From positions 19,637 through 83,636 of the forward strand of contig NCEF01000010.1 in assembly GCA_002280565.1 (NCBI GenBank): a stretch of 64,000 nucleotides of DNA. Reading direction: 5' to 3'. Below the pieces are notes generated by a model that made no database searches, was not told where the DNA came from, and was given only the letters and a program-made list of their open reading frames with translations. The stretch comes from Sphingomonas sp. 32-66-10. Lineage in GTDB: Bacteria; Pseudomonadota; Alphaproteobacteria; Sphingomonadales; Sphingomonadaceae. Position 1 is the stretch's first letter. Each line of letters starts with the position of its first letter. Both the position numbers and the translations under genes were made by a program. Of this stretch, positions 1-64,000 are shown in pieces.

Positions 1-3
1 GAC

Positions 4-39
4 GCGCGCCGAACACCGGGTCCGCCCGGTACGGCGCGC
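4..39 (+). promoter_or_regulatory. Structured leader hairpin upstream of the SMR exporter
   Basis: Bases 4-10 pair perfectly with 33-39 (GCGCGCC/GGCGCGC) and enclose a second perfect stem, 15-20 with 25-30 (ACCGGG/CCCGGT), closed by TCCG. The structure lies about 65 nt before the exporter start and has no T-run, so it is not a typical terminator. Gdx-type exporters are often under guanidine riboswitches, but I could not match a guanidine-I, -II or -III consensus, and the window begins inside the leader. Confidence 0.3.
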
Positions 40-105
40 CGCCTCTTACGGGTTTCCGGCCTGCGCGCCCGCTTATCCCGAGCCCGCACGCATGGAGACT
101 CCCGC

Positions 106-426
106 ATGGCGTGGATCATCCTCGGCATTGCCGTGGTCACCGAAATCATCTGGGCGCTGAGCCTCAAATGGGCCGCGACGACCGGCACCTGGCAGGCGGC
201 GGCCGTGCCCATCGTCCTCAGCTTCCTCAACATGGCGCTGCTCGCGCTGGCGATGCGCGACATTCCGGCGGGCACCGCCTATGCGATCTGGACCGGGCTC
301 GGCGCGGTCGGGGTCATTATCGGCGGCGTGATCCTGTTCGGCGACAAGGTATCGCTGGTCCAGGCTGCATTCATGGCGCTGATCGTCATTGGCGTCGTCG
401 GGACCAAGCTGAACGCGTCGGTCTGA
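106..426 (+). CDS. sugE: SMR-family exporter, Gdx/SugE type (guanidinium or quaternary ammonium)
   Basis: A 106-residue protein made almost entirely of four hydrophobic segments, the normal size for small multidrug resistance (SMR) transporters, which work as dual-topology inner-membrane dimers driven by proton antiport. Glu13 in the first helix (VVTEIIWALSLKWA) is at the position of the essential SMR glutamate, and the WA-x-x-LK pattern after it is closer to Gdx/SugE than to EmrE. The start is supported by GGAG at 94-97, eight bases before ATG. Family knowledge: Gdx proteins export guanidinium, and SugE was first described for quaternary ammonium resistance. The gene appears to stand alone. 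Family assignment is firm, substrate is inferred. Confidence 0.88.
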   Translation: MAWIILGIAVVTEIIWALSLKWAATTGTWQAAAVPIVLSFLNMALLALAMRDIPAGTAYAIWTGLGAVGVIIGGVILFGDKVSLVQAAFMALIVIGVVGTKLNASV

Positions 427-448
427 ACAGAAGCATGTGATCAGGCAT

Positions 449-475
449 GCGTCGGCGGGTGACAAGCGCCGACGC
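449..475 (+). terminator. Hairpin between the exporter and the L,D-transpeptidase
   Basis: A 9-bp perfect inverted repeat (449-457 with 467-475, GCGTCGGCG/CGCCGACGC) sits 23 nt after the exporter stop. No T-tract follows, so it could be a weak terminator or an mRNA-stabilising hairpin. Confidence 0.3.
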
Positions 476-519
476 CCGCCCTATCATCGCATGCACCGGT
501 GATAAGGAAGCAGTTTTCG

Positions 520-1995
520 ATGTTCGCACGAACCGGGCCGCATCTGGTCGCGGCCTCCCTGATGCTCGCAGCCGCCATGCCCGTGCTGGCGCAAACGGCT
601 GCCCCGTCGCCCAGCCCCAGCGCAACGCCGACCGGCACGCCGCTTCAGGTCCAGCCGCTCCCCACACCGCTCCCGCTTCCGACGGTGACCCCGGCGCAGG
701 CCGAGCAGCTGCGCCGCATCATCGTGCAGGGCCGGATCGCGCACGGCCTGCGCTATTCGACGCAGGCGGCCGAGGTGCTGCCCGCGGACGACACCGGCCT
801 CGTCCGCGCCGCGCTCGATTATGCCCGCGCGATCCACATCGGGCGACTCGACACCGCCGACTTCCAGCAGGATTGGGCGCTACGCCCGGCCGCTTGGGAT
901 CCCCTCCCCGAATTTACGCGGGCGCTGGCGGAGAACCGCCTCGCCCAATGGCTCGCGGACCTCGCCCCGCCGTACGAAGGCTATGAAACGCTGCGCACCG
1001 GCCTCGCCCGCTATCGCCTGATCGAGGCAGCGGGCGGCTGGAGCGCGATCCCCGCTGGCCCCGACATGATCGTCGGTTCCACCGGCCCGCGCGTCGCCGC
1101 ACTGCGCGCCCGGCTCGCGGTCGAGGATGACGGCGTCGCCCGGCTCGGCACGACGTTCGACGCCGAGCTGAAAGAGGCCGTGATCCGCGCCCAGCGCCGC
1201 TACGGCCTCAACCCCACCGGCACCGTTTCCACAGGCACGCTCGGCGCGCTCAACGTGCCGGTCGAGGCGCGCGTGCGTCAGATCATGGCGAACATGGAAC
1301 GCTGGCGCTGGATGCCCAAATCGATGCCGACCGACCGGGTCCAGGTGAACATCGCCTCGGCCAGCGTCGCGGTATTCGAAGGCGACCGCCCGGTGATGTC
1401 GATGCGCGGCGTGACCGGCAAGCCCGGCGGCGGCGAGACGCCGATGCTGGTGTCCAACATCCATTCGGTCGTCATCAACCCGCCCTGGAACGTCCCCGCC
1501 GGCATCGCCGCGCGCGAACTGTTTCCCAAGGGCGAAGCCTATCTGGCCCGCAACGGGTTCAAGATCATCGGCACCGGCGCCAACCGCCGCTTGCAGCAAC
1601 AGCCGTCGCACTCGGCGTTGGGCAAGTTCAAATTCGACTTCAACAACCCCTTCGCGGTCTATCTCCACGACACGCCGACCAAGGGGACATTTTCGCGCTT
1701 CGACCGGCTCGCCAGCCATGGCTGCATCCGGCTCGAGCGCCCCGCCGATCTTGCCAATCTGCTGATCGCCGGCGACCCGGTCTGGACGCCGGAAAAGGTC
1801 GCCGAGACCCTTGCCGGGGGCAAGACCACGCGCGTGCCGCTGCAAAAGCAGGTCGCGGTCTATCTGCTCTACTGGACCGCCTATGGCAGTGCCTCTGGCA
1901 CGATGAACTTCCGCGGCGATCCCTATAATTGGGACAAGACGCTCGCATCGAAGATCGAGGCGCGCTCGGCCACCCAGGCCCAGTCCGCGCGCTGA
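520..1995 (+). CDS. L,D-transpeptidase of the YcbB/LdtD type
   Basis: A 491-residue exported murein enzyme. The N-terminus is a signal peptide ending in a likely VLA-Q cleavage site, followed by a Pro/Thr/Ser-rich linker (about 25-60). A scaffold region, a peptidoglycan-binding domain (about 185-250, GSTGPRVAALRARL) and a C-terminal YkuD domain follow. The YkuD catalytic motif SHGCIRL is present with Cys near 402 and His near 400. The family forms 3-3 cross-links between meso-DAP residues in the periplasm. I chose ATG 520 over the in-frame GTG at 499 because AAGGAAG lies at 504-510 and the signal peptide then starts cleanly. Length and domain order fit the large LdtD group, not the small YbiS-type enzymes. 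Confidence 0.88.
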   Translation: MFARTGPHLVAASLMLAAAMPVLAQTAAPSPSPSATPTGTPLQVQPLPTPLPLPTVTPAQAEQLRRIIVQGRIAHGLRYSTQAAEVLPADDTGLVRAALDYARAIHIGRLDTADFQQDWALRPAAWDPLPEFTRALAENRLAQWLADLAPPYEGYETLRTGLARYRLIEAAGGWSAIPAGPDMIVGSTGPRVAALRARLAVEDDGVARLGTTFDAELKEAVIRAQRRYGLNPTGTVSTGTLGALNVPVEARVRQIMANMERWRWMPKSMPTDRVQVNIASASVAVFEGDRPVMSMRGVTGKPGGGETPMLVSNIHSVVINPPWNVPAGIAARELFPKGEAYLARNGFKIIGTGANRRLQQQPSHSALGKFKFDFNNPFAVYLHDTPTKGTFSRFDRLASHGCIRLERPADLANLLIAGDPVWTPEKVAETLAGGKTTRVPLQKQVAVYLLYWTAYGSASGTMNFRGDPYNWDKTLASKIEARSATQAQSAR

Positions 1996-2014
1996 ACACC
2001 ACCGGGAGACAGAC

Positions 2015-2335
2015 ATGAACTATCGCCGCACGCTCCAGCTCGCCACCGCCCTTGCCGCCGCAGCCGCGCTCGCCGCCTGCTCGGGCGCGTCGGAAGAAAC
2101 CGCCCCCGCCGAAAACGCGGTCAATGCGATGGATCTGACCGAGGACCTGCCGGCCGATGAGAATGTGACCGACGCCGCACCGATGATGACCGAAAATGCG
2201 ACCGCCCCGGCCCCCGTCGCCGAATCGGCCCAGCCCGATGAAGCGCAGATCCAGGACGACGCCGAAGCCGTCGGCATGACTGCCCGCGTCCAGCGCGGCG
2301 ACAGCTCGGGCAACCAGACCGCCCCGGCTGAGTAA
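2015..2335 (+). CDS. Small acidic lipoprotein, unknown function
   Basis: A 106-residue protein with a type II signal peptide: charged start (MNYRRT), Ala-rich core and lipobox LAAC with the acylated Cys near residue 21. The rest is low complexity, rich in Ala, Glu, Asp, Asn and Pro, with no recognisable fold, and is probably a disordered chain tethered to a membrane. It starts 19 bp after the transpeptidase stop behind GGGAGA and may be cotranscribed with it, so a cell-envelope role is plausible but unproven. The small lipoproteins at 44.3-44.8 kb have a similar composition. Confidence 0.7.
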   Translation: MNYRRTLQLATALAAAAALAACSGASEETAPAENAVNAMDLTEDLPADENVTDAAPMMTENATAPAPVAESAQPDEAQIQDDAEAVGMTARVQRGDSSGNQTAPAE

Positions 2336-2345
2336 GGCATCCTAA

Positions 2346-2375
2346 TTCCTCCCCTGAGCAAGCACAGGGGAGGAA
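2346..2375. repeat. Short CTCCCC-type palindrome (family R1)
   Basis: Perfect 11-bp inverted repeat (2346-2356 with 2365-2375, TTCCTCCCCTG/CAGGGGAGGAA) just after the lipoprotein gene. Related palindromes occur at 14.5, 32.7, 40.4 and 41.2 kb and as the ends of longer copies at 3.7, 53.9 and 58.4 kb. It may also act as a transcription end for the lipoprotein gene. Confidence 0.7.
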
Positions 2376-2392
2376 CGCCCCTCCCCCCGCCC

Positions 2393-2420
2393 TTGACTCC
2401 TGTCCCCCACCCGCTATGAG
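2393..2420 (+). promoter_or_regulatory. Sigma-70-type promoter for rplJL
   Basis: TTGACT at 2393-2398 and TATGAG at 2415-2420 are separated by 16 bp. Transcription from here would give a leader of about 255 nt before rplJ, which agrees with the L10-type leader structure found downstream. Confidence 0.6.
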
Positions 2421-2454
2421 CGCGCCTTCGCGTCACGGGGTAACTCGTGCGCGT

Positions 2455-2520
2455 TCCGTCCGAGACAGTGGGTGTGCGGCATTTGGCCGCACTTAATTTC
2501 CCGCCAAGACGGGGACAGAG
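2455..2520 (+). ncRNA. L10 leader (autoregulatory r-protein leader) before rplJ
   Basis: The gap 2336-2681 has no gene. Within it, CCGAGAC, a GTGCGG/CCGCAC hairpin (2474-2479 with 2487-2492), ACTTAATTTCCCGCC and GACGGGG follow one another, the arrangement I know from alphaproteobacterial rplJ leaders. Family knowledge: the L10(L12)4 complex binds a kink-turn in this leader and represses its own translation. Further GC-rich hairpins occupy 2530-2665. Exact boundaries were not modelled. Confidence 0.6.
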
Positions 2521-2681
2521 ATTTTTCACCGGCCGCATCCTCATCGCGGGGCGTCCGGGTCAGCCCGCCGGACCCTTCCGGCCCTGACGATCATGCCCCC
2601 ACGGACAATGGGAACCGGGCAGCCGCCCGGTTTCTGGCGTAACCGCCCCGGTTTCGACCGGGGCATAGTGAGGAGACAGGC

Positions 2682-3197
2682 ATGGATCGTTCTCAGAAGA
2701 CCCAGGCCGTTGCCGAGCTGAACAGCACCTTCAACGAGGTCGCAGTGGTGGTCGTCACCCGCAACCTCGGGATGACCGTCAAGCAGTCGACGGACCTCCG
2801 TAACAAGGCGCGTGCAGCCGGAGCGAGCTACAAGGTCGCAAAGAACCGCCTTGCCAAGATCGCGATCGAGGGCACCGATTATGCGGTGCTCGCGGACCTG
2901 CTGACGGGTCCGACGGCGCTTTCCTATTCGACCGATCCGGTCGCCGCCGCCAAGGTGGTGTCGGATTTCGCCAAGACGAACGACAAGCTCGAAATCGTCG
3001 GCGGCGCAATGGGAAGCATGCTGCTCGACGCAGAAGGCGTGAAGGCACTCGCATCGCTGCCTTCGCTCGACGAACTGCGCGGCAAGATTGTCGGCCTGCT
3101 TCAGGCACCGGCAGCCAAGCTCGCGTCGATCACCCAGGCACCCGCGGCGCAGCTCGCCCGCGTGTTCAATGCCTATGCGGAGAAGGACGCGGCCTGA
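2682..3197 (+). CDS. rplJ: 50S ribosomal protein L10
   Basis: A 171-residue protein that forms the base of the ribosomal stalk, binding 23S rRNA through its N-terminal domain and L7/L12 dimers through its C-terminal helix. The start MDRSQKTQAVAELN, the KNRLAK segment near residue 60 and the Ala-rich C-terminal helix are typical of bacterial L10, and the length is normal. AGGAG at 2671-2675 supports the start. It is followed after 56 bp by rplL, the conserved gene order, and is preceded by its own promoter and leader. There is no sign of rplA, rplK or rpoB in the window, so the wider operon is split or lies elsewhere. Confidence 0.97.
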   Translation: MDRSQKTQAVAELNSTFNEVAVVVVTRNLGMTVKQSTDLRNKARAAGASYKVAKNRLAKIAIEGTDYAVLADLLTGPTALSYSTDPVAAAKVVSDFAKTNDKLEIVGGAMGSMLLDAEGVKALASLPSLDELRGKIVGLLQAPAAKLASITQAPAAQLARVFNAYAEKDAA

Positions 3198-3253
3198 GCC
3201 GACGTTCATTTGCGATTTTTCGAACCAATCTGAATTTTTGAAGGGAATATCAA

Positions 3254-3634
3254 ATGGCTGACCTGAACGCTCTTGTTGACCAGCTGTCGGAACTGACCGT
3301 CCTCGAAGCCGCTGAGCTCTCGAAGCTCCTCGAAGAGAAGTGGGGCGTCAGCGCCGCTGCTCCTGTCGCGGTTGCCGCTGCCGGTGGCGCCGGTGGCGCC
3401 GCTGCCCCGGCTGCTGAAGAGCAGACCGAGTTCGACGTGATCCTCACCGGCGACGGTGGCAAGAAGATCAACGTCATTAAGGAAGTCCGCGCCATCACCG
3501 CGCTCGGCCTGACCGAAGCGAAGGCCCTCGTCGAGGGCGCGCCGAAGGCCGTCAAGGAAGGCGTGTCGAAGGACGAAGCCGAGAAGCTCAAGAAGCAGCT
3601 CGAAGAAGCCGGCGCGACCGTCGAGATCAAGTAA
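3254..3634 (+). CDS. rplL: 50S ribosomal protein L7/L12
   Basis: A 126-residue stalk protein that recruits and stimulates translational GTPases. It shows the N-terminal dimerisation segment (residues 1-35), an Ala/Gly/Pro-rich hinge (about 36-55) and the compact C-terminal domain with [16 protein letters not shown] and GLGL-like [15 protein letters not shown] motifs. Length and domain order match the family fully. It is translated from its own AAGGGAATAT region 56 bp after rplJ and ends in a strong terminator, so rplJL behaves as a two-gene unit here. Confidence 0.98.
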
Positions 3635-3663
3635 TCTCGCGGCTGCACCAGCAGCTTATGAAG

Positions 3664-3693
3664 GGGGCGGTCCGGCAACGGGCCGCCCCTTTT
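3664..3693 (+). terminator. Rho-independent terminator after rplL
   Basis: A GC-rich stem (GGGGCGG..., paired with ...CCGCCCC ending at 3689) is followed directly by TTTT at 3690-3693, 30 bp after the rplL stop. Confidence 0.8.
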
Positions 3694-3719
3694 CGTTGGG
3701 GTGCGGGCAACGGTAACGA

Positions 3720-3886
3720 AATTCCTCCCCCAGCTCGCTGGGGAGGTGGCGGCGCGAAGCGCTGACGGAGGGGCCGCCCCGCAGAGGGCGGAATTTTGCC
3801 GAGCTGGTCACGGCCGTCTTCGCGGCCGCCCCTCCAGCACTCGCTACGCGAGCGGTCCCCCTCCCCTGCTGCCTAGGGGAGGAATT
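3720..3886. repeat. MITE-like composite repeat, R1 long form, copy 1
   Basis: About 167 bp bounded by inverted ATTCCTCCCC and GGGGAGGAATT ends, each end itself a palindrome. The interior contains the string GCGCTGACGGAGGGG next to CCGCCCCGCAGAGGGCGGAA. The copy at 53935-54100 shares the ends, length and interior in the same orientation, and the one at 58397-58526 carries the reverse complement of part of it. No ORF with coding character lies inside. It fills most of the 3635-3939 gap. Confidence 0.8.
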
Positions 3887-3939
3887 GAGCCACACCCTTG
3901 CTTGGCGGCGCACCCGCCAGTTGTTAGCCCTACCCGCCG

Positions 3940-4317
3940 ATGGATCAGAACAAACCCGCCAGCGTCGGCCTCGGCGGCGATGGCGATGAAATCGCCGCAA
4001 TCGACGAGATCGAGATGACGTTCGGCGTCACGCTCGACTATGCGGATGCGCCGACCTGGCAGACGGCGGGCGACGTCTTCCGCTCGCTGCAGAACAGCCT
4101 CCCCGCTGACGTCGCGCTCGCCCCCGACACATGGGACCGGTTCGCCGCCGCCCTGACCCACGAAACCGGTGTCGATCCGGCGACGATCACGCCGGACAGC
4201 CCGCTGCTCGACGAAGCGATTTCATGGCGCGGCCTTGGCAATCTCAGCAGGATGATGGCGGTGCTGCTGATTGGTGGCGCAGCGATCCTCGTCCTGCTGG
4301 TGCTGGCCCTGCGTTAG
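3940..4317 (+). CDS. Hypothetical tail-anchored protein
   Basis: A 125-residue protein with an acidic soluble part and one strongly hydrophobic segment at the extreme C-terminus (about 105-123, MMAVLLIGGAAILVLLVLAL), so it is predicted to be tail-anchored with almost nothing beyond the membrane. The stretch from EIEMTFGVTLDY to ITPDSPLLDE is weakly reminiscent of acyl-carrier-like small domains, but no phosphopantetheine DSL motif is present. Codon use has the normal high GC third positions. There is no good ribosome-binding site before ATG 3940, so the start is uncertain. It converges on the next gene with a 4-bp overlap of stop codons. Confidence 0.65.
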   Translation: MDQNKPASVGLGGDGDEIAAIDEIEMTFGVTLDYADAPTWQTAGDVFRSLQNSLPADVALAPDTWDRFAAALTHETGVDPATITPDSPLLDEAISWRGLGNLSRMMAVLLIGGAAILVLLVLALR

Positions 4318-5519
4318 GTTCCGCCAGCATCCTTCGGCACGTACCGCTTCGCCGCCAGCCGCCCGAATCCCTCGGCCGCACGCTCGACCCACAGCGGCCC
4401 CAGCCGGTCGCTGCCCTGCGCGGGCACGGTCCCGACCATGAACGAATCGCGCAGCGTGCGGATCGACAAGCCGGCATACCATTTGAGTGCGACCGGCAGG
4501 ATCGGCACGAACATCGGCTTGCCCTGAACATTGACCACGCGCATCTGCTCGCCCGCCTGCGTCACCTGCCCCTTGAGCATGTGGATGCCGCCGGGCGCGA
4601 TGCTGAACGGCTCCGACCCCGGCGCCATCCGCGCCGCGCCGTGGAACGCCGCGATCTGTGCGTCCTGATCGGGATTGGCGGCGAACAGGCCGAGCACCGC
4701 GCGGACATTTTCCGCCGATTCCGGGCCGCGATTCTGAATATAGAGCTCGAAATCGATGCTCACCACGCCGTCGCGGATCGCGGCGCGCAGGGGACGAATC
4801 TCGGTTACCAGCGGTCCCGGCGGCGGCGGCACCGGCGCGACTGCTCCGGCGGCAGCGGGCTGCGGGGCGGCGGACGCAGGCGAAGCCGGTTGCGGCGCGG
4901 GACGCGGCGGAGCGGGCGGATTGACCACCCCGGCGCGTGCCGGCGGGCCAGGCGTGGGCGGCGACGCGATCACCGGCGTCTCGGCGATCTCGGCCTCCGC
5001 GTCGTCTTCACGACGACGGCGGCGTCGCCCGGCGATCGCCAGGCCAGCGCCAAGTCCCACGACCAGTGCAGCCGCCGCAGCCAGCGCAGGCCATAGCCAG
5101 ACCGGCAGCGTGTCACTGCCCGCATCCGCCACCGGAGTCGGGCCCGCTTCCACCGGAACCGTGCCCGCCTGCGGCGTCGCCACCGGTGTGAAGTCGGACG
5201 GTCCGAACCGCGTCGGGCTCGGCTGTGGCGTCGGTTGAGCCGTTGCTTCCGATGTCGGCCGGGCGGCAGGCTGAACCGTGGTCGGACGCGGCGACGGGGT
5301 CGCGCGCGGCGGGATCGGCACCGGCGTGACCGTCGGCTGCGGCGCGGGCGCCGGGGTCGGCGTGGGCGTCGCGCGGGGCGTGGGGTTGGGGTTGATGTCG
5401 AAATTGCCGATCGGCGGCGTGATCACCGTCGGCCGCTGGCCATTTTGGGCAGCGGCCGGGCTCATCAGCACCAGGATCATGGTCAGCGCAGTGGTCGCGC
5501 GGAGGGTCGTCGCAGTCAC
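4314..5519 (-). CDS. Exported Pro/Thr-rich single-span protein (paralogue A)
   Basis: A 401-residue protein of unknown function. Order: signal peptide (cleaved near SPAAA-Q), a long low-complexity Pro/Thr/Ala linker (about 30-130), a transmembrane helix near 140-165 followed by a basic stop-transfer run (RRRRRR), then an Ala/Pro-rich cytoplasmic linker and a C-terminal domain starting RPLRAAIRDGVVSIDFEL. That domain resembles the end of the upstream neighbour (RPIRAGMSRRGATVGFEL), so the two genes are tandem paralogues with the same architecture. The beta-rich, motif-poor C-terminal domain may be immunoglobulin-like. Sitting 109 bp after its paralogue, it may be cotranscribed. Confidence 0.72.
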   Translation of the reverse strand: MTATTLRATTALTMILVLMSPAAAQNGQRPTVITPPIGNFDINPNPTPRATPTPTPAPAPQPTVTPVPIPPRATPSPRPTTVQPAARPTSEATAQPTPQPSPTRFGPSDFTPVATPQAGTVPVEAGPTPVADAGSDTLPVWLWPALAAAAALVVGLGAGLAIAGRRRRRREDDAEAEIAETPVIASPPTPGPPARAGVVNPPAPPRPAPQPASPASAAPQPAAAGAVAPVPPPPGPLVTEIRPLRAAIRDGVVSIDFELYIQNRGPESAENVRAVLGLFAANPDQDAQIAAFHGAARMAPGSEPFSIAPGGIHMLKGQVTQAGEQMRVVNVQGKPMFVPILPVALKWYAGLSIRTLRDSFMVGTVPAQGSDRLGPLWVERAAEGFGRLAAKRYVPKDAGGT

Positions 5520-5628
5520 CCGCCGCGCCTAGCATGGAGAAGGCGGGCCCGCGCACCAAAAAATGCGCAGCCCCGCCTGAAAAGCGACCCGCCCCGGCGC
5601 AATCCGGGGCGAGCCTGTGGTTACGGCG

Positions 5629-6990
5629 TCAGATCTTGGCCGGAACGCCGACCAGTTCGGCCTCGATATCGGCATACATGGACGGATCGTTCTGGATTGC
5701 GATCGGCTCCAGCTGCGTGCCGCCATTGCTGCGCCCGATGCGGAACGCGGCGGCGGTGCGCCCTTCGCGCCCATCGGGCAGGCGATAGCGGGCATCGGCG
5801 ACCAGCACTGGCGTGAAGCTGTCATCGTCGCCCGCGATTGCGTCGACGGCGTCGCGCGACATGGTCAGCATGGCTTCGAGGGTCGTGCCGTCACCCGGCG
5901 CGATCGTCTCGGCGTCGATCCGCGACTCCGTTGGCGGGTTCGTCAGCATCCGCTCAATCTCGCTCGACTGCGCGCTGTGCTCGCCCAGCATGAACGCGGC
6001 GATCCGCACGTCCTCGGCCGGAGCGCCGCCCGCATTGGCGACGGTCAGTTCGAACCCGACCGTCGCACCGCGACGGCTCATCCCTGCGCGAATCGGGCGC
6101 ATCGCCAGTTCCAGCTGCGGGCGCTCGCCGGTCGGCTTGGCACCACCGAGAATTGCGGCAACGTCCGCCGGATCGGCGTCGCTCAGTTCGGCACGCTCCA
6201 GCGCCGGCTTGGCCACATCCCGCTTGGGCGCGATCCGCTCGCCCAGCTCGGGCTCATGACGCGGTGCGATAAACGCCGGAGCGGCGGCGACCGGATCAGC
6301 GACCGGGCGCTCGACCACGCGATTGGGGCTTGAGCGCTCGGTGACCGGCTCACGCACCGGCTCGACCGGCGCGGCAACCGCGACCTCTTCCGCGATATAG
6401 GGCTCATCCGCGCGGCGGCGACGCAGCAGCATTGCGCCCGCAACCAATGCAGCAACGCCACCCAGAGCAGCGAGGATCAGCCACATGGTCCCGCCCTCAC
6501 CGGGCGCGGTCTCGACCGGCGCGGGTGCAGTTTCGGTGACAGGATCGGCGGTCGGAGGCACGGCCTGCGCAACCGGCGCTACCGGGGCAGCGCTGATCTC
6601 CGGTGCAGCGGCTGGCGCCGCAGCGACCGGTTCGGCTGCGGGCTCTGCACGCTGCGGCGTCTCCACCGCCCGGGTCGGGCGCTCAGCACGCGCTTCAGCA
6701 CGCCGGGCAGCCGCACGCTCGCGATCCTCCTGCTCGGCCTGTTCGAGCACGCCGGGTGCGACGGGCACGCTTGCCGCGCCTGAGGGCGGGGTCTGCGCGG
6801 TCGGCACCTGAACCGGCGGCGGCGTGACCGGCTGTGGTACCGGGGCAGGAGCCGGCGCGGTCGGCACCAGCACCGTCGGCGGGGTCACCGTCTCCTGTGC
6901 CAGCGCGGTTGCGGGGAGAGCGGCGGCGGCGAAAAGCAGCGCCACTGCTCGGCGAAGCGCGGGTCGCGCATGATGTGCTGTGTGGGTCAT
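5629..6990 (-). CDS. Exported Pro/Ala-rich single-span protein (paralogue B)
   Basis: A 453-residue protein with the same plan as the downstream paralogue: signal peptide ending ATALA-Q, Pro/Val/Thr linker, Glu/Ala/Arg-rich stretch (about 85-120), transmembrane helix near 165-190 ending in RRRRADEP, acidic cytoplasmic linker, and a C-terminal beta-type domain from about 295. The C-terminal domain contains an ANAGGAPAEDV segment like the QNRGPESAENV of its neighbour, typical of loops in CARDB-like or Ig-like folds. Function is unknown. The pairing of a periplasmic linker with a cytoplasmic domain suggests envelope sensing or scaffolding, which is inference only. Confidence 0.72.
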   Translation of the reverse strand: MTHTAHHARPALRRAVALLFAAAALPATALAQETVTPPTVLVPTAPAPAPVPQPVTPPPVQVPTAQTPPSGAASVPVAPGVLEQAEQEDRERAAARRAEARAERPTRAVETPQRAEPAAEPVAAAPAAAPEISAAPVAPVAQAVPPTADPVTETAPAPVETAPGEGGTMWLILAALGGVAALVAGAMLLRRRRADEPYIAEEVAVAAPVEPVREPVTERSSPNRVVERPVADPVAAAPAFIAPRHEPELGERIAPKRDVAKPALERAELSDADPADVAAILGGAKPTGERPQLELAMRPIRAGMSRRGATVGFELTVANAGGAPAEDVRIAAFMLGEHSAQSSEIERMLTNPPTESRIDAETIAPGDGTTLEAMLTMSRDAVDAIAGDDDSFTPVLVADARYRLPDGREGRTAAAFRIGRSNGGTQLEPIAIQNDPSMYADIEAELVGVPAKI

Positions 6991-7144
6991 AACGGTGGGT
7001 CAACAAGTGGAACCCGCGATTCGTCGCAACCACGGCTCAAAATTGCGGTGAGTTGTTACCCGCCATCGCCCAGTTGACGATTCCGCTTTACTCCAACGAA
7101 AACGGGGACGACTTGCGCCGCCCCCGTGACTAGTTGCCCAGTGA

Positions 7145-7162
7145 CCTGAACATTTGTTCAGG
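7145..7162 (-). terminator. Small hairpin overlapping the M16 stop codon
   Basis: CCTGAAC (7145-7151) pairs with GTTCAGG (7156-7162) around ATTT and includes the stop codon of the preceding minus-strand peptidase gene. No strong T-run follows on the minus strand, so terminator function is tentative. The remaining gap up to 7157 shows nothing else. Confidence 0.35.
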
Positions 7163-8573
7163 GAACGGTCACCGTCTGGAATTCGATGTCCTTTAGTTCC
7201 GGCAAAGCCTGAAGCTGCGGCGTGACGACCTTCAGGTCGCCGACAACGACCAGGGTCAACTTGTCGAGTGGCAAACGCTTTGCCGCTTCGCTGATCTGCG
7301 CATTGGTCACACCCAGCGTCGAAGGGACATACTTGTCCAGCCAGTCGCGCGGCAGGCCCAGCGCGTCGCGCGTCGCCAGCGTGTTGACCAAGGCGCCCGG
7401 CGTCGAATTCTGGATCGCGAACAGCCCGGCCATATATTGCCGCATCCCGTTCGCTTCCTCGTCGCCCGGCGGGGTCGTCTGCAGCGCGCGGATTTCCTTG
7501 AACACCTCGGTCAGCGACGCACCCGTAGCGGTCGTCGTCACATCGGCGTTGAACGTCCACAGCGCGTTGGTCGGCAGCAGCCCGACCCCCGACCCGGGCG
7601 AATAGGTATAGCCCTTATTCTCGCGGATATTGCGCGTGATACGCGAGCTGAACGATCCGCCCAGCAGCGCATTCATTACCCGCGTCGGGATATCGCCCGG
7701 CGTCCCGGCATCAGGCGCGGGGAAGACCAGGTTGATCGTCGATTGCGGCGCGCCCGGACGGTCGACCAGCAGCACTTGCGGCCCGACCTTCGGATTGACC
7801 GGGATCAGCGCCCGCTCCGGCCCTGCGGCCCAGCCGCCGAACGCCTTCTCCACCGCCGCCTTCACCGCCGCCGCGTCGAAGCGCCCGGCGATGTAGAGGT
7901 GCGACCGCTTCGCCCCGAAATTCGCGGCATGCCATGCCTTCAGCTTGGCCGCGTCATAGGCGTTGAACTGTGCCGGGGTCGGCAGCACGCGGCCATAGGG
8001 GTGGTCGGTGCCATAATAGGCCCGCGTCACCGCCGCATTGGCCAGCACGCCCGGCTGGGTCAGCCCGATGGCAAGGCGGCGGTTCCAGTTCGCCTTGACC
8101 CGCGCCAGCTCGGTCTCGGGAAAGCTCGGCCGCTGCGCGACATCGGCAACCAGTCCGATTGCGTCCACCGTGCGCTCCGACAGGACATTGATCGACACGC
8201 CCGATGAGGTCGGGCCCGACCCGGTCCCGATCCCGCCGCCCATCTCGGCGGCCTTTTGCGCGATCTGCGCGGCGGTCATCCCCGCCGCTCCTTCGCGCAT
8301 CATGTCGAGCGTCAGGCCCGCGAGCCAGGTGTCCGGCCCCTCGTTGATCGATCCGGTATAGGTCTGCAGCGACACCACCGCCTTGGGCACGACGCCATAG
8401 GGGATCAGCGTCACCTTCATCCCGTTGGCCAGGACATAGGTTTCGCTCGCCGGCACCTTGAACGGCTTGGGCGCGGGGATCGGCGGCGGGGTCGAGGGAA
8501 GCTCCTGCGCGGCAACGCCCATCGGCGCGGCGAGCAGGGCGGCAGCCGTCAGGCTGGCGATCATGCGGCGCAT
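7158..8573 (-). CDS. M16 peptidase-like protein, non-catalytic partner
   Basis: A 471-residue exported protein (signal peptide cleaved near GVAA-Q) with M16 peptidase folds at N- and C-terminal halves. At the place where active members carry HxxEH it has GLTLDMM, so the zinc site is absent. Family knowledge: bacterial M16 proteins are often encoded as pairs, one catalytic and one not, that form a heterodimeric clamp for peptide degradation. Its start ATG overlaps the end region of the catalytic partner (TGAGATG). In the sequence as given, a one-base deletion in the upstream gene fuses the two frames into a single 931-codon reading frame, but this gene has its own start and signal peptide. Confidence 0.85.
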   Translation of the reverse strand: MRRMIASLTAAALLAAPMGVAAQELPSTPPPIPAPKPFKVPASETYVLANGMKVTLIPYGVVPKAVVSLQTYTGSINEGPDTWLAGLTLDMMREGAAGMTAAQIAQKAAEMGGGIGTGSGPTSSGVSINVLSERTVDAIGLVADVAQRPSFPETELARVKANWNRRLAIGLTQPGVLANAAVTRAYYGTDHPYGRVLPTPAQFNAYDAAKLKAWHAANFGAKRSHLYIAGRFDAAAVKAAVEKAFGGWAAGPERALIPVNPKVGPQVLLVDRPGAPQSTINLVFPAPDAGTPGDIPTRVMNALLGGSFSSRITRNIRENKGYTYSPGSGVGLLPTNALWTFNADVTTTATGASLTEVFKEIRALQTTPPGDEEANGMRQYMAGLFAIQNSTPGALVNTLATRDALGLPRDWLDKYVPSTLGVTNAQISEAAKRLPLDKLTLVVVGDLKVVTPQLQALPELKDIEFQTVTVP

Positions 8574-8574
8574 C

Positions 8575-9953
8575 TCACTTGCCTCCTTGCTGAGCGGCGG
8601 GCGCGGCTGGCTGGGCCGCGCCGGGATCGATGACATAGATCGACCGGTTGGTCGGGCGCAGATAGTCCTGCGCCGTCTTCTGGTGACCTTGTTCGGGTCA
8701 TTGTCGAACAGCGCATAGACGGCGAGCAGGTCAATGAGGCCGATCCGCCCGGTCCCGTCGATTGTCGAGTAGAGCGAGGAGCGCATCTTGGTCCGCGCCC
8801 GCGCCAGCTCCTCAGGAGTCACCTTCTTGGTGCGCAGCTCCTCGATCACCGCATCCACCGCCGCCTTGATCTCGTCGCGGCTGCGATTGGCGTCATGCGT
8901 GAAGTTAAAGCTCCACAGCATCGGCCCCTGATAGTTGAACATGTTGCCCAGCGGGAAGTTGATGCCCCCGCCCACCTCGCCCGCAATCCCCGTCTCGGCG
9001 ACCAGCTTGCGATACAGGCGGCTGTCATTGCCCTTGACCAGCATCTGGTCGATCAGGCCCATGGCGAACCATTCTGGCGTGCCGCGTGCGGGGACATGAT
9101 AGCCCGCCGCCCAGCCGGGCTTGGGGGCGAGCTTGTCGGTGCGCGCGCGGAATTTCTCCTCCGTCTGGCGCGGTTCGCTGATGTCGGGCAGCGTGACCGG
9201 CGGCGCCTTGGGCATCCAGCCATAATATTTCTCGACCATCGCCTTGGTCGCGGCATAATCGATGTCGCCCGCCACCACGAGCACGGCGTTGGACGGCTTG
9301 TAGAAGCTGTCGAAGAACTGCTTGGCATCCTCGACCGTCGCCGCCTCAATCTCCTTCAGCTCGCCGTAGAAATTGTGGCTGTTATACCAGTTGGTATTCG
9401 CCAGCATCGGAAGGTCGATCCACGGCCAGGTGCTGTACGGCTGGTTGAGGACGTTGACCTTGACCTCGTTGCCGACGACGCCCTGCTGGTTCTTCAGCAC
9501 CTCGTCATTGATCACCGGCGCGGACATGCGATCCGCCTCCAGCCACAGCATCCGCTCCAGCGCGTTCGACGGCACGACCTCGAAATAGTTGGTGAAGTCG
9601 TAGCGGGTCGATCCATTCAGGATGCCGCCGGCATTGCTGATCGTGCTGATATGCACGCCCTTGGGCGCGTTCTTCGATCCCTGGAACAGCAGATGTTCGA
9701 ACAGATGCGCAAAGCCGGTGCGCTCGCGCGGTTCGATGCGGAACCCGATGCCGTAATAGACGCCGACCGTCACCGTCGGGCTCAGCGTATCCTTCGCCAG
9801 CACCACGCGAAGCCCGTTGGGCAGCGTGTAATATTGCATCTCGACCTTGAGCTTCGCGGGCGCGCTCTGCGCCGCCGCCGGGCTCGCCGCCAGCCCCAGC
9901 GGCAGCGCCGCCCCGGCCAGCGCAAGCGCGGTCATCCATCGTTTCACTGTCAT
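8575..9953 (-). pseudogene. Catalytic M16 zinc peptidase with a one-base frameshift near the 3' end
   Basis: About 459 codons. Signal peptide to about residue 29, then the M16 domain with the inverted zinc motif HLFEH (His83, Glu86, His87). The frame is intact until NDPNKVT and then changes to an Arg-rich string. Restoring one base near 8681 (CTTCT to CTTCTT on the plus strand) gives AQDYLRPTNRSIYVIDPG and ends in a TGA at 8575-8577, one base before the partner gene's ATG. The partner gene's own start and signal peptide argue that the long fused frame is not real. Only the last 35 or so residues are affected, so activity could survive if the lesion is real. Confidence 0.82.
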
Positions 9954-10037
9954 GGCGATCCCCTCGATTGACCGAATGTGTATGAAGCTACCAGCACAGT
10001 CTGCAGAGTCGAGCCGCGATTTCGCGTGTTCCGGGTT

Positions 10038-11189
10038 TTACAGGTCCGGAATGACGATACCCAACGGAGCCAGCGCAGCCGCCGCGCGGCTCTTCACCTT
10101 GAAGAACCCCGCCGTCGCAAGCGGCCACAATGCCGCGTCATAGGGGTTGCGCAGCTGCGCCAGCGGATAGCCGTCGGGCAGGCTGTCGCGCAGCGGTCCG
10201 ACCGTCAGCCACGGCGCCACCAGCGCCAGATCGCCCGGCTCCGGCCAGTCCGCAACCAGCTCGACGGGACAGCCATAGGCCGCGCCCGCCCGCGCCGCCG
10301 CATCCGCCACCGCCCCCTCGGCAAAGCCGCACGCGGCGCCACTCGCCCCCGCCAGCCCATGCGCGGTCACCCCGATCACCCGCGCGGGTGGCGGCAGGTC
10401 CAGCGCGTCGAAGCCGGTATCGTCGGCATGGATCACCAGCGCATAGCGGCCGCCCGGCACCGCATCGCCGCGCGCAGGCGGGGTCATCGGGGCGTCGCCG
10501 TCGAACGGAAGCGGCTCCGCTTCCTCATCCAGCCCATGCGGGTCGAACCGGCCTTCGGTGTAGCGCCGGATATTCTCCGCCCGCGCCAGATAATGCTTCC
10601 CCCGCGTATGCAGCCCCGCGACCCAGCGCCACGACAGCGTGTTCGACGCTGCATCGCCATCGACCAGTTCGCGCAGGAACAGGTCCGCCCCTAGCTGCCA
10701 TGGCAGCCGCAGGGTGAAGATCCAGATGCTCGCAAACCACATGCGCGCGTGGTTGTGCAGCCAGCCCTCGGCATGCAGCTGCGCGACCCACGCATCGAAA
10801 CAATCGATGCCGGTCCGCCCCTTCACCGCCGCGGCCAGCCACTCTGCCAGCGCCGCATCCTGCGCCACCGCAGCGCGCGCCGCATCCAGTCCGGCGCCAT
10901 AGCGCTCCCAAATCTCCGGCCGCTGCTCCAGCCAGCCCTTGAAATAGCCGCGCCACAGGACTTCGCTGACAAACTTGGCGGCGTCGGGTCCGTGCCCGGC
11001 GGTCGCCATCTGGATCAATTCGCGCTCGCTGATCAGGCGGCGGCGCACCCAGGGGGACAGTGCCGACACCGTATCCGGCTGCGACCCCGTGTCGAAATTG
11101 CGCCGCGCGGCATAGGCGCTGCCCATCTTCGGCGCGAACGCTTCGGCACGTGCCAACGCTGCGGCGCGAGTCGGTTCCCACACCGCCAT
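10038..11189 (-). CDS. Photolyase/cryptochrome-type FAD-binding protein with unusual domain order
   Basis: A 383-residue protein whose first 230 residues match the helical FAD-binding domain of DNA photolyases and cryptochromes: LWRGYFKGWLEQRPEIW, NHARMWFASIWIF, LVDGDAASNTLSWRWVAGLHT. In canonical enzymes an alpha/beta antenna domain precedes this region. Here the FAD domain is at the N-terminus and about 130 residues of alpha/beta-looking sequence (RYALVIHADDTGFD...) follow it. Whether the C-terminal part is a permuted antenna domain is inference. It starts 7 bp after the CinA-like gene ends and is probably cotranscribed with it. Roles could be repair or light sensing; the Trp electron-transfer chain was not traced. 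Confidence 0.75.
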   Translation of the reverse strand: MAVWEPTRAAALARAEAFAPKMGSAYAARRNFDTGSQPDTVSALSPWVRRRLISERELIQMATAGHGPDAAKFVSEVLWRGYFKGWLEQRPEIWERYGAGLDAARAAVAQDAALAEWLAAAVKGRTGIDCFDAWVAQLHAEGWLHNHARMWFASIWIFTLRLPWQLGADLFLRELVDGDAASNTLSWRWVAGLHTRGKHYLARAENIRRYTEGRFDPHGLDEEAEPLPFDGDAPMTPPARGDAVPGGRYALVIHADDTGFDALDLPPPARVIGVTAHGLAGASGAACGFAEGAVADAAARAGAAYGCPVELVADWPEPGDLALVAPWLTVGPLRDSLPDGYPLAQLRNPYDAALWPLATAGFFKVKSRAAAALAPLGIVIPDL

Positions 11190-11196
11190 GACAGGA

Positions 11197-11952
11197 TCAG
11201 ATCCCGCCCTGCGTCACGTCGCGCCCGCTCGCCTCCAGCTGCGCCGTGAGGTCGGCCAGGCACGCCTCAACCGCCGCCATCTCCGTGGCGCGCACGACGA
11301 AATTCGCCCCCACCCGCCCCTCGCGGAAGAACGGGTAGCTGCCGATTGCCACGCCTTCATGCGCCTTTTCGGTCGCGCGCAGCACATCGGCGACCTCGCT
11401 CTCCGCCACCCAGCATCCGATCGTCCCGCTGACCACCGGCTTGCCGCCCTCCAGCGTGCCCGTCAGCGCGTCGAGCATGCCCGCGGTGATGTGCGGCACC
11501 CCGGCCATGATGAAGATATTGCCGACCCGGATGCCCGGCGCGCCCGACATGCGATTGGGGATCAGGTCCGCCCCCTCCGGCACCCGCGCCATGCGCAGCC
11601 GCGCCTCGGTCAGCCCGCCGCGCGTTTCGTAATAGCGCTCCAGCGTCGCGCGCGCCTCCGGGTGGATGACCACCGGCACGCCCAGCGCCGCCGCGATCGC
11701 ATCGACGGTGATGTCATCATGCGTCGGCCCGATGCCGCCGGTCGTAAAGCAATAGTCATAGCCGGTGCGGATCGCATCCACCGCCGCGACAATGCGCTCC
11801 TGCACATCGGGCACCACGCGCACTTCGGACAGGCGGATACCCTGCACATTCAGCCAGATCGCGATCTGCGCGACATTCTTGTCCTGGGTGCGACCCGACA
11901 GGATCTCGTCCCCGATGATGACCAGCCCGGCGGTCCAGATGCGCTCGCTCAT
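11197..11952 (-). CDS. CinA-type competence/damage-inducible protein A (MoaB-like domain)
   Basis: A 251-residue protein made mainly of the MoaB/MogA molybdopterin-binding fold (residues 1-170) with GDEILSGRTQDKN near the start and TTGGIGPTHDDITVDAIA near 90-107, the two signature loops of CinA N-terminal domains. The C-terminal amidase (PncC) domain of full-length CinA is absent, as in many alphaproteobacteria. Family knowledge: full CinA proteins act on damaged pyridine nucleotides, while the short form is less well defined. AAGGAC on the minus strand supports ATG at 11952. It precedes the photolyase-like gene with a 7-bp gap. Confidence 0.88.
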   Translation of the reverse strand: MSERIWTAGLVIIGDEILSGRTQDKNVAQIAIWLNVQGIRLSEVRVVPDVQERIVAAVDAIRTGYDYCFTTGGIGPTHDDITVDAIAAALGVPVVIHPEARATLERYYETRGGLTEARLRMARVPEGADLIPNRMSGAPGIRVGNIFIMAGVPHITAGMLDALTGTLEGGKPVVSGTIGCWVAESEVADVLRATEKAHEGVAIGSYPFFREGRVGANFVVRATEMAAVEACLADLTAQLEASGRDVTQGGI

Positions 11953-11962
11953 GATTGTCCTT

Positions 11963-12086
11963 CGGTTCAGCAGGCTGAACCGGGGGCGGCACCGGCCCGC
12001 TCTCCCAGCCGGCCACCCAACGCCAGTATCCTATGGGTGGCCGGGTGGGGGAGCGGGCCGGTGCCGCGATCCAGCGCAGCTGGATC
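11963..12086. repeat. Three-hairpin element, family R3, copy A
   Basis: Three successive hairpins in the divergent gap between the cinA-like gene and map. First, 11963-11970 with 11975-11982 (CGGTTCAG/CTGAACCG). Second, a long palindrome with 34-bp arms, 11986-12019 with 12034-12067, 32 of 34 positions paired, 14-nt loop. Third, 12068-12075 with 12079-12086 (GATCCAGC/GCTGGATC) around GCA. Copy B at 42.1-42.2 kb has the same three-part plan. Confidence 0.8.
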
Positions 12087-12134
12087 CACCTAGACGAACT
12101 ATCTCACCTCGCAAAGTTACCCTTAAGGCCCTAT

Positions 12135-12971
12135 ATGGCGCGCATGACTGAATATGTTGCCGTAACCGCCGACACGAACTTCGCCCGCGATGGGGCGATC
12201 AAACTTTACGGGCCCGACGGCTTCGCCGGGATGCGCGCTGCGGGCAAGCTCGCCGCCGAGATTCTCGACGCGCTCGTCCCGCACGTCGTGCCCGGCGTGA
12301 CCACGGCGGAGCTGGACGATATCGTCCGCCGCATGACGCTGGATGGCGGCGCGGTCCCCGCGACGCTCGGCTATCGCGGCTATACGCACAGCTGCTGCAT
12401 CAGCATCAACCATGTCGTGTGCCACGGAATTCCGGGCAACAAGGCGCTGAAGGACGGCGATATCGTCAATATCGACGTGACGCCCCTGCTCGACGGCTGG
12501 CATGGCGACACCAGCCGCATGTATCTGGTCGGCGATGTGCCGTTGAAGGCAAAGCGGCTGGTCGACGTCACCTATGAATGCCTGATGATCGGCATCGAAA
12601 TGGCCAAGCCCGGCAACACCATGGGCGATATCGGCCACGCAATTCAGCGCCACGCCGAAAAGCACCGCTACGGCGTCGTCCGCGATTTCTGTGGCCACGG
12701 CCTTGGCCGCGTCTTCCACGACGCCCCCGAAGTCGTCCATGTCGGCCGCCCCGGCACCGGGCCGGAGCTCAAGCCCGGCATGTTCTTCACTATCGAACCG
12801 ATGATCAACATCGGTCGCCCCGATGTGAAGCTGCTCGACGATGGCTGGACGGCGGTCACCCGCGACCGTTCGCTCTCGGCCCAGTTCGAACATTCGATCG
12901 GCATTACCGAGACCGGCTGCGAAATCTTCACCCAGTCGGCGACGGGCCGCCATCAGCCGCCCTACGCCTGA
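12135..12971 (+). CDS. map: Type I methionine aminopeptidase
   Basis: A 278-residue metalloenzyme that removes the initiator Met from nascent proteins. The metal ligands are visible in order: NIDVTPLLDGWHGDTS (two Asp), FCGHGLG (His), FTIEPMIN (Glu) and EHSIGIT (the last Glu), and YTHSCCISINHVVCHGIP carries the conserved substrate His. Length is normal for the family. ATG 12135 has AAGG six bases upstream. ATG 12144 (MTEYVAVT) is the alternative and resembles the usual family start, so the first three residues are uncertain. The next gene overlaps its stop by one base. Confidence 0.95.
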   Translation: MARMTEYVAVTADTNFARDGAIKLYGPDGFAGMRAAGKLAAEILDALVPHVVPGVTTAELDDIVRRMTLDGGAVPATLGYRGYTHSCCISINHVVCHGIPGNKALKDGDIVNIDVTPLLDGWHGDTSRMYLVGDVPLKAKRLVDVTYECLMIGIEMAKPGNTMGDIGHAIQRHAEKHRYGVVRDFCGHGLGRVFHDAPEVVHVGRPGTGPELKPGMFFTIEPMINIGRPDVKLLDDGWTAVTRDRSLSAQFEHSIGITETGCEIFTQSATGRHQPPYA

Positions 12972-13153
12972 TGGCCGAGGGCAAGTTCGAACGCCACCGC
13001 CAGCCCTGGCGGCAGGACGAAATCCGGAAGCTGCACACGCTCGCTAAAAAGGGCATGGCGCTGAAAGCGATAGCAAAGGCGCTGACCCGCAGCGAGGAAT
13101 CGGTCAGGGACCGCGCCAAGGAAGACGGCCTGTCGATCGCGAAGCTGCGCTAG
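12971..13153 (+). CDS. Small basic helix-turn-helix-like protein
   Basis: A 60-residue, strongly basic protein translationally coupled to map (TGATG overlap). The segment EIRKLHTLAKKGMALKAIAK followed by ALTRSEESVRDRAKE looks like a small HTH of the SANT/Myb or resolvase type: one helix, a turn and a recognition helix with conserved Ser/Glu. A DNA- or RNA-binding role is inferred from that alone. The conserved-looking reading frame and normal codon use make it a real gene. Confidence 0.68.
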   Translation: MAEGKFERHRQPWRQDEIRKLHTLAKKGMALKAIAKALTRSEESVRDRAKEDGLSIAKLR

Positions 13154-13181
13154 CGCTTCCGCTCTCCCAATCTCCAATCGT

Positions 13182-13282
13182 CACCCCGGCCTTGTGCCGG
13201 GGTCCACTGTGCCGCACATCCGGCGCCTGAGCCTCTCGCTTCGCGCCTGCCGCCCGGTGGACCCCGGCACAGGGCCGGGGTG
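13182..13282. repeat. Inverted pair of GC-rich REP units (family R2)
   Basis: Two 26-bp units, 13182-13207 and 13257-13282, are inverted copies of each other with one mismatch. Each is itself a palindrome (CCCCGGC...GCCGGGG). The 49 bp between shows nothing else. This is the layout of a BIME, two REP sequences back to back, after map and its small partner gene. Confidence 0.8.
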
Positions 13283-13305
13283 AAAAACGTTGGAAAGCGC
13301 CCGCC

Positions 13306-14487
13306 CTGTCCACCCCCTCCTCCCACGACGCCATCATCCTCGGCGCAGGTGCCGCCGGCCTGATGTGCGCGCTCACCGCGGGCCAGCGTGGCCGCCGCGT
13401 GCTGCTGATCGACCATGCCGATCAGGTGGGCAAAAAGATCCTGATTTCCGGCGGCGGGCGCTGCAACTTCACCAATCTCGGCATCGCCCCCGACCGCTAC
13501 CTCTCCGCCAACCCGCATTTCGCCAAGTCGGCGCTGCGCCGCTATACCCAGCATGACTTTATCGAACTGGTCGACCGGCACGGGATCGCCTGGCACGAAA
13601 AGACGCTCGGCCAGCTCTTTTGCGACGGCAGCGCGAAGCAGATCGTCGCGATGCTTTTGGACGAATGCGAGAAAGGCAGCGTCGAAATCGCCCTCGGCCA
13701 CGCCATCCGCGACGTGACCCACGCCGATGGCCGCAACACGGTAACCTGGGGCGAGCGCTCCGCCACCGCCCCCGCGCTCGTCATCGCCACCGGCGGCCCG
13801 TCGATCCCAAAGATGGGCGCAACCGACTTCGCCTATGGCCTCGCGCGCAAGTTCGGTCTCAAGGTGGTCGAGCCGCGCCCCGCGCTCGTCCCGCTCACGC
13901 TCGGCGGCGACGAAGTGCTGTTTCGCGAACTGTCGGGCGTCGCCGCCCCGGTCGCCGCCCGCGCCGGCAAGACCAGCTTCCGCGAGGCCGCCCTGTTTAC
14001 CCATCGCGGCCTGTCCGGCCCCGCGATCCTCCAGATCAGCTCCTATTGGCGGCATGGCCAGCCGGTCGAGATCGACTTCCTGCCCGACCGCGCACCCGGC
14101 TGGCTGACCGAGGCGAAACGCGCCGCGCCGCGCACGACGCTGCGCAAGCTGCTCGGCGATGCCCTCCCCAACCGCCTTGCCGACACGCTCGCCGATCAAC
14201 TGGGCCTCGACGCCGAACTCCACAACGCCGCCGACAAACGCCTTTCCGAAGTGGAACGCCAGCTCGCCGCCTGGACCTTCCACCCCAACGGCACCGAAGG
14301 CTATGCCAAGGCCGAAGTCACGATCGGCGGCATCAGCACCGCCGACCTCTCCTCGCAAACGATGGAAGCCCGCACCGCCCCCGGCCTCTACGCCATCGGC
14401 GAAGCGGTCGACGTCACCGGCTGGCTCGGCGGCTATAATTTCCAATGGGCCTGGTCGAGCGGCTGGGCAGCGGGAATGGCGATTTGA
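13306..14487 (+). CDS. BaiN/HI0933-family FAD-dependent oxidoreductase, N-terminus uncertain
   Basis: About 390 residues of an HI0933/BaiN-type flavoprotein. The dinucleotide-binding motif ILGAGAAGLMCALTAG is at the start, followed by KKILISGGGRCNFTN, the family hallmark, and a C-terminal GLYAIGEAVDVTGWLGGYN that closes the FAD site. The first in-frame ATG (13363) would cut through the FAD motif, so translation must begin earlier. Only a CTG (13306) lies in frame, while a TTG at 13290 is one frame off. One C too many in the CCCCC run at 13313-13317 would explain this. The physiological substrate of the family is mostly unknown. Confidence 0.8.
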   Translation: MSTPSSHDAIILGAGAAGLMCALTAGQRGRRVLLIDHADQVGKKILISGGGRCNFTNLGIAPDRYLSANPHFAKSALRRYTQHDFIELVDRHGIAWHEKTLGQLFCDGSAKQIVAMLLDECEKGSVEIALGHAIRDVTHADGRNTVTWGERSATAPALVIATGGPSIPKMGATDFAYGLARKFGLKVVEPRPALVPLTLGGDEVLFRELSGVAAPVAARAGKTSFREAALFTHRGLSGPAILQISSYWRHGQPVEIDFLPDRAPGWLTEAKRAAPRTTLRKLLGDALPNRLADTLADQLGLDAELHNAADKRLSEVERQLAAWTFHPNGTEGYAKAEVTIGGISTADLSSQTMEARTAPGLYAIGEAVDVTGWLGGYNFQWAWSSGWAAGMAI

Positions 14488-14498
14488 CCCCGAATAAC

Positions 14499-14518
14499 CC
14501 TCCCCCTTGCGGGGGAGG
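14499..14518. repeat. Short R1 palindrome
   Basis: CCTCCCCC (14499-14506) and GGGGGAGG (14511-14518) around TTGC, directly after the BaiN-like stop. Member of the CTCCCC palindrome family. Confidence 0.6.
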
Positions 14519-14600
14519 ATTAAAACACCCCAACCCCGCCAGATTTCGACCATTGCCGCCCCCGTCCCCCGCTGCCACAACCCCGCGCGGGAGGATCGCC

Positions 14601-16580
14601 ATGCGCATTATCGTTCTGGCCCTCGGCCTGCTGCTCGCCACGCCCGCATTTGCGCAGGAGGCAGCGCCCGCGCAGCCTCCTCCTCTCCAGCCCGAGGATC
14701 AGGCGCGCGCCGACACGCTGCTGATCCGCGCCACCGAACATCTCCTCGCCGGCCGCCGCGCCGACGCCGCTCCGCTCGTCCGCGAAGCGCTCGCGCTCGC
14801 CGCCCCCGCCGATGACGTCGCGCAACTTCAGGGCATGACCCAGTTCGATGTCTATTCGCGCTGGCTCGAAGCCCGCACCGCCGCGATGAAGGCGCGCGAT
14901 TTCGCGACCTTCGCCCGCTGGGCTTGGCAGACCAGCGCATTCAACCTGCTGCGCGCGGCGGAGCGCACCACCGAGACCGGACCGATCGCGCCCGACGATA
15001 TCGTCGACCTCTTCTTCATGACCTACGGCCTCGTCCTCGCCGGCGAGGAAACCCGCGCCACCGCCTTCATCGCCCCTTTCCTCGCCGCGTCCGACCCGGC
15101 ATTCGAGACCGCCTTCGCAAAGGACATGGCGAGCCGCGCGGTCAGCGTTCAAAACTGGGGTGGGCAGGACAAGCCCCGCGCCGCGCGCCTCGTCGCCTTC
15201 GCCATCGCCGCCTTTGACCGCCCCGCCGCCCGCGCGCCCGATCCGGTCCGCGACCTCTACCGCGTGCAGGGCGTGATCCTGCGCACCGCCGGAGACTTCG
15301 CCGGCGCCCGCGCCGCCTTTGCCAAGGCGCGCAAGCCCGGCACCCCGCCCGCCGACGCCGAACTCGCCTTGATGTTCGCGATGGGAGAGGTCGATTCCGG
15401 CATCCGCGCCGTGCAGCAACTGGTGGGCGACACCCAAGGCGCGCCCCTCTCCCGCCGCGCCGCCGACCGGCTGATCGAAGTCGCGGGCCAGACCGGCAGC
15501 GGCAACGCCGCCACCATTGCGATCTATGAACGCGTCTGGCCGGTCTACCGCCGCACGCTGAAGATCGACGATCACGCCATGCAGAGCGCCGGATCGGTGC
15601 TCGCCAATCTCTATATCGAAACCGGAGAGCCCGCGCGGGCCGAACCGATCCTGATCGACCTGCTCGCGCTGGCGGAAAAGCGCTGGGGTCCGGAGTCCAA
15701 CGGCGCGCTGATGTATGTCCTCGAACTCGCCGCATCGGTCGAAGGGCAGAACCGGATGGCAGAGGCCGAGTTGCTCTATCGCCGCATCTGGGCCCTGTCG
15801 CTGCGCTACAATAATTACGAGCCCGACGACGCGCGGGAGGCGTTTGAAGGGATCACCCGCACCCTGCTCGCGCGCGGACTGGTCACCGACGCACTGACCT
15901 TCACCGCCGATGGCATCGCCCGCGTGCGCGCCGCGGGGGACGAGATCAGCCGATCGCGACGCATGTTCTACCTGCTCGCCCGCGCGCAGGCGCTGGAGGC
16001 GTCGGGCGCACTGTCGGACGCGGAAGCGCACGCGCGCGAGGCGGTCAGCATCGGCGAAAGCGACGAAAAGATGAACATCGCAGCCAGCTTCGACGACCCC
16101 AATGTCTATGCCCGCGCCCGCCTCGCCCACCTGCTCGAACGCCAGAACCGCGCCGCGCAAGCCGAACCGATCCGCCGCCTGCTGCTCGCGAAGATCGAGG
16201 GCAACGACATGATTCCTTGGGAAGGCGAATATCGCACCGAAGCCTTGCGCGCGCTCGCCGCCAACCTGACGATGCAGGGCAAGGACGAAGGCGCTCGCCT
16301 GTTCGCCACCCGCATCGCCGCCACGTCCCGCATCTACGGCACCGACAGTCCGCAACTGCTCGACGTTGCCGAACCCTTCGCCCGCGCCCTGCTCCAGTCC
16401 GGCCGCGCCGGCGCCGCCCTCACCCCCGCCCGCCTCGCCCTCGCCGCCCGCACCTCAGCCCGCTTCACCGGCGACGCCGCCCGCGCGAACCTCAGCGACC
16501 TCGCCCTCGCCCGCAAACGCACCGAAGCAGCCCAGCTGCTGGTCGAGGCGGCGTGGAAGGCGAGCCGACCGAAACCCTGA
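14601..16580 (+). CDS. Exported TPR-like repeat protein
   Basis: A 659-residue protein with a signal peptide (MRIIVLALGLLLATPAFA-Q) and an otherwise helical, Ala/Arg-rich sequence. Recurrent patterns such as ARAEPILIDLLALAEKRWGP, NRMAEAELLYRRIWALSLRY and LEASGALSDAEAHAREAVSI have the spacing of tetratricopeptide repeats, concentrated between residues 330 and 560. TPR domains bind other proteins, so a periplasmic scaffold is the likely role, with no partner visible. GGGAGGA at 14590-14596 supports ATG 14601. It is followed after 88 bp by an unrelated exported protein. Confidence 0.75.
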   Translation: MRIIVLALGLLLATPAFAQEAAPAQPPPLQPEDQARADTLLIRATEHLLAGRRADAAPLVREALALAAPADDVAQLQGMTQFDVYSRWLEARTAAMKARDFATFARWAWQTSAFNLLRAAERTTETGPIAPDDIVDLFFMTYGLVLAGEETRATAFIAPFLAASDPAFETAFAKDMASRAVSVQNWGGQDKPRAARLVAFAIAAFDRPAARAPDPVRDLYRVQGVILRTAGDFAGARAAFAKARKPGTPPADAELALMFAMGEVDSGIRAVQQLVGDTQGAPLSRRAADRLIEVAGQTGSGNAATIAIYERVWPVYRRTLKIDDHAMQSAGSVLANLYIETGEPARAEPILIDLLALAEKRWGPESNGALMYVLELAASVEGQNRMAEAELLYRRIWALSLRYNNYEPDDAREAFEGITRTLLARGLVTDALTFTADGIARVRAAGDEISRSRRMFYLLARAQALEASGALSDAEAHAREAVSIGESDEKMNIAASFDDPNVYARARLAHLLERQNRAAQAEPIRRLLLAKIEGNDMIPWEGEYRTEALRALAANLTMQGKDEGARLFATRIAATSRIYGTDSPQLLDVAEPFARALLQSGRAGAALTPARLALAARTSARFTGDAARANLSDLALARKRTEAAQLLVEAAWKASRPKP

Positions 16581-16668
16581 CGGACGTCGACGCGCGGCGC
16601 CTGTATTTTCCCGCCATTCAGGCGCAATGTCGGTTCAAGACCGAGTCGAATGCGTTTCAGGGGAGACG

Positions 16669-17674
16669 ATGATGACCGCCCGCAGCCTGTTCCTGTGCCT
16701 GATAGCGCTTGCCGCAACGATCCTCGCCCCCCCCCGCCACCGCACAGGTCGTCGGCGACTGGGACACCACGCTTGGCCAGATCACCATTCGTCGCGAGGC
16801 ACGCGTGGCACCCGGCTGGACCACGGGCACCGGCCGTCAGCTTCCCGTCCGACCGCGCGGCCAACTGGTCAATCTGGAGGGTCGGATGGCCGGGTTGCGC
16901 TGGACGGGCGACTGGTTCTCGCTTGGCCCCAGCCCCAATCCCGCCACGCGGCCCTGTCCGGTACCGAGCAAGCCGCGCGGCTATAGCGATCGCGACAACA
17001 CCGCATATTTCGGCGACTTCACCGTCACCTTCAACGCGGCCGAGACCCGGTTTACCGGCACCTATCGTTGGGTCTGTCGCCACCAGAATGGACGGGTGCG
17101 CTACGGCCCCGCAACCGCGTTCTCGGGCACGCACCGCAACACCTATACCCAGGACGGCAACCCCCGGGAGAGTCGCGATGTCCCGCCGGTCACCCGGTCC
17201 GAACCTGTTGAATCGGATCGCCCGCGCCTCGACCCCTATCGTCCCGGCGCTCGCAGCGCCGAATTCTGCAACAGCCTGAGAGGCTCGACCATCATTGCGG
17301 GCACCCGAACGCCGATCCGCTTTTCTGGCCGCTATCGCTCGCGACCTTGCTACATCGGACCGCTCGACAAGATCGAGGTCGCGATGGACGATCCGGAGGG
17401 GAAACGCCCAACTCAGGTTATCGCGCGTGAATACAAGGTTTCCACCATATCGGGCGATCAGACGATCATCCGTCTGACGGGCGGAAATATCCGCGCGGTC
17501 CTTCCCTTTGCCGGCGTGCCGGTTCGCGGCAGCCTGGTCCGCGGAACTTTGGGCACCGCGATCTGCAGCGGGGACACCTGGTTGCTGCACCTGCGCTTTT
17601 CCGACGGGACCGACAGTGAACCCATCGGAACCGTTATAAGCCGCTGTGGCCCCGCTAATCGCCCGCGCAGATAG
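16669..17674 (+). pseudogene. Exported protein of unknown function, out of frame at a C9 tract in the signal peptide
   Basis: ATG 16669 (or 16672) follows GGGGAG and opens a signal peptide, MTARSLFLCLIALAATILA. The frame then breaks in a run of nine C at 16727-16735. With eight C the sequence would continue PPATAQ-VVGDWDTTLGQI and remain open to the stop at 17674, giving about 334 residues. The mature part has Cys residues in pairs (CRH, CNS, CYIG, CSG, CGP) suggesting disulfides, and is beta-rich. No known family was recognised. The tract could be a sequencing artefact or a slipping, phase-variable switch. ORF finders would start at a false TTG (16709). Confidence 0.6.
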
Positions 17675-17695
17675 GGGATAATCGGGCAGCGGGGG

Positions 17696-20088
<2,393 letters not shown>

Positions 20089-20161
20089 TCGACCGCAGCG
20101 CGTAGAATTGACGCACTGCAAAAATTTCACGAAGCTGCAATGCAGCGCAAGATGATTCTCC

Positions 20162-20182
20162 GCCCCGGGCGCGCCCCGGGGC
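20162..20182 (+). promoter_or_regulatory. Strong hairpin between glnB and glnA
   Basis: GCCCCGGG (20162-20169) pairs with CCCGGGGC (20175-20182) around a 5-nt loop, 35 bp before the glnA ATG. No T-run follows. It could be an RNA-processing or stability element that sets the glnB to glnA ratio. Confidence 0.4.
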
Positions 20183-20216
20183 AGGGCAGGACAAAAACAG
20201 AAAGGGCTTGGTTCCA

Positions 20217-21558
20217 ATGGCTAACACCGCCGCCGACATTCTGAAGATGGTCAAGGATCAGGAGATCGAATGGATCGACCTGGACCGACGGCCTGATGTT
20301 CGACGGTTCGTCGATCGAGGGCTGGAAGGCGATCAACGAATCCGACATGATCCTGAAGCCCGATCTGGACGCTGTCTGGACCGATCCGTTCTCGGCCACC
20401 CCGATGCTGATCCTGGTGTGCGACATCGTCGAACCCTCGACCGGTGAGCTCTACGCCCGCGACCCGCGTTCGACCGCGAAGCGTTCGGAGGCGTATCTCC
20501 AGTCGCTCGGCATCGGCGACACCGTCTATGTCGGCCCGGAAGCCGAATTCTTCATGTTCGACGACGTCCGCTTCGAAAACAGCTATTCGACCAGCTATTA
20601 CGCGATCGACGACATCGAACTGCCCGGCAATTCGGGCAAGGAATATGAAAGCGGCAACCTCGGCCACCGTCCGCGTGCCAAGGGCGGTTACTTCCCCGTC
20701 GCGCCGGTCGACAGCGCCGTCGACATCCGTGGCGAGATGGTTTCGACCATGCTCGAAATGGGCCTGCCCTGCGACAAGCATCACCATGAAGTCGCTGCAG
20801 CACAGCATGAGCTGGGCCTGACCTTCGGCACGCTCGTCCAGACCGCCGACCGCATGCAGATCTACAAATATGTCGTGCATCAGGTCGCCCATGCCTATGG
20901 CAAGACCGCGACCTTCATGCCCAAGCCGATCAAGGAAGATAACGGCTCGGGCATGCACACGCACATCTCGATCTGGGACAAGGGCACGCCGCTGTTCGCG
21001 GGCAATGGCTATGCCGGCCTGTCCGAAATGTGCCTCTACTTCATCGGCGGCGTGATCAAGCATGCCAAGGCGCTCAACGCCTTCACCAACCCGTCGACCA
21101 ACAGCTACAAGCGCCTGGTCCCGGGCTATGAGGCGCCGGTGCTGCTCGCTTATTCGAGCCGCAACCGCTCGGCCTCGTGCCGCATCCCGTACGGTGCAGG
21201 TGCCAAGGCGAAGCGCGTTGAATTCCGCTTCCCGGACGCGCTGGCCAACCCGTATCTGTGCTACGCCGCGCTGCTGATGGCCGGCCTCGACGGCATCCAG
21301 AACAAGATCCATCCGGGCGACCCGATGGACAAGAACCTCTACGACCTGCCGCCGGAAGAGCTGAGCCAGGTCCCGACCGTGTGCGGCTCGCTGCGCGAAG
21401 CGCTCGACAGCCTCGAGGCGGACATGGACTTCCTGCTCAAGGGTGACGTGTTCAGCAAGGATCAGATCGAAGCCTATATCGAACTGAAGCGCGCCGACGT
21501 CGCTCGCTGGGAAATGACGCCGTCGCCGGTCGAATACGACATGTACTATTCGTCCTGA
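20217..21558 (+). pseudogene. glnA: Type I glutamine synthetase with about 70 nt missing near the 5' end
   Basis: The gene for ATP-dependent ammonia assimilation. The N-terminus [22 protein letters not shown] is normal, then the frame shifts and resumes at [15 protein letters not shown]. Compared with the family, about 24 residues of the beta-grasp segment (RFTD...) are absent and the offset between the two parts (79 nt, where about 150 are expected) implies loss of about 71 nt near 20279. The rest is intact to the end, including the active-site segments and the adenylylation-type C-terminus. As read, no functional enzyme could be made unless translation began at ATG 20296. glnA is usually essential without glutamine, so an assembly error or a second copy elsewhere is likely. 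Confidence 0.88.
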
Positions 21559-21608
21559 CGGACGATCCTTTCGTCGCCGCTTCGGGGGAGGCGGTGCCGG
21601 ACAGCGAG

Positions 21609-21637
21609 ACGCCCGGGTCGAAAGGCCCGGGCGTTTT
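21609..21637 (+). terminator. Rho-independent terminator after glnA
   Basis: ACGCCCGGG (21609-21617) pairs with CCCGGGCGT (21626-21634), followed by a T-tract (21634-21637). Confidence 0.85.
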
Positions 21638-21676
21638 GGTTGCAGCGCAGCAGCGATTCGCCGTTGCACTTCCGCA

Positions 21677-21694
21677 ACGTCATGCAATCGTCAC
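21677..21694 (+). promoter_or_regulatory. Pho-box-like direct repeat upstream of the phytase locus
   Basis: ACGTCAT-GCAA-TCGTCAC: two 7-bp direct repeats separated by 4 bp, the spacing of a PhoB box (CTGTCAT-N4-CTGTCAC), with GTCAT and GTCAC conserved and the first two bases of each repeat off consensus. It lies 115 bp before the TonB receptor start. PhoB control fits the encoded phosphatase and phytase. Confidence 0.5.
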
Positions 21695-21808
21695 AACTTA
21701 GAAACAAAAACGCTACCGAAACAACATCTAACTGACATGACGCGCCCTTAGCTGCCGCTCGACTCGATCCTGCCGCCGTGGCGGGACTCGAACGATCGGG
21801 GGACCATC

Positions 21809-24595
21809 ATGAGCTTTCGCCGCGCACACCTGCTTCAGGGTGCCTGCCTTGCCGCAGCATTATTCGCGCCTGCAGTCGCCTTCGCCAGCGATATCACCGG
21901 TACGGTCACCGACGCGCGCGGCGTGCGCGGGCTTCAGGGAACGCAGGTCCGCATCGTGGAGCTGGACCGTGTCACCGAAGCCGGCCGCGACGGCAGCTTC
22001 CGCTTCGGCGATGTCCCCGCCGGCACCTACACGATCGAGGCAAGCTATATCGGTGCCGACCCGGTCACGACGCGCGTCACCATCACCGACGATGCCGACG
22101 CAACCGCCGCACTGCGAATCGGTAGCGACGACGAAATCCTCATCATTGGTCAGTCGGCAAGCCTGACTGGCGCACTCTCGCGCCAGCGCGCCGCCGACGG
22201 TGTCGAAAACGTCCTGACCCGCGACGCGGTCGGCCAGTTCCCCGACCAGAATGTCGCCGAATCGCTGCGCCGCGTTCCGGGCGTCAACGTCCTCAACGAT
22301 CAGGGCGAGGGTCGCTTCGTCTCCGTGCGCGGCCTCGACCCCGAGCTCAACTCGGCCTCGGTCAATGGCACCCGCCTGCCCGCTCCGGAAAGCGACGTCC
22401 GCTCGGTCGCGCTCGACGTCATCCCGGCCGAGCTGATCGAATCGATCGAGATCAAGAAGTCGCTGACCCCTGACATGGACGGCGACACGATCGGCGCGTC
22501 GATCGAGATCAACACCACCAGCGCCTTTGACCGCAAGAAGGACCTGTTCGGCATCAAGCTCGAAGGCAGCTACAACAATTATGCCGACGCACTGACCCCA
22601 AAGGCCAGCGTCGATTTTTCGACCAAGCTCACCGATAATTTCGGCATCGCCGGTGGCATCAGCTATTATCGCCGCAAGTTCGAAACCGACAATATCGAGG
22701 CGTCGGACTGGAACGAGGACGGCGGCGTGGTCTTCGCCGAAGAGGTCCAGTATCGCGACTACGACGTCGAGCGCGAGCGCATCGGCGGTTCGCTGAGCCT
22801 CGACTTTCGCGCCAGCGACACGACCAAGCTCTATGCGCGCGGCCTGTACAGCGAGTTCGCCGATCAGGAATATCGCGGCGACGTGACCTTCATCATGAGC
22901 GGCGATCCGCGCGCGGGCAGCGCAACCTCGGCGCAATTCTCCAGCGCCGATGGCCGTATCGAAGTGCGCCGCCGCATGAAGGATCGCTTCGAAAAGCAGA
23001 AGATCCAGTCGCTCACGCTGGGCGGTGAGACCGAAACCGGTCCGTGGAAGCTCAGCTGGTCGGGCGCCTATGCCGAATCGAGCGAGCGTGAGAATGGCTC
23101 GGTCGACCCGACCCGCTTCCGTGCGCGCTTCAGCGGCACGGGCGCGAATGCGGTGCTGGTCGATTTCGACTATAGCGACATCCGTCGCCCGCTGTTCAGC
23201 GTGTCGGGCAACACGACTTTGTTCGACAACCCCGCCACCTATGGGTTCAACGAGCTTGAACTGACCGCGCTGTCGGACTCACTGGACAAGGAGTGGAGCG
23301 CGCGCGCCGATGTGTCGCGTGAGTTCGCGCTCGATAGCGGCACCTTCACGGTCCAGGGCGGCGTCAAGTCGCGCTGGCGTGCCAAGTCCTATGACCTCGA
23401 AGCGCTGGTCTATGACGGCTATGACGGCAGCTACACGCTCGCCAACGTGCTCGGCGGACAGACCTATCGCATTCAGAATCTCGGCCCGCTGCCCGGTCAG
23501 ACGTCGCCGACCGACTTCTTCAACACCAACCGCGCCAATTTCGAGCTGAACCAGCTCGACACCGATCTGAATTCGGCAACGTCCGACTATGCGATCGATG
23601 AAGACGTGCTCGCCGGCTATCTGCTCGGCCGCTATGACACCGGCAGCTTCCGGGCGATCGGTGGTCTGCGTGTCGAACGGACCTACAACGACATCCGCGC
23701 CTTCACCACGACCACCGATGGTGACGATGCGTTCGTGACCCCGAACCGCATCACGCGCAGCTACACCGACTGGCTGCCCAGCCTCACGCTGCGCTTCGAA
23801 CCGCAGCGCAACCTCGTGCTGCGTCTCGCCGGCTACAAGAGCCTCGTTCGCCCGAAGCTGTCCAACCTCGCCCAGCGCGTGCTGGTGAACGAGGATGATG
23901 AGGCCGAATTCGGCAACCCGAACCTCAAGCCCTATCGCGCCTGGAACCTCGACGCGTCGGCGGAATGGTATTTCGGCAACAACTCGGCGCTGACCGGCGG
24001 CGTGTTCTGGAAGTCGATCAAGGACTTCATCACCACTGTCCACACCGATACGGCCGGCACCGTCTATGGCATCCCCTATGACGAAGCGGACACCTTCCAG
24101 AATGGCGACACCGCGCATGTAAAGGGCATCGAACTGTCCTTCGCACAGCGCTTCACCTTCCTGCCAGGTCCGTTCGACGGCCTCCTGCTCAATGCCAACT
24201 ATACCTACACCGATGCCAAGGGCACGATCTTCAACGACGGCGACCCCGCCGACCCGCGTGAAATCCCGCTGCCTTCGGCATCGAAGCACACGTTCAACGT
24301 CGTGCTCGGCTAGGAAAAGGGTCCGCTCTCGCTGCGCGTGGCCGGCACCTATCGTGACAAGCTGCTCGAGGAAGTGGGCAACGGCGCCGATCAGGACCGC
24401 TACGCCGACCAGCATTTCCAGCTGGACCTGTCGGCCAAGTTCCGCGTGATCAAAGGCGTCCGCCTGTTCGCCGACTGGGTGAACGTGACCGACGCTCCCT
24501 ATTTCGCCTATCAGAATTACGAAGGCGCCAAGCGCATCCTGCAGTATGAGAAGTACAGCTGGACCGCGAAGTTCGGCGTCAGCGCCAATTTCTGA
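21809..24595 (+). pseudogene. TonB-dependent receptor of the phytase locus, interrupted by TAG
   Basis: An outer-membrane receptor of about 928 codons. Signal peptide, then a carboxypeptidase-regulatory-like domain (ITGTVTDARGVRG..., residues 30-105), plug domain (NVAESLRRVPGVNVLNDQGE) and 22-strand barrel. An in-frame TAG at 24311-24313 stops the frame inside a barrel strand; the same frame continues without other disruption for 93 more codons and ends in the expected C-terminal Phe (KFGVSANF). A single base change from TAC or TAT (Tyr) would restore it. Ligand inferred from neighbours: phytate or other organic phosphate. If the lesion is real the barrel lacks its last strands and would not fold. 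Confidence 0.85.
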
Positions 24596-24611
24596 TCGGG
24601 GGTCACCACGC

Positions 24612-26117
24612 GTGAAGTTGCAGCAAATCCGGGCGTTCGCCCTTCCCCTCACGGTCGCGCTCGTCGCGGCCGTGAGCCACGGGGCACTGGCGCAGCAGGC
24701 GGCCAACCCGCTGCCCAGAACGACCGGATTTGCGATCCCCACGACGACGGAGGATGGCGCCCCCATCCCCCGCTCGCCGGGCAAGCCCTATGCGCCGCGC
24801 AACCTTGCCGACCGCATCGTGCTGACCCCGGGCGCCGACCCGTCGCGCGAAATGGCGGTCGCCTTCCGCACCGACACGGCGCAGACGACGGCGCAGGCGC
24901 AGATCGCTGTTTCGGTCGACGGCCCGACGCTTGAGGAACAGGCCCGCACCGTTTCCGGCATCACGCTGCCGATCGACAGCAGCTATGGCCGCGCTTTCTA
25001 TCATCAACTGCGCTTCACCGACCTGACGCCCGACACCGTCTATGCCTATCGCGTCAAGGGCGCAGCCGGCTGGAGCGAATGGTATCAGTTCCGCACCGCA
25101 GCGGCGCAGGCGAAACCGTTCCGCTTCCTCTATCTCGGCGACGTTCAGAACGGCATTCTCACTTACGCCAGCCGTGTGATCCGTCAGGCGTTTCTGAGCC
25201 ATGGCGACATCCGCCTGACCGTCCATGCCGGCGATCTGGTCGGCCAGCGCGACGATCTCGACCATGATGATGAGTGGGGTGAATGGAACCAGGCGGGCGG
25301 CTATAACTACGCCAGCGTCCCGCAGCTTCCGGCGACCGGCAACCATGAATATGCCGACCTGATCGCCCCCGACGGCACCGAAAGCCGCGTGCTCGGCCCC
25401 TATTGGCACGCGCAGTTTGCATTGCCGAAAAACGGCGTCGATCCGGTCAAGGCGACCACCTATTTCGTCGATTATCAGGGCGTCCGCTTCATCGTCCTCG
25501 ACGGCACGGCGGCGATTGATCTCGGCTCGATGCAGCAACAGACCGCATGGCTCGATGCGACGCTCGCCTCAAGCAAGGCGAAATGGAACGTCGTGCTGTT
25601 CCACCAGCCGGTGTTCACCTGCGCCCGCCCCAAGGACACCGCCAAGATCAAGGCCGCGTGGAAGCCGGTGTTCGAGGCGCGTAAGGTCGATCTCGTGCTG
25701 CAAGGCCATGACCATTGCTATGCCCGCCTGACCAGCGAGGCCGGGCGCGAAGCCAGCGCCAAGGCGCGCGCCGACGGATCCATCCAGGGGCCGGTCTATC
25801 TCGTCTCGGTCACCGGATCCAAGATGTACGGGCTCAACACCCGCGCGCGCACCCAGCCCGACCGGACGGCGGAGGCGACCGAACTTTATCAGATCGTCGA
25901 TGTCGACGGCGCCGCCCTCAAATTCCGCACCTACACCGCCTCGGGCCGCCTCTATGACGGATTCGATCTGGCGAAGGGCGCCGATGGCCGCAACCGGTTG
26001 AGCGAGATTGCCGAGCCAAAGATCGCCGAGCGCTTCTGTTCCGGCCCGCGCGATGCTGACGGCAGCCAGACGATCGGCCCGGATGGCGGGAAATGCGCCG
26101 CCGAATTCAAGGATTGA
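24612..26117 (+). CDS. Exported metallophosphoesterase, purple-acid-phosphatase type
   Basis: A 501-residue periplasmic phosphatase. After a signal peptide (cleaved near GALA-Q) comes a fibronectin-III-like N-terminal domain (residues 60-165) as in purple acid phosphatases, then the calcineurin-type catalytic domain with its motifs in order: YLGDVQNG, HAGDLVGQ, ATGNHEY and GHDHCYAR. These bind the two metal ions. GTG 24612 follows the receptor stop by 16 bp and the phytase frame overlaps its end, so the three genes form a unit. In that unit it would remove phosphate from phytase products or other esters in the periplasm (inferred). Confidence 0.87.
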   Translation: MKLQQIRAFALPLTVALVAAVSHGALAQQAANPLPRTTGFAIPTTTEDGAPIPRSPGKPYAPRNLADRIVLTPGADPSREMAVAFRTDTAQTTAQAQIAVSVDGPTLEEQARTVSGITLPIDSSYGRAFYHQLRFTDLTPDTVYAYRVKGAAGWSEWYQFRTAAAQAKPFRFLYLGDVQNGILTYASRVIRQAFLSHGDIRLTVHAGDLVGQRDDLDHDDEWGEWNQAGGYNYASVPQLPATGNHEYADLIAPDGTESRVLGPYWHAQFALPKNGVDPVKATTYFVDYQGVRFIVLDGTAAIDLGSMQQQTAWLDATLASSKAKWNVVLFHQPVFTCARPKDTAKIKAAWKPVFEARKVDLVLQGHDHCYARLTSEAGREASAKARADGSIQGPVYLVSVTGSKMYGLNTRARTQPDRTAEATELYQIVDVDGAALKFRTYTASGRLYDGFDLAKGADGRNRLSEIAEPKIAERFCSGPRDADGSQTIGPDGGKCAAEFKD

Positions 26118-27168
26118 TCCGCTGACCCGCCTGCTCATCACTGCTGCCCTGCTCCCGCTCGCCGCCTGCGCCGCGGGGAAGCGCGAAGTCCCGGTGGTCC
26201 CCACCACCCCCGCCGCGAGCGTGGAGGCGCGTGGGGAAACCGATGCAGTCGGCACCGCCAACGCTGATGCGGCCGACGACCCCGCGATCTGGCGCAATCC
26301 GGCGGACCCCGCCGCCAGCCTGATCGTCGGGACGGACAAGAAAGCCGGGCTGCACGTCTATGACCTGAGCGGCAAGGACCGCTTCTTCATCGACGCGGGC
26401 CAGGTCAACAATGTCGACCTGAAGGACATGGGGCCGCTCGGCATCATCGTCGCGGCGAGCGACCGCAACGATCGCAAGAATGCCAAGCTCGCGCTGTTCC
26501 GCCTCGACACCGCGACCACAAAGCTGATCCCGCTCGGCATCGTGCCGGTCGGCGCGGGCGAAGCCTATGGCGTCTGCCTGATGGCGGTCGGCAACACGCT
26601 GCACGCGTTCAACGTGATCAAGGACGGCACGATCCGTCAGGTCGCGCTCGACCTGACCGGCGCGACGCCGACCGGCACGATCGTCCGCACGATGAAGCTT
26701 GGCACCCAGTCCGAAGGCTGCGCCGCCGACGCGCGCACCCAACGGCTCTATGTCGGTGAGGAAAATGTCGGTCTGTGGCGCTTCGACGCCCGCGCCGATG
26801 GTCCCCTCGCCGGCACGCTGATCGCGCCTGCCGATGGGCAAAAGCTGGTGATCGATGTCGAGGGTGTGACCCTTGCGCCGGAAGGCACCGGCAATGGCGG
26901 CTATGTGATCGTCTCCAGCCAGGGCGACCACGCCTATAGCGTCTATCGCCTGTCCGACGATTCCTATGTCGGTCGCTTCCGGATCGCCGCGGGCAGCACC
27001 ATTGGCGCGACGGAAGAAACCGACGGGATCGACTTCGCCCCAGGCGATTTCGGTCCCACCTATCCCGGCGGCCTGTTCGTCGCGCAGGACGGCTACAACC
27101 CGCCCAAGGCGCAGAACTTCAAATATGTCGCCTGGGCCGACATCAAGGCGGCGCTGGGCATCCAGTAA
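26083..27168 (+). CDS. Beta-propeller phytase, probable lipoprotein
   Basis: About 361 residues of a 3-phytase-type beta-propeller enzyme, which hydrolyses calcium phytate. Family features: DDPAIWRNPADPAASLIVGTDK early on, GLHVYDLSG, VNNVDLKDM, ASDRN, GEAYGVCLM and EGCAADARTQRLYVGEE. A lipobox (LAAC) follows a hydrophobic stretch, suggesting a membrane-anchored periplasmic form. The start is unclear: ATG 26083 overlaps the phosphatase gene by 35 bp, and a CTG at 26122 would give a more compact lipoprotein signal. Together with the TonB receptor and phosphatase it forms a phosphate-scavenging locus. Confidence 0.88.
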   Translation: MAGNAPPNSRIDPLTRLLITAALLPLAACAAGKREVPVVPTTPAASVEARGETDAVGTANADAADDPAIWRNPADPAASLIVGTDKKAGLHVYDLSGKDRFFIDAGQVNNVDLKDMGPLGIIVAASDRNDRKNAKLALFRLDTATTKLIPLGIVPVGAGEAYGVCLMAVGNTLHAFNVIKDGTIRQVALDLTGATPTGTIVRTMKLGTQSEGCAADARTQRLYVGEENVGLWRFDARADGPLAGTLIAPADGQKLVIDVEGVTLAPEGTGNGGYVIVSSQGDHAYSVYRLSDDSYVGRFRIAAGSTIGATEETDGIDFAPGDFGPTYPGGLFVAQDGYNPPKAQNFKYVAWADIKAALGIQ

Positions 27169-27321
27169 AACGCACGGATCCGACATTGCGCGGCACAAGG
27201 TGAAACGCCGGTAACGACCGGCGACGCGTTGTGCCGCGACATGTTCGCTTTGGAAATTTCGGCGCTCCAACAGCGATTCGATACCGCTCATTCGAACTCC
27301 GCTGCGGCTGGTGGAACGTGG

Positions 27322-28113
27322 TCAGTCGCTCCAATCGCTCAGGTCGGCCGTCTCCAGCGTCGTGACCAGCGCCGGATAGTCGTGGTCGATCACTGCCAGC
27401 GTCTTGCGGAACACGCCACGCAGATAGTCCTTCAGCGCTGCCTCCGCATCCGCCGCCTCGGCTCCGGCCATGCGCACAAAGATCGCCAGCGCGGCCGTCA
27501 GCGCCTCCTCGCTCAGATAGCCCTGCCGCCGCATTTCCCAGCCCTGTTCCTCGCCGGTCTGGAACTGCGCGAACGTCTTTGCACCATTTGCCATGAACAC
27601 GCCAAAGCCCAGGAACACCGCCGCGACATCGGTGGCATGCTCCTCCAGCGCCGCACCGCCCGGCGGCATGCTGCCATCGGCGTGGATCAGATAATGCGAC
27701 AGCTCATGCGCAAAGGTCGCGACCAGCTCGGCCGGTCGCGCCAGTGCCGATGGGTTGTAGCTGATGACCACGCGATTGCCGTCATGGCCGAAGGTGCCGC
27801 CCGGCGGGCTGTACTCATGCTTCAGCGCATGTCCCGGCGCGATGCGCGTCTCGCGCTCGGCCTCGCCCGGCACCAGCACACACTCCCATTCCGCCATGCC
27901 CGCATGCGCGCGCACCTGTTCGAACAGCTCGATCGCCCGATCATGCCCCTGCGCCGCGCTGGGCGGGAAGAAGTCGCGTGTCGGCAGGATCAGCACTGCG
28001 TCGCGATAGGCCTGGTCGCGATCCACCGTCTGAATCAGCCAGGCGAAGACAGCCAGCAGCCATTCGAACTCGTCGCGGTCGATCGGCAGCTTCGGTCCAA
28101 ACCATCGGAACAT
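27322..28113 (-). CDS. Putative zinc metalloprotein with HELSH motif
   Basis: A 263-residue, probably cytoplasmic protein with HELSH near residue 131 and EEHATD about 20 residues later, the ligand pattern of a gluzincin-like peptidase (HExxH plus downstream Glu). No signal peptide is evident from the chosen ATG 28113 (MFRWFGPK), which follows GGGGG. A longer frame to 28173 has no supporting site. The protein has no clear family name that I can give. It faces the phytase locus convergently with a 153-bp gap that shows nothing else. Confidence 0.7.
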   Translation of the reverse strand: MFRWFGPKLPIDRDEFEWLLAVFAWLIQTVDRDQAYRDAVLILPTRDFFPPSAAQGHDRAIELFEQVRAHAGMAEWECVLVPGEAERETRIAPGHALKHEYSPPGGTFGHDGNRVVISYNPSALARPAELVATFAHELSHYLIHADGSMPPGGAALEEHATDVAAVFLGFGVFMANGAKTFAQFQTGEEQGWEMRRQGYLSEEALTAALAIFVRMAGAEAADAEAALKDYLRGVFRKTLAVIDHDYPALVTTLETADLSDWSD

Positions 28114-28239
28114 CGGCACCCCCGCGCCCGGTCTAACGCGGGGGCCAGGGCGTGCCATCCCTTTTGGATGCAATTACATCCAAACTGAAGCAATCGCCTG
28201 CTCTTGCCGTGCGCGGCTACAGCGGCTTTAACCGGGTCC

Positions 28240-29535
28240 ATGTTCCGCGCTCTCGCCCCGCTCGCCCTGCTGGTTGCCGCTCCGGTCGCCGCACAGACCC
28301 CCGCCGAGAGCAAGATGGCGACCACCATCGCCGCCGAGTCCGACCGCCACGTCGCGCTGCTCGAAAAACTGGTCAACCAGAATAGCGGCTCGCTCAACAT
28401 CGACGGCGTGACCAAGGTCGGCACCATGGTCCGCGCCGAACTCGAACCGCTCGGCTTTGCGGTCGAGTGGATCGACATGAAGGAAACCGGCCGCGCCGGG
28501 CACCTCGTCGCGACGCATCAGGGCAATGGCAAGGGCAAGCGCATCCTGCTGATCGCGCATCTCGACACCGTGTTCGAACCCGAAAGCCCGTTCCAGAAGT
28601 TCGTCCGCACCGGGGACCGCGCGACCGGCCCCGGCATCGGCGATGACAAGGGCGGGATCGTCGTCATCATCGCCGCAATGCGCGCGATGCAGGCGGCGGG
28701 GACGCTCAAAAATGCCGATATCAAGATCGTGCTGACCGGCGATGAAGAACGCACCGGCGCCCCGCTCGCCATCGCCCGGCGCGACCTGATCGCCGCGGGC
28801 AAATGGGCCGATGTCGCGCTCGAATATGAAAATCTCGCGCGGGAGGACGGCAAGGATACCGGCACCGTCGCGCGGCGTAGCTCGACCAACTGGACGCTGC
28901 GCACCACTGGAAAAACCGGGCATAGCAGCGGGGTATTCGGTGCCAATCTCGGCTATGGCGCGGCCTATGAACTGGCGCGCATCCTCGACGCATTCCGCCG
29001 CACGTTGCCCGAGCAGAATCTGACCTTCAACGTCGGCGTCATGGCGGCCGGCACCCCCGCAACCCTCGCCGACAATAACTATCAGGTCAGCGCGGGCGGG
29101 AAGACCAACATCGTCGCTGCCGAGGCGGTAGCGCGCGGCGACCTGCGCGCGCTGACGCCGGAGCAGGAGGCAAAGACCCGTGCCGCGATGCAGGCGATCG
29201 TCGCGCAAAGCCTGCCCGGCACGACCGCCAGCCTCGACTTTCAGGAGGGTTACCCGCCGATGGCCCCGACCGAAGGCAACCGCGCGCTGCTCACCAAGCT
29301 CAACGCCGTCAACCGCGACCTGAAGCTGCCCGAAATGGCCGAAATGGACCCCGCCCGCCGCGGTGCCGCCGACAGCGCGTTCGTCGCGGCTGACGTCGAT
29401 ACGCTTGCCGGCCTCGGCGTCGCGGGCGGCAATGCGCATGCCGAGGGCGAATGGGTCGACCTCACGTCGATCCCGCTCCAGGCGCTGCGCAGCGCCGCCT
29501 TCATCACTCGCCTCAGCCGCGAAAAGCGCGACTGA
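28240..29535 (+). CDS. M20-family zinc peptidase, glutamate carboxypeptidase type, exported
   Basis: A 431-residue hydrolase with a signal peptide (LLVAAPVAA-Q). The two-zinc site is complete: LLIAHLDTVF (His, Asp), GIGDDKGG (bridging Asp), TGDEERTG (catalytic Glu plus Glu ligand), LEYENL, and a C-terminal GNAHAEGEWVD His. The dimerisation lid lies between residues 190 and 300 (TGHSSG). The family includes carboxypeptidase G2 and aminoacyl-peptide hydrolases, so it probably removes C-terminal residues from small peptides or N-acyl amino acids in the periplasm. The start is upstream of the signal peptide at ATG 28240. Confidence 0.9.
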   Translation: MFRALAPLALLVAAPVAAQTPAESKMATTIAAESDRHVALLEKLVNQNSGSLNIDGVTKVGTMVRAELEPLGFAVEWIDMKETGRAGHLVATHQGNGKGKRILLIAHLDTVFEPESPFQKFVRTGDRATGPGIGDDKGGIVVIIAAMRAMQAAGTLKNADIKIVLTGDEERTGAPLAIARRDLIAAGKWADVALEYENLAREDGKDTGTVARRSSTNWTLRTTGKTGHSSGVFGANLGYGAAYELARILDAFRRTLPEQNLTFNVGVMAAGTPATLADNNYQVSAGGKTNIVAAEAVARGDLRALTPEQEAKTRAAMQAIVAQSLPGTTASLDFQEGYPPMAPTEGNRALLTKLNAVNRDLKLPEMAEMDPARRGAADSAFVAADVDTLAGLGVAGGNAHAEGEWVDLTSIPLQALRSAAFITRLSREKRD

Positions 29536-29570
29536 CGGAACGCTTCAGCTTCCCCGCGCGTCGTGCGGAG

Positions 29571-30182
29571 ATGCTGAACGCCCTAGCCCTAAACTGCACG
29601 CTCAAGGCCGATGAGTCCGAGCGCTCCTCCACCGATGCGATGATCGCGGTCCTTGCCGACGCCTTCGCCAAGCATGACGTGACCATCACCGAGACTGTCC
29701 GAATCGCCGCGCTCGATATCAAGCCGGGCGTATCGTCCGACGAGGGCAAAGGCGACGCCTGGCCCACGCTGCGCGAGAAGATCCTCGCCGCCGATATCCT
29801 GATCTTCGGCGGCCCGATCTGGATGGGTCAGATTTCCAGCATCGCCAAGCGCGTGCTCGAACGCATGGACGCCTTCATCTCCGAAACCGACGATCAGGGT
29901 CGGATGCCGAGCTATTCCAAGGTCGCCATCGCCGCGATCGTCGGCAATGAGGATGGCGCGCATTTCAGCTCAGCCCAGCTGTTTCAGGCGCTGAACGATG
30001 TCGGCTACACCATCCCTGCCGTCGCGGCCTGTTACTGGGTCGGCGAAGCGATGGGCTCGACCGACTTTCAGGACCTCGACAAGACGCCGAAAAAGGTCAC
30101 GCAAACCGCCGCGATGGTCGCCGGCAACGCCGCACACCTTGCCGGATTGCTCAAGGCGAAGCCCTATCCCGGGCAGGACTGA
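29571..30182 (+). CDS. Flavodoxin-like NAD(P)H-dependent FMN reductase
   Basis: A 203-residue flavodoxin-fold protein, beginning at MLNALALNCTLKADESERSS, which is the FMN phosphate loop, followed by ADILIFGGPIWMGQISSIAKRVLERMD and YWVGEAMG. The family uses FMN to transfer electrons to quinones, iron or aromatic compounds. ATG 29571 has GGAG immediately in front, too close for a good ribosome-binding site, and the gene follows the M20 stop by 35 bp, so translational coupling is possible. The physiological acceptor is unknown. It converges with the quinone reductase gene at 30186. Confidence 0.8.
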   Translation: MLNALALNCTLKADESERSSTDAMIAVLADAFAKHDVTITETVRIAALDIKPGVSSDEGKGDAWPTLREKILAADILIFGGPIWMGQISSIAKRVLERMDAFISETDDQGRMPSYSKVAIAAIVGNEDGAHFSSAQLFQALNDVGYTIPAVAACYWVGEAMGSTDFQDLDKTPKKVTQTAAMVAGNAAHLAGLLKAKPYPGQD

Positions 30183-30185
30183 CGC

Positions 30186-31160
30186 TCACGGGATCAGCAA
30201 TGTCGCGCCCATCGTCTCCCCGGCGGCGATGGCGCGATGCGCTTCCGCCGCCTGCTCAAGGGCGTAGCGCCGCCCGATCTCGACCTGCAGCACGCCGCGC
30301 GCGACCAGATCGAACATCCACGCCACGCCCGCCGCGCGTTCCTCGGGCGTCGCATAATAATGGTAGAGTGTCGGGCGCGTCACGAACAGCGAACCATGCT
30401 GGCTCAGCGTCCCCAGATTGACCCCCGTCACCGGCCCGCCGGCATTGCCGAAGCTGACGATCATCCCGCGTCGCGCGGTGGACTTGAGCGACGCCTCCCA
30501 GGTCGATCCACCGACCCCGTCCAGCACCACCGGCACGCCTTCGCCGCCGGTAATCTCCCGCACCCGCGCGGCGATGTCCTCACGCTTATATTCGATGACA
30601 TGATCCGCCCCGATTGCTCGCGCACGTTCAGCCTTGTCGGGCGACCCGACCGTGCCGATCACCGTCGCGCCGACATGGTTCAGCCATTGCACGATCAGCT
30701 GTCCCGTCGCCCCAGCAGCGGCGTGGACCAGCACCGTCTGCCCCGGCTGCACCCGCGCGCAGCGTTCGATCAGATATTCGGCGGTACAGCCCTTCAGTGT
30801 CACCGCTGCCGCGACATCGAACCCGATGCCATCGGGAATCGGCAACAGTGCATCCGCCGCGACGTTGCGCGCGCTGGCATAGGCGCCGAGCGCGGGGCCG
30901 TAGGTCGTCACGCGATCGCCGACCGCAACGGCGGTGACGCCCTCGCCCACCGCCTCGACCACGCCAGCCGCCTCGCTGCCTAGGCCACTCGGCAACGGCA
31001 CCGGATACAGGCCGGAGCGGTGATAGGTGTCGATAAAGTTCAGCCCCACCGCTTCGTGCCGCACGCGCACTTCGCCGGGGCCGGGCGGCAGCAGGTCGAC
31101 CTCGACCCATTCGATCACTTCCGGTCCGCCGGTCGTCCGGATCACTGCCTGCCGCGCCAT
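30186..31160 (-). CDS. NADPH:quinone oxidoreductase, zinc-independent MDR family
   Basis: A 324-residue medium-chain dehydrogenase. It has GLNFIDTYHRSGLYP near the active site, HAAAGATGQLIVQWLNHVGA as nucleotide-binding motif and VLDGVGGSTWEASLKSTARR later, and it lacks the Cys/His zinc ligands of alcohol dehydrogenases, as expected of QOR. It reduces quinones with NADPH in the cytoplasm. ATG 31160 (MARQAVIRTTGG) was chosen over an upstream start at 31232 because it aligns with the family start. Length is normal. Confidence 0.92.
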   Translation of the reverse strand: MARQAVIRTTGGPEVIEWVEVDLLPPGPGEVRVRHEAVGLNFIDTYHRSGLYPVPLPSGLGSEAAGVVEAVGEGVTAVAVGDRVTTYGPALGAYASARNVAADALLPIPDGIGFDVAAAVTLKGCTAEYLIERCARVQPGQTVLVHAAAGATGQLIVQWLNHVGATVIGTVGSPDKAERARAIGADHVIEYKREDIAARVREITGGEGVPVVLDGVGGSTWEASLKSTARRGMIVSFGNAGGPVTGVNLGTLSQHGSLFVTRPTLYHYYATPEERAAGVAWMFDLVARGVLQVEIGRRYALEQAAEAHRAIAAGETMGATLLIP

Positions 31161-31249
31161 CGCCTCATCTCCAGTTTCAGGTTGCAACCCGTGCCCCCGC
31201 TCGCCACATAAGCCTCCATACCCGAACCTCAAATTTTTCGGAGACCAGG

Positions 31250-32674
31250 ATGCGCAGCTATCTCAAACACTATATCGGCGGCCAATGGGTCAAAAGCGAG
31301 GGCGGAACGATCCATCAAGTCATTGATCCTGCTACAGAATCTGCCACCACCGAAATCACTCTGGGCTCGCAGGCCGATGTCGACAAGGCCGTCGCCGCCG
31401 CCAGGGCTGCGTTCGAAACCTTCAGCCGCACCAGCGTCGAGGATCGCCTCGCGCTGATCGATCGCGTCATCGCCGAATACAAGGCGCGCATGGACGACAT
31501 GGCCCAGGCGATCAGCGCCGAAATGGGGGCGCCGCTCAGCCTTGCCAAGACCGCGCAGGTCGGGTCGGGCATCGGCCATCTGATGTCCGCCGCGCGCGCG
31601 CTCAAGGAGTTCGAGTTCGAGGAAGCGGTCGGCAACAGCCTCGTCGTACATGAACCGATCGGCGTCGTTGCGATGATCACGCCGTGGAACTGGCCGCTCA
31701 ACCAGATCGTGTCCAAGGTCGCCCCTGCGCTCGCCGCCGGCTGCACCATGATCCTGAAACCGAGCGAGGAAGCGCCAAGCTGCGCCGCGATCTTTGCCGA
31801 GGTGATGGACGCGGCCGGCGTGCCGGCTGGCGTATTCAACCTCGTCAATGGCGACGGCCCCGGCGTCGGCACCGCGCTGTCACAGCACAAGGGCGTCGAC
31901 ATGGTTAGCTTCACCGGGTCGACCCGCGCCGGCATCGCGGTCGCCAAGAACGCCGCCGACACGGTCAAGCGCGTGCATCAGGAACTGGGCGGCAAGTCGC
32001 CCTCGCTGATGCTGGAGGGCGCGGACGTCGCGACTGCGGTCAAGGGCACGTTGTTCAGCGTCCTGCTCAATTCGGGCCAGAGCTGCATTGCGCCTGCCCG
32101 CCTGCTCGTCCCCGCCGCGCTGGAAAAGGAAGCCGCCGCTGCCGCCGCCGAGGTGATGAAGGCGACGACCTGCGGCAATCCCGCCGATGAGGGCCGCCAT
32201 ATCGGCCCGGTCGTCAACAAGACCCAGTGGGAGAAGATCCAGGGCCTGATCCGCAAGGGGCTGGAGGAAGGCGCCACGCTCGAAACCGGCGGCCCGGGTC
32301 GTCCCGACGGCATCGACACCGGCTATTTCGTCAAGCCGACGCTGTTTTCGGGCGTGCACAACGACATGACGATCGCGCGTGAGGAGATCTTTGGCCCGGT
32401 CGTCACGATCATCCCCTATGACAGCGAGGAAGAGGCCGTCCGCATCGCCAACGACACCGATTACGGCCTGTCGGCGGTGGTGTTCGGCAGCCCCGAAGCG
32501 GTCAAGCGCGTCGCCCCGCGCCTGCGCGCCGGCATGGTCTATATCAATGGCGGCCAGCCCAACCCCGACCTGCCCTTCGGCGGCTACAAGCAGAGCGGCA
32601 ATGGCCGCGAACACGGCAAATACGGCCTCGCGGAGTTCATGGAAGTGAAGGCGATGGTCGGCGCGCTCGCCTAA
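31250..32674 (+). CDS. Aldehyde dehydrogenase
   Basis: A 474-residue NAD(P)+-dependent dehydrogenase that oxidises an aldehyde to the acid. Catalytic residues are visible: ITPWNWP (coenzyme site), FTGSTRAG, ELGGKSPSLML (general base Glu), NSGQSCIAPARLL (nucleophile Cys) and EEIFGPVVTI. Full family length. The gene is divergent from the quinone reductase with 89 bp between starts and is preceded by GAGACC. Substrate cannot be assigned from sequence; class is firm. Confidence 0.95.
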   Translation: MRSYLKHYIGGQWVKSEGGTIHQVIDPATESATTEITLGSQADVDKAVAAARAAFETFSRTSVEDRLALIDRVIAEYKARMDDMAQAISAEMGAPLSLAKTAQVGSGIGHLMSAARALKEFEFEEAVGNSLVVHEPIGVVAMITPWNWPLNQIVSKVAPALAAGCTMILKPSEEAPSCAAIFAEVMDAAGVPAGVFNLVNGDGPGVGTALSQHKGVDMVSFTGSTRAGIAVAKNAADTVKRVHQELGGKSPSLMLEGADVATAVKGTLFSVLLNSGQSCIAPARLLVPAALEKEAAAAAAEVMKATTCGNPADEGRHIGPVVNKTQWEKIQGLIRKGLEEGATLETGGPGRPDGIDTGYFVKPTLFSGVHNDMTIAREEIFGPVVTIIPYDSEEEAVRIANDTDYGLSAVVFGSPEAVKRVAPRLRAGMVYINGGQPNPDLPFGGYKQSGNGREHGKYGLAEFMEVKAMVGALA

Positions 32675-32680
32675 CTTAAA

Positions 32681-32710
32681 TTCCTCCCCTGAGCACACTC
32701 AGGGGAGGAA
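32681..32710. repeat. Short R1 palindrome
   Basis: Perfect 13-bp inverted repeat (32681-32693 with 32698-32710) around CACA, between two converging genes, where it could end transcription from both sides. Confidence 0.7.
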
Positions 32711-32716
32711 CTAAGG

Positions 32717-33076
32717 TCAGTCGAACAGCTCTTCCAGGAAGCTCTTCTTGCGCTTGTGCTTGTAGTAGCGCGGGTCGTGGCCCTGATGGCCATACCCGCC
32801 GCCATAGCCCTGCTGCTGCGGATAGCCCCCGCCCGGCTGCGGCCATGGGCTCCCCTGCGGGGGCATCGGCGGCTGGGGCGGTATTGGCGGCTGCGGAGCG
32901 ACCGGCGCCTCGCCCACGCCGCTGCGCTCGATGATCTTGTCGAGCTCGCCACGGTCGAGCCAGATACCGCGGCACTGCGGGCAGTAATCGATCTCGATCC
33001 CCTGCCGGTCGCTCATATGGAGCCCGGTCTTGCACACGGGGCACAGCATTCCGGCAACGGCTTCGGGGGTACGCAT
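32717..33076 (-). CDS. TFIIB-type zinc-ribbon protein
   Basis: A 119-residue protein with a zinc ribbon at its N-terminus, CPVCKTGLHMSD and IDYCPQCRGIWLDRGELD, that is two CxxC pairs about 20 residues apart (zf-TFIIB family). It is followed by a Pro/Gln/Gly-rich tail (PPIPPQPPMPPQGSP) and a short basic end. Function of this small family in bacteria is not established; binding to nucleic acid or to a partner via the Pro-rich tail is inferred. ATG 33076 matches the family start. Confidence 0.83.
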   Translation of the reverse strand: MRTPEAVAGMLCPVCKTGLHMSDRQGIEIDYCPQCRGIWLDRGELDKIIERSGVGEAPVAPQPPIPPQPPMPPQGSPWPQPGGGYPQQQGYGGGYGHQGHDPRYYKHKRKKSFLEELFD

Positions 33077-33143
33077 ATCCTGCTCCTTGCTGATCGCATT
33101 CAGCGCGAAGCTAGGGAGCCGCAGTCACAAGAACAAGGCGTGA

Positions 33144-33356
33144 TCAATGGATCGTACCAACCGCACGGTTCACGCTCATCAGCACGATCAGCCGCTCGAT
33201 CTGGCGCCAGCGGCAGAAATTGATGTGATTGCCCAGGTCCCGAAACTTGTCCGCGCGGGCCGCCGCTTCCAGACCTGCGTCGTCACCGAATGCCCGGATC
33301 AGGTCGGCGGCGTCGGTCACATGGGCACGGTCGGCGAGATAGGGGATGGGCGACAT
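33144..33356 (-). CDS. Small conserved-looking hypothetical protein
   Basis: A 70-residue protein beginning MSPIPYLADRAHVTD, with a helical, mixed-charge sequence and RWRQIERLIVLMS near the C-terminus. The composition and codon use look like a real small cytoplasmic gene. No function recognised. A longer frame upstream (to 33389) has no better start. The gene lies between the zinc-ribbon gene and a GC-rich gap with an inverted repeat. Confidence 0.6.
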   Translation of the reverse strand: MSPIPYLADRAHVTDAADLIRAFGDDAGLEAAARADKFRDLGNHINFCRWRQIERLIVLMSVNRAVGTIH

Positions 33357-33487
33357 CGATAATCCTTGCACAGTCTCGCGCGCACGCACGCACCGCGCGT
33401 GCCAGCTTTGGCGAAGGCATGCCGCGCTGCGGGTTTCGAGGGTAAATCGCTGGAAACCATAGCGCTTTTGCCCGTGCCGCGCGTGCC

Positions 33488-33513
33488 GTGACGGGACAGT
33501 GGCGTCCCGTCAC
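33488..33513. repeat. Perfect 10-bp inverted repeat, possible operator or terminator
   Basis: GTGACGGGAC (33488-33497) and GTCCCGTCAC (33504-33513) are exact inverted copies with a 6-bp spacer, in the gap before a small membrane-protein gene starting at 33535. Flanking GTGCCGTG and CACGGGACGTGGC extend the repetition. Confidence 0.5.
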
Positions 33514-33534
33514 GGGACGTGGCATGGCACGGGC

Positions 33535-33720
33535 ATGAACCGCTCATCCAAACCCGCCCCGATTGCCGGCGGCGCGCTCCTCGCCCTGTCGCTGGTCGTC
33601 GGCACCGTGATCGGCGTGCGTCAGGGACAGCCCTCGATCGGCTTCCTCGCCGGGCTTGGCATCGGCATTGCGCTGCTCATCATCGTCGCCCTGATCGATC
33701 GGGTCCGCGGCAGCCGCTAA
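33535..33720 (+). CDS. Small two-span membrane protein
   Basis: A 61-residue protein with a short charged start (MNRSSKPAP), two hydrophobic stretches (about 12-25 and 37-53, GIGIALLIIVALI) separated by GVRQGQPS, and a basic end (DRVRGSR). Predicted as an inner-membrane hairpin. No family recognised. It sits 22 bp after a perfect inverted repeat and converges with the S24 repressor gene at 33731 with a 10-bp gap. Confidence 0.65.
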   Translation: MNRSSKPAPIAGGALLALSLVVGTVIGVRQGQPSIGFLAGLGIGIALLIIVALIDRVRGSR

Positions 33721-33730
33721 GCCGCGACCG

Positions 33731-34363
33731 TCACACCAGCGCGCGGTGCATCCATACCACGCGCCCGACCACGTCGATTGCGCGCACCGGCACGATTTCG
33801 CGCGCGTAATCCGGGTTGTCGCTGACCAGTTCGACCTCGCCGCCCATTGCCCTGATCCGCTTGACCGAGAGCATCCCGTCACGGCGAAACACATGGATCG
33901 CCGCGCGCGGACCCGGCACCCGCCGCGCGCCATCGACCAGGATCTCGTCGCCATCGCACAGCGTCGGCTCCATCGACGCGCCCTCGACGCGGATCGTCGA
34001 TGCCATGTCGGCGCGCACGCCCAACCGCCGCAGCAATGCCGGGTCGAGCAATAACGGGCTCGCCCGCTCGCTCTCCACCACGCGCCCGCGTCCCGCCGCC
34101 GCCCCGGCATCGACCCGCGCCACTGCCACCAGCCCCTCGACCGCCGGCCCGCCCAGTGCCGCATCGCTCAAGCCCAGATAGCGCACCAGCCGCCGCCGGT
34201 CCCCCTCGGCCAGCATGCGCGGACTACCCCGCGTCACGAACTGCTGCAGATAGGCGGCGTTCCGCCCGATCAGCCGCGACAGCTCCGCCAGCGACGCCCC
34301 CCGCGCCACCGCCGCTTGTGCCAACGCCCGCCGCTGTTCGTCCGATTCCATGATCGCATCCAT
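33731..34363 (-). CDS. LexA-like S24-family repressor
   Basis: A 210-residue regulator. The N-terminal half has a helix-turn-helix-like region (LAELSRLIGRNAAYLQQFV, residues 25-43). The C-terminal half is an S24 peptidase domain with EGASMEPT (nucleophile Ser130) and MLSVKRI (Lys168). The Ser-Lys spacing of 38 is like LexA's 37. An AAAG at 88-91 is a candidate Ala-Gly self-cleavage site. Family knowledge: such proteins self-cleave with RecA after DNA damage. An SOS-type box, GAAC-N7-GAAC, lies 36 bp upstream of its ATG at 34363 (alternative 34351). It is shorter and more divergent than LexA itself, and resembles phage-type repressors. It is divergent from two small overlapping genes. Confidence 0.85.
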   Translation of the reverse strand: MDAIMESDEQRRALAQAAVARGASLAELSRLIGRNAAYLQQFVTRGSPRMLAEGDRRRLVRYLGLSDAALGGPAVEGLVAVARVDAGAAAGRGRVVESERASPLLLDPALLRRLGVRADMASTIRVEGASMEPTLCDGDEILVDGARRVPGPRAAIHVFRRDGMLSVKRIRAMGGEVELVSDNPDYAREIVPVRAIDVVGRVVWMHRALV

Positions 34364-34398
34364 AGCCGCAGGATTTTTCCTAGACAAGTTGGAAATGA

Positions 34399-34413
34399 GA
34401 ACATTTAATGAAC
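34399..34413. promoter_or_regulatory. Alphaproteobacterial SOS-type box between divergent genes
   Basis: GAAC at 34399-34402 and GAAC at 34410-34413 are separated by exactly seven bases (ATTTAAT). This is the reverse complement of GTTC-N7-GTTC, the LexA box of alphaproteobacteria. It stands between the S24 repressor start (34363, minus) and the small genes starting at 34453 (plus). Confidence 0.65.
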
Positions 34414-34452
34414 AAATGAGTCGGGGGCGGCCCCGCAGCATGAGGAAGGGCA

Positions 34453-34653
34453 ATGGCGATTCTGGGAAAGATCGAGCGATATTTGCGGCGCTATGGCATG
34501 CCGCGCACCAAATTCGGGCGGCTGGCGGTCAATGATCCGCGGCTGGTGGATGATCTGCGCAACGGCCGCGATCCCGGCCCGGAACTGTGCGCGCGGATCG
34601 AGGCGCAGCTGGCGCGACCGCCCGCTGCACCCACCCGGGGGGATGCACAATGA
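34453..34653 (+). CDS. Small Cro/HTH-like DNA-binding protein
   Basis: A 66-residue basic protein. IERYLRRYGMPRTKFGRLAVNDPRLVDDLRNGRDP fits a compact helix-turn-helix (FGRLA as second helix, NDPRLV as recognition helix), the size and pattern of phage Cro-type or AlpA-type regulators. It is on the opposite strand to the S24 repressor and shares its SOS-type control region, so it may be repressed by that protein. It ends overlapping the next gene (ATGA), so the two are translationally coupled. Confidence 0.68.
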   Translation: MAILGKIERYLRRYGMPRTKFGRLAVNDPRLVDDLRNGRDPGPELCARIEAQLARPPAAPTRGDAQ

Positions 34654-34964
34654 GCCGCGGCCCCGATGCCGGCGTGCTGCTCGAACGCGCCCTTCTCCAC
34701 CACGCCATTCAGCGCGGGATCGACCTGTCGATCGTCTCGGCGGGCTGGACCCGCTGGGCCAGCGCCACCTTTGCCGGGGCGCGGCACGACCTGCTTCTCG
34801 CCGCCACTCCCTCATCCGCGCTAGACGCCTGGATCGCCGACCTGCCCGACGCCGAGTTTGCACTGCATGGCCATCTGGTGGCCGACCTGACCGTGGAGTC
34901 GCGCACGCACATCGGCGATCGCCTCGATCTCAAGCTCGGGGTGCTGACGGTCGAAGAGCGGTGA
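34650..34964 (+). CDS. Hypothetical protein coupled to the small HTH gene
   Basis: A 104-residue soluble protein with no recognised family. It has a GWTRWASATFAGARHDLLL segment and ends in VESRTHIGDRLDLKLGVLTVE, alternating hydrophobic pattern consistent with an alpha/beta or mainly beta fold. Its ATG overlaps the stop of the HTH gene by four bases. The pair resembles a two-gene module, small regulator plus partner, under an SOS-type box. A toxin-antitoxin role was considered but nothing in the sequence proves it. Confidence 0.65.
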   Translation: MSRGPDAGVLLERALLHHAIQRGIDLSIVSAGWTRWASATFAGARHDLLLAATPSSALDAWIADLPDAEFALHGHLVADLTVESRTHIGDRLDLKLGVLTVEER

Positions 34965-34974
34965 ACGCCGCGCC

Positions 34975-35889
34975 TCAGGCCCGCATCGCCATCCGGCGCA
35001 GTTCGGACAGCGCGTCCTCCAGCTTCTGCTTGGGGTCGGGCACGGGTGCGGGCGGGGGCGGCGCAAACTTGCCCAAGCCCTTTTCAAGTCGGTCGAGCAA
35101 CGCCTGGACGCTCGCCTCGGTCTGCGGCGCGGCGATCGGCGTCGCTGGCTCCGGCGGCTGGGCAACCGGCTCGTGCGCAGGGCGCACTGGCGGGGTCAGT
35201 TCGAACGTCTCGAATCGCTCGCCATCGTCAAAGATCGGCGCGCGCGCGGCACGGCGGCGCAGCGGGCGCACCGGCGGCGGCGGCACCTTCGGCACGGCGG
35301 GAATGGCATAGGGATCGAACGCCGCGAGCGGCTGGTCAAGATCGGCCGGCAACTCCTGCACCTCGGGCAGTGGCGCATGGATCGACCGCCCCTCGGACGG
35401 CGGCCCCATCGCGATCACCGGCTCGTCGGGCAGCGCGGCGTCGGACAGGTCGAGGATATCGGCCACGCTCACCTCACGCGCCGCCGCCGGGGCGGGCTCG
35501 GCCACCGGCATCTCCAGATCGCTGGCCCGCAGCGGCACCCGGGGTCGCGCGTCGGGATGCGCATCGGCGCGGCGCACGGTCGGGCGAGGTTCGCCCGCCG
35601 CCGCGTCAGCCAGGCGCGAATCGCTCCATGCGATCAGACCCGACAGTCCCATCCACGCAATCAGTGCGATCAGCCCGCCGACGAACAGTCCGATGCACAG
35701 CCGCGCGGTGGTGCCCAGCGGCGGCTCGGCCGCAGGCACGAACGCCGCGATCCCGCTGGCGAGCACCATGTCCTCCAGCAGCGCGCCGGGCAGCACCAGG
35801 CTGGCCAGCACCGCGCACGCGCCCGCGCCACCAGCCAGCGCAAGCGCCACATTGGGGGTCAGACGTTGAACGAGGGCGTACGCAACCAT
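34975..35889 (-). CDS. Hypothetical membrane protein with Pro-rich cytoplasmic tail
   Basis: A 304-residue protein with two or three hydrophobic segments in the first 95 residues (ALAGGAGACAVLASLVL, CIGLFVGGLIALIAWMGL) and then a long Pro/Ala-rich, partly acidic region ending in a charged helix (LLDRLEKGLGKF ... LEDALSELRRMAMRA). No domain recognised. Its start lies inside the end of the upstream glycosyltransferase gene (31-bp overlap), suggesting coupling, so a role in exopolysaccharide or surface assembly is possible but unproven. Confidence 0.68.
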   Translation of the reverse strand: MVAYALVQRLTPNVALALAGGAGACAVLASLVLPGALLEDMVLASGIAAFVPAAEPPLGTTARLCIGLFVGGLIALIAWMGLSGLIAWSDSRLADAAAGEPRPTVRRADAHPDARPRVPLRASDLEMPVAEPAPAAAREVSVADILDLSDAALPDEPVIAMGPPSEGRSIHAPLPEVQELPADLDQPLAAFDPYAIPAVPKVPPPPVRPLRRRAARAPIFDDGERFETFELTPPVRPAHEPVAQPPEPATPIAAPQTEASVQALLDRLEKGLGKFAPPPPAPVPDPKQKLEDALSELRRMAMRA

Positions 35890-37100
35890 TTGGATTCCCG
35901 TGATCGGGCGTCGATCAGTCTTTGGTAAACAGGTTCGTAGCGCGAAATGTTTGACGACCAGTTACGCTCGGCCTCGACCCAGCGCCGCGCACGTTGCTTC
36001 TGCGCGTCCCAGCCGGAGCGGTCGGCGAATACACCCGCCACCGCATCCGCCAGCGCGACCGGGTTATCGGCCGGGAACAACGTCCCCGTATCGCCATGCC
36101 GGATCAGTTCACGATGTCCGCCGACATCGGACGCGGCGACCAGTCGGTGTTGCGCCATCGCCTCGATCGGCTTGAGTGGCGTCACCAGATCGGTCAGCCG
36201 CATATGTTTGCGCGGGTACACCAGCAAATCGATCAGCGAATAATAACGCTCGACCTGCTCATGCGGCACGCGCCCGACAAAGTGGATCGCATGCGCCGCG
36301 CTCGACGCCGCCGCCTGCGCGCGCAGCGCCTGTTCCATCGGCCCGCCGCCGACCATCACCAGCCGCGCCTTGGGCCGCTGCACTAGCAATGCCGGCATCG
36401 CCGCAATCAGGTCGTCCAGCCCTTCATAGTCATAGAAGCTGCCGATGAACCCGATCGTGTCGGCCCCATCCAGCCCCAGCTGCGCCGCCAGCGCGTTGTC
36501 GCGCGGCACTGGATCGCCGAACAGATGCAGGTCGACGCCATTGGGCGACACCATGATCTTGCCCGCATCGATCCCGCGCGCGATCAGGTCGCGCTTCAGC
36601 CCTTCGCAGATCACCGCCACGCCATCCACGCGCCGCGCGGCCCAGGTCTCCAGCCCGCGGATCGCGCGATATTTCGCCGACCCCTCGGTCCCGGTACCGT
36701 TGCCGACCGCCGCATCCTCCCAGAAAGCGCGAATCTCGTAGAGCAGCGGAATCCCGTACCGTTTCGCCGCACGCATCGCGGCCAGCGGGTCGATCACCGG
36801 CGAGTGCGCGTGCAGGATATCGGGCCGAAACCGCTCGACCACCTCCCCGATCCGCCGCGCGAACGCCGCGATCTCGGCCAGCTCGCCGACGACCGGCGGC
36901 AAGCGCCGCATCTGCTTTGTCCGGTGAAAGTCGATACCGTCGAGCGTCTCGAACGGCGAATCGCCCGTGTGATAGCGCGGCCCGGTCACCCCGGCGACGG
37001 TCCAGCCGCGCTCCATCTGCGCCTTCAAAATCGCGCGCGTGCGAAAGGTGTAGCCGCTGTGCAGCGGCAGCGAATGATCAAGGACGTGCAGAATCCGCAT
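35859..37100 (-). CDS. Exosortase-A-associated GT4 glycosyltransferase
   Basis: A 413-residue GT-B glycosyltransferase. The N-terminal LDHSLPLHSGYTFRTRAILK and the RPDILHAHSPVIDPLAA segment are characteristic of the XrtA/PEP-CTERM-associated family (TIGR04063), and the C-terminal half contains the sugar-nucleotide site (TIGFIGSFYDYEGLDDLIAA, VMVGGGPMEQAL, TPLKPIEAMA with the conserved Glu). It should transfer a sugar to a lipid-linked intermediate at the cytoplasmic face during exopolysaccharide synthesis. AAGGA before ATG 37100 supports the start. It is divergent from the O-ligase genes. No exosortase is visible in this window. Confidence 0.88.
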   Translation of the reverse strand: MRILHVLDHSLPLHSGYTFRTRAILKAQMERGWTVAGVTGPRYHTGDSPFETLDGIDFHRTKQMRRLPPVVGELAEIAAFARRIGEVVERFRPDILHAHSPVIDPLAAMRAAKRYGIPLLYEIRAFWEDAAVGNGTGTEGSAKYRAIRGLETWAARRVDGVAVICEGLKRDLIARGIDAGKIMVSPNGVDLHLFGDPVPRDNALAAQLGLDGADTIGFIGSFYDYEGLDDLIAAMPALLVQRPKARLVMVGGGPMEQALRAQAAASSAAHAIHFVGRVPHEQVERYYSLIDLLVYPRKHMRLTDLVTPLKPIEAMAQHRLVAASDVGGHRELIRHGDTGTLFPADNPVALADAVAGVFADRSGWDAQKQRARRWVEAERNWSSNISRYEPVYQRLIDARSRESKWLRTPSFNV

Positions 37101-37165
37101 GGCTAGTCCTTGCCACGCGATCACTTAACGGCCCGTCAACCGGAAGCGGATATGGCAATCCCGCG

Positions 37166-37312
37166 ATGATCGACACGCTGGTTCTTGCTCTCACTCACGG
37201 GCTGTTGCTCGTCGTCGCCTGGCGTCTGGTGAACAGCCCCGCCGTCGATGACGACAGCCTCGACGGCAAGCCGCCGCCGCCCAAGCGTGGCTGGAAACGC
37301 CCCGGTGCGTGA
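37166..37312 (+). CDS. Small single-span membrane protein
   Basis: A 48-residue protein with one hydrophobic helix (about 4-21, LVLALTHGLLLVVAWRLV) and a short tail rich in Pro and Lys. It overlaps the O-ligase start (GTG 37305) by 8 bp and is probably translated together with it. The function is unknown; it could be a small accessory subunit of the ligase. Composition and context support a real gene, though no strong ribosome-binding site is seen. Confidence 0.55.
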   Translation: MIDTLVLALTHGLLLVVAWRLVNSPAVDDDSLDGKPPPPKRGWKRPGA

Positions 37313-38669
37313 TCTCGCCTTCATCGCATTCCTGGGAGCCATCTTCGCGCTCGGCCTGCGCCGGCCGTTCCTGTTCGTGCTCGCCTATGTCTATATCGAC
37401 ATCGTCTCGCCCCAGCGGATGAGCTATTTCCTGCTCAACGCCTTCCCGATTTCGGCGATGGCGGTGGGCTTTGCGGTGCTGTCCTGGGCGGCGATGGACG
37501 ACAAGCGCGACATGCGCGTCGCCCCGCGTCAGGGGCTGATGCTCGCCTTGCTCGGCTGGTGCTATTACACCACGATCAACGCCGATTTCCCGATCGACGC
37601 GGCGTATAAATGGGACTGGGTGTGGAAGGCGCTGGCCTTTGCCATCTTCCTTCCGCTCACCCTGCGCACAAGGCTGCGGATCGAGGCGCTGCTGCTGTTC
37701 ATGCTGCTCTCGGTCGCGACCATCATCATCGCGGGCGGGCTCAAGACCGCGCTCGGCGGCGGCGGCTATGGCCAGCTCAAGCTGATCGTCGACAATAATA
37801 GCGGCCTGTTCGAAGGCAGCATCATTTCCGCGGTATCGATCTGCCTGATCCCGCTGATCCTGTGGTTCACGAAGTACGGCACGATCTTCCCGCCCGATTG
37901 GCGGGTAAAGGCGTTCGGCTGTGCCCTGATCTTCGCCTGCCTGCTGATGCCGGTGGGGACACAGGCGCGCACCGGGCTGCTGTGCATCGGCCTGCTCGCC
38001 GTGCTGATGCTGCGCGACGTCAAGCGGCGCATCCTCTATGTCGCCGGCGCAGGTTTCCTCGCCGTCGCGTCGGTGCCGTTCCTGCCCGCCAGCTTCACCG
38101 AGCGGATGGGGACCATCTCGACCTATCAGTCCGACGCCAGCGCCTCGACCCGGATCGAGGTGTGGAAATGGACCTGGGAATACGTCAAGACCCACCCGAT
38201 GGGCGGCGGGTTCGAAGCCTATCGCCAGAACGAAATCAAATACGACAAGATCGAGATCGTCGGCGAAGGTGCCAGCCGCACCGTCGTGCGCACGCCCGAA
38301 ATCGACAAGTCGCGCGCCTATCACTCGGCCTTTTTCGAAATGCTCGGTGAACAGGGCTGGCCCGGCTTCATCCTGTGGCTGATGATCCATTTGGGCGGCA
38401 TCTTGCGGATGGAGGTGCTGCGCCGCCGCTACCGCGACGTGTCCCCGGACAAGGCGTGGATCGCCCCGCTCGCCACCGCGCTTCAGCACGGGCACATCAT
38501 CTATCTGTTCGGGTCGCTGTTCGTCGGCATCGCGCTCAACCCGTTCGTGTACATGCTGGTCGGCGCGCAGATCGGGCTGGACACCTATCTCGCGCGCAAG
38601 CGGGCGGAGGAAGGCATCCGCCCGATGGGCAAGCGGCGCGACACTTCGCCCGCGCCTGTAGCGGCATGA
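37305..38669 (+). CDS. Putative O-antigen/O-glycosylation ligase, exosortase-A-associated
   Basis: About 454 residues with ten or more hydrophobic segments, beginning RDLAFIAFLGAIFALGLRRPF, matching the exosortase-A-associated O-ligase family (TIGR03097, Wzy/WaaL-like). A large periplasmic loop from about 265 to 350 contains the ligase-type STRIEVWKWTWEYVKTHPM and AYHSAFFEMLGEQGWPG. It would join glycan to a carrier in the periplasm. GTG 37305 is used as start because the family begins at RDLAF; the longer frame from 37248 lies over the previous small gene. It is followed after 17 bp by the asparagine-synthase-like gene. Confidence 0.85.
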   Translation: MRDLAFIAFLGAIFALGLRRPFLFVLAYVYIDIVSPQRMSYFLLNAFPISAMAVGFAVLSWAAMDDKRDMRVAPRQGLMLALLGWCYYTTINADFPIDAAYKWDWVWKALAFAIFLPLTLRTRLRIEALLLFMLLSVATIIIAGGLKTALGGGGYGQLKLIVDNNSGLFEGSIISAVSICLIPLILWFTKYGTIFPPDWRVKAFGCALIFACLLMPVGTQARTGLLCIGLLAVLMLRDVKRRILYVAGAGFLAVASVPFLPASFTERMGTISTYQSDASASTRIEVWKWTWEYVKTHPMGGGFEAYRQNEIKYDKIEIVGEGASRTVVRTPEIDKSRAYHSAFFEMLGEQGWPGFILWLMIHLGGILRMEVLRRRYRDVSPDKAWIAPLATALQHGHIIYLFGSLFVGIALNPFVYMLVGAQIGLDTYLARKRAEEGIRPMGKRRDTSPAPVAA

Positions 38670-38686
38670 TCGGTTAGGACGCGACC

Positions 38687-40432
38687 ATGGCCAGCTTGTT
38701 TCTTGTCCGGAACGATGATCCGCGCTTCGCCGAGACCGCGCTCGTCGAGGCGCGCGCGGTGCTCTCGGAACAGGGATTTCCAGAGCCTGTCGAAACGTCA
38801 CTCCCCGGCTGGACCCTGCTCCATGCCGGCCACATCATCGCTGGCCCACAGTCGCTGCTCCAGCGCGGATACGACCTTGTCGCGGTCGCCGGAACGCTGG
38901 TCGCCGATGGCAAGATGGGCGAACCCGCGCTCGCCGCGTTGCTCGACATGGACCCGCTCGCGCTCGACTGGGACCGGCTCGGTGGCCAGTTCGTCGCTTT
39001 GGTCCGCCGCAATGGCCGCAGCTTCCTGTTCGGCGACTATTTCTCGGCCTTCCAGCTGTTCCACGACACCGACGACCGAGTTTTCGCCACCACCTTCCTC
39101 GCCGTCGCACGCGCGCTCCCGCGCCTCAGCTTCGACGCGCAGGGGGTGTATGAGCTCGTCTTCAACGTCATGCCGGTCGGCGACGATACAGTCTTCGAAC
39201 AGCTCAAGACCCTCTCGCCGAACGCCGTCGTCGAGCTGACCGCGACCGGCACCGTCCGTCACGGCATCGCCAAGCCGCTGCCCGCTACGCCCAGCAACGA
39301 GGCCCTGCCCGACCGCATCGCCCGCCACCGCGACCGGCTGCTCACCATTGTCGGCGCGCATGTCGATGCGCTCGGCGGAAATGTCCGCGCGCCGCTGTCG
39401 GGCGGGCTCGACTCGCGCCTCGTCCTCGCCGCGTTGCGCGCCCGTGGCTGCGACCCGCATATCTATGTCTATGGCGTACCGGGCGACGAAGATGTCGTGA
39501 TCGCTCAGCACATCGGCGCCGAACTCGGCTTCCCGATCGAATGGCTCGACAAGGAAGACGGCGTCGTCCCACCCGATGCCTTTGCCGATCTGGTCGACCG
39601 CAATTTCCGCCAATATGATGGGCTTCCGACGTTCGGGAACATCTTCGACAACGGCACCAACGGCGCGGCCCAGCTCGCCCGCCACGCCGATGGCGCGCTC
39701 GCCGTGTCGGGCGGGTGCGGTGAGATCTACCGCAACTTCTTCTACCTCCCCGACCGCCGCTTCACCGCGCACGACATTGCGCAGACCTTTTTCGCGCGCT
39801 TCACCCCGGCCGACGCCACCGACCGCTTCGACCCGCGCGGGTTCATCGACGCGATTGCGGACAAGATCGCCGCATCGCTCGCCCCGCCCGGCGCGACCGG
39901 CAAGCTCGCGCGGAACCGCGTCGAGCAGATCTACCCGCGCATCCGCTGCCGCGCGCTGTTCGGCCGCGAGATCAGCCTTGAGGCGCGGTTCAGTCCGTAT
40001 CTCATGCCCTTCCTCGACCACCGCGTCGTGGCCGAAGCGATGACGCTGCCGATGCCGCTCAAATATGCCGGGCGGTTCGAGGCGGCGTTGCTCAACGCGA
40101 TCGACCCGGTGCTCGCCGCCCAGCCCTCGGCCTATGGCCATGATTTTGCCGGGCCGCCCAATCTGGCGCATCGCCGCACCGAATGGCTCACCCGCATCCG
40201 CCCGGTCTGGCTCCGCCGCCACACCTATGCGCTGCGCCGCCGCCTCGGCGCGATGGGTGACGAGCATGGCGGCGCGCTGACGCCGGACTATATGGGCCGG
40301 GTGATCGACCTCGATTTCCCCGCGATGCGCCGCTTCTTCAACCCATCCGCGATCAACGACAGCGCGGTGTGGCGCCGCATCGCCAACCTCGAATATCTCG
40401 CGGCACGGCTTGGGTCGCGCGTGGTCGGGTGA
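38687..40432 (+). CDS. Asparagine-synthase-like protein lacking the glutaminase Cys
   Basis: A 581-residue protein. The C-terminal half has the ATP pyrophosphatase loop PLSGGLDSRLVLAAL (about 230-245) and a region like the synthetase domain of asparagine synthase. The N-terminal half resembles an Ntn glutaminase fold (GGQFVALV, FLFGDYFSAFQLF), but the N-terminus reads MASLFLV with no Cys at position 2, so it cannot use glutamine as ammonia donor. Such proteins occur in polysaccharide loci, where they may amidate sugar acids. It follows the O-ligase in the same direction, so it probably modifies the exopolysaccharide. Substrate not determined. Confidence 0.78.
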   Translation: MASLFLVRNDDPRFAETALVEARAVLSEQGFPEPVETSLPGWTLLHAGHIIAGPQSLLQRGYDLVAVAGTLVADGKMGEPALAALLDMDPLALDWDRLGGQFVALVRRNGRSFLFGDYFSAFQLFHDTDDRVFATTFLAVARALPRLSFDAQGVYELVFNVMPVGDDTVFEQLKTLSPNAVVELTATGTVRHGIAKPLPATPSNEALPDRIARHRDRLLTIVGAHVDALGGNVRAPLSGGLDSRLVLAALRARGCDPHIYVYGVPGDEDVVIAQHIGAELGFPIEWLDKEDGVVPPDAFADLVDRNFRQYDGLPTFGNIFDNGTNGAAQLARHADGALAVSGGCGEIYRNFFYLPDRRFTAHDIAQTFFARFTPADATDRFDPRGFIDAIADKIAASLAPPGATGKLARNRVEQIYPRIRCRALFGREISLEARFSPYLMPFLDHRVVAEAMTLPMPLKYAGRFEAALLNAIDPVLAAQPSAYGHDFAGPPNLAHRRTEWLTRIRPVWLRRHTYALRRRLGAMGDEHGGALTPDYMGRVIDLDFPAMRRFFNPSAINDSAVWRRIANLEYLAARLGSRVVG

Positions 40433-40439
40433 TGTCCAT

Positions 40440-40465
40440 AATCCTCCCCCGCCAGGGGGAGGATT
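40440..40465. repeat. Short R1 palindrome
   Basis: AATCCTCCCCC (40440-40450) and GGGGGAGGATT (40455-40465) around GCCA, between convergent genes. Same family as the other CTCCCC palindromes. Confidence 0.7.
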
Positions 40466-40474
40466 AACCCACTC

Positions 40475-41101
40475 TCACCCCTCCGCCGGTGCCGGCATCA
40501 GTGCATCGTCCAGCGCATTCGCCCGCTGCGCGGCTTCGCGCGCCTGCACCCGTTCGACGAACGCCACGAAGGAGTCGCGCTTGGGGATCGTCCCGAACTG
40601 GGTGCCCCAACTCAGATGGGCCCCGACATACAGGTCGGCCGCGGTGAAGTGATCCGCCGCCAGCCAACCGCCGCCCACCGCGCTCACCGCCGCATCCAGC
40701 GTATCGATCGTTCGGTCATAATTGCCAAAGCCGAGCATGCCCTGTTTCTGCGGATCGTCGCCGACATCCCAGCCCATCGACCGGCTAATCACCGCCTGTT
40801 CCAGCGGCCCCGCCGCAAAAAACAGCCAGCGATAATAGGCTCCGCGCGCCTCCACCGGCGGCGCCAGCCTGGCCGCCGGGAACGCGTCGGCCAGATAGGC
40901 GCAGATCGCGGCGCATTCGGTGACCACCACGCCATCATGCACGATCGCCGGCACCTTCCCCATCGCGTTCACCGCCAGGAATTCGGGCGAGCGCGGGCCA
41001 TATTCGATGACGACCGTATCATATTCGGCACCCGCTTCCTCGAGCGCCCAGCGCGCGATCCGTCCGCGCGACATCGGGTTGGTATAGAGCGTCAGCGTCA
41101 T
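40475..41101 (-). CDS. Glutathione S-transferase family protein
   Basis: A 208-residue protein with a thioredoxin-like N-terminal domain (TLTLYTNPMSRGRIARWALEE, GKVPAIVHDGVVVTECAAI, which carries the conserved cis-Pro and glutathione gamma-glutamyl contact) and an all-helical C-terminal domain. Cytosolic GSTs conjugate or exchange glutathione on electrophiles. The catalytic Ser/Cys/Tyr is probably the Ser or Thr in TNPMSRG. ATG 41101 has GGAAGA upstream; the longer frame to 41152 is not supported. Subfamily not assigned. Confidence 0.88.
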   Translation of the reverse strand: MTLTLYTNPMSRGRIARWALEEAGAEYDTVVIEYGPRSPEFLAVNAMGKVPAIVHDGVVVTECAAICAYLADAFPAARLAPPVEARGAYYRWLFFAAGPLEQAVISRSMGWDVGDDPQKQGMLGFGNYDRTIDTLDAAVSAVGGGWLAADHFTAADLYVGAHLSWGTQFGTIPKRDSFVAFVERVQAREAAQRANALDDALMPAPAEG

Positions 41102-41169
41102 CGTCTTCCCTCCGAGTCGAGTGAGAACAAAATAGGAACGCTTTTGCGCCATCGGTCAAGCGCAAAGTA

Positions 41170-41193
41170 ATCCTCCTCCGCAAAGGGGAGGAT
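41170..41193. repeat. Imperfect R1 palindrome
   Basis: ATCCTCCTCC facing GGGGAGGAT around CGCAAA, in the 98-bp gap between the GST and dienelactone hydrolase genes. Decayed member of the CTCCCC family. Confidence 0.5.
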
Positions 41194-41199
41194 CACCAA

Positions 41200-42060
41200 T
41201 CAAAGCGCCTTGAACGTCTCCAGCAACCGCGCCCACGCCTTTTCCGCCTGCACCTGATCGTACACCTGGCTATCGGGCGGGCACCATCCGTGATTCGCGG
41301 GATAGACCTCGACCTCGGCGGCCAGCCCGGCACTGGCATAGGCCGCGCGCACTAGCTCCTTCTCGTTCGGGTTGCGCTTGTCGTCATTCTCGGCGACCGC
41401 GAACAGGAACCGCGCCTTCATCTTGGGCACCAGCAGATGTGGGCTGTCCGGCTTGTCGGTGGCAAGGCCCCCGCCATGGAACGACCCGCCCGCCTTGACC
41501 CGCTCGGGCAGCGCGGCTGCGGTGCGCATCGTGAACGGGCCGCCCATGCAATATCCGGTGGTGCCGACCCCGCGCTTCTTGTCCACCGCGCGCTGCCCGT
41601 CGAGCCACGCCACTGCGGCGGTTGCGTCGCGCACCACGGCATCGGGGGTCAACAGCGCCCGCCACGGCCCGATCTTCTCGCGCACGCTGGGCGTCGCATA
41701 GCTTTCGCCCGGTTGCAGGAACCGCCCCTTCACCGACCGGTAGAACGGATTGATCGTCAGCACCGCAAAGCCCGATTGCGCCAGCCGCTCGCCCATCTGG
41801 CGGAATGCGGGGCGCAGGCCCATCACGTCGGGCCACACCAGCACCGCCGGGTGCCGGCCCTTGTTCGGCGCGGCATAATAGCCATCGGCGGTCCCGTCGG
41901 GGGTCTTGAACGTCACGTCGGTGGATTGAATGCCCATCGCATTGGCGGGGGTCGGCAACAGCGCCATCAGTCCCGCAGCACCCGCCGCCGCGCCGAATTC
42001 GCGCCGGCTCATGCCCTTGATCAGCTGCTCATTGTCGGCGTTGGTCAGATCGTCGCACAT
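41200..42060 (-). CDS. Dienelactone hydrolase family protein, Tat-type export
   Basis: A 286-residue alpha/beta hydrolase. Near residues 18-40 a twin-arginine-like signal (MSRREFGAAAGAAGLMALLP) suggests export in folded form by Tat. The catalytic triad Cys-Asp-His is visible as TGYCMGGP, an Asp later and NHGWCPP. The family opens cyclic esters and lactones such as dienelactone. ATG 42060 (MCDDLTNADN) gives the shortest frame that still contains the Tat motif. Natural substrate unknown. The region upstream holds repeat copy B. Confidence 0.85.
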   Translation of the reverse strand: MCDDLTNADNEQLIKGMSRREFGAAAGAAGLMALLPTPANAMGIQSTDVTFKTPDGTADGYYAAPNKGRHPAVLVWPDVMGLRPAFRQMGERLAQSGFAVLTINPFYRSVKGRFLQPGESYATPSVREKIGPWRALLTPDAVVRDATAAVAWLDGQRAVDKKRGVGTTGYCMGGPFTMRTAAALPERVKAGGSFHGGGLATDKPDSPHLLVPKMKARFLFAVAENDDKRNPNEKELVRAAYASAGLAAEVEVYPANHGWCPPDSQVYDQVQAEKAWARLLETFKAL

Positions 42061-42112
42061 CGCATCGCTCTCCAGATTCGCTTCCCGGCGGCGCGACGCT
42101 AGCTTAGCTCGG

Positions 42113-42232
42113 GTTTCAGTTACACTGAAACGTGCGGCACCGGCCCGCTCCCCCACCCGGCCACCCAACGACAGTGTATTCTATGGGTGGCCGGGTGGGG
42201 GAGCGGGCCGGTGCGGCTTCGGCGCAGCCGAA
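42113..42232. repeat. Three-hairpin element, family R3, copy B
   Basis: First hairpin 42113-42120 with 42124-42131 (GTTTCAGT/ACTGAAAC). Long palindrome 42137-42167 with 42184-42214, 31 bp perfect, 16-nt loop. Third hairpin 42218-42223 with 42227-42232 (TTCGGC/GCCGAA) around GCA. It ends two bases before the MBL hydrolase stop. Compared with copy A the centre is nearly identical while the outer hairpins keep pairing with different bases. Confidence 0.8.
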
Positions 42233-42233
42233 C

Positions 42234-43331
42234 TTAAACGGTCCCCCGATACCACCATACGCCGTCGCGCACCTCGCGCAGCGCGCGTCCCTCGACCTCC
42301 AGCCGCCGCAGATGCGCCAGCGTCTCGCCGGTCGCCAGCCCCAGCATGTCGCCGGTAATCGTCCGCCGGAACATCCGTCCGAAACAATCCACCGCACGGC
42401 GCGGCTCGAACAGATGCTCGGCGAGGATATCGAGCCGCTTGCGATGCTCGTCGCGCAGTGCCGCCAGCCGCACATGCAGCCCGGTGAAGGGCGCGCCATG
42501 CGCCGGGAGCACCAGCAGGTCGTCGGGCAGTTGCAGCAGCTTCTCGATCGAGGCCAGCCATTCGCCCAGCGGATCGGCCTCCGGCTCGCTCACGCCCAGC
42601 GAGACGTTGGAGCTGATGCGCGGCAGCACCTGATCCCCCGCGATCAGCACGCCGTCGCGCGCGTTCCACAAACACGCATGTTCCGGGCAATGCCCCGATC
42701 CCACCACCACCCGCCAGATCGCGTCGCCGATCGCGATGTCCTCGCCATCGACGATCCGGCGATAGCCCAGCGGCAGCGGCGCAACCATCCGGCGAAACTG
42801 GCCAAATCCCTTGGCACGCGCTGCCGCAACCTGTTCCTCGTCCCACCCGGCCGCGCGCCAGAAGGCGATTTGCTCGTCGGGCACCGCATCGCGCACATCG
42901 GCGGTCAACAGCCGCCCCATCAGCCACTCGCCGCGCGTCATCCAGATCGCGGCGTCGAACTTGCGCCCCAGCCATCCGGCAAGGCCAATATGGTCGGGAT
43001 GGAAATGCGTGCAGATCACCCGTCCCGGCGGCGCGGACGCCAGCGGCTCTGCACCGAACAGCGCGCGCCACGCCTCGACCGATGGCGGCACGTTTAGCCC
43101 GCTATCGACGATCGTCGTCGCATCGCCATCGGCGACCAGCCAGCAATTGATATGGTCGAGCGGCCCCGCCATCGGGATGCGGACCCAATGCACGCCGGGC
43201 GCGACCGCAATCGCCTCCCCCACCGCCGGGGTGCGCTCGCCCAAAGGATAGGTCAGCCCGCGATGACTGGTCGCGACAAAGCTCTCGTCCTGGGTCAGCG
43301 AGATGTCGGGGGAGATCGCCGGTTCAGCCAT
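42234..43331 (-). CDS. Metallo-beta-lactamase-fold hydrolase
   Basis: A 365-residue hydrolase with the zinc motif THFHPDHIGL (about 110-120), GSGHCPEHACLW and a later Asp/His (GDQVL, LPAHG), the complete MBL-fold ligand set. The C-terminal 90 residues are a helical HTH-like extension (KRLDILAEHLFEPRRAVDCF) as in some glyoxalase-II or beta-lactamase-like proteins (BLACT_WH type). It probably hydrolyses thioesters or similar bonds in the cytoplasm. No signal peptide. Its 3' end abuts the repeat element, whose third hairpin could end its transcript. Confidence 0.87.
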   Translation of the reverse strand: MAEPAISPDISLTQDESFVATSHRGLTYPLGERTPAVGEAIAVAPGVHWVRIPMAGPLDHINCWLVADGDATTIVDSGLNVPPSVEAWRALFGAEPLASAPPGRVICTHFHPDHIGLAGWLGRKFDAAIWMTRGEWLMGRLLTADVRDAVPDEQIAFWRAAGWDEEQVAAARAKGFGQFRRMVAPLPLGYRRIVDGEDIAIGDAIWRVVVGSGHCPEHACLWNARDGVLIAGDQVLPRISSNVSLGVSEPEADPLGEWLASIEKLLQLPDDLLVLPAHGAPFTGLHVRLAALRDEHRKRLDILAEHLFEPRRAVDCFGRMFRRTITGDMLGLATGETLAHLRRLEVEGRALREVRDGVWWYRGTV

Positions 43332-43341
43332 ACCGGAAACA

Positions 43342-43383
43342 GTGACGGCGCGGGACCCGCTTGTCGAGTCCGCGCGCCGTCAC
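43342..43383. repeat. Hairpin with 11-bp perfect stem between trcR and the MBL gene
   Basis: GTGACGGCGCG (43342-43352) and CGCGCCGTCAC (43373-43383) are exact inverted copies with a 20-nt loop that can itself pair (GGAC/GTCC). It stands between the stop of trcR and the start of the MBL gene, both on the minus strand, and may serve as trcR transcript end or as a regulatory site. Confidence 0.5.
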
Positions 43384-43411
43384 GATACCGTAAAAACGAA
43401 AAAGCAGCCGA

Positions 43412-44068
43412 TCAGCTCTTGAACAGCGTATCCCGGTCATATTCGACGCCCGGCGTGATATCCCGCGACGCCGCGTCGCGCTCGGCGCGCAGCTGCTCGA
43501 GCAGCGCCTCGCGGTCACCCTCCAGGCGGGTATCGACCGGTGCTTCGATCCCCGCCGCCTTCGCCGCCTTGGCAACCGCCGCGTCCAGCTCGCGCTGGCT
43601 GGTGAGACCGAGCGTCACCGGGTCCTTGGGGACGATATTGCCGATGTTCCAGTGCGAACGATCACGGATTGCCGCGATCGTGGTGCGGGTGGTGCCGATC
43701 AGCTTGCCGATCGCGCCATCGCTGATCTCGGGATGGTTGCGGATGATCCACGCGATGCCATCGGGCTTGTCCGCGCGCTTGGACACCGGCGTATAGCGCG
43801 GCCCCTTGGTGCGGCGGATCTGCTCGGGACCCTTGCTCATCTTCAGGCGGTAATCGGGGTCATTCTGACCCTTCTCGATTTCCTCCATCGTCAGCTCGTG
43901 CGCACGCACCGGATCGCGACCGGTCAGCTTGGTCGAAGCGGTGTCGTCCGCGATCGCCTGCACCTCCAGAATGTGCAGGCCGCAAAAATCGGCGATCTGC
44001 TCAAAGCTGAGCGCGGTATTGTCGACCAGCCAGGAAGCGGTCGCGTGCGGCATGAGCGGCTGAGCCAC
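43412..44068 (-). CDS. trcR: Cell-cycle transcriptional regulator TrcR (DUF1013)
   Basis: A 218-residue protein matching the alphaproteobacterial DUF1013 family throughout: MPHATASWLVDNTALSFEQIADFCGLH, DDTASTKLTGRDPV, PDGIAWIIRNHPEISD and IGTTRTTIAAIRDRSHWN. It contains helix-turn-helix-like segments and is implicated in cell-cycle gene control in the Caulobacter group. The start is GTG 44068 with GGAG about nine bases upstream. A hairpin followed by a U-rich stretch lies just upstream on the transcript strand. Full family length. Confidence 0.92.
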   Translation of the reverse strand: MAQPLMPHATASWLVDNTALSFEQIADFCGLHILEVQAIADDTASTKLTGRDPVRAHELTMEEIEKGQNDPDYRLKMSKGPEQIRRTKGPRYTPVSKRADKPDGIAWIIRNHPEISDGAIGKLIGTTRTTIAAIRDRSHWNIGNIVPKDPVTLGLTSQRELDAAVAKAAKAAGIEAPVDTRLEGDREALLEQLRAERDAASRDITPGVEYDRDTLFKS

Positions 44069-44093
44069 GTCAAAGTCTCCAGAAACAATAAGG

Positions 44094-44114
44094 GCCGCCC
44101 TCCACGGGCGGCCG
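44094..44114 (-). promoter_or_regulatory. Attenuator-like hairpin in the trcR leader
   Basis: GGCCGCCC (44094-44101) and GGGCGGCC (44107-44114) form a perfect 8-bp stem. On the minus strand it is followed by CTTATTGTTTC, so it looks like a Rho-independent terminator 26 bp ahead of the trcR start codon. Conditional attenuation is possible. Confidence 0.5.
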
Positions 44115-44258
44115 ACTACCGGTTGGATTTAGGCGCATGACGCTGCTGAGGCAAGCTTTTTGGCCATCAAATGCCGGTGATTGCCCTTGCGCCGAACGGA
44201 ACCTAGTCTCGATTCAGGCGTCCTGCCCCGAACGACCATCGTTTCAGAGAGGAACATC

Positions 44259-44540
44259 ATGAAAAAGGCCCTTCTTCCGCTCGCCGCCGTTGCCGCACTC
44301 GGCCTCGCCGCCTGCAGCGACAAGGCGCAGAACGAAACCGCTGAAGCTGCCGAAGCGATCGGCGCCGATGCCAACGCGACGATGGGCGAAGCCGCCGACG
44401 ACGTCGAAGCCGCGACCGACGGTGCCCTCAGCACCGCCGAAAACGCCGCCGACCGTGCGGGTGCCGCGATCGGGGAAGGCGCCGACCGCGCCGGCAACGC
44501 CGCCGATGCGGCCGAGGACGAACTCGACAAGAACAACTGA
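44259..44540 (+). CDS. Small Ala/Asp/Glu-rich lipoprotein
   Basis: A 93-residue protein with lipobox LAAC at residues 16-19 after a short hydrophobic core. The remainder is an almost pure Ala/Glu/Asp/Asn helix with heptad-like AAD/EAA repeats (ADANATMGEAADD, ADRAGAAIGEGADRAG), resembling the helical LEA-like or entericidin-type small lipoproteins. AGAGGAAC upstream of ATG 44259 is a good ribosome-binding site. It may stabilise the envelope under stress; this is inference. Confidence 0.75.
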   Translation: MKKALLPLAAVAALGLAACSDKAQNETAEAAEAIGADANATMGEAADDVEAATDGALSTAENAADRAGAAIGEGADRAGNAADAAEDELDKNN

Positions 44541-44549
44541 TCCTTTGCC

Positions 44550-44572
44550 GGGGCCGTCGCGCAGACGGCCCC
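44550..44572 (+). terminator. Terminator-like hairpin between two small lipoprotein genes
   Basis: GGGGCCGTC (44550-44558) and GACGGCCCC (44564-44572) pair perfectly, followed by GCGCATTT. It could partly end the first lipoprotein transcript. Confidence 0.55.
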
Positions 44573-44592
44573 GCGCATTTCCGGGGGGAATC

Positions 44593-44760
44593 ATGCGCGC
44601 CATCATCCTGTTGCCACTCATGCTGCTCGCCGCCTGCAACGGCACCGACGACGCCACCGGCGTCTCTCCGGACGAAGCAGCCCAGCTCAATGCCGCCGCC
44701 GACATGCTCGACGCGAATGCCACCGACCCCGGCGCAGAACCGACCGCCGCGGCCAACTGA
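44593..44760 (+). CDS. Very small lipoprotein
   Basis: A 55-residue protein: MRAIILLPLMLLAAC is a complete lipoprotein signal with the lipobox Cys at residue 15. The remaining 40 residues are acidic and rich in Ala, Asp, Asn and Pro, presumably disordered. GGGGGGAA before ATG 44593 supports translation. It is the third protein of this composition in the window. Function unknown. Confidence 0.65.
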   Translation: MRAIILLPLMLLAACNGTDDATGVSPDEAAQLNAAADMLDANATDPGAEPTAAAN

Positions 44761-44836
44761 CCCGTGCCGTCACGGGGTTGACGCACTCCCGATCCAGTGA
44801 AAGCCTTACACGCGTAACGCGTATGCGGAGGCCTGT

Positions 44837-45661
44837 ATGGATCACGTCGCCCAATATCGGACCAATGGCTATGCCGTTGTTCGCGGCGTCTTTTCACCCG
44901 ATGAGATTGCGCGCATCGCCGCTGCGGTCGACGCCGTCCATGCCGAGGGTGTCGCACATGGCCGCGCCTTCCGGCACGGTAATTTGTTCTACAATGTCCG
45001 GACCGGTGCCGATGGCGCCCCGGTCGTGCCGATGGTGCAATGGCCGTCCTATCACAATGACGTGCTCAACGCCGTCCGGCTCGACCCGCGCTGGGTGGAA
45101 CTCCTCGCCCCGCTGATCGGCGGCGACTTGAAGCAGATCATCAACCAGCTCCATTGGAAGGCGCCCGGGTCGCTGGGCGATTTCGCCTGGCATCAGGATT
45201 CGCGCTTCCGCAAGCCCGACGAAGCCTATCGCAACCTCGGCAGTTCCTACATCCAGACCGGCCTCGCGATCGACCCGCATACCCGCGCCAGCGGCGCGAT
45301 GCGGATGATCCCCAACAGCCACCGCGCCGGCCCGCTCGATCTCGACACCTCGACCGAGGTGCTGGGGAACGAGATGACCGACGACGCGCTGCGCAGTGCC
45401 GGGATCGACCCGGCCGATGTCATCGATCTCGAAATGGAGCCCGGCGATATCGCGATGTGGAGCCCCTATCTGGTCCATGGATCGGGCCGCAACAGCGCCG
45501 ACCACCAGCGCCGCTTCTACATCAACGGCTATGTCCGCGCGGCCGATTGCGACCGCGGCGAATGGGCGTTCCGCGATGGCCAGCCGGTGCCGCTCGGCCC
45601 CGAACCGGTGCTGGTCCATTACGATGCGCTGCACGAAAACCCCGAACCCCATTATGTCTGA
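44837..45661 (+). CDS. Phytanoyl-CoA dioxygenase family Fe(II)/2-oxoglutarate enzyme
   Basis: A 274-residue non-haem dioxygenase of the PhyH family. Iron ligands are visible as WHQDSRF (His119, Asp121) and LVHGSGRN (His214), with an Arg for 2-oxoglutarate in the DHQRRFYING segment. The family hydroxylates small molecules, including amino-acid derivatives. A direct repeat, ACGCGTA twice (44810-44823), stands just before the gene. It is followed after 9 bp by a LysR regulator and then, after 139 bp, by genes for D-amino-acid use, so it may modify a substrate or signal of that locus. The actual substrate is unknown. Confidence 0.83.
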   Translation: MDHVAQYRTNGYAVVRGVFSPDEIARIAAAVDAVHAEGVAHGRAFRHGNLFYNVRTGADGAPVVPMVQWPSYHNDVLNAVRLDPRWVELLAPLIGGDLKQIINQLHWKAPGSLGDFAWHQDSRFRKPDEAYRNLGSSYIQTGLAIDPHTRASGAMRMIPNSHRAGPLDLDTSTEVLGNEMTDDALRSAGIDPADVIDLEMEPGDIAMWSPYLVHGSGRNSADHQRRFYINGYVRAADCDRGEWAFRDGQPVPLGPEPVLVHYDALHENPEPHYV

Positions 45662-45670
45662 CCCGGCCTG

Positions 45671-46567
45671 ATGCGCCTGCGTCAGCTCGAAATCGTGCAC
45701 GCGGTCTATCAGCACGGCTCGATCAGCGCCGCCGCGCGCGCGCTCGGCGTGTCGCAGCCATCGGTGTCCAAGACGCTGCACCATGCCGAGGACAGCCTCG
45801 GCTTCCGCCTGTTTCAGCTGTCGCGCGGCCGCCTGATCCCGACCGATGAGGCGCATGCCCTGATGCGCGAGGCCGGCGACCTGTTCGACCGGCTTGGCAC
45901 GTTGCAACAGACCGCGCGCAACCTGTCGCACTCCGGCGGCGGCCATGTGCGGCTCGGCATCGTCCCCAGCCTCGCGCTCGACATGGTGCCCCAGGCGATG
46001 GCGCTGTTCCGCCGCGACTGGCCGCGTGTGACGTTCGAAGTGCATACCCACCACCATGACGACCTGCTCCGCTCGCTGATCGAGCGCGAACTGGACATCG
46101 CCATCGCCTACACGCCCCCGCCCCACCCCCGCCTGGCGCGCGCGGCGATGGCGGAGGGCGAACTGGTGGTGCAATATCCCGAGGGCATGTTCCCCGACCC
46201 CGGCGATCGCTTCCCGCTCGAACAGCTCGCCGACCGCGACGTGATCGGCGTCGCCGCCGCCGGGCCGATCGGCGCAGTGCTCACCGAAGCCGCCCGCGCG
46301 CGCGGTATCGCCTTTCGCGAAACCGTATCGGTGCAGACCTTTTTCATCGCCGCCCGCCTGGCGCAGCTTGAGCGCGGCGTGACGGTGATCGACGAATTCA
46401 CCGCCCGCGCCTGGCGCGCGCCGGGCTTCACCTGGCTACCGACCGACCCGCCGCTGCGGTTCACCATTTCCTGGGTCACGCTGGAGGAACGCCAGCCATC
46501 GCGCGCCGCCCACGCCTTCCTGCGCACCTTTCAGCAGGTGCTCGAGGACAACCGCGCCAAACCATAG
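45671..46567 (+). CDS. LysR-family transcriptional regulator
   Basis: A 298-residue regulator. The winged HTH is clear at the N-terminus (RQLEIVHAVYQHGSISAAARALGVSQPSVSKTLHHAE), followed by a two-lobed substrate-binding domain (from about 90: GHVRLGIVPSLALDM). It follows the dioxygenase gene by 9 bp, on the same strand, so the two form a short operon. Its position directly upstream of the D-amino-acid dehydrogenase block suggests that it regulates that block or its own operon. No operator was defined. Confidence 0.93.
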   Translation: MRLRQLEIVHAVYQHGSISAAARALGVSQPSVSKTLHHAEDSLGFRLFQLSRGRLIPTDEAHALMREAGDLFDRLGTLQQTARNLSHSGGGHVRLGIVPSLALDMVPQAMALFRRDWPRVTFEVHTHHHDDLLRSLIERELDIAIAYTPPPHPRLARAAMAEGELVVQYPEGMFPDPGDRFPLEQLADRDVIGVAAAGPIGAVLTEAARARGIAFRETVSVQTFFIAARLAQLERGVTVIDEFTARAWRAPGFTWLPTDPPLRFTISWVTLEERQPSRAAHAFLRTFQQVLEDNRAKP

Positions 46568-46706
46568 ACGCAGGTTATACCTACAGCAGATATTCCGCGC
46601 TTTTCGTCGGCGCGTTGAACTTTAATGTCGCTTTCCACCGCGCGATTGGAATGTCCGTCCAGTCAGCGCGAAGGGGGAGACGCATTCTGATCGACCGGAA
46701 CCCGGA

Positions 46707-47933
46707 ATGGGCGGCATGACCGCCTCGCGCGAAGTCATTGTGCTGGGCGCGGGCGTCGTCGGCATGGCGACGGCGCTGACCCTCACCGAGCGCGGCCACC
46801 GCGTCACGGTGATCGATTCCGCTGCGGGACCGGGCCTTGGTACCTCCTTCGCCAATGGCGCACAGCTCAGCTATGGCTATACCGACGCGCTCGCCAGCCC
46901 ATCGACACTGGCCCAGATCCCGCGCGTGCTGCTCGGCCTCGACCGTGCGCTGCGCTTCCACCTGCGGCTCGACCCCGACTTCATCGCCTGGGCGCTCGCC
47001 TTTCTGCGCAACGGCACGGGCACGCGCTTCCGCCACAACACCGTTGCCGGCCTCGACCTTGCCGCCCGCTCGCGCACCGCACTGGCCGGGCTGGCCGCGC
47101 GCCATGCGCTCGACTTTGGCCATGGCGCTCCGGGCAAGATCCACATCTATCGCAGCCAGGCGTCCTTCGCCGCAGCGCAGGACATGGCGGCGCTCAAGGC
47201 CGCGCATGGCGTCAGCCAGTCGATCCTCGATCCCGATGGCGCGGTTGCTGCCGAACCGATGCTCGCCCCGATCCGCGACGCGATGGTCGGCGCGCTGCAC
47301 ACACGCGATGAAGAGGTTGGCGACCCCCATCGCTTTTGCGTCAGCGCGCACGACGCGCTGCTGCGCGCGGGGGGCAGCTCGATGTTGGACACTGGGGTCG
47401 ACCGGATCATTGCCAATGGGTCTGGCCCCGCGCTCGTCACCAGCGACGGCGCACGCGTGGGGGCCGATTGCATCATCCTCGCCGCCGGAACCGGCTCGGT
47501 CGCGCTCGCCCGTCAGCTCGGCGTACGTCTGCCGATTCAACCGATGAAGGGCTATTCGATCACCCTGCCCCCCGGCCCCGCCGCGCCCAGCGCCAGCATC
47601 ACCGATGTCGCCAATCGCGTCGTCTTTGCCCGCATCGGCAACCGCATGCGCATCGCGGGCCTGGCCGAGCTGGGCAAGCGCGACACGCGGGTCGAACCGG
47701 CGCGGCTGCGGGTGCTGGTCGACAGTGCGCGCGCAGCGTTGCCTCAGGCTGCCGATTATGACCAAATAGAGTCGAGCTGGGCCGGCCTGCGACCGATGAC
47801 CCCGAACTCGTTGCCGATCACCCGGACCATCGCGCCGGGCGTGATCGCGGCGACCGGACATGGCGCGCTTGGCTGGACCTATGCCGCTGGCAGCGCAGAA
47901 CGCGTCGCGGAGATTATCGCAGAGGGGAGCTGA
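46707..47933 (+). CDS. D-amino-acid dehydrogenase-like FAD oxidoreductase
   Basis: A 408-residue DAO-family flavoprotein. The FAD motif IVLGAGVVGMATALTLTERG begins at about residue 10, GTSFANGAQLSYGYTDALASP follows as in DadA, and near the C-terminus GHGALGWTYAAGSAERVAEII closes the FAD site. DadA-type enzymes oxidise D-amino acids to 2-oxo acids and pass electrons to the respiratory chain. ATG 46707 or 46716 may be used. It is the first of a co-directional set with TonB receptor, D-acyl-amino-acid deacylase, symporter and two gamma-glutamyltransferases. Confidence 0.87.
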   Translation: MGGMTASREVIVLGAGVVGMATALTLTERGHRVTVIDSAAGPGLGTSFANGAQLSYGYTDALASPSTLAQIPRVLLGLDRALRFHLRLDPDFIAWALAFLRNGTGTRFRHNTVAGLDLAARSRTALAGLAARHALDFGHGAPGKIHIYRSQASFAAAQDMAALKAAHGVSQSILDPDGAVAAEPMLAPIRDAMVGALHTRDEEVGDPHRFCVSAHDALLRAGGSSMLDTGVDRIIANGSGPALVTSDGARVGADCIILAAGTGSVALARQLGVRLPIQPMKGYSITLPPGPAAPSASITDVANRVVFARIGNRMRIAGLAELGKRDTRVEPARLRVLVDSARAALPQAADYDQIESSWAGLRPMTPNSLPITRTIAPGVIAATGHGALGWTYAAGSAERVAEIIAEGS

Positions 47934-47986
47934 TGGCGCGCGAGACGCCAGGGCAAATAACAACAGGGAACAGGGAAGATACAACC

Positions 47987-50900
47987 ATGAAAACGACGAT
48001 CCGGATCGCCAGCCTGTTGGGGAGCATCTCGCTCCTCGCCACCGCCACCGCCGCCATGGCCCAGGATGCGCCGCAGACCGCGGCCGATGTTCAGGAAGAC
48101 TCCACCGAAGAAGTCGTCGTCATCGGCTCGCAGATCAAGGGCGCGGACGTCGCCGGCGCGCTGCCCGTCACCATCCTGAACGAAGATGACATCGCCGCCA
48201 CCGCCGCCACCAGCGGTGACGACCTGTTCCGTTCGATCCCCCAGGCGGGCGACGTCGCCTTCAACGAAAGCCGCGACGCGGGCGGCATCAACGATGCGCG
48301 CGGCGACACCGCCTCGATCAACCTGCGCGCACTCGGCACCGGCAACACGCTCGTCCTGCTCAACGGCCGCCGCATGGTCCTCCACCCGGGCACGCAGAGC
48401 GAGAACCTCGTGCCGGTACAGAGCGTCAACACGAACACCATCCCCGTGCTCGGCGTGCGTCGTGTCGAAGTGCTGCTCGACGGCGCTGCCGCCATTTACG
48501 GTTCCGATGCCGTCGCCGGTGTGATCAACACCGTGCTCAAGGACAATTTCCGCGGCCTGCGCACCACCGCCGAAATCGGCTTCACCGAGGATTCGGGTCA
48601 GGTCGAGGCGGAGTTCGCGTTTGAGGCCGGGCATCGCTTCAATGGCGGCAAGTCGAACATCTCGCTGTTCGGCTCGTACAACCACCGCGACCCGCTTTAT
48701 GCCCGCGAGCGCCGCAATTCGCGCTCCGCCGACCTGCGCCCACTCGTCGAAGGAACTCCTTTTGCGGGTGACAGCGATTTCGACAACACCTCGGTCGACA
48801 GCATCTGGGGCGAGTTCCGGCGGTTGAGCACCAGCTTCGCGCCGGTGACCACCGCAACCTCGGTCAACGGCACGGCGCTGACCACTAGCGGCGTCTTTCA
48901 TATTCAGCCCGCGACGAACGCAAGCTGCGCCGCGCCCGGCACCTATGCCGGCACCTGCTGGGACAACAGCTCGCTGTCCACACTCTCGACCGACAACAAC
49001 CTGAAATATGACATCAACGATGTCCGCACCATTCAGGGGCGCAACGACCGCATCAACCTGTTCGGTTTCTTCAACCATGAATTCGACAGCGGTCTCGAAT
49101 TCTTCGCCGAAGCCGGCTGGTATCGCGCCGATTACCAGTCGCAGCGCGAACAGGACACCGCGCTCGCCAGCCAGCGGCTGATCATCCCCGCCAACGGTTT
49201 CTACAATCCGCTGGGACCGGTCGGCAGCGCCTATCGCATCCCTGGCCTGACCGGTGTTGTGACCGGCGGCGTGCCGCTGGAATTGATTGACTATCGTCCG
49301 GTCGATGCCGGGCCACTGGTCGTCAATGTCCGCAACGACACGACGCGCTTCCTCGCCGGGTTCCGGGGCGAGGTACTCGGCTTCGATTTCGACAGCGCCG
49401 CGCTTTATTCACGCGCGCGCACCGCCGACAGCATGCGCACGGTCAGCATGACCAAGTTCCAGGAAGCATTGAGCCGCCTCGATTCCAGCGCGTATAATCC
49501 GTTCAACGGCGGCGATCCGCTCAATCCGGGTCGCTATGACAGCACCCCCAATCCGCAAAGCGTCATCGACGGCTTCATGGTCAATATCGGCCGTGTCAGC
49601 ACGACCGAGTTGGCGATGGGCGATTTCAAGGTGAGCAAGAACGACCTGTTCACCCTGCCCGGCGGCCGCGTCGGCATGGCGGCGGGTGTCGAGTTCCGCC
49701 ACGAGACCTTCGCCGATGACCGCGACGACCGGCTCGACGGCACGATCGTGTTCACCGCATTGGACGGCAGCTCGAACGGCAGTGACACGATGGGCGCCAG
49801 CCCGACCCCCGACAGCGGCGGTACACGCGACACCATTTCCGGCTTCCTCGAGTTCGCGGTGCCTTTGGTCGCGCCCGACATGAACGTGCCGCTGATCCAT
49901 TCGCTCGACCTTCAGCTCGCTGGCCGCGTCGAATCCTATCGGGGTTCAGCACCGTCGCGAAGCCCAAGGTCGCGGCATCCTGGTATCCCTTCGCCAACCT
50001 CCAGCTCCGCGGCAGCTGGTCGCAGGGCTTCCGCGCGCCGAACCTGCCGCAGCTGTTCGAAAACGGCATCCAGCGCTCGAACACCCGCACCGACTGGGTC
50101 AAGTGCGAGGCGGACTTCCGCGCCGGACGCATCACCAATTTCGACGCCTGCACGCGCAGCCAGGGCGTGGTGAGCAACCGTTCGGGCAGCCAGAGCCTGA
50201 CGCCGGAGGAATCTGACAACCTCTCGCTCGGCGGCACCTTCCAGCTTAACATGGGCAAACTGGGCCGCCTGACCTTCACCGCCGATTATTGGGAAATCCG
50301 GCAGGAGAATGTGATCGGCCTGTTCGGCGACGGCAACGCGCTGATCCTCGATTATCTGCTGCGGCTGCAGGGTTCGTCGAACCCCAATGTTCAGCGCGCC
50401 GATCCCACACCAGAAGAAATCGCCGACTTCGCCGGCACCGGCATCGCGCCGGTGGGCCGCGTGATCCAGGTGATCGACAATTACACCAACCTCGCCCCGC
50501 GTGCGGTGCGCGGCTATGACCTTGGCGTCTATTATCAGGTCAAGGACACCGGCATCGGCGATTTCAGCGCGCGGATCAACGCTGCCCGCCTGCTCGAATT
50601 CTATCAGACGCCGACCCCTGCGGCACAGGCACTGATCGACGCGCAGGCAGCCGGCACGATCAACCCTACCATCGCGATTGCCGGGGCGCAGGACATCGTC
50701 GAACAGAATGGCCGTCCGAAATGGCGCGCCTCGGCCAGCGTCACCTGGCGCTATAACGGCTTCGGCATCGGCTATTATGGCAGCTATGTCGGCGAAGTCA
50801 CCGACACCTCGGCCTCGCTCCCCGACGGCACCCGCTTCCGTGTCGACGATTACATGACGCACAGCCTGTACGCACAATATGAGGTTGATGGCGGGCCGAT

Positions 50901-51042
50901 GAACGATCTGCGCCTGCGTGTGGGCGCGCGCAATTTGTTCAACACGCTCGCCCCGATCGCCGATAACAGCAACGGCTATATCGGCGATCTCTACAGCAAC
51001 CGCGGCCGCCAGATCTATTTCTCGGTCAGCAAGCGGTTCTGA
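47987..51042 (+). pseudogene. TonB-dependent receptor, split by a one-base deletion
   Basis: An outer-membrane receptor of about 1018 codons. Signal peptide (MKTTIRIASLLGSISLLATA), plug domain (IPQAGDVAFNESRDAGG, LLNGRRMVLHP, RVEVLLDGAAAIYGSDAVAGVIN) and barrel ending in the expected aromatic residue (FSVSKRF). The frame is lost near 49940 after RVESY and continues in another frame from STVAKPK, which a single extra T (TATCG to TATTCG) would repair. With the repair the protein is complete. ATG 47987 has AGGGAAG upstream. It abuts the deacylase gene with one base of overlap. Its ligand is probably a peptide or glutamyl compound, judging by the neighbours. Confidence 0.87.
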
Positions 51043-52628
51043 TGCGACGCGCCGTCCGCGTCATCGCGGCCCCGCTCCTGCTCCTGCCCCTCGGGGCGGG
51101 ACAGGACCGGGTCCCCGCGCCCCGCACGATCGACCTGGTCATCACCAATGGCCAGGTCATCGACGGCACCGGCACCCCCGCGCGGGTGGCGGAAGTGGGC
51201 GTGGACGGCGACCGCATCCTCTATATCGGCCAGCGTCCGCGCGGCATCACCGCACGGCGCAGCATCGACGCGCGAGGCCTCACCGTCACGCCGGGCTTCA
51301 TCGACCCGCACACGCATAGCGGCCCCGACGCCCGCGCGCCCGATGCGGCGCGGCGTCAGCTCGCCAACCACCTGCTACAGGGCGTCACCAGCATTGCCAT
51401 CGGCAATGACGGCGGCGGCGAGCGCGACATCGCCGCCCTGTTCGCGCGCCTCGTCGCCAACCCCACCGGCCCCAATATCGCCAGCTTCACCGGCTTCGGC
51501 ACGATCCGGCTGCACGTCGTTGGCAACCGCGACCGCGAACCCACAACTGTCGAACTCGACACCATGAAGGCCCATGTCGCCCGCGCCTTGTGCGACGGCG
51601 CGCTCGGCCTGTCCGCCGGCCTCTATTACGCGCCGCAAAGCTTCGCCAAAACGCCCGAAGTCGCCGCACTCGCCACCGTCGCAGCGCGCTTCAACGGCAT
51701 CTACGAAACCCATCTCCGCGACGAGGGCAGCGCCAGTATCGGCCTGATCCCCGCAATCGATGAAGCCATCGCCATCGCCCGCGAAGGCCGCCTGCCCCTC
51801 CACATCGCCCACATCAAGGCGCTTGGCGCGGACGTTCAGGGCATGGCCCCCAAGGTCATCGCGCACATCGCGACCGCGCAGAAATCCGGCGTCACCATCA
51901 CCGCTGACCAATATCCGTGGGAAGCCTCCAGCACGTCGATCGCCGCCGCGCTCGTGCCCCGCCGCGCGCAGGACGGCGGCGCGCCCGCGATGGTCGCCAA
52001 CCTCAAGGCGCTCGATCCGCAACTCCGCAAGGACATGGCCGAACAACTCCGCATCCGCGGCGGCCCGCGCGCCATCCTGATGGTCAGCGGCCCGCACAAG
52101 GGCCAGCGCCTCGACGCGCTCGCCGCCGCGTGGCAGCTCGACCCGCTCGACGCCGCCGCCCGCATCCTGATTGCCGATCCCGGCACCAGCATCGCCAGCT
52201 TCAACATGACCCAGTCCGACATCGACGCCTTCGCGCGCCAGCCTTGGGTCGTCGGCAGCTCCGACGCCACCAACGGCCACCCGCGCCGCATGGGCAGCTT
52301 CGCGCGCGGCTGGCGCATGTTCGTGCGAGAGAAAAAGCTGATGATGCCCGAACGCTTCGTCCAGCGCTCCTCAGGCCAGACCGCCGCGATCCTCGGCTTG
52401 CCCGATCGCGGCATCCTCGCGCCCGGCAAGTTCGCCGACATCGCGATTCTCGATCCCGCCAGCTACGCCGAACGCGCCACCTATGACCGGCCCGATACCC
52501 CCAGCACCGGCGTCCGCTACGTGCTGGTCAATGGCCGCATCGCGGTGGACAAGGGTCAGCTCACCGGCACCCTCGCCGGCCGCCCCTTACCCAAACCGCG
52601 CCAACCCGAATGGAACTGCCCCGCATGA
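51042..52628 (+). CDS. Exported N-acyl-D-amino-acid deacylase family amidohydrolase
   Basis: A 528-residue amidohydrolase with a signal-like N-terminus (RVIAAPLLLLPLGAG) and then DLVITNGQVIDGTG, a beta-sandwich start typical of D-aminoacylases. The metal motif FIDPHTHSG is present, and other ligands lie in ETHLRDEG, HIAHIKALG and SSDATNG. Where classical D-aminoacylase has GNCG, this protein has GNDGGG, so the metal-bridging Cys is replaced by Asp, as in other members of the family. It would release D-amino acids from N-acyl forms in the periplasm. Its start overlaps the receptor stop and its end overlaps the symporter (ATGA), so translation is coupled. Confidence 0.86.
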   Translation: MRRAVRVIAAPLLLLPLGAGQDRVPAPRTIDLVITNGQVIDGTGTPARVAEVGVDGDRILYIGQRPRGITARRSIDARGLTVTPGFIDPHTHSGPDARAPDAARRQLANHLLQGVTSIAIGNDGGGERDIAALFARLVANPTGPNIASFTGFGTIRLHVVGNRDREPTTVELDTMKAHVARALCDGALGLSAGLYYAPQSFAKTPEVAALATVAARFNGIYETHLRDEGSASIGLIPAIDEAIAIAREGRLPLHIAHIKALGADVQGMAPKVIAHIATAQKSGVTITADQYPWEASSTSIAAALVPRRAQDGGAPAMVANLKALDPQLRKDMAEQLRIRGGPRAILMVSGPHKGQRLDALAAAWQLDPLDAAARILIADPGTSIASFNMTQSDIDAFARQPWVVGSSDATNGHPRRMGSFARGWRMFVREKKLMMPERFVQRSSGQTAAILGLPDRGILAPGKFADIAILDPASYAERATYDRPDTPSTGVRYVLVNGRIAVDKGQLTGTLAGRPLPKPRQPEWNCPA

Positions 52629-53926
52629 CCGACACGACCCTGTCCGAACCCGCCGAACGACCCGGCCCGATCAAGCGCGCCTTCGCCTGGTGGTTCGGCG
52701 TCGCTTTGTGGAAGCGCATTCTCGCCGCGCTCGTCCTCGGCGCGGCGGCGGGCCTTGTCTGGGGAGAGGGCGCGACCTCGATCGGCTGGATCGGCACCGC
52801 CTTCGTCCGCCTGATCCGCATGCTCGTCGTGCCGCTCGTGTTCCTGACCATCGCCTCGGGCGTCGCCGCACTCGCCGACCCCAAGCGGCTCGGCAGCATC
52901 GGCGTCAAGACGCTGGCGATGTATGTCTTCACCACCGCGCTCGCGGTCACCACCGGCCTGATCGTCGCGACGATCATCGCGCCCGGCCTCGGCGCGAGCT
53001 TCGCCGGCGCCATCCCCAAGGCGATGGGCACCCCGCCCGACACCGCGCAGATGTTCATGGAGATCATCCCCGACAATCCGATCGGCGCGATGGCACAGGG
53101 CAAGACGCTCGCGGTGATCTTCTTCGCGATCCTCGTCGGCGCGGGCGTGATCGCGGCGGGCAAGGGCGCGGAGCCAGTGCGTCAGCTGCTCAATGCCGGT
53201 TCCGAAGTGATGCTCAAGATTGTGGGCTTCGTGATGGAAACCGCCCCGTTCGGCGTGTTCGCGCTGATCGCCGTCGTCATGGGCACGACCGGCCCGTCCA
53301 GCTTCATCGCGGTGCTCAAGCTTGGCCTGTGCGTCGTTATCGGCTCGGCAATCGTCACGCTCCTGATCCACGGTGTGATCGTCGTGCGGCTGATGGCGTG
53401 GCTCTCGCCGCTCCCCTTCTTTCGCGGCATTGCCGATGCGATCATGGTCGGCTTCTCAACCTCGTCGAGCAGCGCCACCCTCCCCGTCGCGATCCGCGTC
53501 GCCGAGCGTAACCTCGGCGTCTCGCCTCCCGTGGCCTCGACCGTGCTCCCGCTCGGCGCAACGATCGGCATGGACGGCGCGGCAATGTATGTCGCGATGC
53601 TCACGCTGTTTTCGGCCCAGGCCTTCGGCGTCGACCTGCAGCTCGCCGATTATCTGGTGATCGCCGCCACCACCACCATCGTCGCCATGGGCGTCGCCCC
53701 GGTCCCGTCGGGCTCGCTGTTCGTGCTTGCCGCCGTGCTCCACGCGATCGGCATCACGCCCGAACAGACCGCGATCGTCGTCGGCTTCATCCTGCCCTTC
53801 GACCGCATCCTCGACATGATCCGCACCGTGCCGAACGTCACCTCCGACCTCTCGATCGCCACCGCCGTCGCCCGCTGGGAGGGCGAAATGGACGTCGCCG
53901 TCTACAAGGCGAGCGACAATGAGTGA
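52625..53926 (+). CDS. Dicarboxylate/amino acid:cation symporter (DAACS/GltP family)
   Basis: A 433-residue inner-membrane transporter with eight or more hydrophobic segments and two re-entrant hairpins. The Ser-rich STSSSSATLPVAI loop (HP1) and the DMIRTVPNVTSD helix (with the Arg that binds acidic side chains and the Asn/Asp of the sodium site) are conserved. The canonical NMDGT is GMDGA, changing residues near the cation and substrate sites, so ion coupling or specificity may be unusual. Glutamate and other acidic or neutral amino acids are the expected substrates. It starts within the deacylase stop codon (52625). Confidence 0.88.
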   Translation: MTDTTLSEPAERPGPIKRAFAWWFGVALWKRILAALVLGAAAGLVWGEGATSIGWIGTAFVRLIRMLVVPLVFLTIASGVAALADPKRLGSIGVKTLAMYVFTTALAVTTGLIVATIIAPGLGASFAGAIPKAMGTPPDTAQMFMEIIPDNPIGAMAQGKTLAVIFFAILVGAGVIAAGKGAEPVRQLLNAGSEVMLKIVGFVMETAPFGVFALIAVVMGTTGPSSFIAVLKLGLCVVIGSAIVTLLIHGVIVVRLMAWLSPLPFFRGIADAIMVGFSTSSSSATLPVAIRVAERNLGVSPPVASTVLPLGATIGMDGAAMYVAMLTLFSAQAFGVDLQLADYLVIAATTTIVAMGVAPVPSGSLFVLAAVLHAIGITPEQTAIVVGFILPFDRILDMIRTVPNVTSDLSIATAVARWEGEMDVAVYKASDNE

Positions 53927-53934
53927 GGCCCGCT

Positions 53935-54100
53935 ATTCCTCCCCTGCCCCGCAGGGGAGGTGGCAGCGCGCAGCGCTGACGGAGGGGCCGCCCCGCAGAG
54001 GGCGGAATGTTGCCGATCTGCCCACGGCTGTCTGCGCAGCCGCTCCTCCACCACCCGCTGCGCGGGCGGTCCCCCTCCCCTGCTATGCAGGGGAGGAATT
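53935..54100. repeat. MITE-like composite repeat, R1 long form, copy 2
   Basis: About 166 bp with ATTCCTCCCC and GGGGAGGAATT ends and an interior shared with 3720-3886 in the same orientation. It lies between the symporter stop and the first gamma-glutamyltransferase, inside an otherwise tight operon, which suggests a later insertion. Confidence 0.8.
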
Positions 54101-54113
54101 GAGAGAGAGACCC

Positions 54114-55832
54114 ATGTTCCTGCGTAAACTCACCCTCACCCTCGCCGCCTTCGGCCTGGCCCTCCCCGCGCCCACGCTGGCGCAAAGCCGCCACCTCCTC
54201 GAATACCCCTCGATCCACTCCCCCGTGGTCGGCACACGCGGGATGGTGGTCAGCCAGAATGAGATGGCGAGCGCGGTCGGCGCCCAGATCCTGCGCGACG
54301 GCGGCAACGCCGTGGACGCCGCGGTCGCGGTCGCCTTCGCGCTCGCCGTCACACTGCCGCGCGCAGGCAATGTCGGCGGCGACGGCTTCATCACGGTCTA
54401 TGACGCCAAGTCGAAACAGGTGCGCGTGATCGATTTCCGCGGCATCGCCCCGCGCGCCGCCACTGCCGCAATGTTCGTCGACAATCAGGGCAAGGAACGC
54501 GGCATCGCCTCGTACGGCTATCTCGCCCCCTCAGTCCCCGGCAGCGTCGCAGGCCTTGAGCACGCGCACAGGAAATGGGGCAAGCTGCCCTGGGCCAAAG
54601 TGGTCGAACCCGCGCTCCGCCTCGCCCGCGACGGCGTCAAGCTCACCGCCGATGAAGCCTTTGTCTTCGGCTGGGGCCGCGAGCGTCTCGGCAACAGCGT
54701 CTCTGGCAAGGCCACCTTCTACAAGCCCGATGGCAGCCTTTATGCCAAGGACGAGGTGCTGAAACAGCCCGACCTCGCCTGGACTCTGGGCGAAATCCAG
54801 AAGGGCGGCGCAAAAGCCTTCTACACCGGCGAAATCGCCCGCCGCATCGTCGCGGATATGAAGGCCAATGGCGGCCTCCTCACCATGGAAGACCTCGCTG
54901 CCTACAAGCCGGTCGAGCGCGACCCGCTGGTCGGCAGCTATCGCGGCCACACCGTCTACACGCCGCCGCCGGCCAGCGCGGGCGGCGCGACGCTGCTCAA
55001 CATGCTCAACATCCTCGAGCAGTTCGACCTGAAGGCGGCGGGGCAAGGCAGCGCCGCCTCGCTCCACCTGCTCGCCGAAACGATGAAGCTCGCTTATGCC
55101 GACCGCTACCGCGTGCTCGGCGACCCCGCCTTCGTCACCGCCCCGGTCAAGGGCTTCGTGTCCAAGGGCTATGCCGCCGAACGCGCCAAGCTGATCTCGA
55201 CCGACAAGGTGATCCGCGGCCCCGACGCCCCGCATGGCGACCCCCTCAAATATGAAAGCCCCTCGACCACCCACCTCTCGGTGGCGGATGCCGATGGCAA
55301 CGCCGTCTCGCTCACCACCACGCTCGGCTCGGACTTCGGCTCCGGCGTGATGATCGCGCGCACCGGCATCCTGCTCAACAACCAGATGAACAATTTCAGC
55401 CATGAACAGGCATGGGAGGCACAGCGTACCGGCACCCCGCCCCCGCTCAACGCGATGGCGCCGGGCAAGCGCATGCTCTCCACGATGATGCCCACGATCA
55501 TCTTCAAGGGCGACAAGCCGTGGCTCGTGACCGGCACGCCCGGCGGCAGCACCATCCCGACCACCGTGGTTCAGGTGATCGTCAACGCGATCGACTATGG
55601 CCTCAACATCGATGAGGCGACGCACCGTCCGCGCATCTATCAGGGAACCACCGCGTCGCTGCGCGTTGAACCCGGATTCAACCCCGATACGGTTGCGGCG
55701 CTCAAGGCAAAGGGGCATCGCATCACCTCGGACGAAACCATGGGAAGCGCGCACTCGATCATGATCACCGACAATCTCTTCCTCGGCGCCGCCGACCCCC
55801 GCCGCCCCGGCGCGAAAGCCATCGAACCATGA
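54114..55832 (+). CDS. ggt: Gamma-glutamyltransferase, exported (copy 1)
   Basis: A 572-residue Ntn-type enzyme. Signal peptide (LALPAPTLA-Q), then GGT motifs: GNAVDAAVAVAFALAV, GRxG-type GNVGGDGFITVYD, PASAGGATLLNML, and the autoprocessing site STTH with Thr386 as the new N-terminal nucleophile. MAPGKRMLSTMMPTI and TGTPGGSTIPTTVVQVI follow in the small subunit. GGT cleaves gamma-glutamyl bonds in glutathione and related peptides in the periplasm. ATG 54114 is downstream of a repeat copy and preceded by GAGAGAGA. The frame opening at 53919 belongs to the repeat. Its stop overlaps the next GGT. Confidence 0.92.
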   Translation: MFLRKLTLTLAAFGLALPAPTLAQSRHLLEYPSIHSPVVGTRGMVVSQNEMASAVGAQILRDGGNAVDAAVAVAFALAVTLPRAGNVGGDGFITVYDAKSKQVRVIDFRGIAPRAATAAMFVDNQGKERGIASYGYLAPSVPGSVAGLEHAHRKWGKLPWAKVVEPALRLARDGVKLTADEAFVFGWGRERLGNSVSGKATFYKPDGSLYAKDEVLKQPDLAWTLGEIQKGGAKAFYTGEIARRIVADMKANGGLLTMEDLAAYKPVERDPLVGSYRGHTVYTPPPASAGGATLLNMLNILEQFDLKAAGQGSAASLHLLAETMKLAYADRYRVLGDPAFVTAPVKGFVSKGYAAERAKLISTDKVIRGPDAPHGDPLKYESPSTTHLSVADADGNAVSLTTTLGSDFGSGVMIARTGILLNNQMNNFSHEQAWEAQRTGTPPPLNAMAPGKRMLSTMMPTIIFKGDKPWLVTGTPGGSTIPTTVVQVIVNAIDYGLNIDEATHRPRIYQGTTASLRVEPGFNPDTVAALKAKGHRITSDETMGSAHSIMITDNLFLGAADPRRPGAKAIEP

Positions 55833-57544
55833 AATTGACTCGCGCCCACTTCCTGCTCGCGCTCGCCGCCACGGGCCTCACCGCCTGCGCCCCGCGCGGC
55901 GCGGTCGAAACCGCCGCACCCGCGCCCGTCGCAGCGCCCGAACGCCAGGCCTTTGTCGCCGCCGCCCACCCGCTGGCGGTCGAGGCTGGCCTTAATGTCC
56001 TGCGCAAGGGCGGCAGCGCGGTCGACGCCGCCGTCGCGGTACAGGCGATGCTCAGCCTCGTCGAACCGCAGAGCAGCGGCCTTGGCGGCGGCGCGTTCAT
56101 GGTCCGCTACGACGCGAAGACCAAAGCCGTCACCGTCTATGACGGCCGCGAAACCGCCCCCGCGGGCGCCACCCCCGACATGCTGATGGGCCCGGACGGC
56201 AAGCCGCTCGGCTTCCGTACCGCCGTCCTTTCGGGCCGCGCGACCGGCGTCCCCGGCGTCGTGCGCATGATGGCGCTGGCGCAGGACAAGCACGGCAAGC
56301 TCAAATGGCGCGACCTGTTCGCGGACGCCGAACAAACCGCCGCCAACGGCTTCACCGTCACCGCCCGGCTCGGTCGCTTCGTCAACTCCAGCGGCCCACA
56401 GGCCAACACCCCGGACTCGCTCGCCTATTTCCGCAACGCCGATGGCAGCAAGATCAAGACCGGCGACACGCTGCGCAACCCCGCCTACGCCGCCTTCCTC
56501 CGCCGCCTCGCCGCGCAGGGGCCGGACGCGATGTACAAGGGCGAAACCGCCCGCCGCATCGTCGCCCGCGTCCGCGAAGGCGACCTCGCCAGCAGCATGA
56601 CCGAGGCTGACCTCGCCGCCTACAAGCCGATGGTGCGCGAAGGGCTGTGCAACCCCTATCGCACCTACATCCTCTGCGCCCCGCCCCCGCCCTCCTCGGG
56701 CGTCGGGCTGTTGCAGCTGATGGCAATGATCGAGCGCACCGACATCGGCGCGCGCGGCCCCAACGACCCGGTCGCCTGGGTCAAATACGCCGAAGCCAGC
56801 CGGTTGATGTATGCCGACCGCGACGCCTATGTCGGCGATGTCGCGACGGTGCCGGTCAAGGGCATGCTCGACCCGGCCTATGTCGCCAGCCGCGCCGCGC
56901 TGATCGGCGAGCGCGCCGGTCCCGCGCCGCAAGCCGGAACACCGCCGGGCGCCATCGCCGCGCGCATCGACGCAACCAACGAAGTCGCCGGCACCTCGCA
57001 CTTCGTGATCATCGACGGCGACGGCAACGCCGTGTCGATGACCACCACCGTCGAAAGCTTCTTCGGCAGCGGGCGCATGGTCGACGGCTTCTTCCTCAAC
57101 AACCAGATGACCGACTTCTCTTTCGTGCCGACCGGCCCGAACGTGATTGCACCGGGCAAGCGCCCGCGCTCGTCGATGGTCCCGACGGTGATCCTCAATC
57201 CCGACCGCAGCCTTGCCGGCGCGATCGGATCGCCCGGCGGCAACGCAATCCTCGGCTATGTGTCCAAGGCGCTGGTCGGCATGATCGACTGGAAATTCCC
57301 CGTCGCCGACGCCATCGCGCTGCCCAACCTCGTCGCACGCGGCGGCAGCTTCAATGGCGAGGCTGACAAGTTCGCCCCCGATCTGCGCGCTGGGATGGCC
57401 GAACGCGGCGTCACCGTGCGCGGCGGCACCGGCGAGGATTCGGGCCTGCACGGCGTCATGATCCGCGACGGCAAGTTCGACGGCGGTGCCGACCCCCGCC
57501 GCGACGGCGTCGCGAAAACCATCACTTTGCCAGCGAGGAAATAG
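55829..57544 (+). CDS. ggt: Gamma-glutamyltransferase, lipoprotein form (copy 2)
   Basis: A 571-residue paralogue of the preceding gene. It has a lipobox LTAC (Cys near 19), so it is membrane-anchored in the periplasm, unlike copy 1. GGSAVDAAVAVQAMLSLVEP, PQSSGLGGGAFMVRYD and the processing Thr389 in AGTSHFVII are present, along with APGKRPRSSMVPTVI and GSPGGNAILGYVSKAL. Family members cleave gamma-glutamyl peptides. Two GGTs in tandem with ATGA overlap suggest different substrates or localisations. The next gene begins one base after its stop. Confidence 0.92.
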   Translation: MKLTRAHFLLALAATGLTACAPRGAVETAAPAPVAAPERQAFVAAAHPLAVEAGLNVLRKGGSAVDAAVAVQAMLSLVEPQSSGLGGGAFMVRYDAKTKAVTVYDGRETAPAGATPDMLMGPDGKPLGFRTAVLSGRATGVPGVVRMMALAQDKHGKLKWRDLFADAEQTAANGFTVTARLGRFVNSSGPQANTPDSLAYFRNADGSKIKTGDTLRNPAYAAFLRRLAAQGPDAMYKGETARRIVARVREGDLASSMTEADLAAYKPMVREGLCNPYRTYILCAPPPPSSGVGLLQLMAMIERTDIGARGPNDPVAWVKYAEASRLMYADRDAYVGDVATVPVKGMLDPAYVASRAALIGERAGPAPQAGTPPGAIAARIDATNEVAGTSHFVIIDGDGNAVSMTTTVESFFGSGRMVDGFFLNNQMTDFSFVPTGPNVIAPGKRPRSSMVPTVILNPDRSLAGAIGSPGGNAILGYVSKALVGMIDWKFPVADAIALPNLVARGGSFNGEADKFAPDLRAGMAERGVTVRGGTGEDSGLHGVMIRDGKFDGGADPRRDGVAKTITLPARK

Positions 57545-57545
57545 G

Positions 57546-58394
57546 ATGCGTTTTTCTGTAGCCCCCATCGCCCTGATCATCGCCGCCCCCGACGCCGCCC
57601 AGCAGGTACAGGTCGAGGAAGTCAGCTTCCTCAGCCGCGACGGCAAGACCCAGGTCAAGGGCTATTTGTTCAAGCCCGCCAACGCCCCCGCCAAGGCACC
57701 CGCCGTGGTGATGATGCACGGCCGCGGCGGCGCCTATTCGTCGCTCGCGAAGGGCAAGTATGACGCCACCACCCTCGCCTCACGCCACAAGGCATGGGGC
57801 CAGCTGCTCGCCGAAAATGGCTATCTCGCGCTGATGGTCGATGATTTCGGCGCGGTCGGCTTCCCGGCGGGATTCGAGGCGGGGACGTACAAGGACCGCC
57901 CCGAAGCGGTCGACGAAGTCAATTTCCGCCCGCTCCACGCCTATGGCGCGCTCCGCTACCTCCAGTCGCGCCCCGATGTCGTGCCCACCCGCGTTGCCCT
58001 GCTCGGCTGGTCCAACGGCGCCAGCGCCACGCTCGCCGCGATGGCCGACGACAAGCCCGGCGATATGCGCAAGATCGGCTTTTCCGCCGGCGTCGCGCTC
58101 TACCCCGGCTGCGGCCTCAAGAAGCGCTTCGACAAGGACGGCTACAAACCCTACCACCCCGTCCGCGTCTTCATGGGCACGGCCGACGAGGAAGTCTCGC
58201 CCAAGCTCTGCGAAACCTTCGTCGCGCGCAGCAAGGGCAATGGCCACGACATCGCCCTGCGCATGTTCGAAGGCGCGACCCACAGCTACGACACCCCCAC
58301 CAAATCGCGCCAGTCGGTGGAGGCGAACGCGACGGCAAAGGCCGCGACGGAGGCCGACATCCTCGCCTTCCTGGCGGAAAAGCTAAAGAAGTAA
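57546..58394 (+). CDS. Alpha/beta hydrolase, dienelactone-hydrolase-like, exported
   Basis: A 282-residue protein with an N-terminal hydrophobic signal (MRFSVAPIALIIAAPDAA-Q). The oxyanion-hole segment VVMMHGRGG and the nucleophile elbow LLGWSNGAS are in order, with Ser where dienelactone hydrolases have Cys, and a later Asp (GTADEEV) and His (GATHSYD) complete the triad. It is therefore probably a Ser-dependent esterase or peptidase. It starts one base after GGT copy 2 and ends the operon, followed by a composite repeat. Confidence 0.82.
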   Translation: MRFSVAPIALIIAAPDAAQQVQVEEVSFLSRDGKTQVKGYLFKPANAPAKAPAVVMMHGRGGAYSSLAKGKYDATTLASRHKAWGQLLAENGYLALMVDDFGAVGFPAGFEAGTYKDRPEAVDEVNFRPLHAYGALRYLQSRPDVVPTRVALLGWSNGASATLAAMADDKPGDMRKIGFSAGVALYPGCGLKKRFDKDGYKPYHPVRVFMGTADEEVSPKLCETFVARSKGNGHDIALRMFEGATHSYDTPTKSRQSVEANATAKAATEADILAFLAEKLKK

Positions 58395-58396
58395 CC

Positions 58397-58526
58397 AATT
58401 TCTCCCCGGAACGGGGAGGGGGACCAGCGAAGCTGGTGGAGGGGGCCCGAGGCACCGGAATCCTTTGCCTCAGCCCCCTCCGTCAGCGCTACGCGCTGCC
58501 ACCTCCCTGTTCCGGGGAGGATTTTC
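58397..58526. repeat. MITE-like composite repeat, R1 variant in inverse orientation
   Basis: About 130 bp with inverted CTCCCCGG/CCGGGGAG ends. Its right half (CCCCCTCCGTCAGCGCTACGC) is the reverse complement of the interior string of the 3.7 and 53.9 kb copies. Shorter than those, so probably a rearranged or deleted version. Confidence 0.7.
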
Positions 58527-58575
58527 CTAAACCGCACTTGCCCCCACCCCCCGCCATACGCCAAAGCCCCCAGCG

Positions 58576-60072
58576 ATGACCGCCCGTATCGACATGGGAC
58601 TCGACAGCGGCGGCAACCCGGTTGCCGTCGATCTGGAGGAGTTGCTCGCCACCCGCTTGCTCGTTCAGGGCAATTCGGGCTCGGGCAAGTCGCACCTGCT
58701 GCGCCGCCTGCTTGAGGGCAGCGCCGCCTACGTCCAGCAGGTCGTGGTCGATCCCGAAGGCGATTTCGTCAGCCTGTCCGAAGCCTTCGGCCATATCGCG
58801 GTCGACGCCGCCGAATACAGCCTCACCGAACTCGCGCGCCTCGCGCTGCGCGTCCGCGAACACCGCGCCAGCGTCGTCCTCAACCTCGAGGGGCTCGAGA
58901 TCGACGGCCAGATGCGCGCCGCAGCCGCCTTCCTCTCAGCGCTGTTCGATGCCCCGCGCGAACATTGGTACCCGGTCCTTACCGTGGTCGACGAAGCCCA
59001 GCTCTTCGCCCCCGCCGCCGCCGGCGAAGTGACCGAGGAGGCGCGCCGCACCTCGCTCGCCGCGATGACCAACCTCATGTGCCGCGGTCGCAAGCGTGGC
59101 CTCGCCGGGGTGATCGCCACCCAGCGCCTTGCCAAGCTCGCCAAGAATGTCGCCGCCGAGGCGTCGAACTTCCTGATGGGCCGCACCTTTCTCGACATCG
59201 ACATGGCCCGCGCCGCCGACTTGCTCGGCATGGACCGGCGTCAGGCCGACACGATCCGCGACCTTGCGCGCGGCGAATTCCTCGCGCTCGGCCCGGCGAT
59301 CACCCGCCGCCCGATCAGCGTGCGGATCGGCGCGGTCCAGACCGGGTCGAAGGCGGTCAGCCCCAAGCTCACCCCACTCCCCACCGCGCCCACGCAGGAC
59401 ATGCGCGACATGCTCTTCGCCCCGCCGAGCGAGGACGAGCTGCCACCCCCGCCGCCGCCAGCGCCCGTGCCGATGGCAGACCTCATGCGCGCCGTCGCCA
59501 CGCCCGCGCCCGCCCCGGTCCCCGACATGCCGGTGCTGGAGGACGGTGAACAGGAAGCGATACGCCGCGCGATCCTCGCCGAAATCGGTGCCGAGGACAG
59601 CCGCGCGCCGCTCGCCACGATCTTTCAGGATTATGGCGTGCGCTGCAAAATGCGCGGGGTCGATCCCGGCATGGACCTGCCCGCCTTCCGCAGCGCGCTC
59701 GCGCTCGCCCGCGCCGGCATCACCGACCGCACCGGCTGGGACGACGCCCTCACGCTCGCGGCATCCTTGCCCGAAGAGATGCTCGCCCCGTTCCTCGGCA
59801 TCGCCAAGGCGGCGCGCAGCGGCGAGCCCTGCCCCTCGGACGCGCGCATCGCCGCGCTCTACGGCACCAGCTCGATGGGCCGCGCCAAGCGCATGATGGC
59901 GCATATCGAAGAAAAGGGCCTGATCGTCGCGCGCACCGACCTGTCGGGCAAGCGCAGCGTCAGCCTGCCCCATCTCGGCTGGACCACCGCGCCATCCTGG
60001 CCCGACCCGGCCAAGCCCCCGCCGGTCGGCCGCACCGCCGTCCGCGCGGCGGAACGTGCAAAGCTGCTTTAA
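58576..60072 (+). CDS. HerA/DUF87-type ATPase
   Basis: A 498-residue ATPase. Walker A GNSGSGKS (residues 32-39) and Walker B VLTVVDEAQ (about 136-144) are clear, with an Arg-rich CRGRKRGLAGVIATQRLAKL sensor region as in HerA-type DNA translocases. After about residue 265 comes a Pro-rich linker (PPPPPPAPVPMADL) and a helical C-terminal part that ends in a winged-helix-like region. It may pump or remodel DNA as a hexamer. No NurA nuclease neighbour is seen, so its pathway is unclear. Confidence 0.82.
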   Translation: MTARIDMGLDSGGNPVAVDLEELLATRLLVQGNSGSGKSHLLRRLLEGSAAYVQQVVVDPEGDFVSLSEAFGHIAVDAAEYSLTELARLALRVREHRASVVLNLEGLEIDGQMRAAAAFLSALFDAPREHWYPVLTVVDEAQLFAPAAAGEVTEEARRTSLAAMTNLMCRGRKRGLAGVIATQRLAKLAKNVAAEASNFLMGRTFLDIDMARAADLLGMDRRQADTIRDLARGEFLALGPAITRRPISVRIGAVQTGSKAVSPKLTPLPTAPTQDMRDMLFAPPSEDELPPPPPPAPVPMADLMRAVATPAPAPVPDMPVLEDGEQEAIRRAILAEIGAEDSRAPLATIFQDYGVRCKMRGVDPGMDLPAFRSALALARAGITDRTGWDDALTLAASLPEEMLAPFLGIAKAARSGEPCPSDARIAALYGTSSMGRAKRMMAHIEEKGLIVARTDLSGKRSVSLPHLGWTTAPSWPDPAKPPPVGRTAVRAAERAKLL

Positions 60073-60224
60073 CTCGCCAGCACCAGCCCGACGATCACCA
60101 ACACCGCGCACGCCCCGATCGCCTCGACATAGGCGCACCAGCGGACCGCCGGTTCAGGCGCCAACGCCTCAGCCGGCGTCTCGCGAAACAATTCGGTAGC
60201 GGTATCAATTAACGACATCCGCAT
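60069..60224 (-). CDS. 51-aa single-span membrane protein
   Basis: A short gene that standard cut-offs would miss. GGAGG five bases before ATG 60224 supports translation of MRMSLIDTATELFRETPAEA followed by a hydrophobic C-terminal helix (AIGACAVLVIVGLVLAS). The stop overlaps the end of the HerA-like gene by four bases on the other strand. Family and function unknown. The 97 bp between it and the TlyA gene show nothing. Confidence 0.6.
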   Translation of the reverse strand: MRMSLIDTATELFRETPAEALAPEPAVRWCAYVEAIGACAVLVIVGLVLAS

Positions 60225-60321
60225 GACATCCTCCCCAAAGGAAGGCCCATGCTGCGCCCCATCCGCGGCGGTGTCCAGTCACAGAATCGTCATACGGATT
60301 TGCACTTACCCATAACGGGAT

Positions 60322-61074
60322 TCAGGCCATCTCCCCCGCCGCCCCTGCGCGCGCCGCGACCAGAAATTCGACATTCCCCTCCGGCCCGGTGATCGGGCTG
60401 GTCGTCACCCCCGCGACCTCCCAGCCCAGCCCTTCCAGCCACGCCACCACCTCGGCGCACACCCGCTCATGCACCGCCGCATCGCGCACCACGCCGCCCT
60501 TGCCGACCTCGCCGCGCCCGGCCTCGAACTGCGGCTTGATCAGCGCGACGACCCACGCGCCTTCGCGCACGAATGCGAACGGCCGCTCCAGCACCTTGGA
60601 CAGCGCGATGAAGCTCGCGTCACATACCACGATGTCGATCGGCTCGGGAATATGCGCCGCCGTCAGCACCCGCGCGCTGGTCTGCTCATGCACCACCACC
60701 CGCTCGTCCTGGCGCAGCTTCCACGCCAGCTGGTTGGTCCCGCTGTCGACCGCATAGACACGGGTCGCCCCCCGGCTCAGCAGCACATCGGTAAAGCCCC
60801 CGGTCGACGATCCGACATCGAGTCCCACCATGCCGCTCGGGTCGATCCCGAAATGGTCGAGCCCATGCGCCAGCTTCACTCCGCCGCGCGACACCCAGGG
60901 ATGGTCGCGGCCCTTCACCGTCAGCGGCGCGTCCGGCGCGATCGGCTGCCCCGGCTTGTCCACGCGCTTGTCGCCACTGAACACCAGCCCCGCCAGGATC
61001 AACGCCTGCGCGCGCGTGCGGCTCTCGGCAAGCCCGCGTTCGACGAGCAGCTGATCGGGTCGTGTCTTGGCCAT
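60322..61074 (-). CDS. tlyA: TlyA-type rRNA 2'-O-methyltransferase
   Basis: A 250-residue protein with an S4 RNA-binding domain (residues 4-60, RPDQLLVERGLAESRTRAQALI) joined to an FtsJ-like methyltransferase (VSRGGVKLAHGLDHF, VGLDVGSSTGGFTDVLLSRGA as SAM site, VVCDASFIALSKV). TlyA methylates 16S and 23S rRNA cytidines; the family was first called haemolysin. ATG 61074 (MAKTRPDQ) is the family start. Length is typical. The short ORF upstream to 61125 is not part of it. Confidence 0.92.
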   Translation of the reverse strand: MAKTRPDQLLVERGLAESRTRAQALILAGLVFSGDKRVDKPGQPIAPDAPLTVKGRDHPWVSRGGVKLAHGLDHFGIDPSGMVGLDVGSSTGGFTDVLLSRGATRVYAVDSGTNQLAWKLRQDERVVVHEQTSARVLTAAHIPEPIDIVVCDASFIALSKVLERPFAFVREGAWVVALIKPQFEAGRGEVGKGGVVRDAAVHERVCAEVVAWLEGLGWEVAGVTTSPITGPEGNVEFLVAARAGAAGEMA

Positions 61075-61084
61075 GGTTTTCGTT

Positions 61085-61200
61085 CGCACAAAGCCACGAA
61101 GCCACAAAGCCCGTTTTGAACGCACACGCGCAAGCAGCCAATGCCGCGAAGCGACCTAACCTTCTTCACTTCGTGGCGTCGTGTCATTGTGCGCAAACCC
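61085..61200. repeat. Imperfect inverted repeat of CACGAAG/CACAAAG units
   Basis: CGCACAAAGCCACGAAGCC and related units near 61087-61112 face similar units in inverse orientation near 61168-61197 (CTTCGTGGCGTCGTGTCATTG). The 182-bp gap between tlyA and the endolysin carries this and no gene. Pairing is imperfect. Confidence 0.4.
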
Positions 61201-61255
61201 CCTTTCCTACAACGAACCATATAGGTTATCGCGAGTCGGTGAGGAGGAACAAGTC

Positions 61256-61798
61256 ATGACCATCGATCAGCTCATCGACGACGTGATCGCCCGCGAGGGC
61301 GGCTATAGCGACCACCCCGCCGACCGCGGCGGCCCGACGCGCTGGGGCGTTACCGAACGCGTCGCCCGCGCGCACGGTTATGCCGGCGACATGCGCGTCT
61401 TTCCGCGCAGCGAAGCCGCCGCCATCTACCGCCGCCTCTACTGGCTGCGCCCGCGCTTCGATCAGGTCGCGCAGCGCGCGCCCGCCCTCGCCGCCGAGCT
61501 GTTCGACACCGGCGTCAATATGGGCCCCGCGGTCGCCGCGCGCTTCCTGCAACGGTCGCTCAACGGCCTCAATCGCAACGGTCGCGACTATCCCGACATG
61601 GGCGTTGACGGCCAGATCGGCCCCATCACCCTCGCCGCGCTCGCTGCCTTTCTCGACACGCGCGGCGCGGCGGGCGAGCGCGTGCTGCTCAAGGCGGTCG
61701 AGGCGCTGCAGGGCGAACGCTACATCGCGCTCGCCGAAAGCCGCCGCGCCAACGAAGCCTTTCTCTACGGCTGGCTCGCGAACCGGATCGGTTCGTAG
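61256..61798 (+). CDS. GH108-type endolysin (peptidoglycan glycosidase)
   Basis: A 180-residue muramidase-like enzyme. The family motif [20 protein letters not shown] has catalytic Glu14. The middle (GAGDM...[16 protein letters not shown]) and the C-terminal binding region ([17 protein letters not shown], a PG_binding_3 domain) follow. GH108 proteins are endolysins of phages and of gene transfer agents. GGAGG before ATG 61256 supports the start. It has no signal peptide, so it depends on a holin for exit, which is the next gene. Confidence 0.9.
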
Positions 61799-61834
61799 GC
61801 CCGCAATTTCGTCAGCATTGTCAGGAGACCCATC

Positions 61835-62248
61835 ATGAGTGTCATTGCCAGCCTGATCGGCCCGATCGCCGGCCTGATCGACAAGATCATCCCCGACCCC
61901 AAGGCGCGCGACGCCGCCAAGCTCGAACTGCTCAAGCTGCAAGGCACGCAGGAGATGGAGGCCGTGCGCACCCAGCTCTCGGCCATCGTCGCAGAGGCGC
62001 AATCCCCCGACCCCTGGACCAGCCGCGCGCGCCCCAGCTTTCTCTATGTCATGTATGCGCTGCTGCTCTGGGCGATCCCGATGGGCCTGATCGGCGCGGT
62101 TCAGCCCGACATGGCGAAGGGCATCGCGGCCGCCATGAACGCCTATCTCGCCGGCATCCCGGAATCGCTCTACGCGCTCTTCGGCACCGGCTATCTCGGC
62201 TACACCGCCGCGCGCCAGTGGGGGAAGATCAAGGGCGTCGAGAAGTAG
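61835..62248 (+). CDS. Three-span holin of the gene-transfer-agent type
   Basis: A 137-residue protein of the GTA_holin_3TM family: an amphipathic N-terminus ([22 protein letters not shown]), a helical spacer, and hydrophobic segments at about 66-90 and 92-130 ([36 protein letters not shown]). It would form pores so that the endolysin reaches the wall. GGAG precedes ATG 61835, and the gene starts 36 bp after the endolysin, giving a complete lysis pair. No capsid, terminase or tail gene is in the window, so this is an isolated lysis module. Confidence 0.87.
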
Positions 62249-62340
62249 AAGCTGACAGGACGAGGCGCGTTCCGCGTAACTTCGTCAGTTTCCGCCGGGG
62301 GTCTTGGCAAGGCCGAGACCCCCTCCCCATATCCCGGCGC

Positions 62341-62904
62341 ATGAGCGACAAGATACAGTGGCACGGCACAACGATCCTTTCCGTGCGCAAGGGCGGCCGC
62401 GTGGTCATCGCCGGCGACGGCCAGGTCTCGCAGGGTTCGACCGTGATGAAACCCAATGCCCGCAAGGTCCGCCCGCTGGGTGACGGCAGCGTCATCGCCG
62501 GGTTCGCCGGCGCCACCGCCGACGCCTTCACCCTGTTCGAGCGGCTGGAAAGCAAGCTCGAACGCCATCAGGGCCAGCTGCTGCGCGCTGCCGTCGAATT
62601 GGCCAAGGACTGGCGCACCGACAAATATCTCCGCAACCTCGAAGCGATGCTGATCGTCGCGGACAAGTCGACGACGCTGATCGTCACCGGAAACGGCGAC
62701 GTGCTGGAGCCGGAGGCCGGCCCGCATGGAACCGTCGCCGCGATTGGATCGGGCGGCAACTTCGCCCTCGCCGCCGCCCGCGCGCTCGCCGAATATGAGC
62801 CGGATGCCGAAACCATGTGCCGCAAGGCCATGGCCATCGCCGCCGAGCTGTGCGTCTATACCAATGATCGGCTGACCGTCGAAAGCCTCGACGCCACGGC
62901 CTGA
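62341..62904 (+). CDS. hslV: ATP-dependent protease subunit HslV
   Basis: A 187-residue peptidase of the HslUV complex (proteasome-like). The N-terminus is longer than in Escherichia coli: [18 protein letters not shown], so the catalytic Thr is generated after removal of nine residues at HG-TT, as in other alphaproteobacteria. Other landmarks are [31 protein letters not shown] and [18 protein letters not shown] 62341 is used. hslU is not immediately downstream; an aldo/keto reductase follows. Confidence 0.94.
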
Positions 62905-62927
62905 CGACCACGGGGGAGAGGAAGACC

Positions 62928-63983
62928 ATGCTCTATTCGCGTCTCGGCAATACCGGCCTCATCGTCTCGCGCCTTTCGTTCGGCACGATGACCTTCACGC
63001 TGGGTGGCGGCATCCCCGCCATCGCCAAGACCAATCGCGCCGACGCTGCCGCGCTGATTGGCCGCGCGCTCGATGCCGGGATCAACTTCTTCGACACCGC
63101 CGACATCTATTCCGAAAGCGAGTCCGAACAGGTGCTCGGCCAGATCATTGCCCCGCGCCGCGATGAGGTGGTGATCGCGACCAAAGCGGGCTGGCGCGCC
63201 GGTGCCCCGCTCAACCGCTCCGGCCTGTCGGCATCGCACCTCAACTGGTCGATCGACCACAGCCTGAAGCGGCTCGGCACCGATCATGTCGACGTCTACA
63301 TCGTCCATCGCGACGACCGGAACACCCCGCTCGAAGAAACGCTGCAGACGCTCGACTCGATCGTTCGCGCGGGCAAGGCGCGCTATCTCGGCTTCTCCAA
63401 CTGGCCGGCATGGAAGGTCGCGGCGGCGATGGAGCTGCAGCGCGCCAATGGCTGGGCGCCCTTCACCCATGGTCAGCTGATGTATTCGCTGGTCGGCCGC
63501 GACATCGAAAGCGAGTTCTTCCCGCTCGCCGCGCATTACGGCCTCGGCATCACCGCATGGAGCCCGCTCGCCGGCGGCTTCCTGTCGGGCAAATATACCC
63601 GCGACAATCCCGGCGACGTCGATGACCGGCTGACCGGTTACGAAGGCATCCCGATCGACAAGGACAAGGGCTTTGCCGTGATCGACCGGCTGCGCGACAT
63701 CGCTGCCGCGCATGGCGCGACCGTGGCGCAGGTTGCCTTGTCCTGGCTGCTGCATCGCGAGCCCGTGTCGAGCATCCTGCTCGGCGCGAGCAAAATGCAC
63801 CAGCTCGATGATAATCTCGGCGCGGTGAACGTCGCGCTGACCCCGGACGAGGTCAAGGAACTCGACCGCATGACCCGCCAGCCGCGCGCCTATCCGCGCA
63901 TCATGATCGACTGGATCGACCAGCCGATCGCTCAGGCGCTCGCCGCCCGTCCCGGCGCGCCCTATCGCCCCGAACCAAGCTGA
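62928..63983 (+). CDS. Aldo/keto reductase
   Basis: A 351-residue NADPH-dependent reductase of the TIM-barrel AKR superfamily. The catalytic tetrad is visible: FFDTADIYSE (Asp and Tyr), IATKAGW (Lys) and YIVHRDD (His). C-terminal NADPH contacts occur in SILLGASKMHQLDDNL. It resembles the bacterial YajO/AKR-like family that reduces ketones and sugars. GGGGAGAGGAAG precedes ATG 62928. Substrate unknown. After its stop only 17 bases remain in the window. Confidence 0.92.
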   Translation: MLYSRLGNTGLIVSRLSFGTMTFTLGGGIPAIAKTNRADAAALIGRALDAGINFFDTADIYSESESEQVLGQIIAPRRDEVVIATKAGWRAGAPLNRSGLSASHLNWSIDHSLKRLGTDHVDVYIVHRDDRNTPLEETLQTLDSIVRAGKARYLGFSNWPAWKVAAAMELQRANGWAPFTHGQLMYSLVGRDIESEFFPLAAHYGLGITAWSPLAGGFLSGKYTRDNPGDVDDRLTGYEGIPIDKDKGFAVIDRLRDIAAAHGATVAQVALSWLLHREPVSSILLGASKMHQLDDNLGAVNVALTPDEVKELDRMTRQPRAYPRIMIDWIDQPIAQALAARPGAPYRPEPS

Positions 63984-64000
63984 AAGACCCCACTTCCCCC

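Follow-up and report, generated by a model that had tools for sequence, protein, structure and literature searches.

A short three-hairpin repeat in Sphingomonas and other Alphaproteobacteria: inserted copies, two-sided pair changes, and an inverting central loop

The window analyzed here, a stretch of 64,000 nucleotides from a Sphingomonas genome, contains two copies (A and B) of an element in which a long palindrome lies between two short hairpins, and it raises the question of what kind of element lets its hairpin sequences change without loss of pairing. Compensatory base changes normally serve to prove that an RNA or DNA fold is functional, and the earlier note, made from the sequence alone, argued for selection on structure or else for a transposition mechanism that needs structured flanks.

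A direct check of the sequence confirms the three-hairpin plan at both places. Each copy consists of a 34-nt arm pair that encloses a loop of 14 nt (A) or 16 nt (B), with a short hairpin on each side, the second of which has the loop GCA; the central arms are as first described, 94% complementary in copy A and 97% in copy B, where 31 pairs are consecutive. Folding as single-stranded DNA gives z-scores of -10.8 (A) and -11.9 (B), with 0 of 200 shuffles as good, and a covariance model (R1) of 23 copies including A and B scores the two at 127 and 125 bits when run on the window, where no other place exceeds 14.6 bits. The flanking genes bear out the intergenic placing: copy A lies between divergent genes for a molybdopterin-binding domain protein and an M24 metallopeptidase, and copy B between two minus-strand genes, for a metallo-beta-lactamase fold protein and a dienelactone hydrolase. 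The features are:

11963..11982, + strand: copy A outer hairpin 1, CGGTTCAG-CAGG-CTGAACCG (sequence, ssDNA fold, Sphingomonadales alignment A2)
11986..12019, + strand: copy A left arm of the central palindrome (inverted-repeat pair I4)
12020..12033, + strand: copy A central loop ACGCCAGTATCCTA, inverted in other copies (sequence, loop-orientation comparison)
12034..12067, + strand: copy A right arm of the central palindrome, G-rich (sequence, inverted-repeat pair)
12068..12086, + strand: copy A outer hairpin 2, GATCCAGC-GCA-GCTGGATC (sequence, ssDNA fold, A2)
12091..12092, + strand: copy A right-end TA (sequence and empty site of G092, read by eye)
42105..42106, + strand: copy B left-end TA (sequence and empty site in L268, read by eye)
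42113..42131, + strand: copy B outer hairpin 1, GTTTCAGT-TAC-ACTGAAAC (sequence, ssDNA fold, A2)
42134..42167, + strand: copy B left arm of the central palindrome (inverted-repeat pair I2)
42168..42183, + strand: copy B central loop ACGACAGTGTATTCTA (sequence, loop comparison)
42184..42217, + strand: copy B right arm of the central palindrome (inverted-repeat pair)
42218..42232, + strand: copy B outer hairpin 2, TTCGGC-GCA-GCCGAA (sequence, ssDNA fold, A2)
42235..42236, + strand: copy B right-end TA, within the stop codon of the metallo-beta-lactamase-fold gene (sequence, gene annotation)

The window holds other structured sequence as well. Both right arms (12034-12067 and 42184-42217) match a four-tract G-quadruplex pattern (G3N5G3N1G5N3G3 in copy A) and may be candidates for that fold; a second palindromic repeat family, CCTCCCC...GGGGAGG, occurs at 3721-3889, 53935-54103, 2344-2376, and 32679-32711; and a 36-nt inverted repeat, TCACCCCGGCC...GGCCGGGGTGA, 89% complementary, spans 13181-13283.

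The outer hairpins, at first taken to be unrelated in sequence, are in fact variants of one consensus, with one two-sided change per hairpin in each window copy. From A, B, and 21 other copies, the consensus of hairpin 1 is GTTTCAGC/GCTGAAAC, with T-A replaced by G-C in A and C-G by T-A in B, and that of hairpin 2 is TTCAGC/GCTGAA, with T-A replaced by C-G in A and A-T by G-C in B.

The element is also far more numerous than two copies. The MAG from which the window comes (G000; 2.68 Mb, 83% complete) gives 77 core matches with both strands counted, which merge into 38 distinct cores with 70-base flanks, and includes deletion derivatives that retain the outer hairpins (L040, and another site in L006); its copies are short and carry no transposase gene. 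Matches occur in 21 of 61 genomes (the MAG itself, 36 of the genus, and 24 of the order), of which 19 belong to the genus, the MAG included, and two to another family. The spread across the class is wide: 31 of 385 Alphaproteobacteria genomes have core matches, three of them weak, and these three weakest (G272, G387, and G532) are probably due to chance, L458 and L459 being without the core fold; the remaining 28 genomes bear 18 family labels by hand count. Pelagibius alone has 86 element matches, both strands counted. An exact 27-mer of the right arm is found in at least 111 stretches, with carriers, among the matches listed, in Sphingomonas, Hephaestia, Novosphingobium, Sphingobium, an Altererythrobacter MAG, Rhodospira, Roseospira, Pelagibius, and Eilatimonas. 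Three of 72,556 plasmid records match the element, and the phage records searched gave no match. The element appears widespread as an alphaproteobacterial intergenic repeat. Our literature search, which left subscription journals mostly outside its reach, found no paper that describes or names it, and PMC3733652, on GTAG/CGTC repeats, contains no word starting with "sphingo".

For the analysis of structure, 162 retained core matches were reduced to 133 with full, distinct flanks, 38 from the MAG and 95 from loci fetched by the exact right-arm 27-mer (among the matches listed). By approximate gene calls, 54 lie between tandem genes, 48 between convergent and 10 between divergent genes, 12 inside an ORF, and 9 are not called; the scarcity of divergent sites fits promoter avoidance. 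To the left of the core, 33 copies have an outer stem of at least seven perfect pairs, where dinucleotide shuffles give 1.1%; to the right, 42 copies do, where shuffles give 0.9%. Stems of at least six pairs stand beside 50 (left) and 62 (right) of the 133, one or both being missing in many copies. The earlier note's view of the three-hairpin unit as a repeat therefore holds: copies elsewhere are many, and the outer hairpins recur in them.

Close relatives often have an empty orthologous site, which marks the unit as an insertion. Copy A lies in an intergenic space of 154 bp, for which two relatives (G133 and G092), with flanks 93-95% identical, have 26 bp; at the site of copy B, 14 bp lie between the aligned flanks in G092, and the site is filled in G025. 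Of the 38 copies in the MAG, 37 can be compared in at least one of these three relatives, giving 90 site-by-relative pairs: 47 short gaps, 20 flagged as filled (one flag, L018/G025, is false, and the unflagged L029/G025 resembles a diverged element), and 23 with other DNA, often other palindromic repeats. Some short gaps retain a half-arm remnant (L006/G092, L029/G133). Read by eye, the clearest cases of a TA target are the empty sites at L013 (TAGA) and L010 (CTA), L016 and L025 fit a TA duplication if one TA has mutated to CA, and at copy A 14 bases separate the right-end TA from a conserved CCTCGC, the same spacing as in the G092 empty site; a clear TA duplication is absent at L022, L011, L018, and the left end of copy A. 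The mobile origin offered in the earlier note as an alternative is supported by these empty sites, the clearest of which have TA-type duplications. CCTCCCC...GGGGAGG-like sequence is also seen to fill sites in relatives where the MAG has the three-hairpin element (e.g., L216 and L202).

What might have moved the element is suggested by its ends. In Sphingomonas, the terminal inverted repeats are TAGAGTCGTTTTCAG/CTGAAAACGACTCTA, and TAGAGTCGTTTTCAG or a close variant, with its complement, stands at both ends in L313, L314, L324, L325, and L336; the ends of many copies are degraded. The sequence TAGAGTCGTTT, or its variant with C in place of the second G, occurs six times in 1.18 Mb of loci, always within 79 bases of a core, and the terminal-repeat 15-mer, with at most one mismatch, gives 58 matches in 18 of 151 genus genomes, against 10 matches for a reversed control. 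Among 33 terminal-repeat places from the fetched loci, 14 are flagged with a core within 150 bases (L338 falsely) and 19 are not; these 19 include a diverged core (L315) and core-less forms of 54, 43, and 35 bp (L314, L324, L311, and L328) that look like internal deletions. Ends differ by lineage: TAGAG(C/T)GTTTTCG or similar in Pelagibius, and ATACCAACGG...GGTAT, unlike IS630 ends, in Roseospira, where no end pair flanking a long insert, as an autonomous insertion sequence would show, was seen around the half-copies, several of these places being at or near contig ends. Within copies, the termini are no more complementary to each other than between copies, in a blunt test with wide windows.

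An IS630-type insertion sequence in G004 (L305) has the ends TAGAGCATTTTCA and TAGAGCAAATTCA, similar and non-identical to the element end in the same genome (L321), and six of eight plasmid IS630 copies have TAGAGCA at both ends in a scan limited to ends starting with TA. No insertion sequence with ends identical to those of the element was found among those examined. The IS630 domain PF13358 is present in three of eight carriers tested (G004, G029, and G032) and was not found in the other five (G000, G133, G092, G025, and G027), a point against an IS630 mover resident here. A PF13340-type partner, which we take to be of IS5/427 type, is a weak candidate: it is present in four of the eight carriers, and the copy in G025 starts with TAGGGTCG and ends with TAGGGTCGGGAC, its similarity to the element ends being confined to the first bases. 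A RAYT partner (PF01797) is weak as well, being found in a few carriers only. Judged from sequence, the element ends resemble those of IS630 better than those of the PF13340 type, yet this is a likeness.

Paired positions change together well beyond the two window copies. Two alignments were compared with shuffles on a four-helix fold: A1, with 22 Roseospira/Rhodospira copies (from 26 segments, L425, L426, L427, and L130 being dropped), and A2, with 23 Sphingomonadales copies picked from 186 rows for two recognizable outer hairpins, a choice that favors paired copies. In A1, 95.0% of cells are paired, 11 pairs show two-sided changes (4.9 when shuffled), and covariation is 0.093 (0.046 when shuffled); the corresponding values for A2 are 93.8%, 15 (6.0), and 0.110 (0.057). 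No shuffle of 500 was as high in two-sided changes or covariation in either alignment, the number of further pair types was reached by 5 of 500 (A1) and 2 of 500 (A2), and slid controls fall far below both, with the caveat that even unstructured sequences can exceed shuffles if they are related, as the copies here are. The closing stem P1 is weakly paired (68-76%). In the core arms of the 133 copies, there are 86 two-sided Watson-Crick changes, most of them in the arm's outer third. The outer loops, read outward on both sides, have a polarity: GNA outnumbers TNC by 41 to 4 and GNNA outnumbers TNNC by 29 to 0, with 74 others, among 148 hairpins with 3-4 nt loops on 372 flanks, counts that are not independent because copies are related; distinct combinations stand at 24:3 and 20:0.

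Several lineages show variations on the plan. Variant cores in Sphingomonas and Hephaestia (L033, L041, L322, L337, and L119) carry a further hairpin, CCCCGCAAAGTA/TACTTTGCGGGG or a variant of it, within one of the arms, and it falls in the left or the right arm once copies are turned by loop orientation. In Roseospira navarrensis (L383-L402), hairpin 1 of the aligned copies carries a base without a partner, usually A, at one constant position, and the linker AGTCCGTG is largely conserved; in Roseospira L394 and L398, an unrelated hairpin, TGGCACCGC...GCGGTGCCA, replaces hairpin 2.

The central loop is found in both orientations. With loop classes assigned by eye at the filled sites that could be read, it is inverted in three of eight same-class ortholog pairs at syntenic sites and keeps its orientation in five; two of the inverted loops are exact reverse complements (L026/G092 and L029b/G133), and the third (L038/G025) has one difference. 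Three further ortholog pairs have different loop classes. Relative to the outer hairpins, whose orientation is clear in 55 of 186 rows, the loop is forward in 19, reverse in 23, and unread in 13; in A1, its orientations stand at 14:7, with one unread. Template switching between hairpin arms homogenizes the arms and inverts the spacers, according to the accessible part of PMC8604942, and RNA hairpins can be created and maintained in this way, according to that of PMC8794818. Loop inversion at syntenic sites thus points to template switching between the arms, a process that also equalizes them, is likely active in the element, and is able to yield covariation. This suggests that pairing is kept, while letters change, partly by template switching. 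The earlier case for selection on structure consequently stands in part: pairing does persist through sequence change, and in two lineages it exceeds both shuffles and slid controls, but selection is not required to explain it. Template switching alone leaves two features unexplained, the conservation of the inner core across families and the polarity of the outer loops.

Three other accounts of the kept pairs were weighed. A structured RNA, in which the cloverleaf would be transcribed at mRNA 3' ends or as a small RNA and selection on the RNA fold would keep the pairs, would explain the strong covariation in A1 and A2 and the excess of tandem and convergent over divergent sites (54, 48, and 10 of 112, by approximate gene calls), although copy A itself sits between divergent genes and the central loop occurs in both orientations. 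Non-Watson-Crick cells favor G.T over A.C by 18 to 6 in Roseospira/Rhodospira but stand at 17 to 19 in Sphingomonadales, so that there is no consistent RNA strand, and in helix P4 the ratio turns round between the two lineages, 8:0 against 0:8. The G.T excess in the core arms (38:21 in the MAG; 73:30 in named loci, where the right arm is fixed by the fetch) gives no clear RNA signal, the excess in the MAG being near the expectation from a C-rich left arm by hand calculation. Tetraloops are GNRA in 15 cases and GNYA in 14, against the preference of RNA tetraloops, and no Rfam family scores above its gathering threshold in the whole window, the region of copy A having sub-threshold matches only. 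We consider such an RNA unlikely. An intrinsic terminator was rejected, as no T-run directly follows either of the central stems, whichever strand is read by eye.

Folded DNA may instead be the object of selection, with hairpins or a cruciform needed by a host protein or for transposition and template switching having a minor part. C-GNA-G loops are unusually stable in DNA, and the kept polarity of the outer loops agrees with this account, as does the presence of the core in 28 genomes with 18 family labels once the three weakest matches are dropped; against it, loop inversion demonstrates that exchange between the arms does occur, and we know of no protein that binds the folded element. We regard this account as quite unlikely. 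The outward-pointing outer hairpins with G-N-A or G-N-N-A loops also recall a REPIN, a pair of inverted REP-type hairpins that a RAYT/Y1 (HUH) transposase mobilizes via single-stranded DNA, and PF01797 does occur in some carriers, with four matches in G032 and one each, just above the cut-off, in Rhodospira and Roseospira. The domain is, however, absent from G000 and from Pelagibius; 12 of the 121 genus genomes have it, and these overlap with the 19 genus carriers of the element only in G032 (among the matches listed). The element shows terminal inverted repeats and, at its clearest sites, TA-type duplications, which to our knowledge are not REPIN features, and we hold a REPIN-like origin to be very improbable.

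The explanation that we favor, as moderately probable, is a MITE-like element moved in trans by IS630-type machinery, with its pairing kept partly by template switching. The element is a gene-less unit of about 125-150 bp, with three hairpins and middle palindrome arms of about 30-34 bp, that would insert at TA. Its likely mover, judging by the resemblance of the ends, would be an IS630-family (Tc1/mariner-type) transposase acting in trans. During replication, the growing strand would switch template between the arms, such that one arm is copied onto the other and the loop may flip, and this would account for most of the kept pairing; a need for single strands to fold may contribute as well, given that the outer loops keep their polarity, with G-N-A or G-N-N-A read outward. 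A further reading, to which we give a slim chance, much as to the RNA, takes the central palindrome, a G-rich/C-rich hairpin found in many families of the class, as the conserved unit, riding different end modules (TAGAG-type, ATACCAACGG-type, and CCATTTTCGA-type) and equalized and flipped in place by template switching. If true, a DNA hairpin would spread and renew itself via replication, and transposon ends would serve the first landing only. Since it combines compensatory changes with loops that are seen inverted between orthologs, the element is a natural test bed for distinguishing covariation that comes from replication errors from covariation that comes from selection.

Known systems share parts of this plan. 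RUP, a MITE of pneumococcus, is tied to an IS630 element. Our MITE-like element resembles it in being short, non-coding, and intergenic, with terminal inverted repeats, TA ends, and long stem-loops, and differs from RUP-type MITEs, as the accessible part of PMC2229807 describes them, in having three hairpins and a long central palindrome that is conserved while the ends vary by lineage. The Caulobacter CIR, in the same part of that source, are likewise alphaproteobacterial intergenic repeats of about 110 bp with long inverted repeats and TA termini; they have a two-arm fold that includes a linker and shows GANTC in a loop, against three hairpins here, a distinction drawn by description and not by sequence. 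A CcrM/GANTC link is weak for the present element, in which GANTC occurs at 2.8 per kb against 1.9 per kb in the flanks. REP/REPIN with RAYT share the inverted, outward hairpin pair, the many copies, and the intergenic placing, whereas here the Y1 transposase is missing from most carriers tested, the probable target is TA, and there is a central palindrome. Natural template-switch hairpins, in the accessible parts of PMC8604942 and PMC8794818, show the same equalization of arms and inversion of spacers; in contrast to them, the present case is a multicopy bacterial element in which these changes are visible at orthologous sites.
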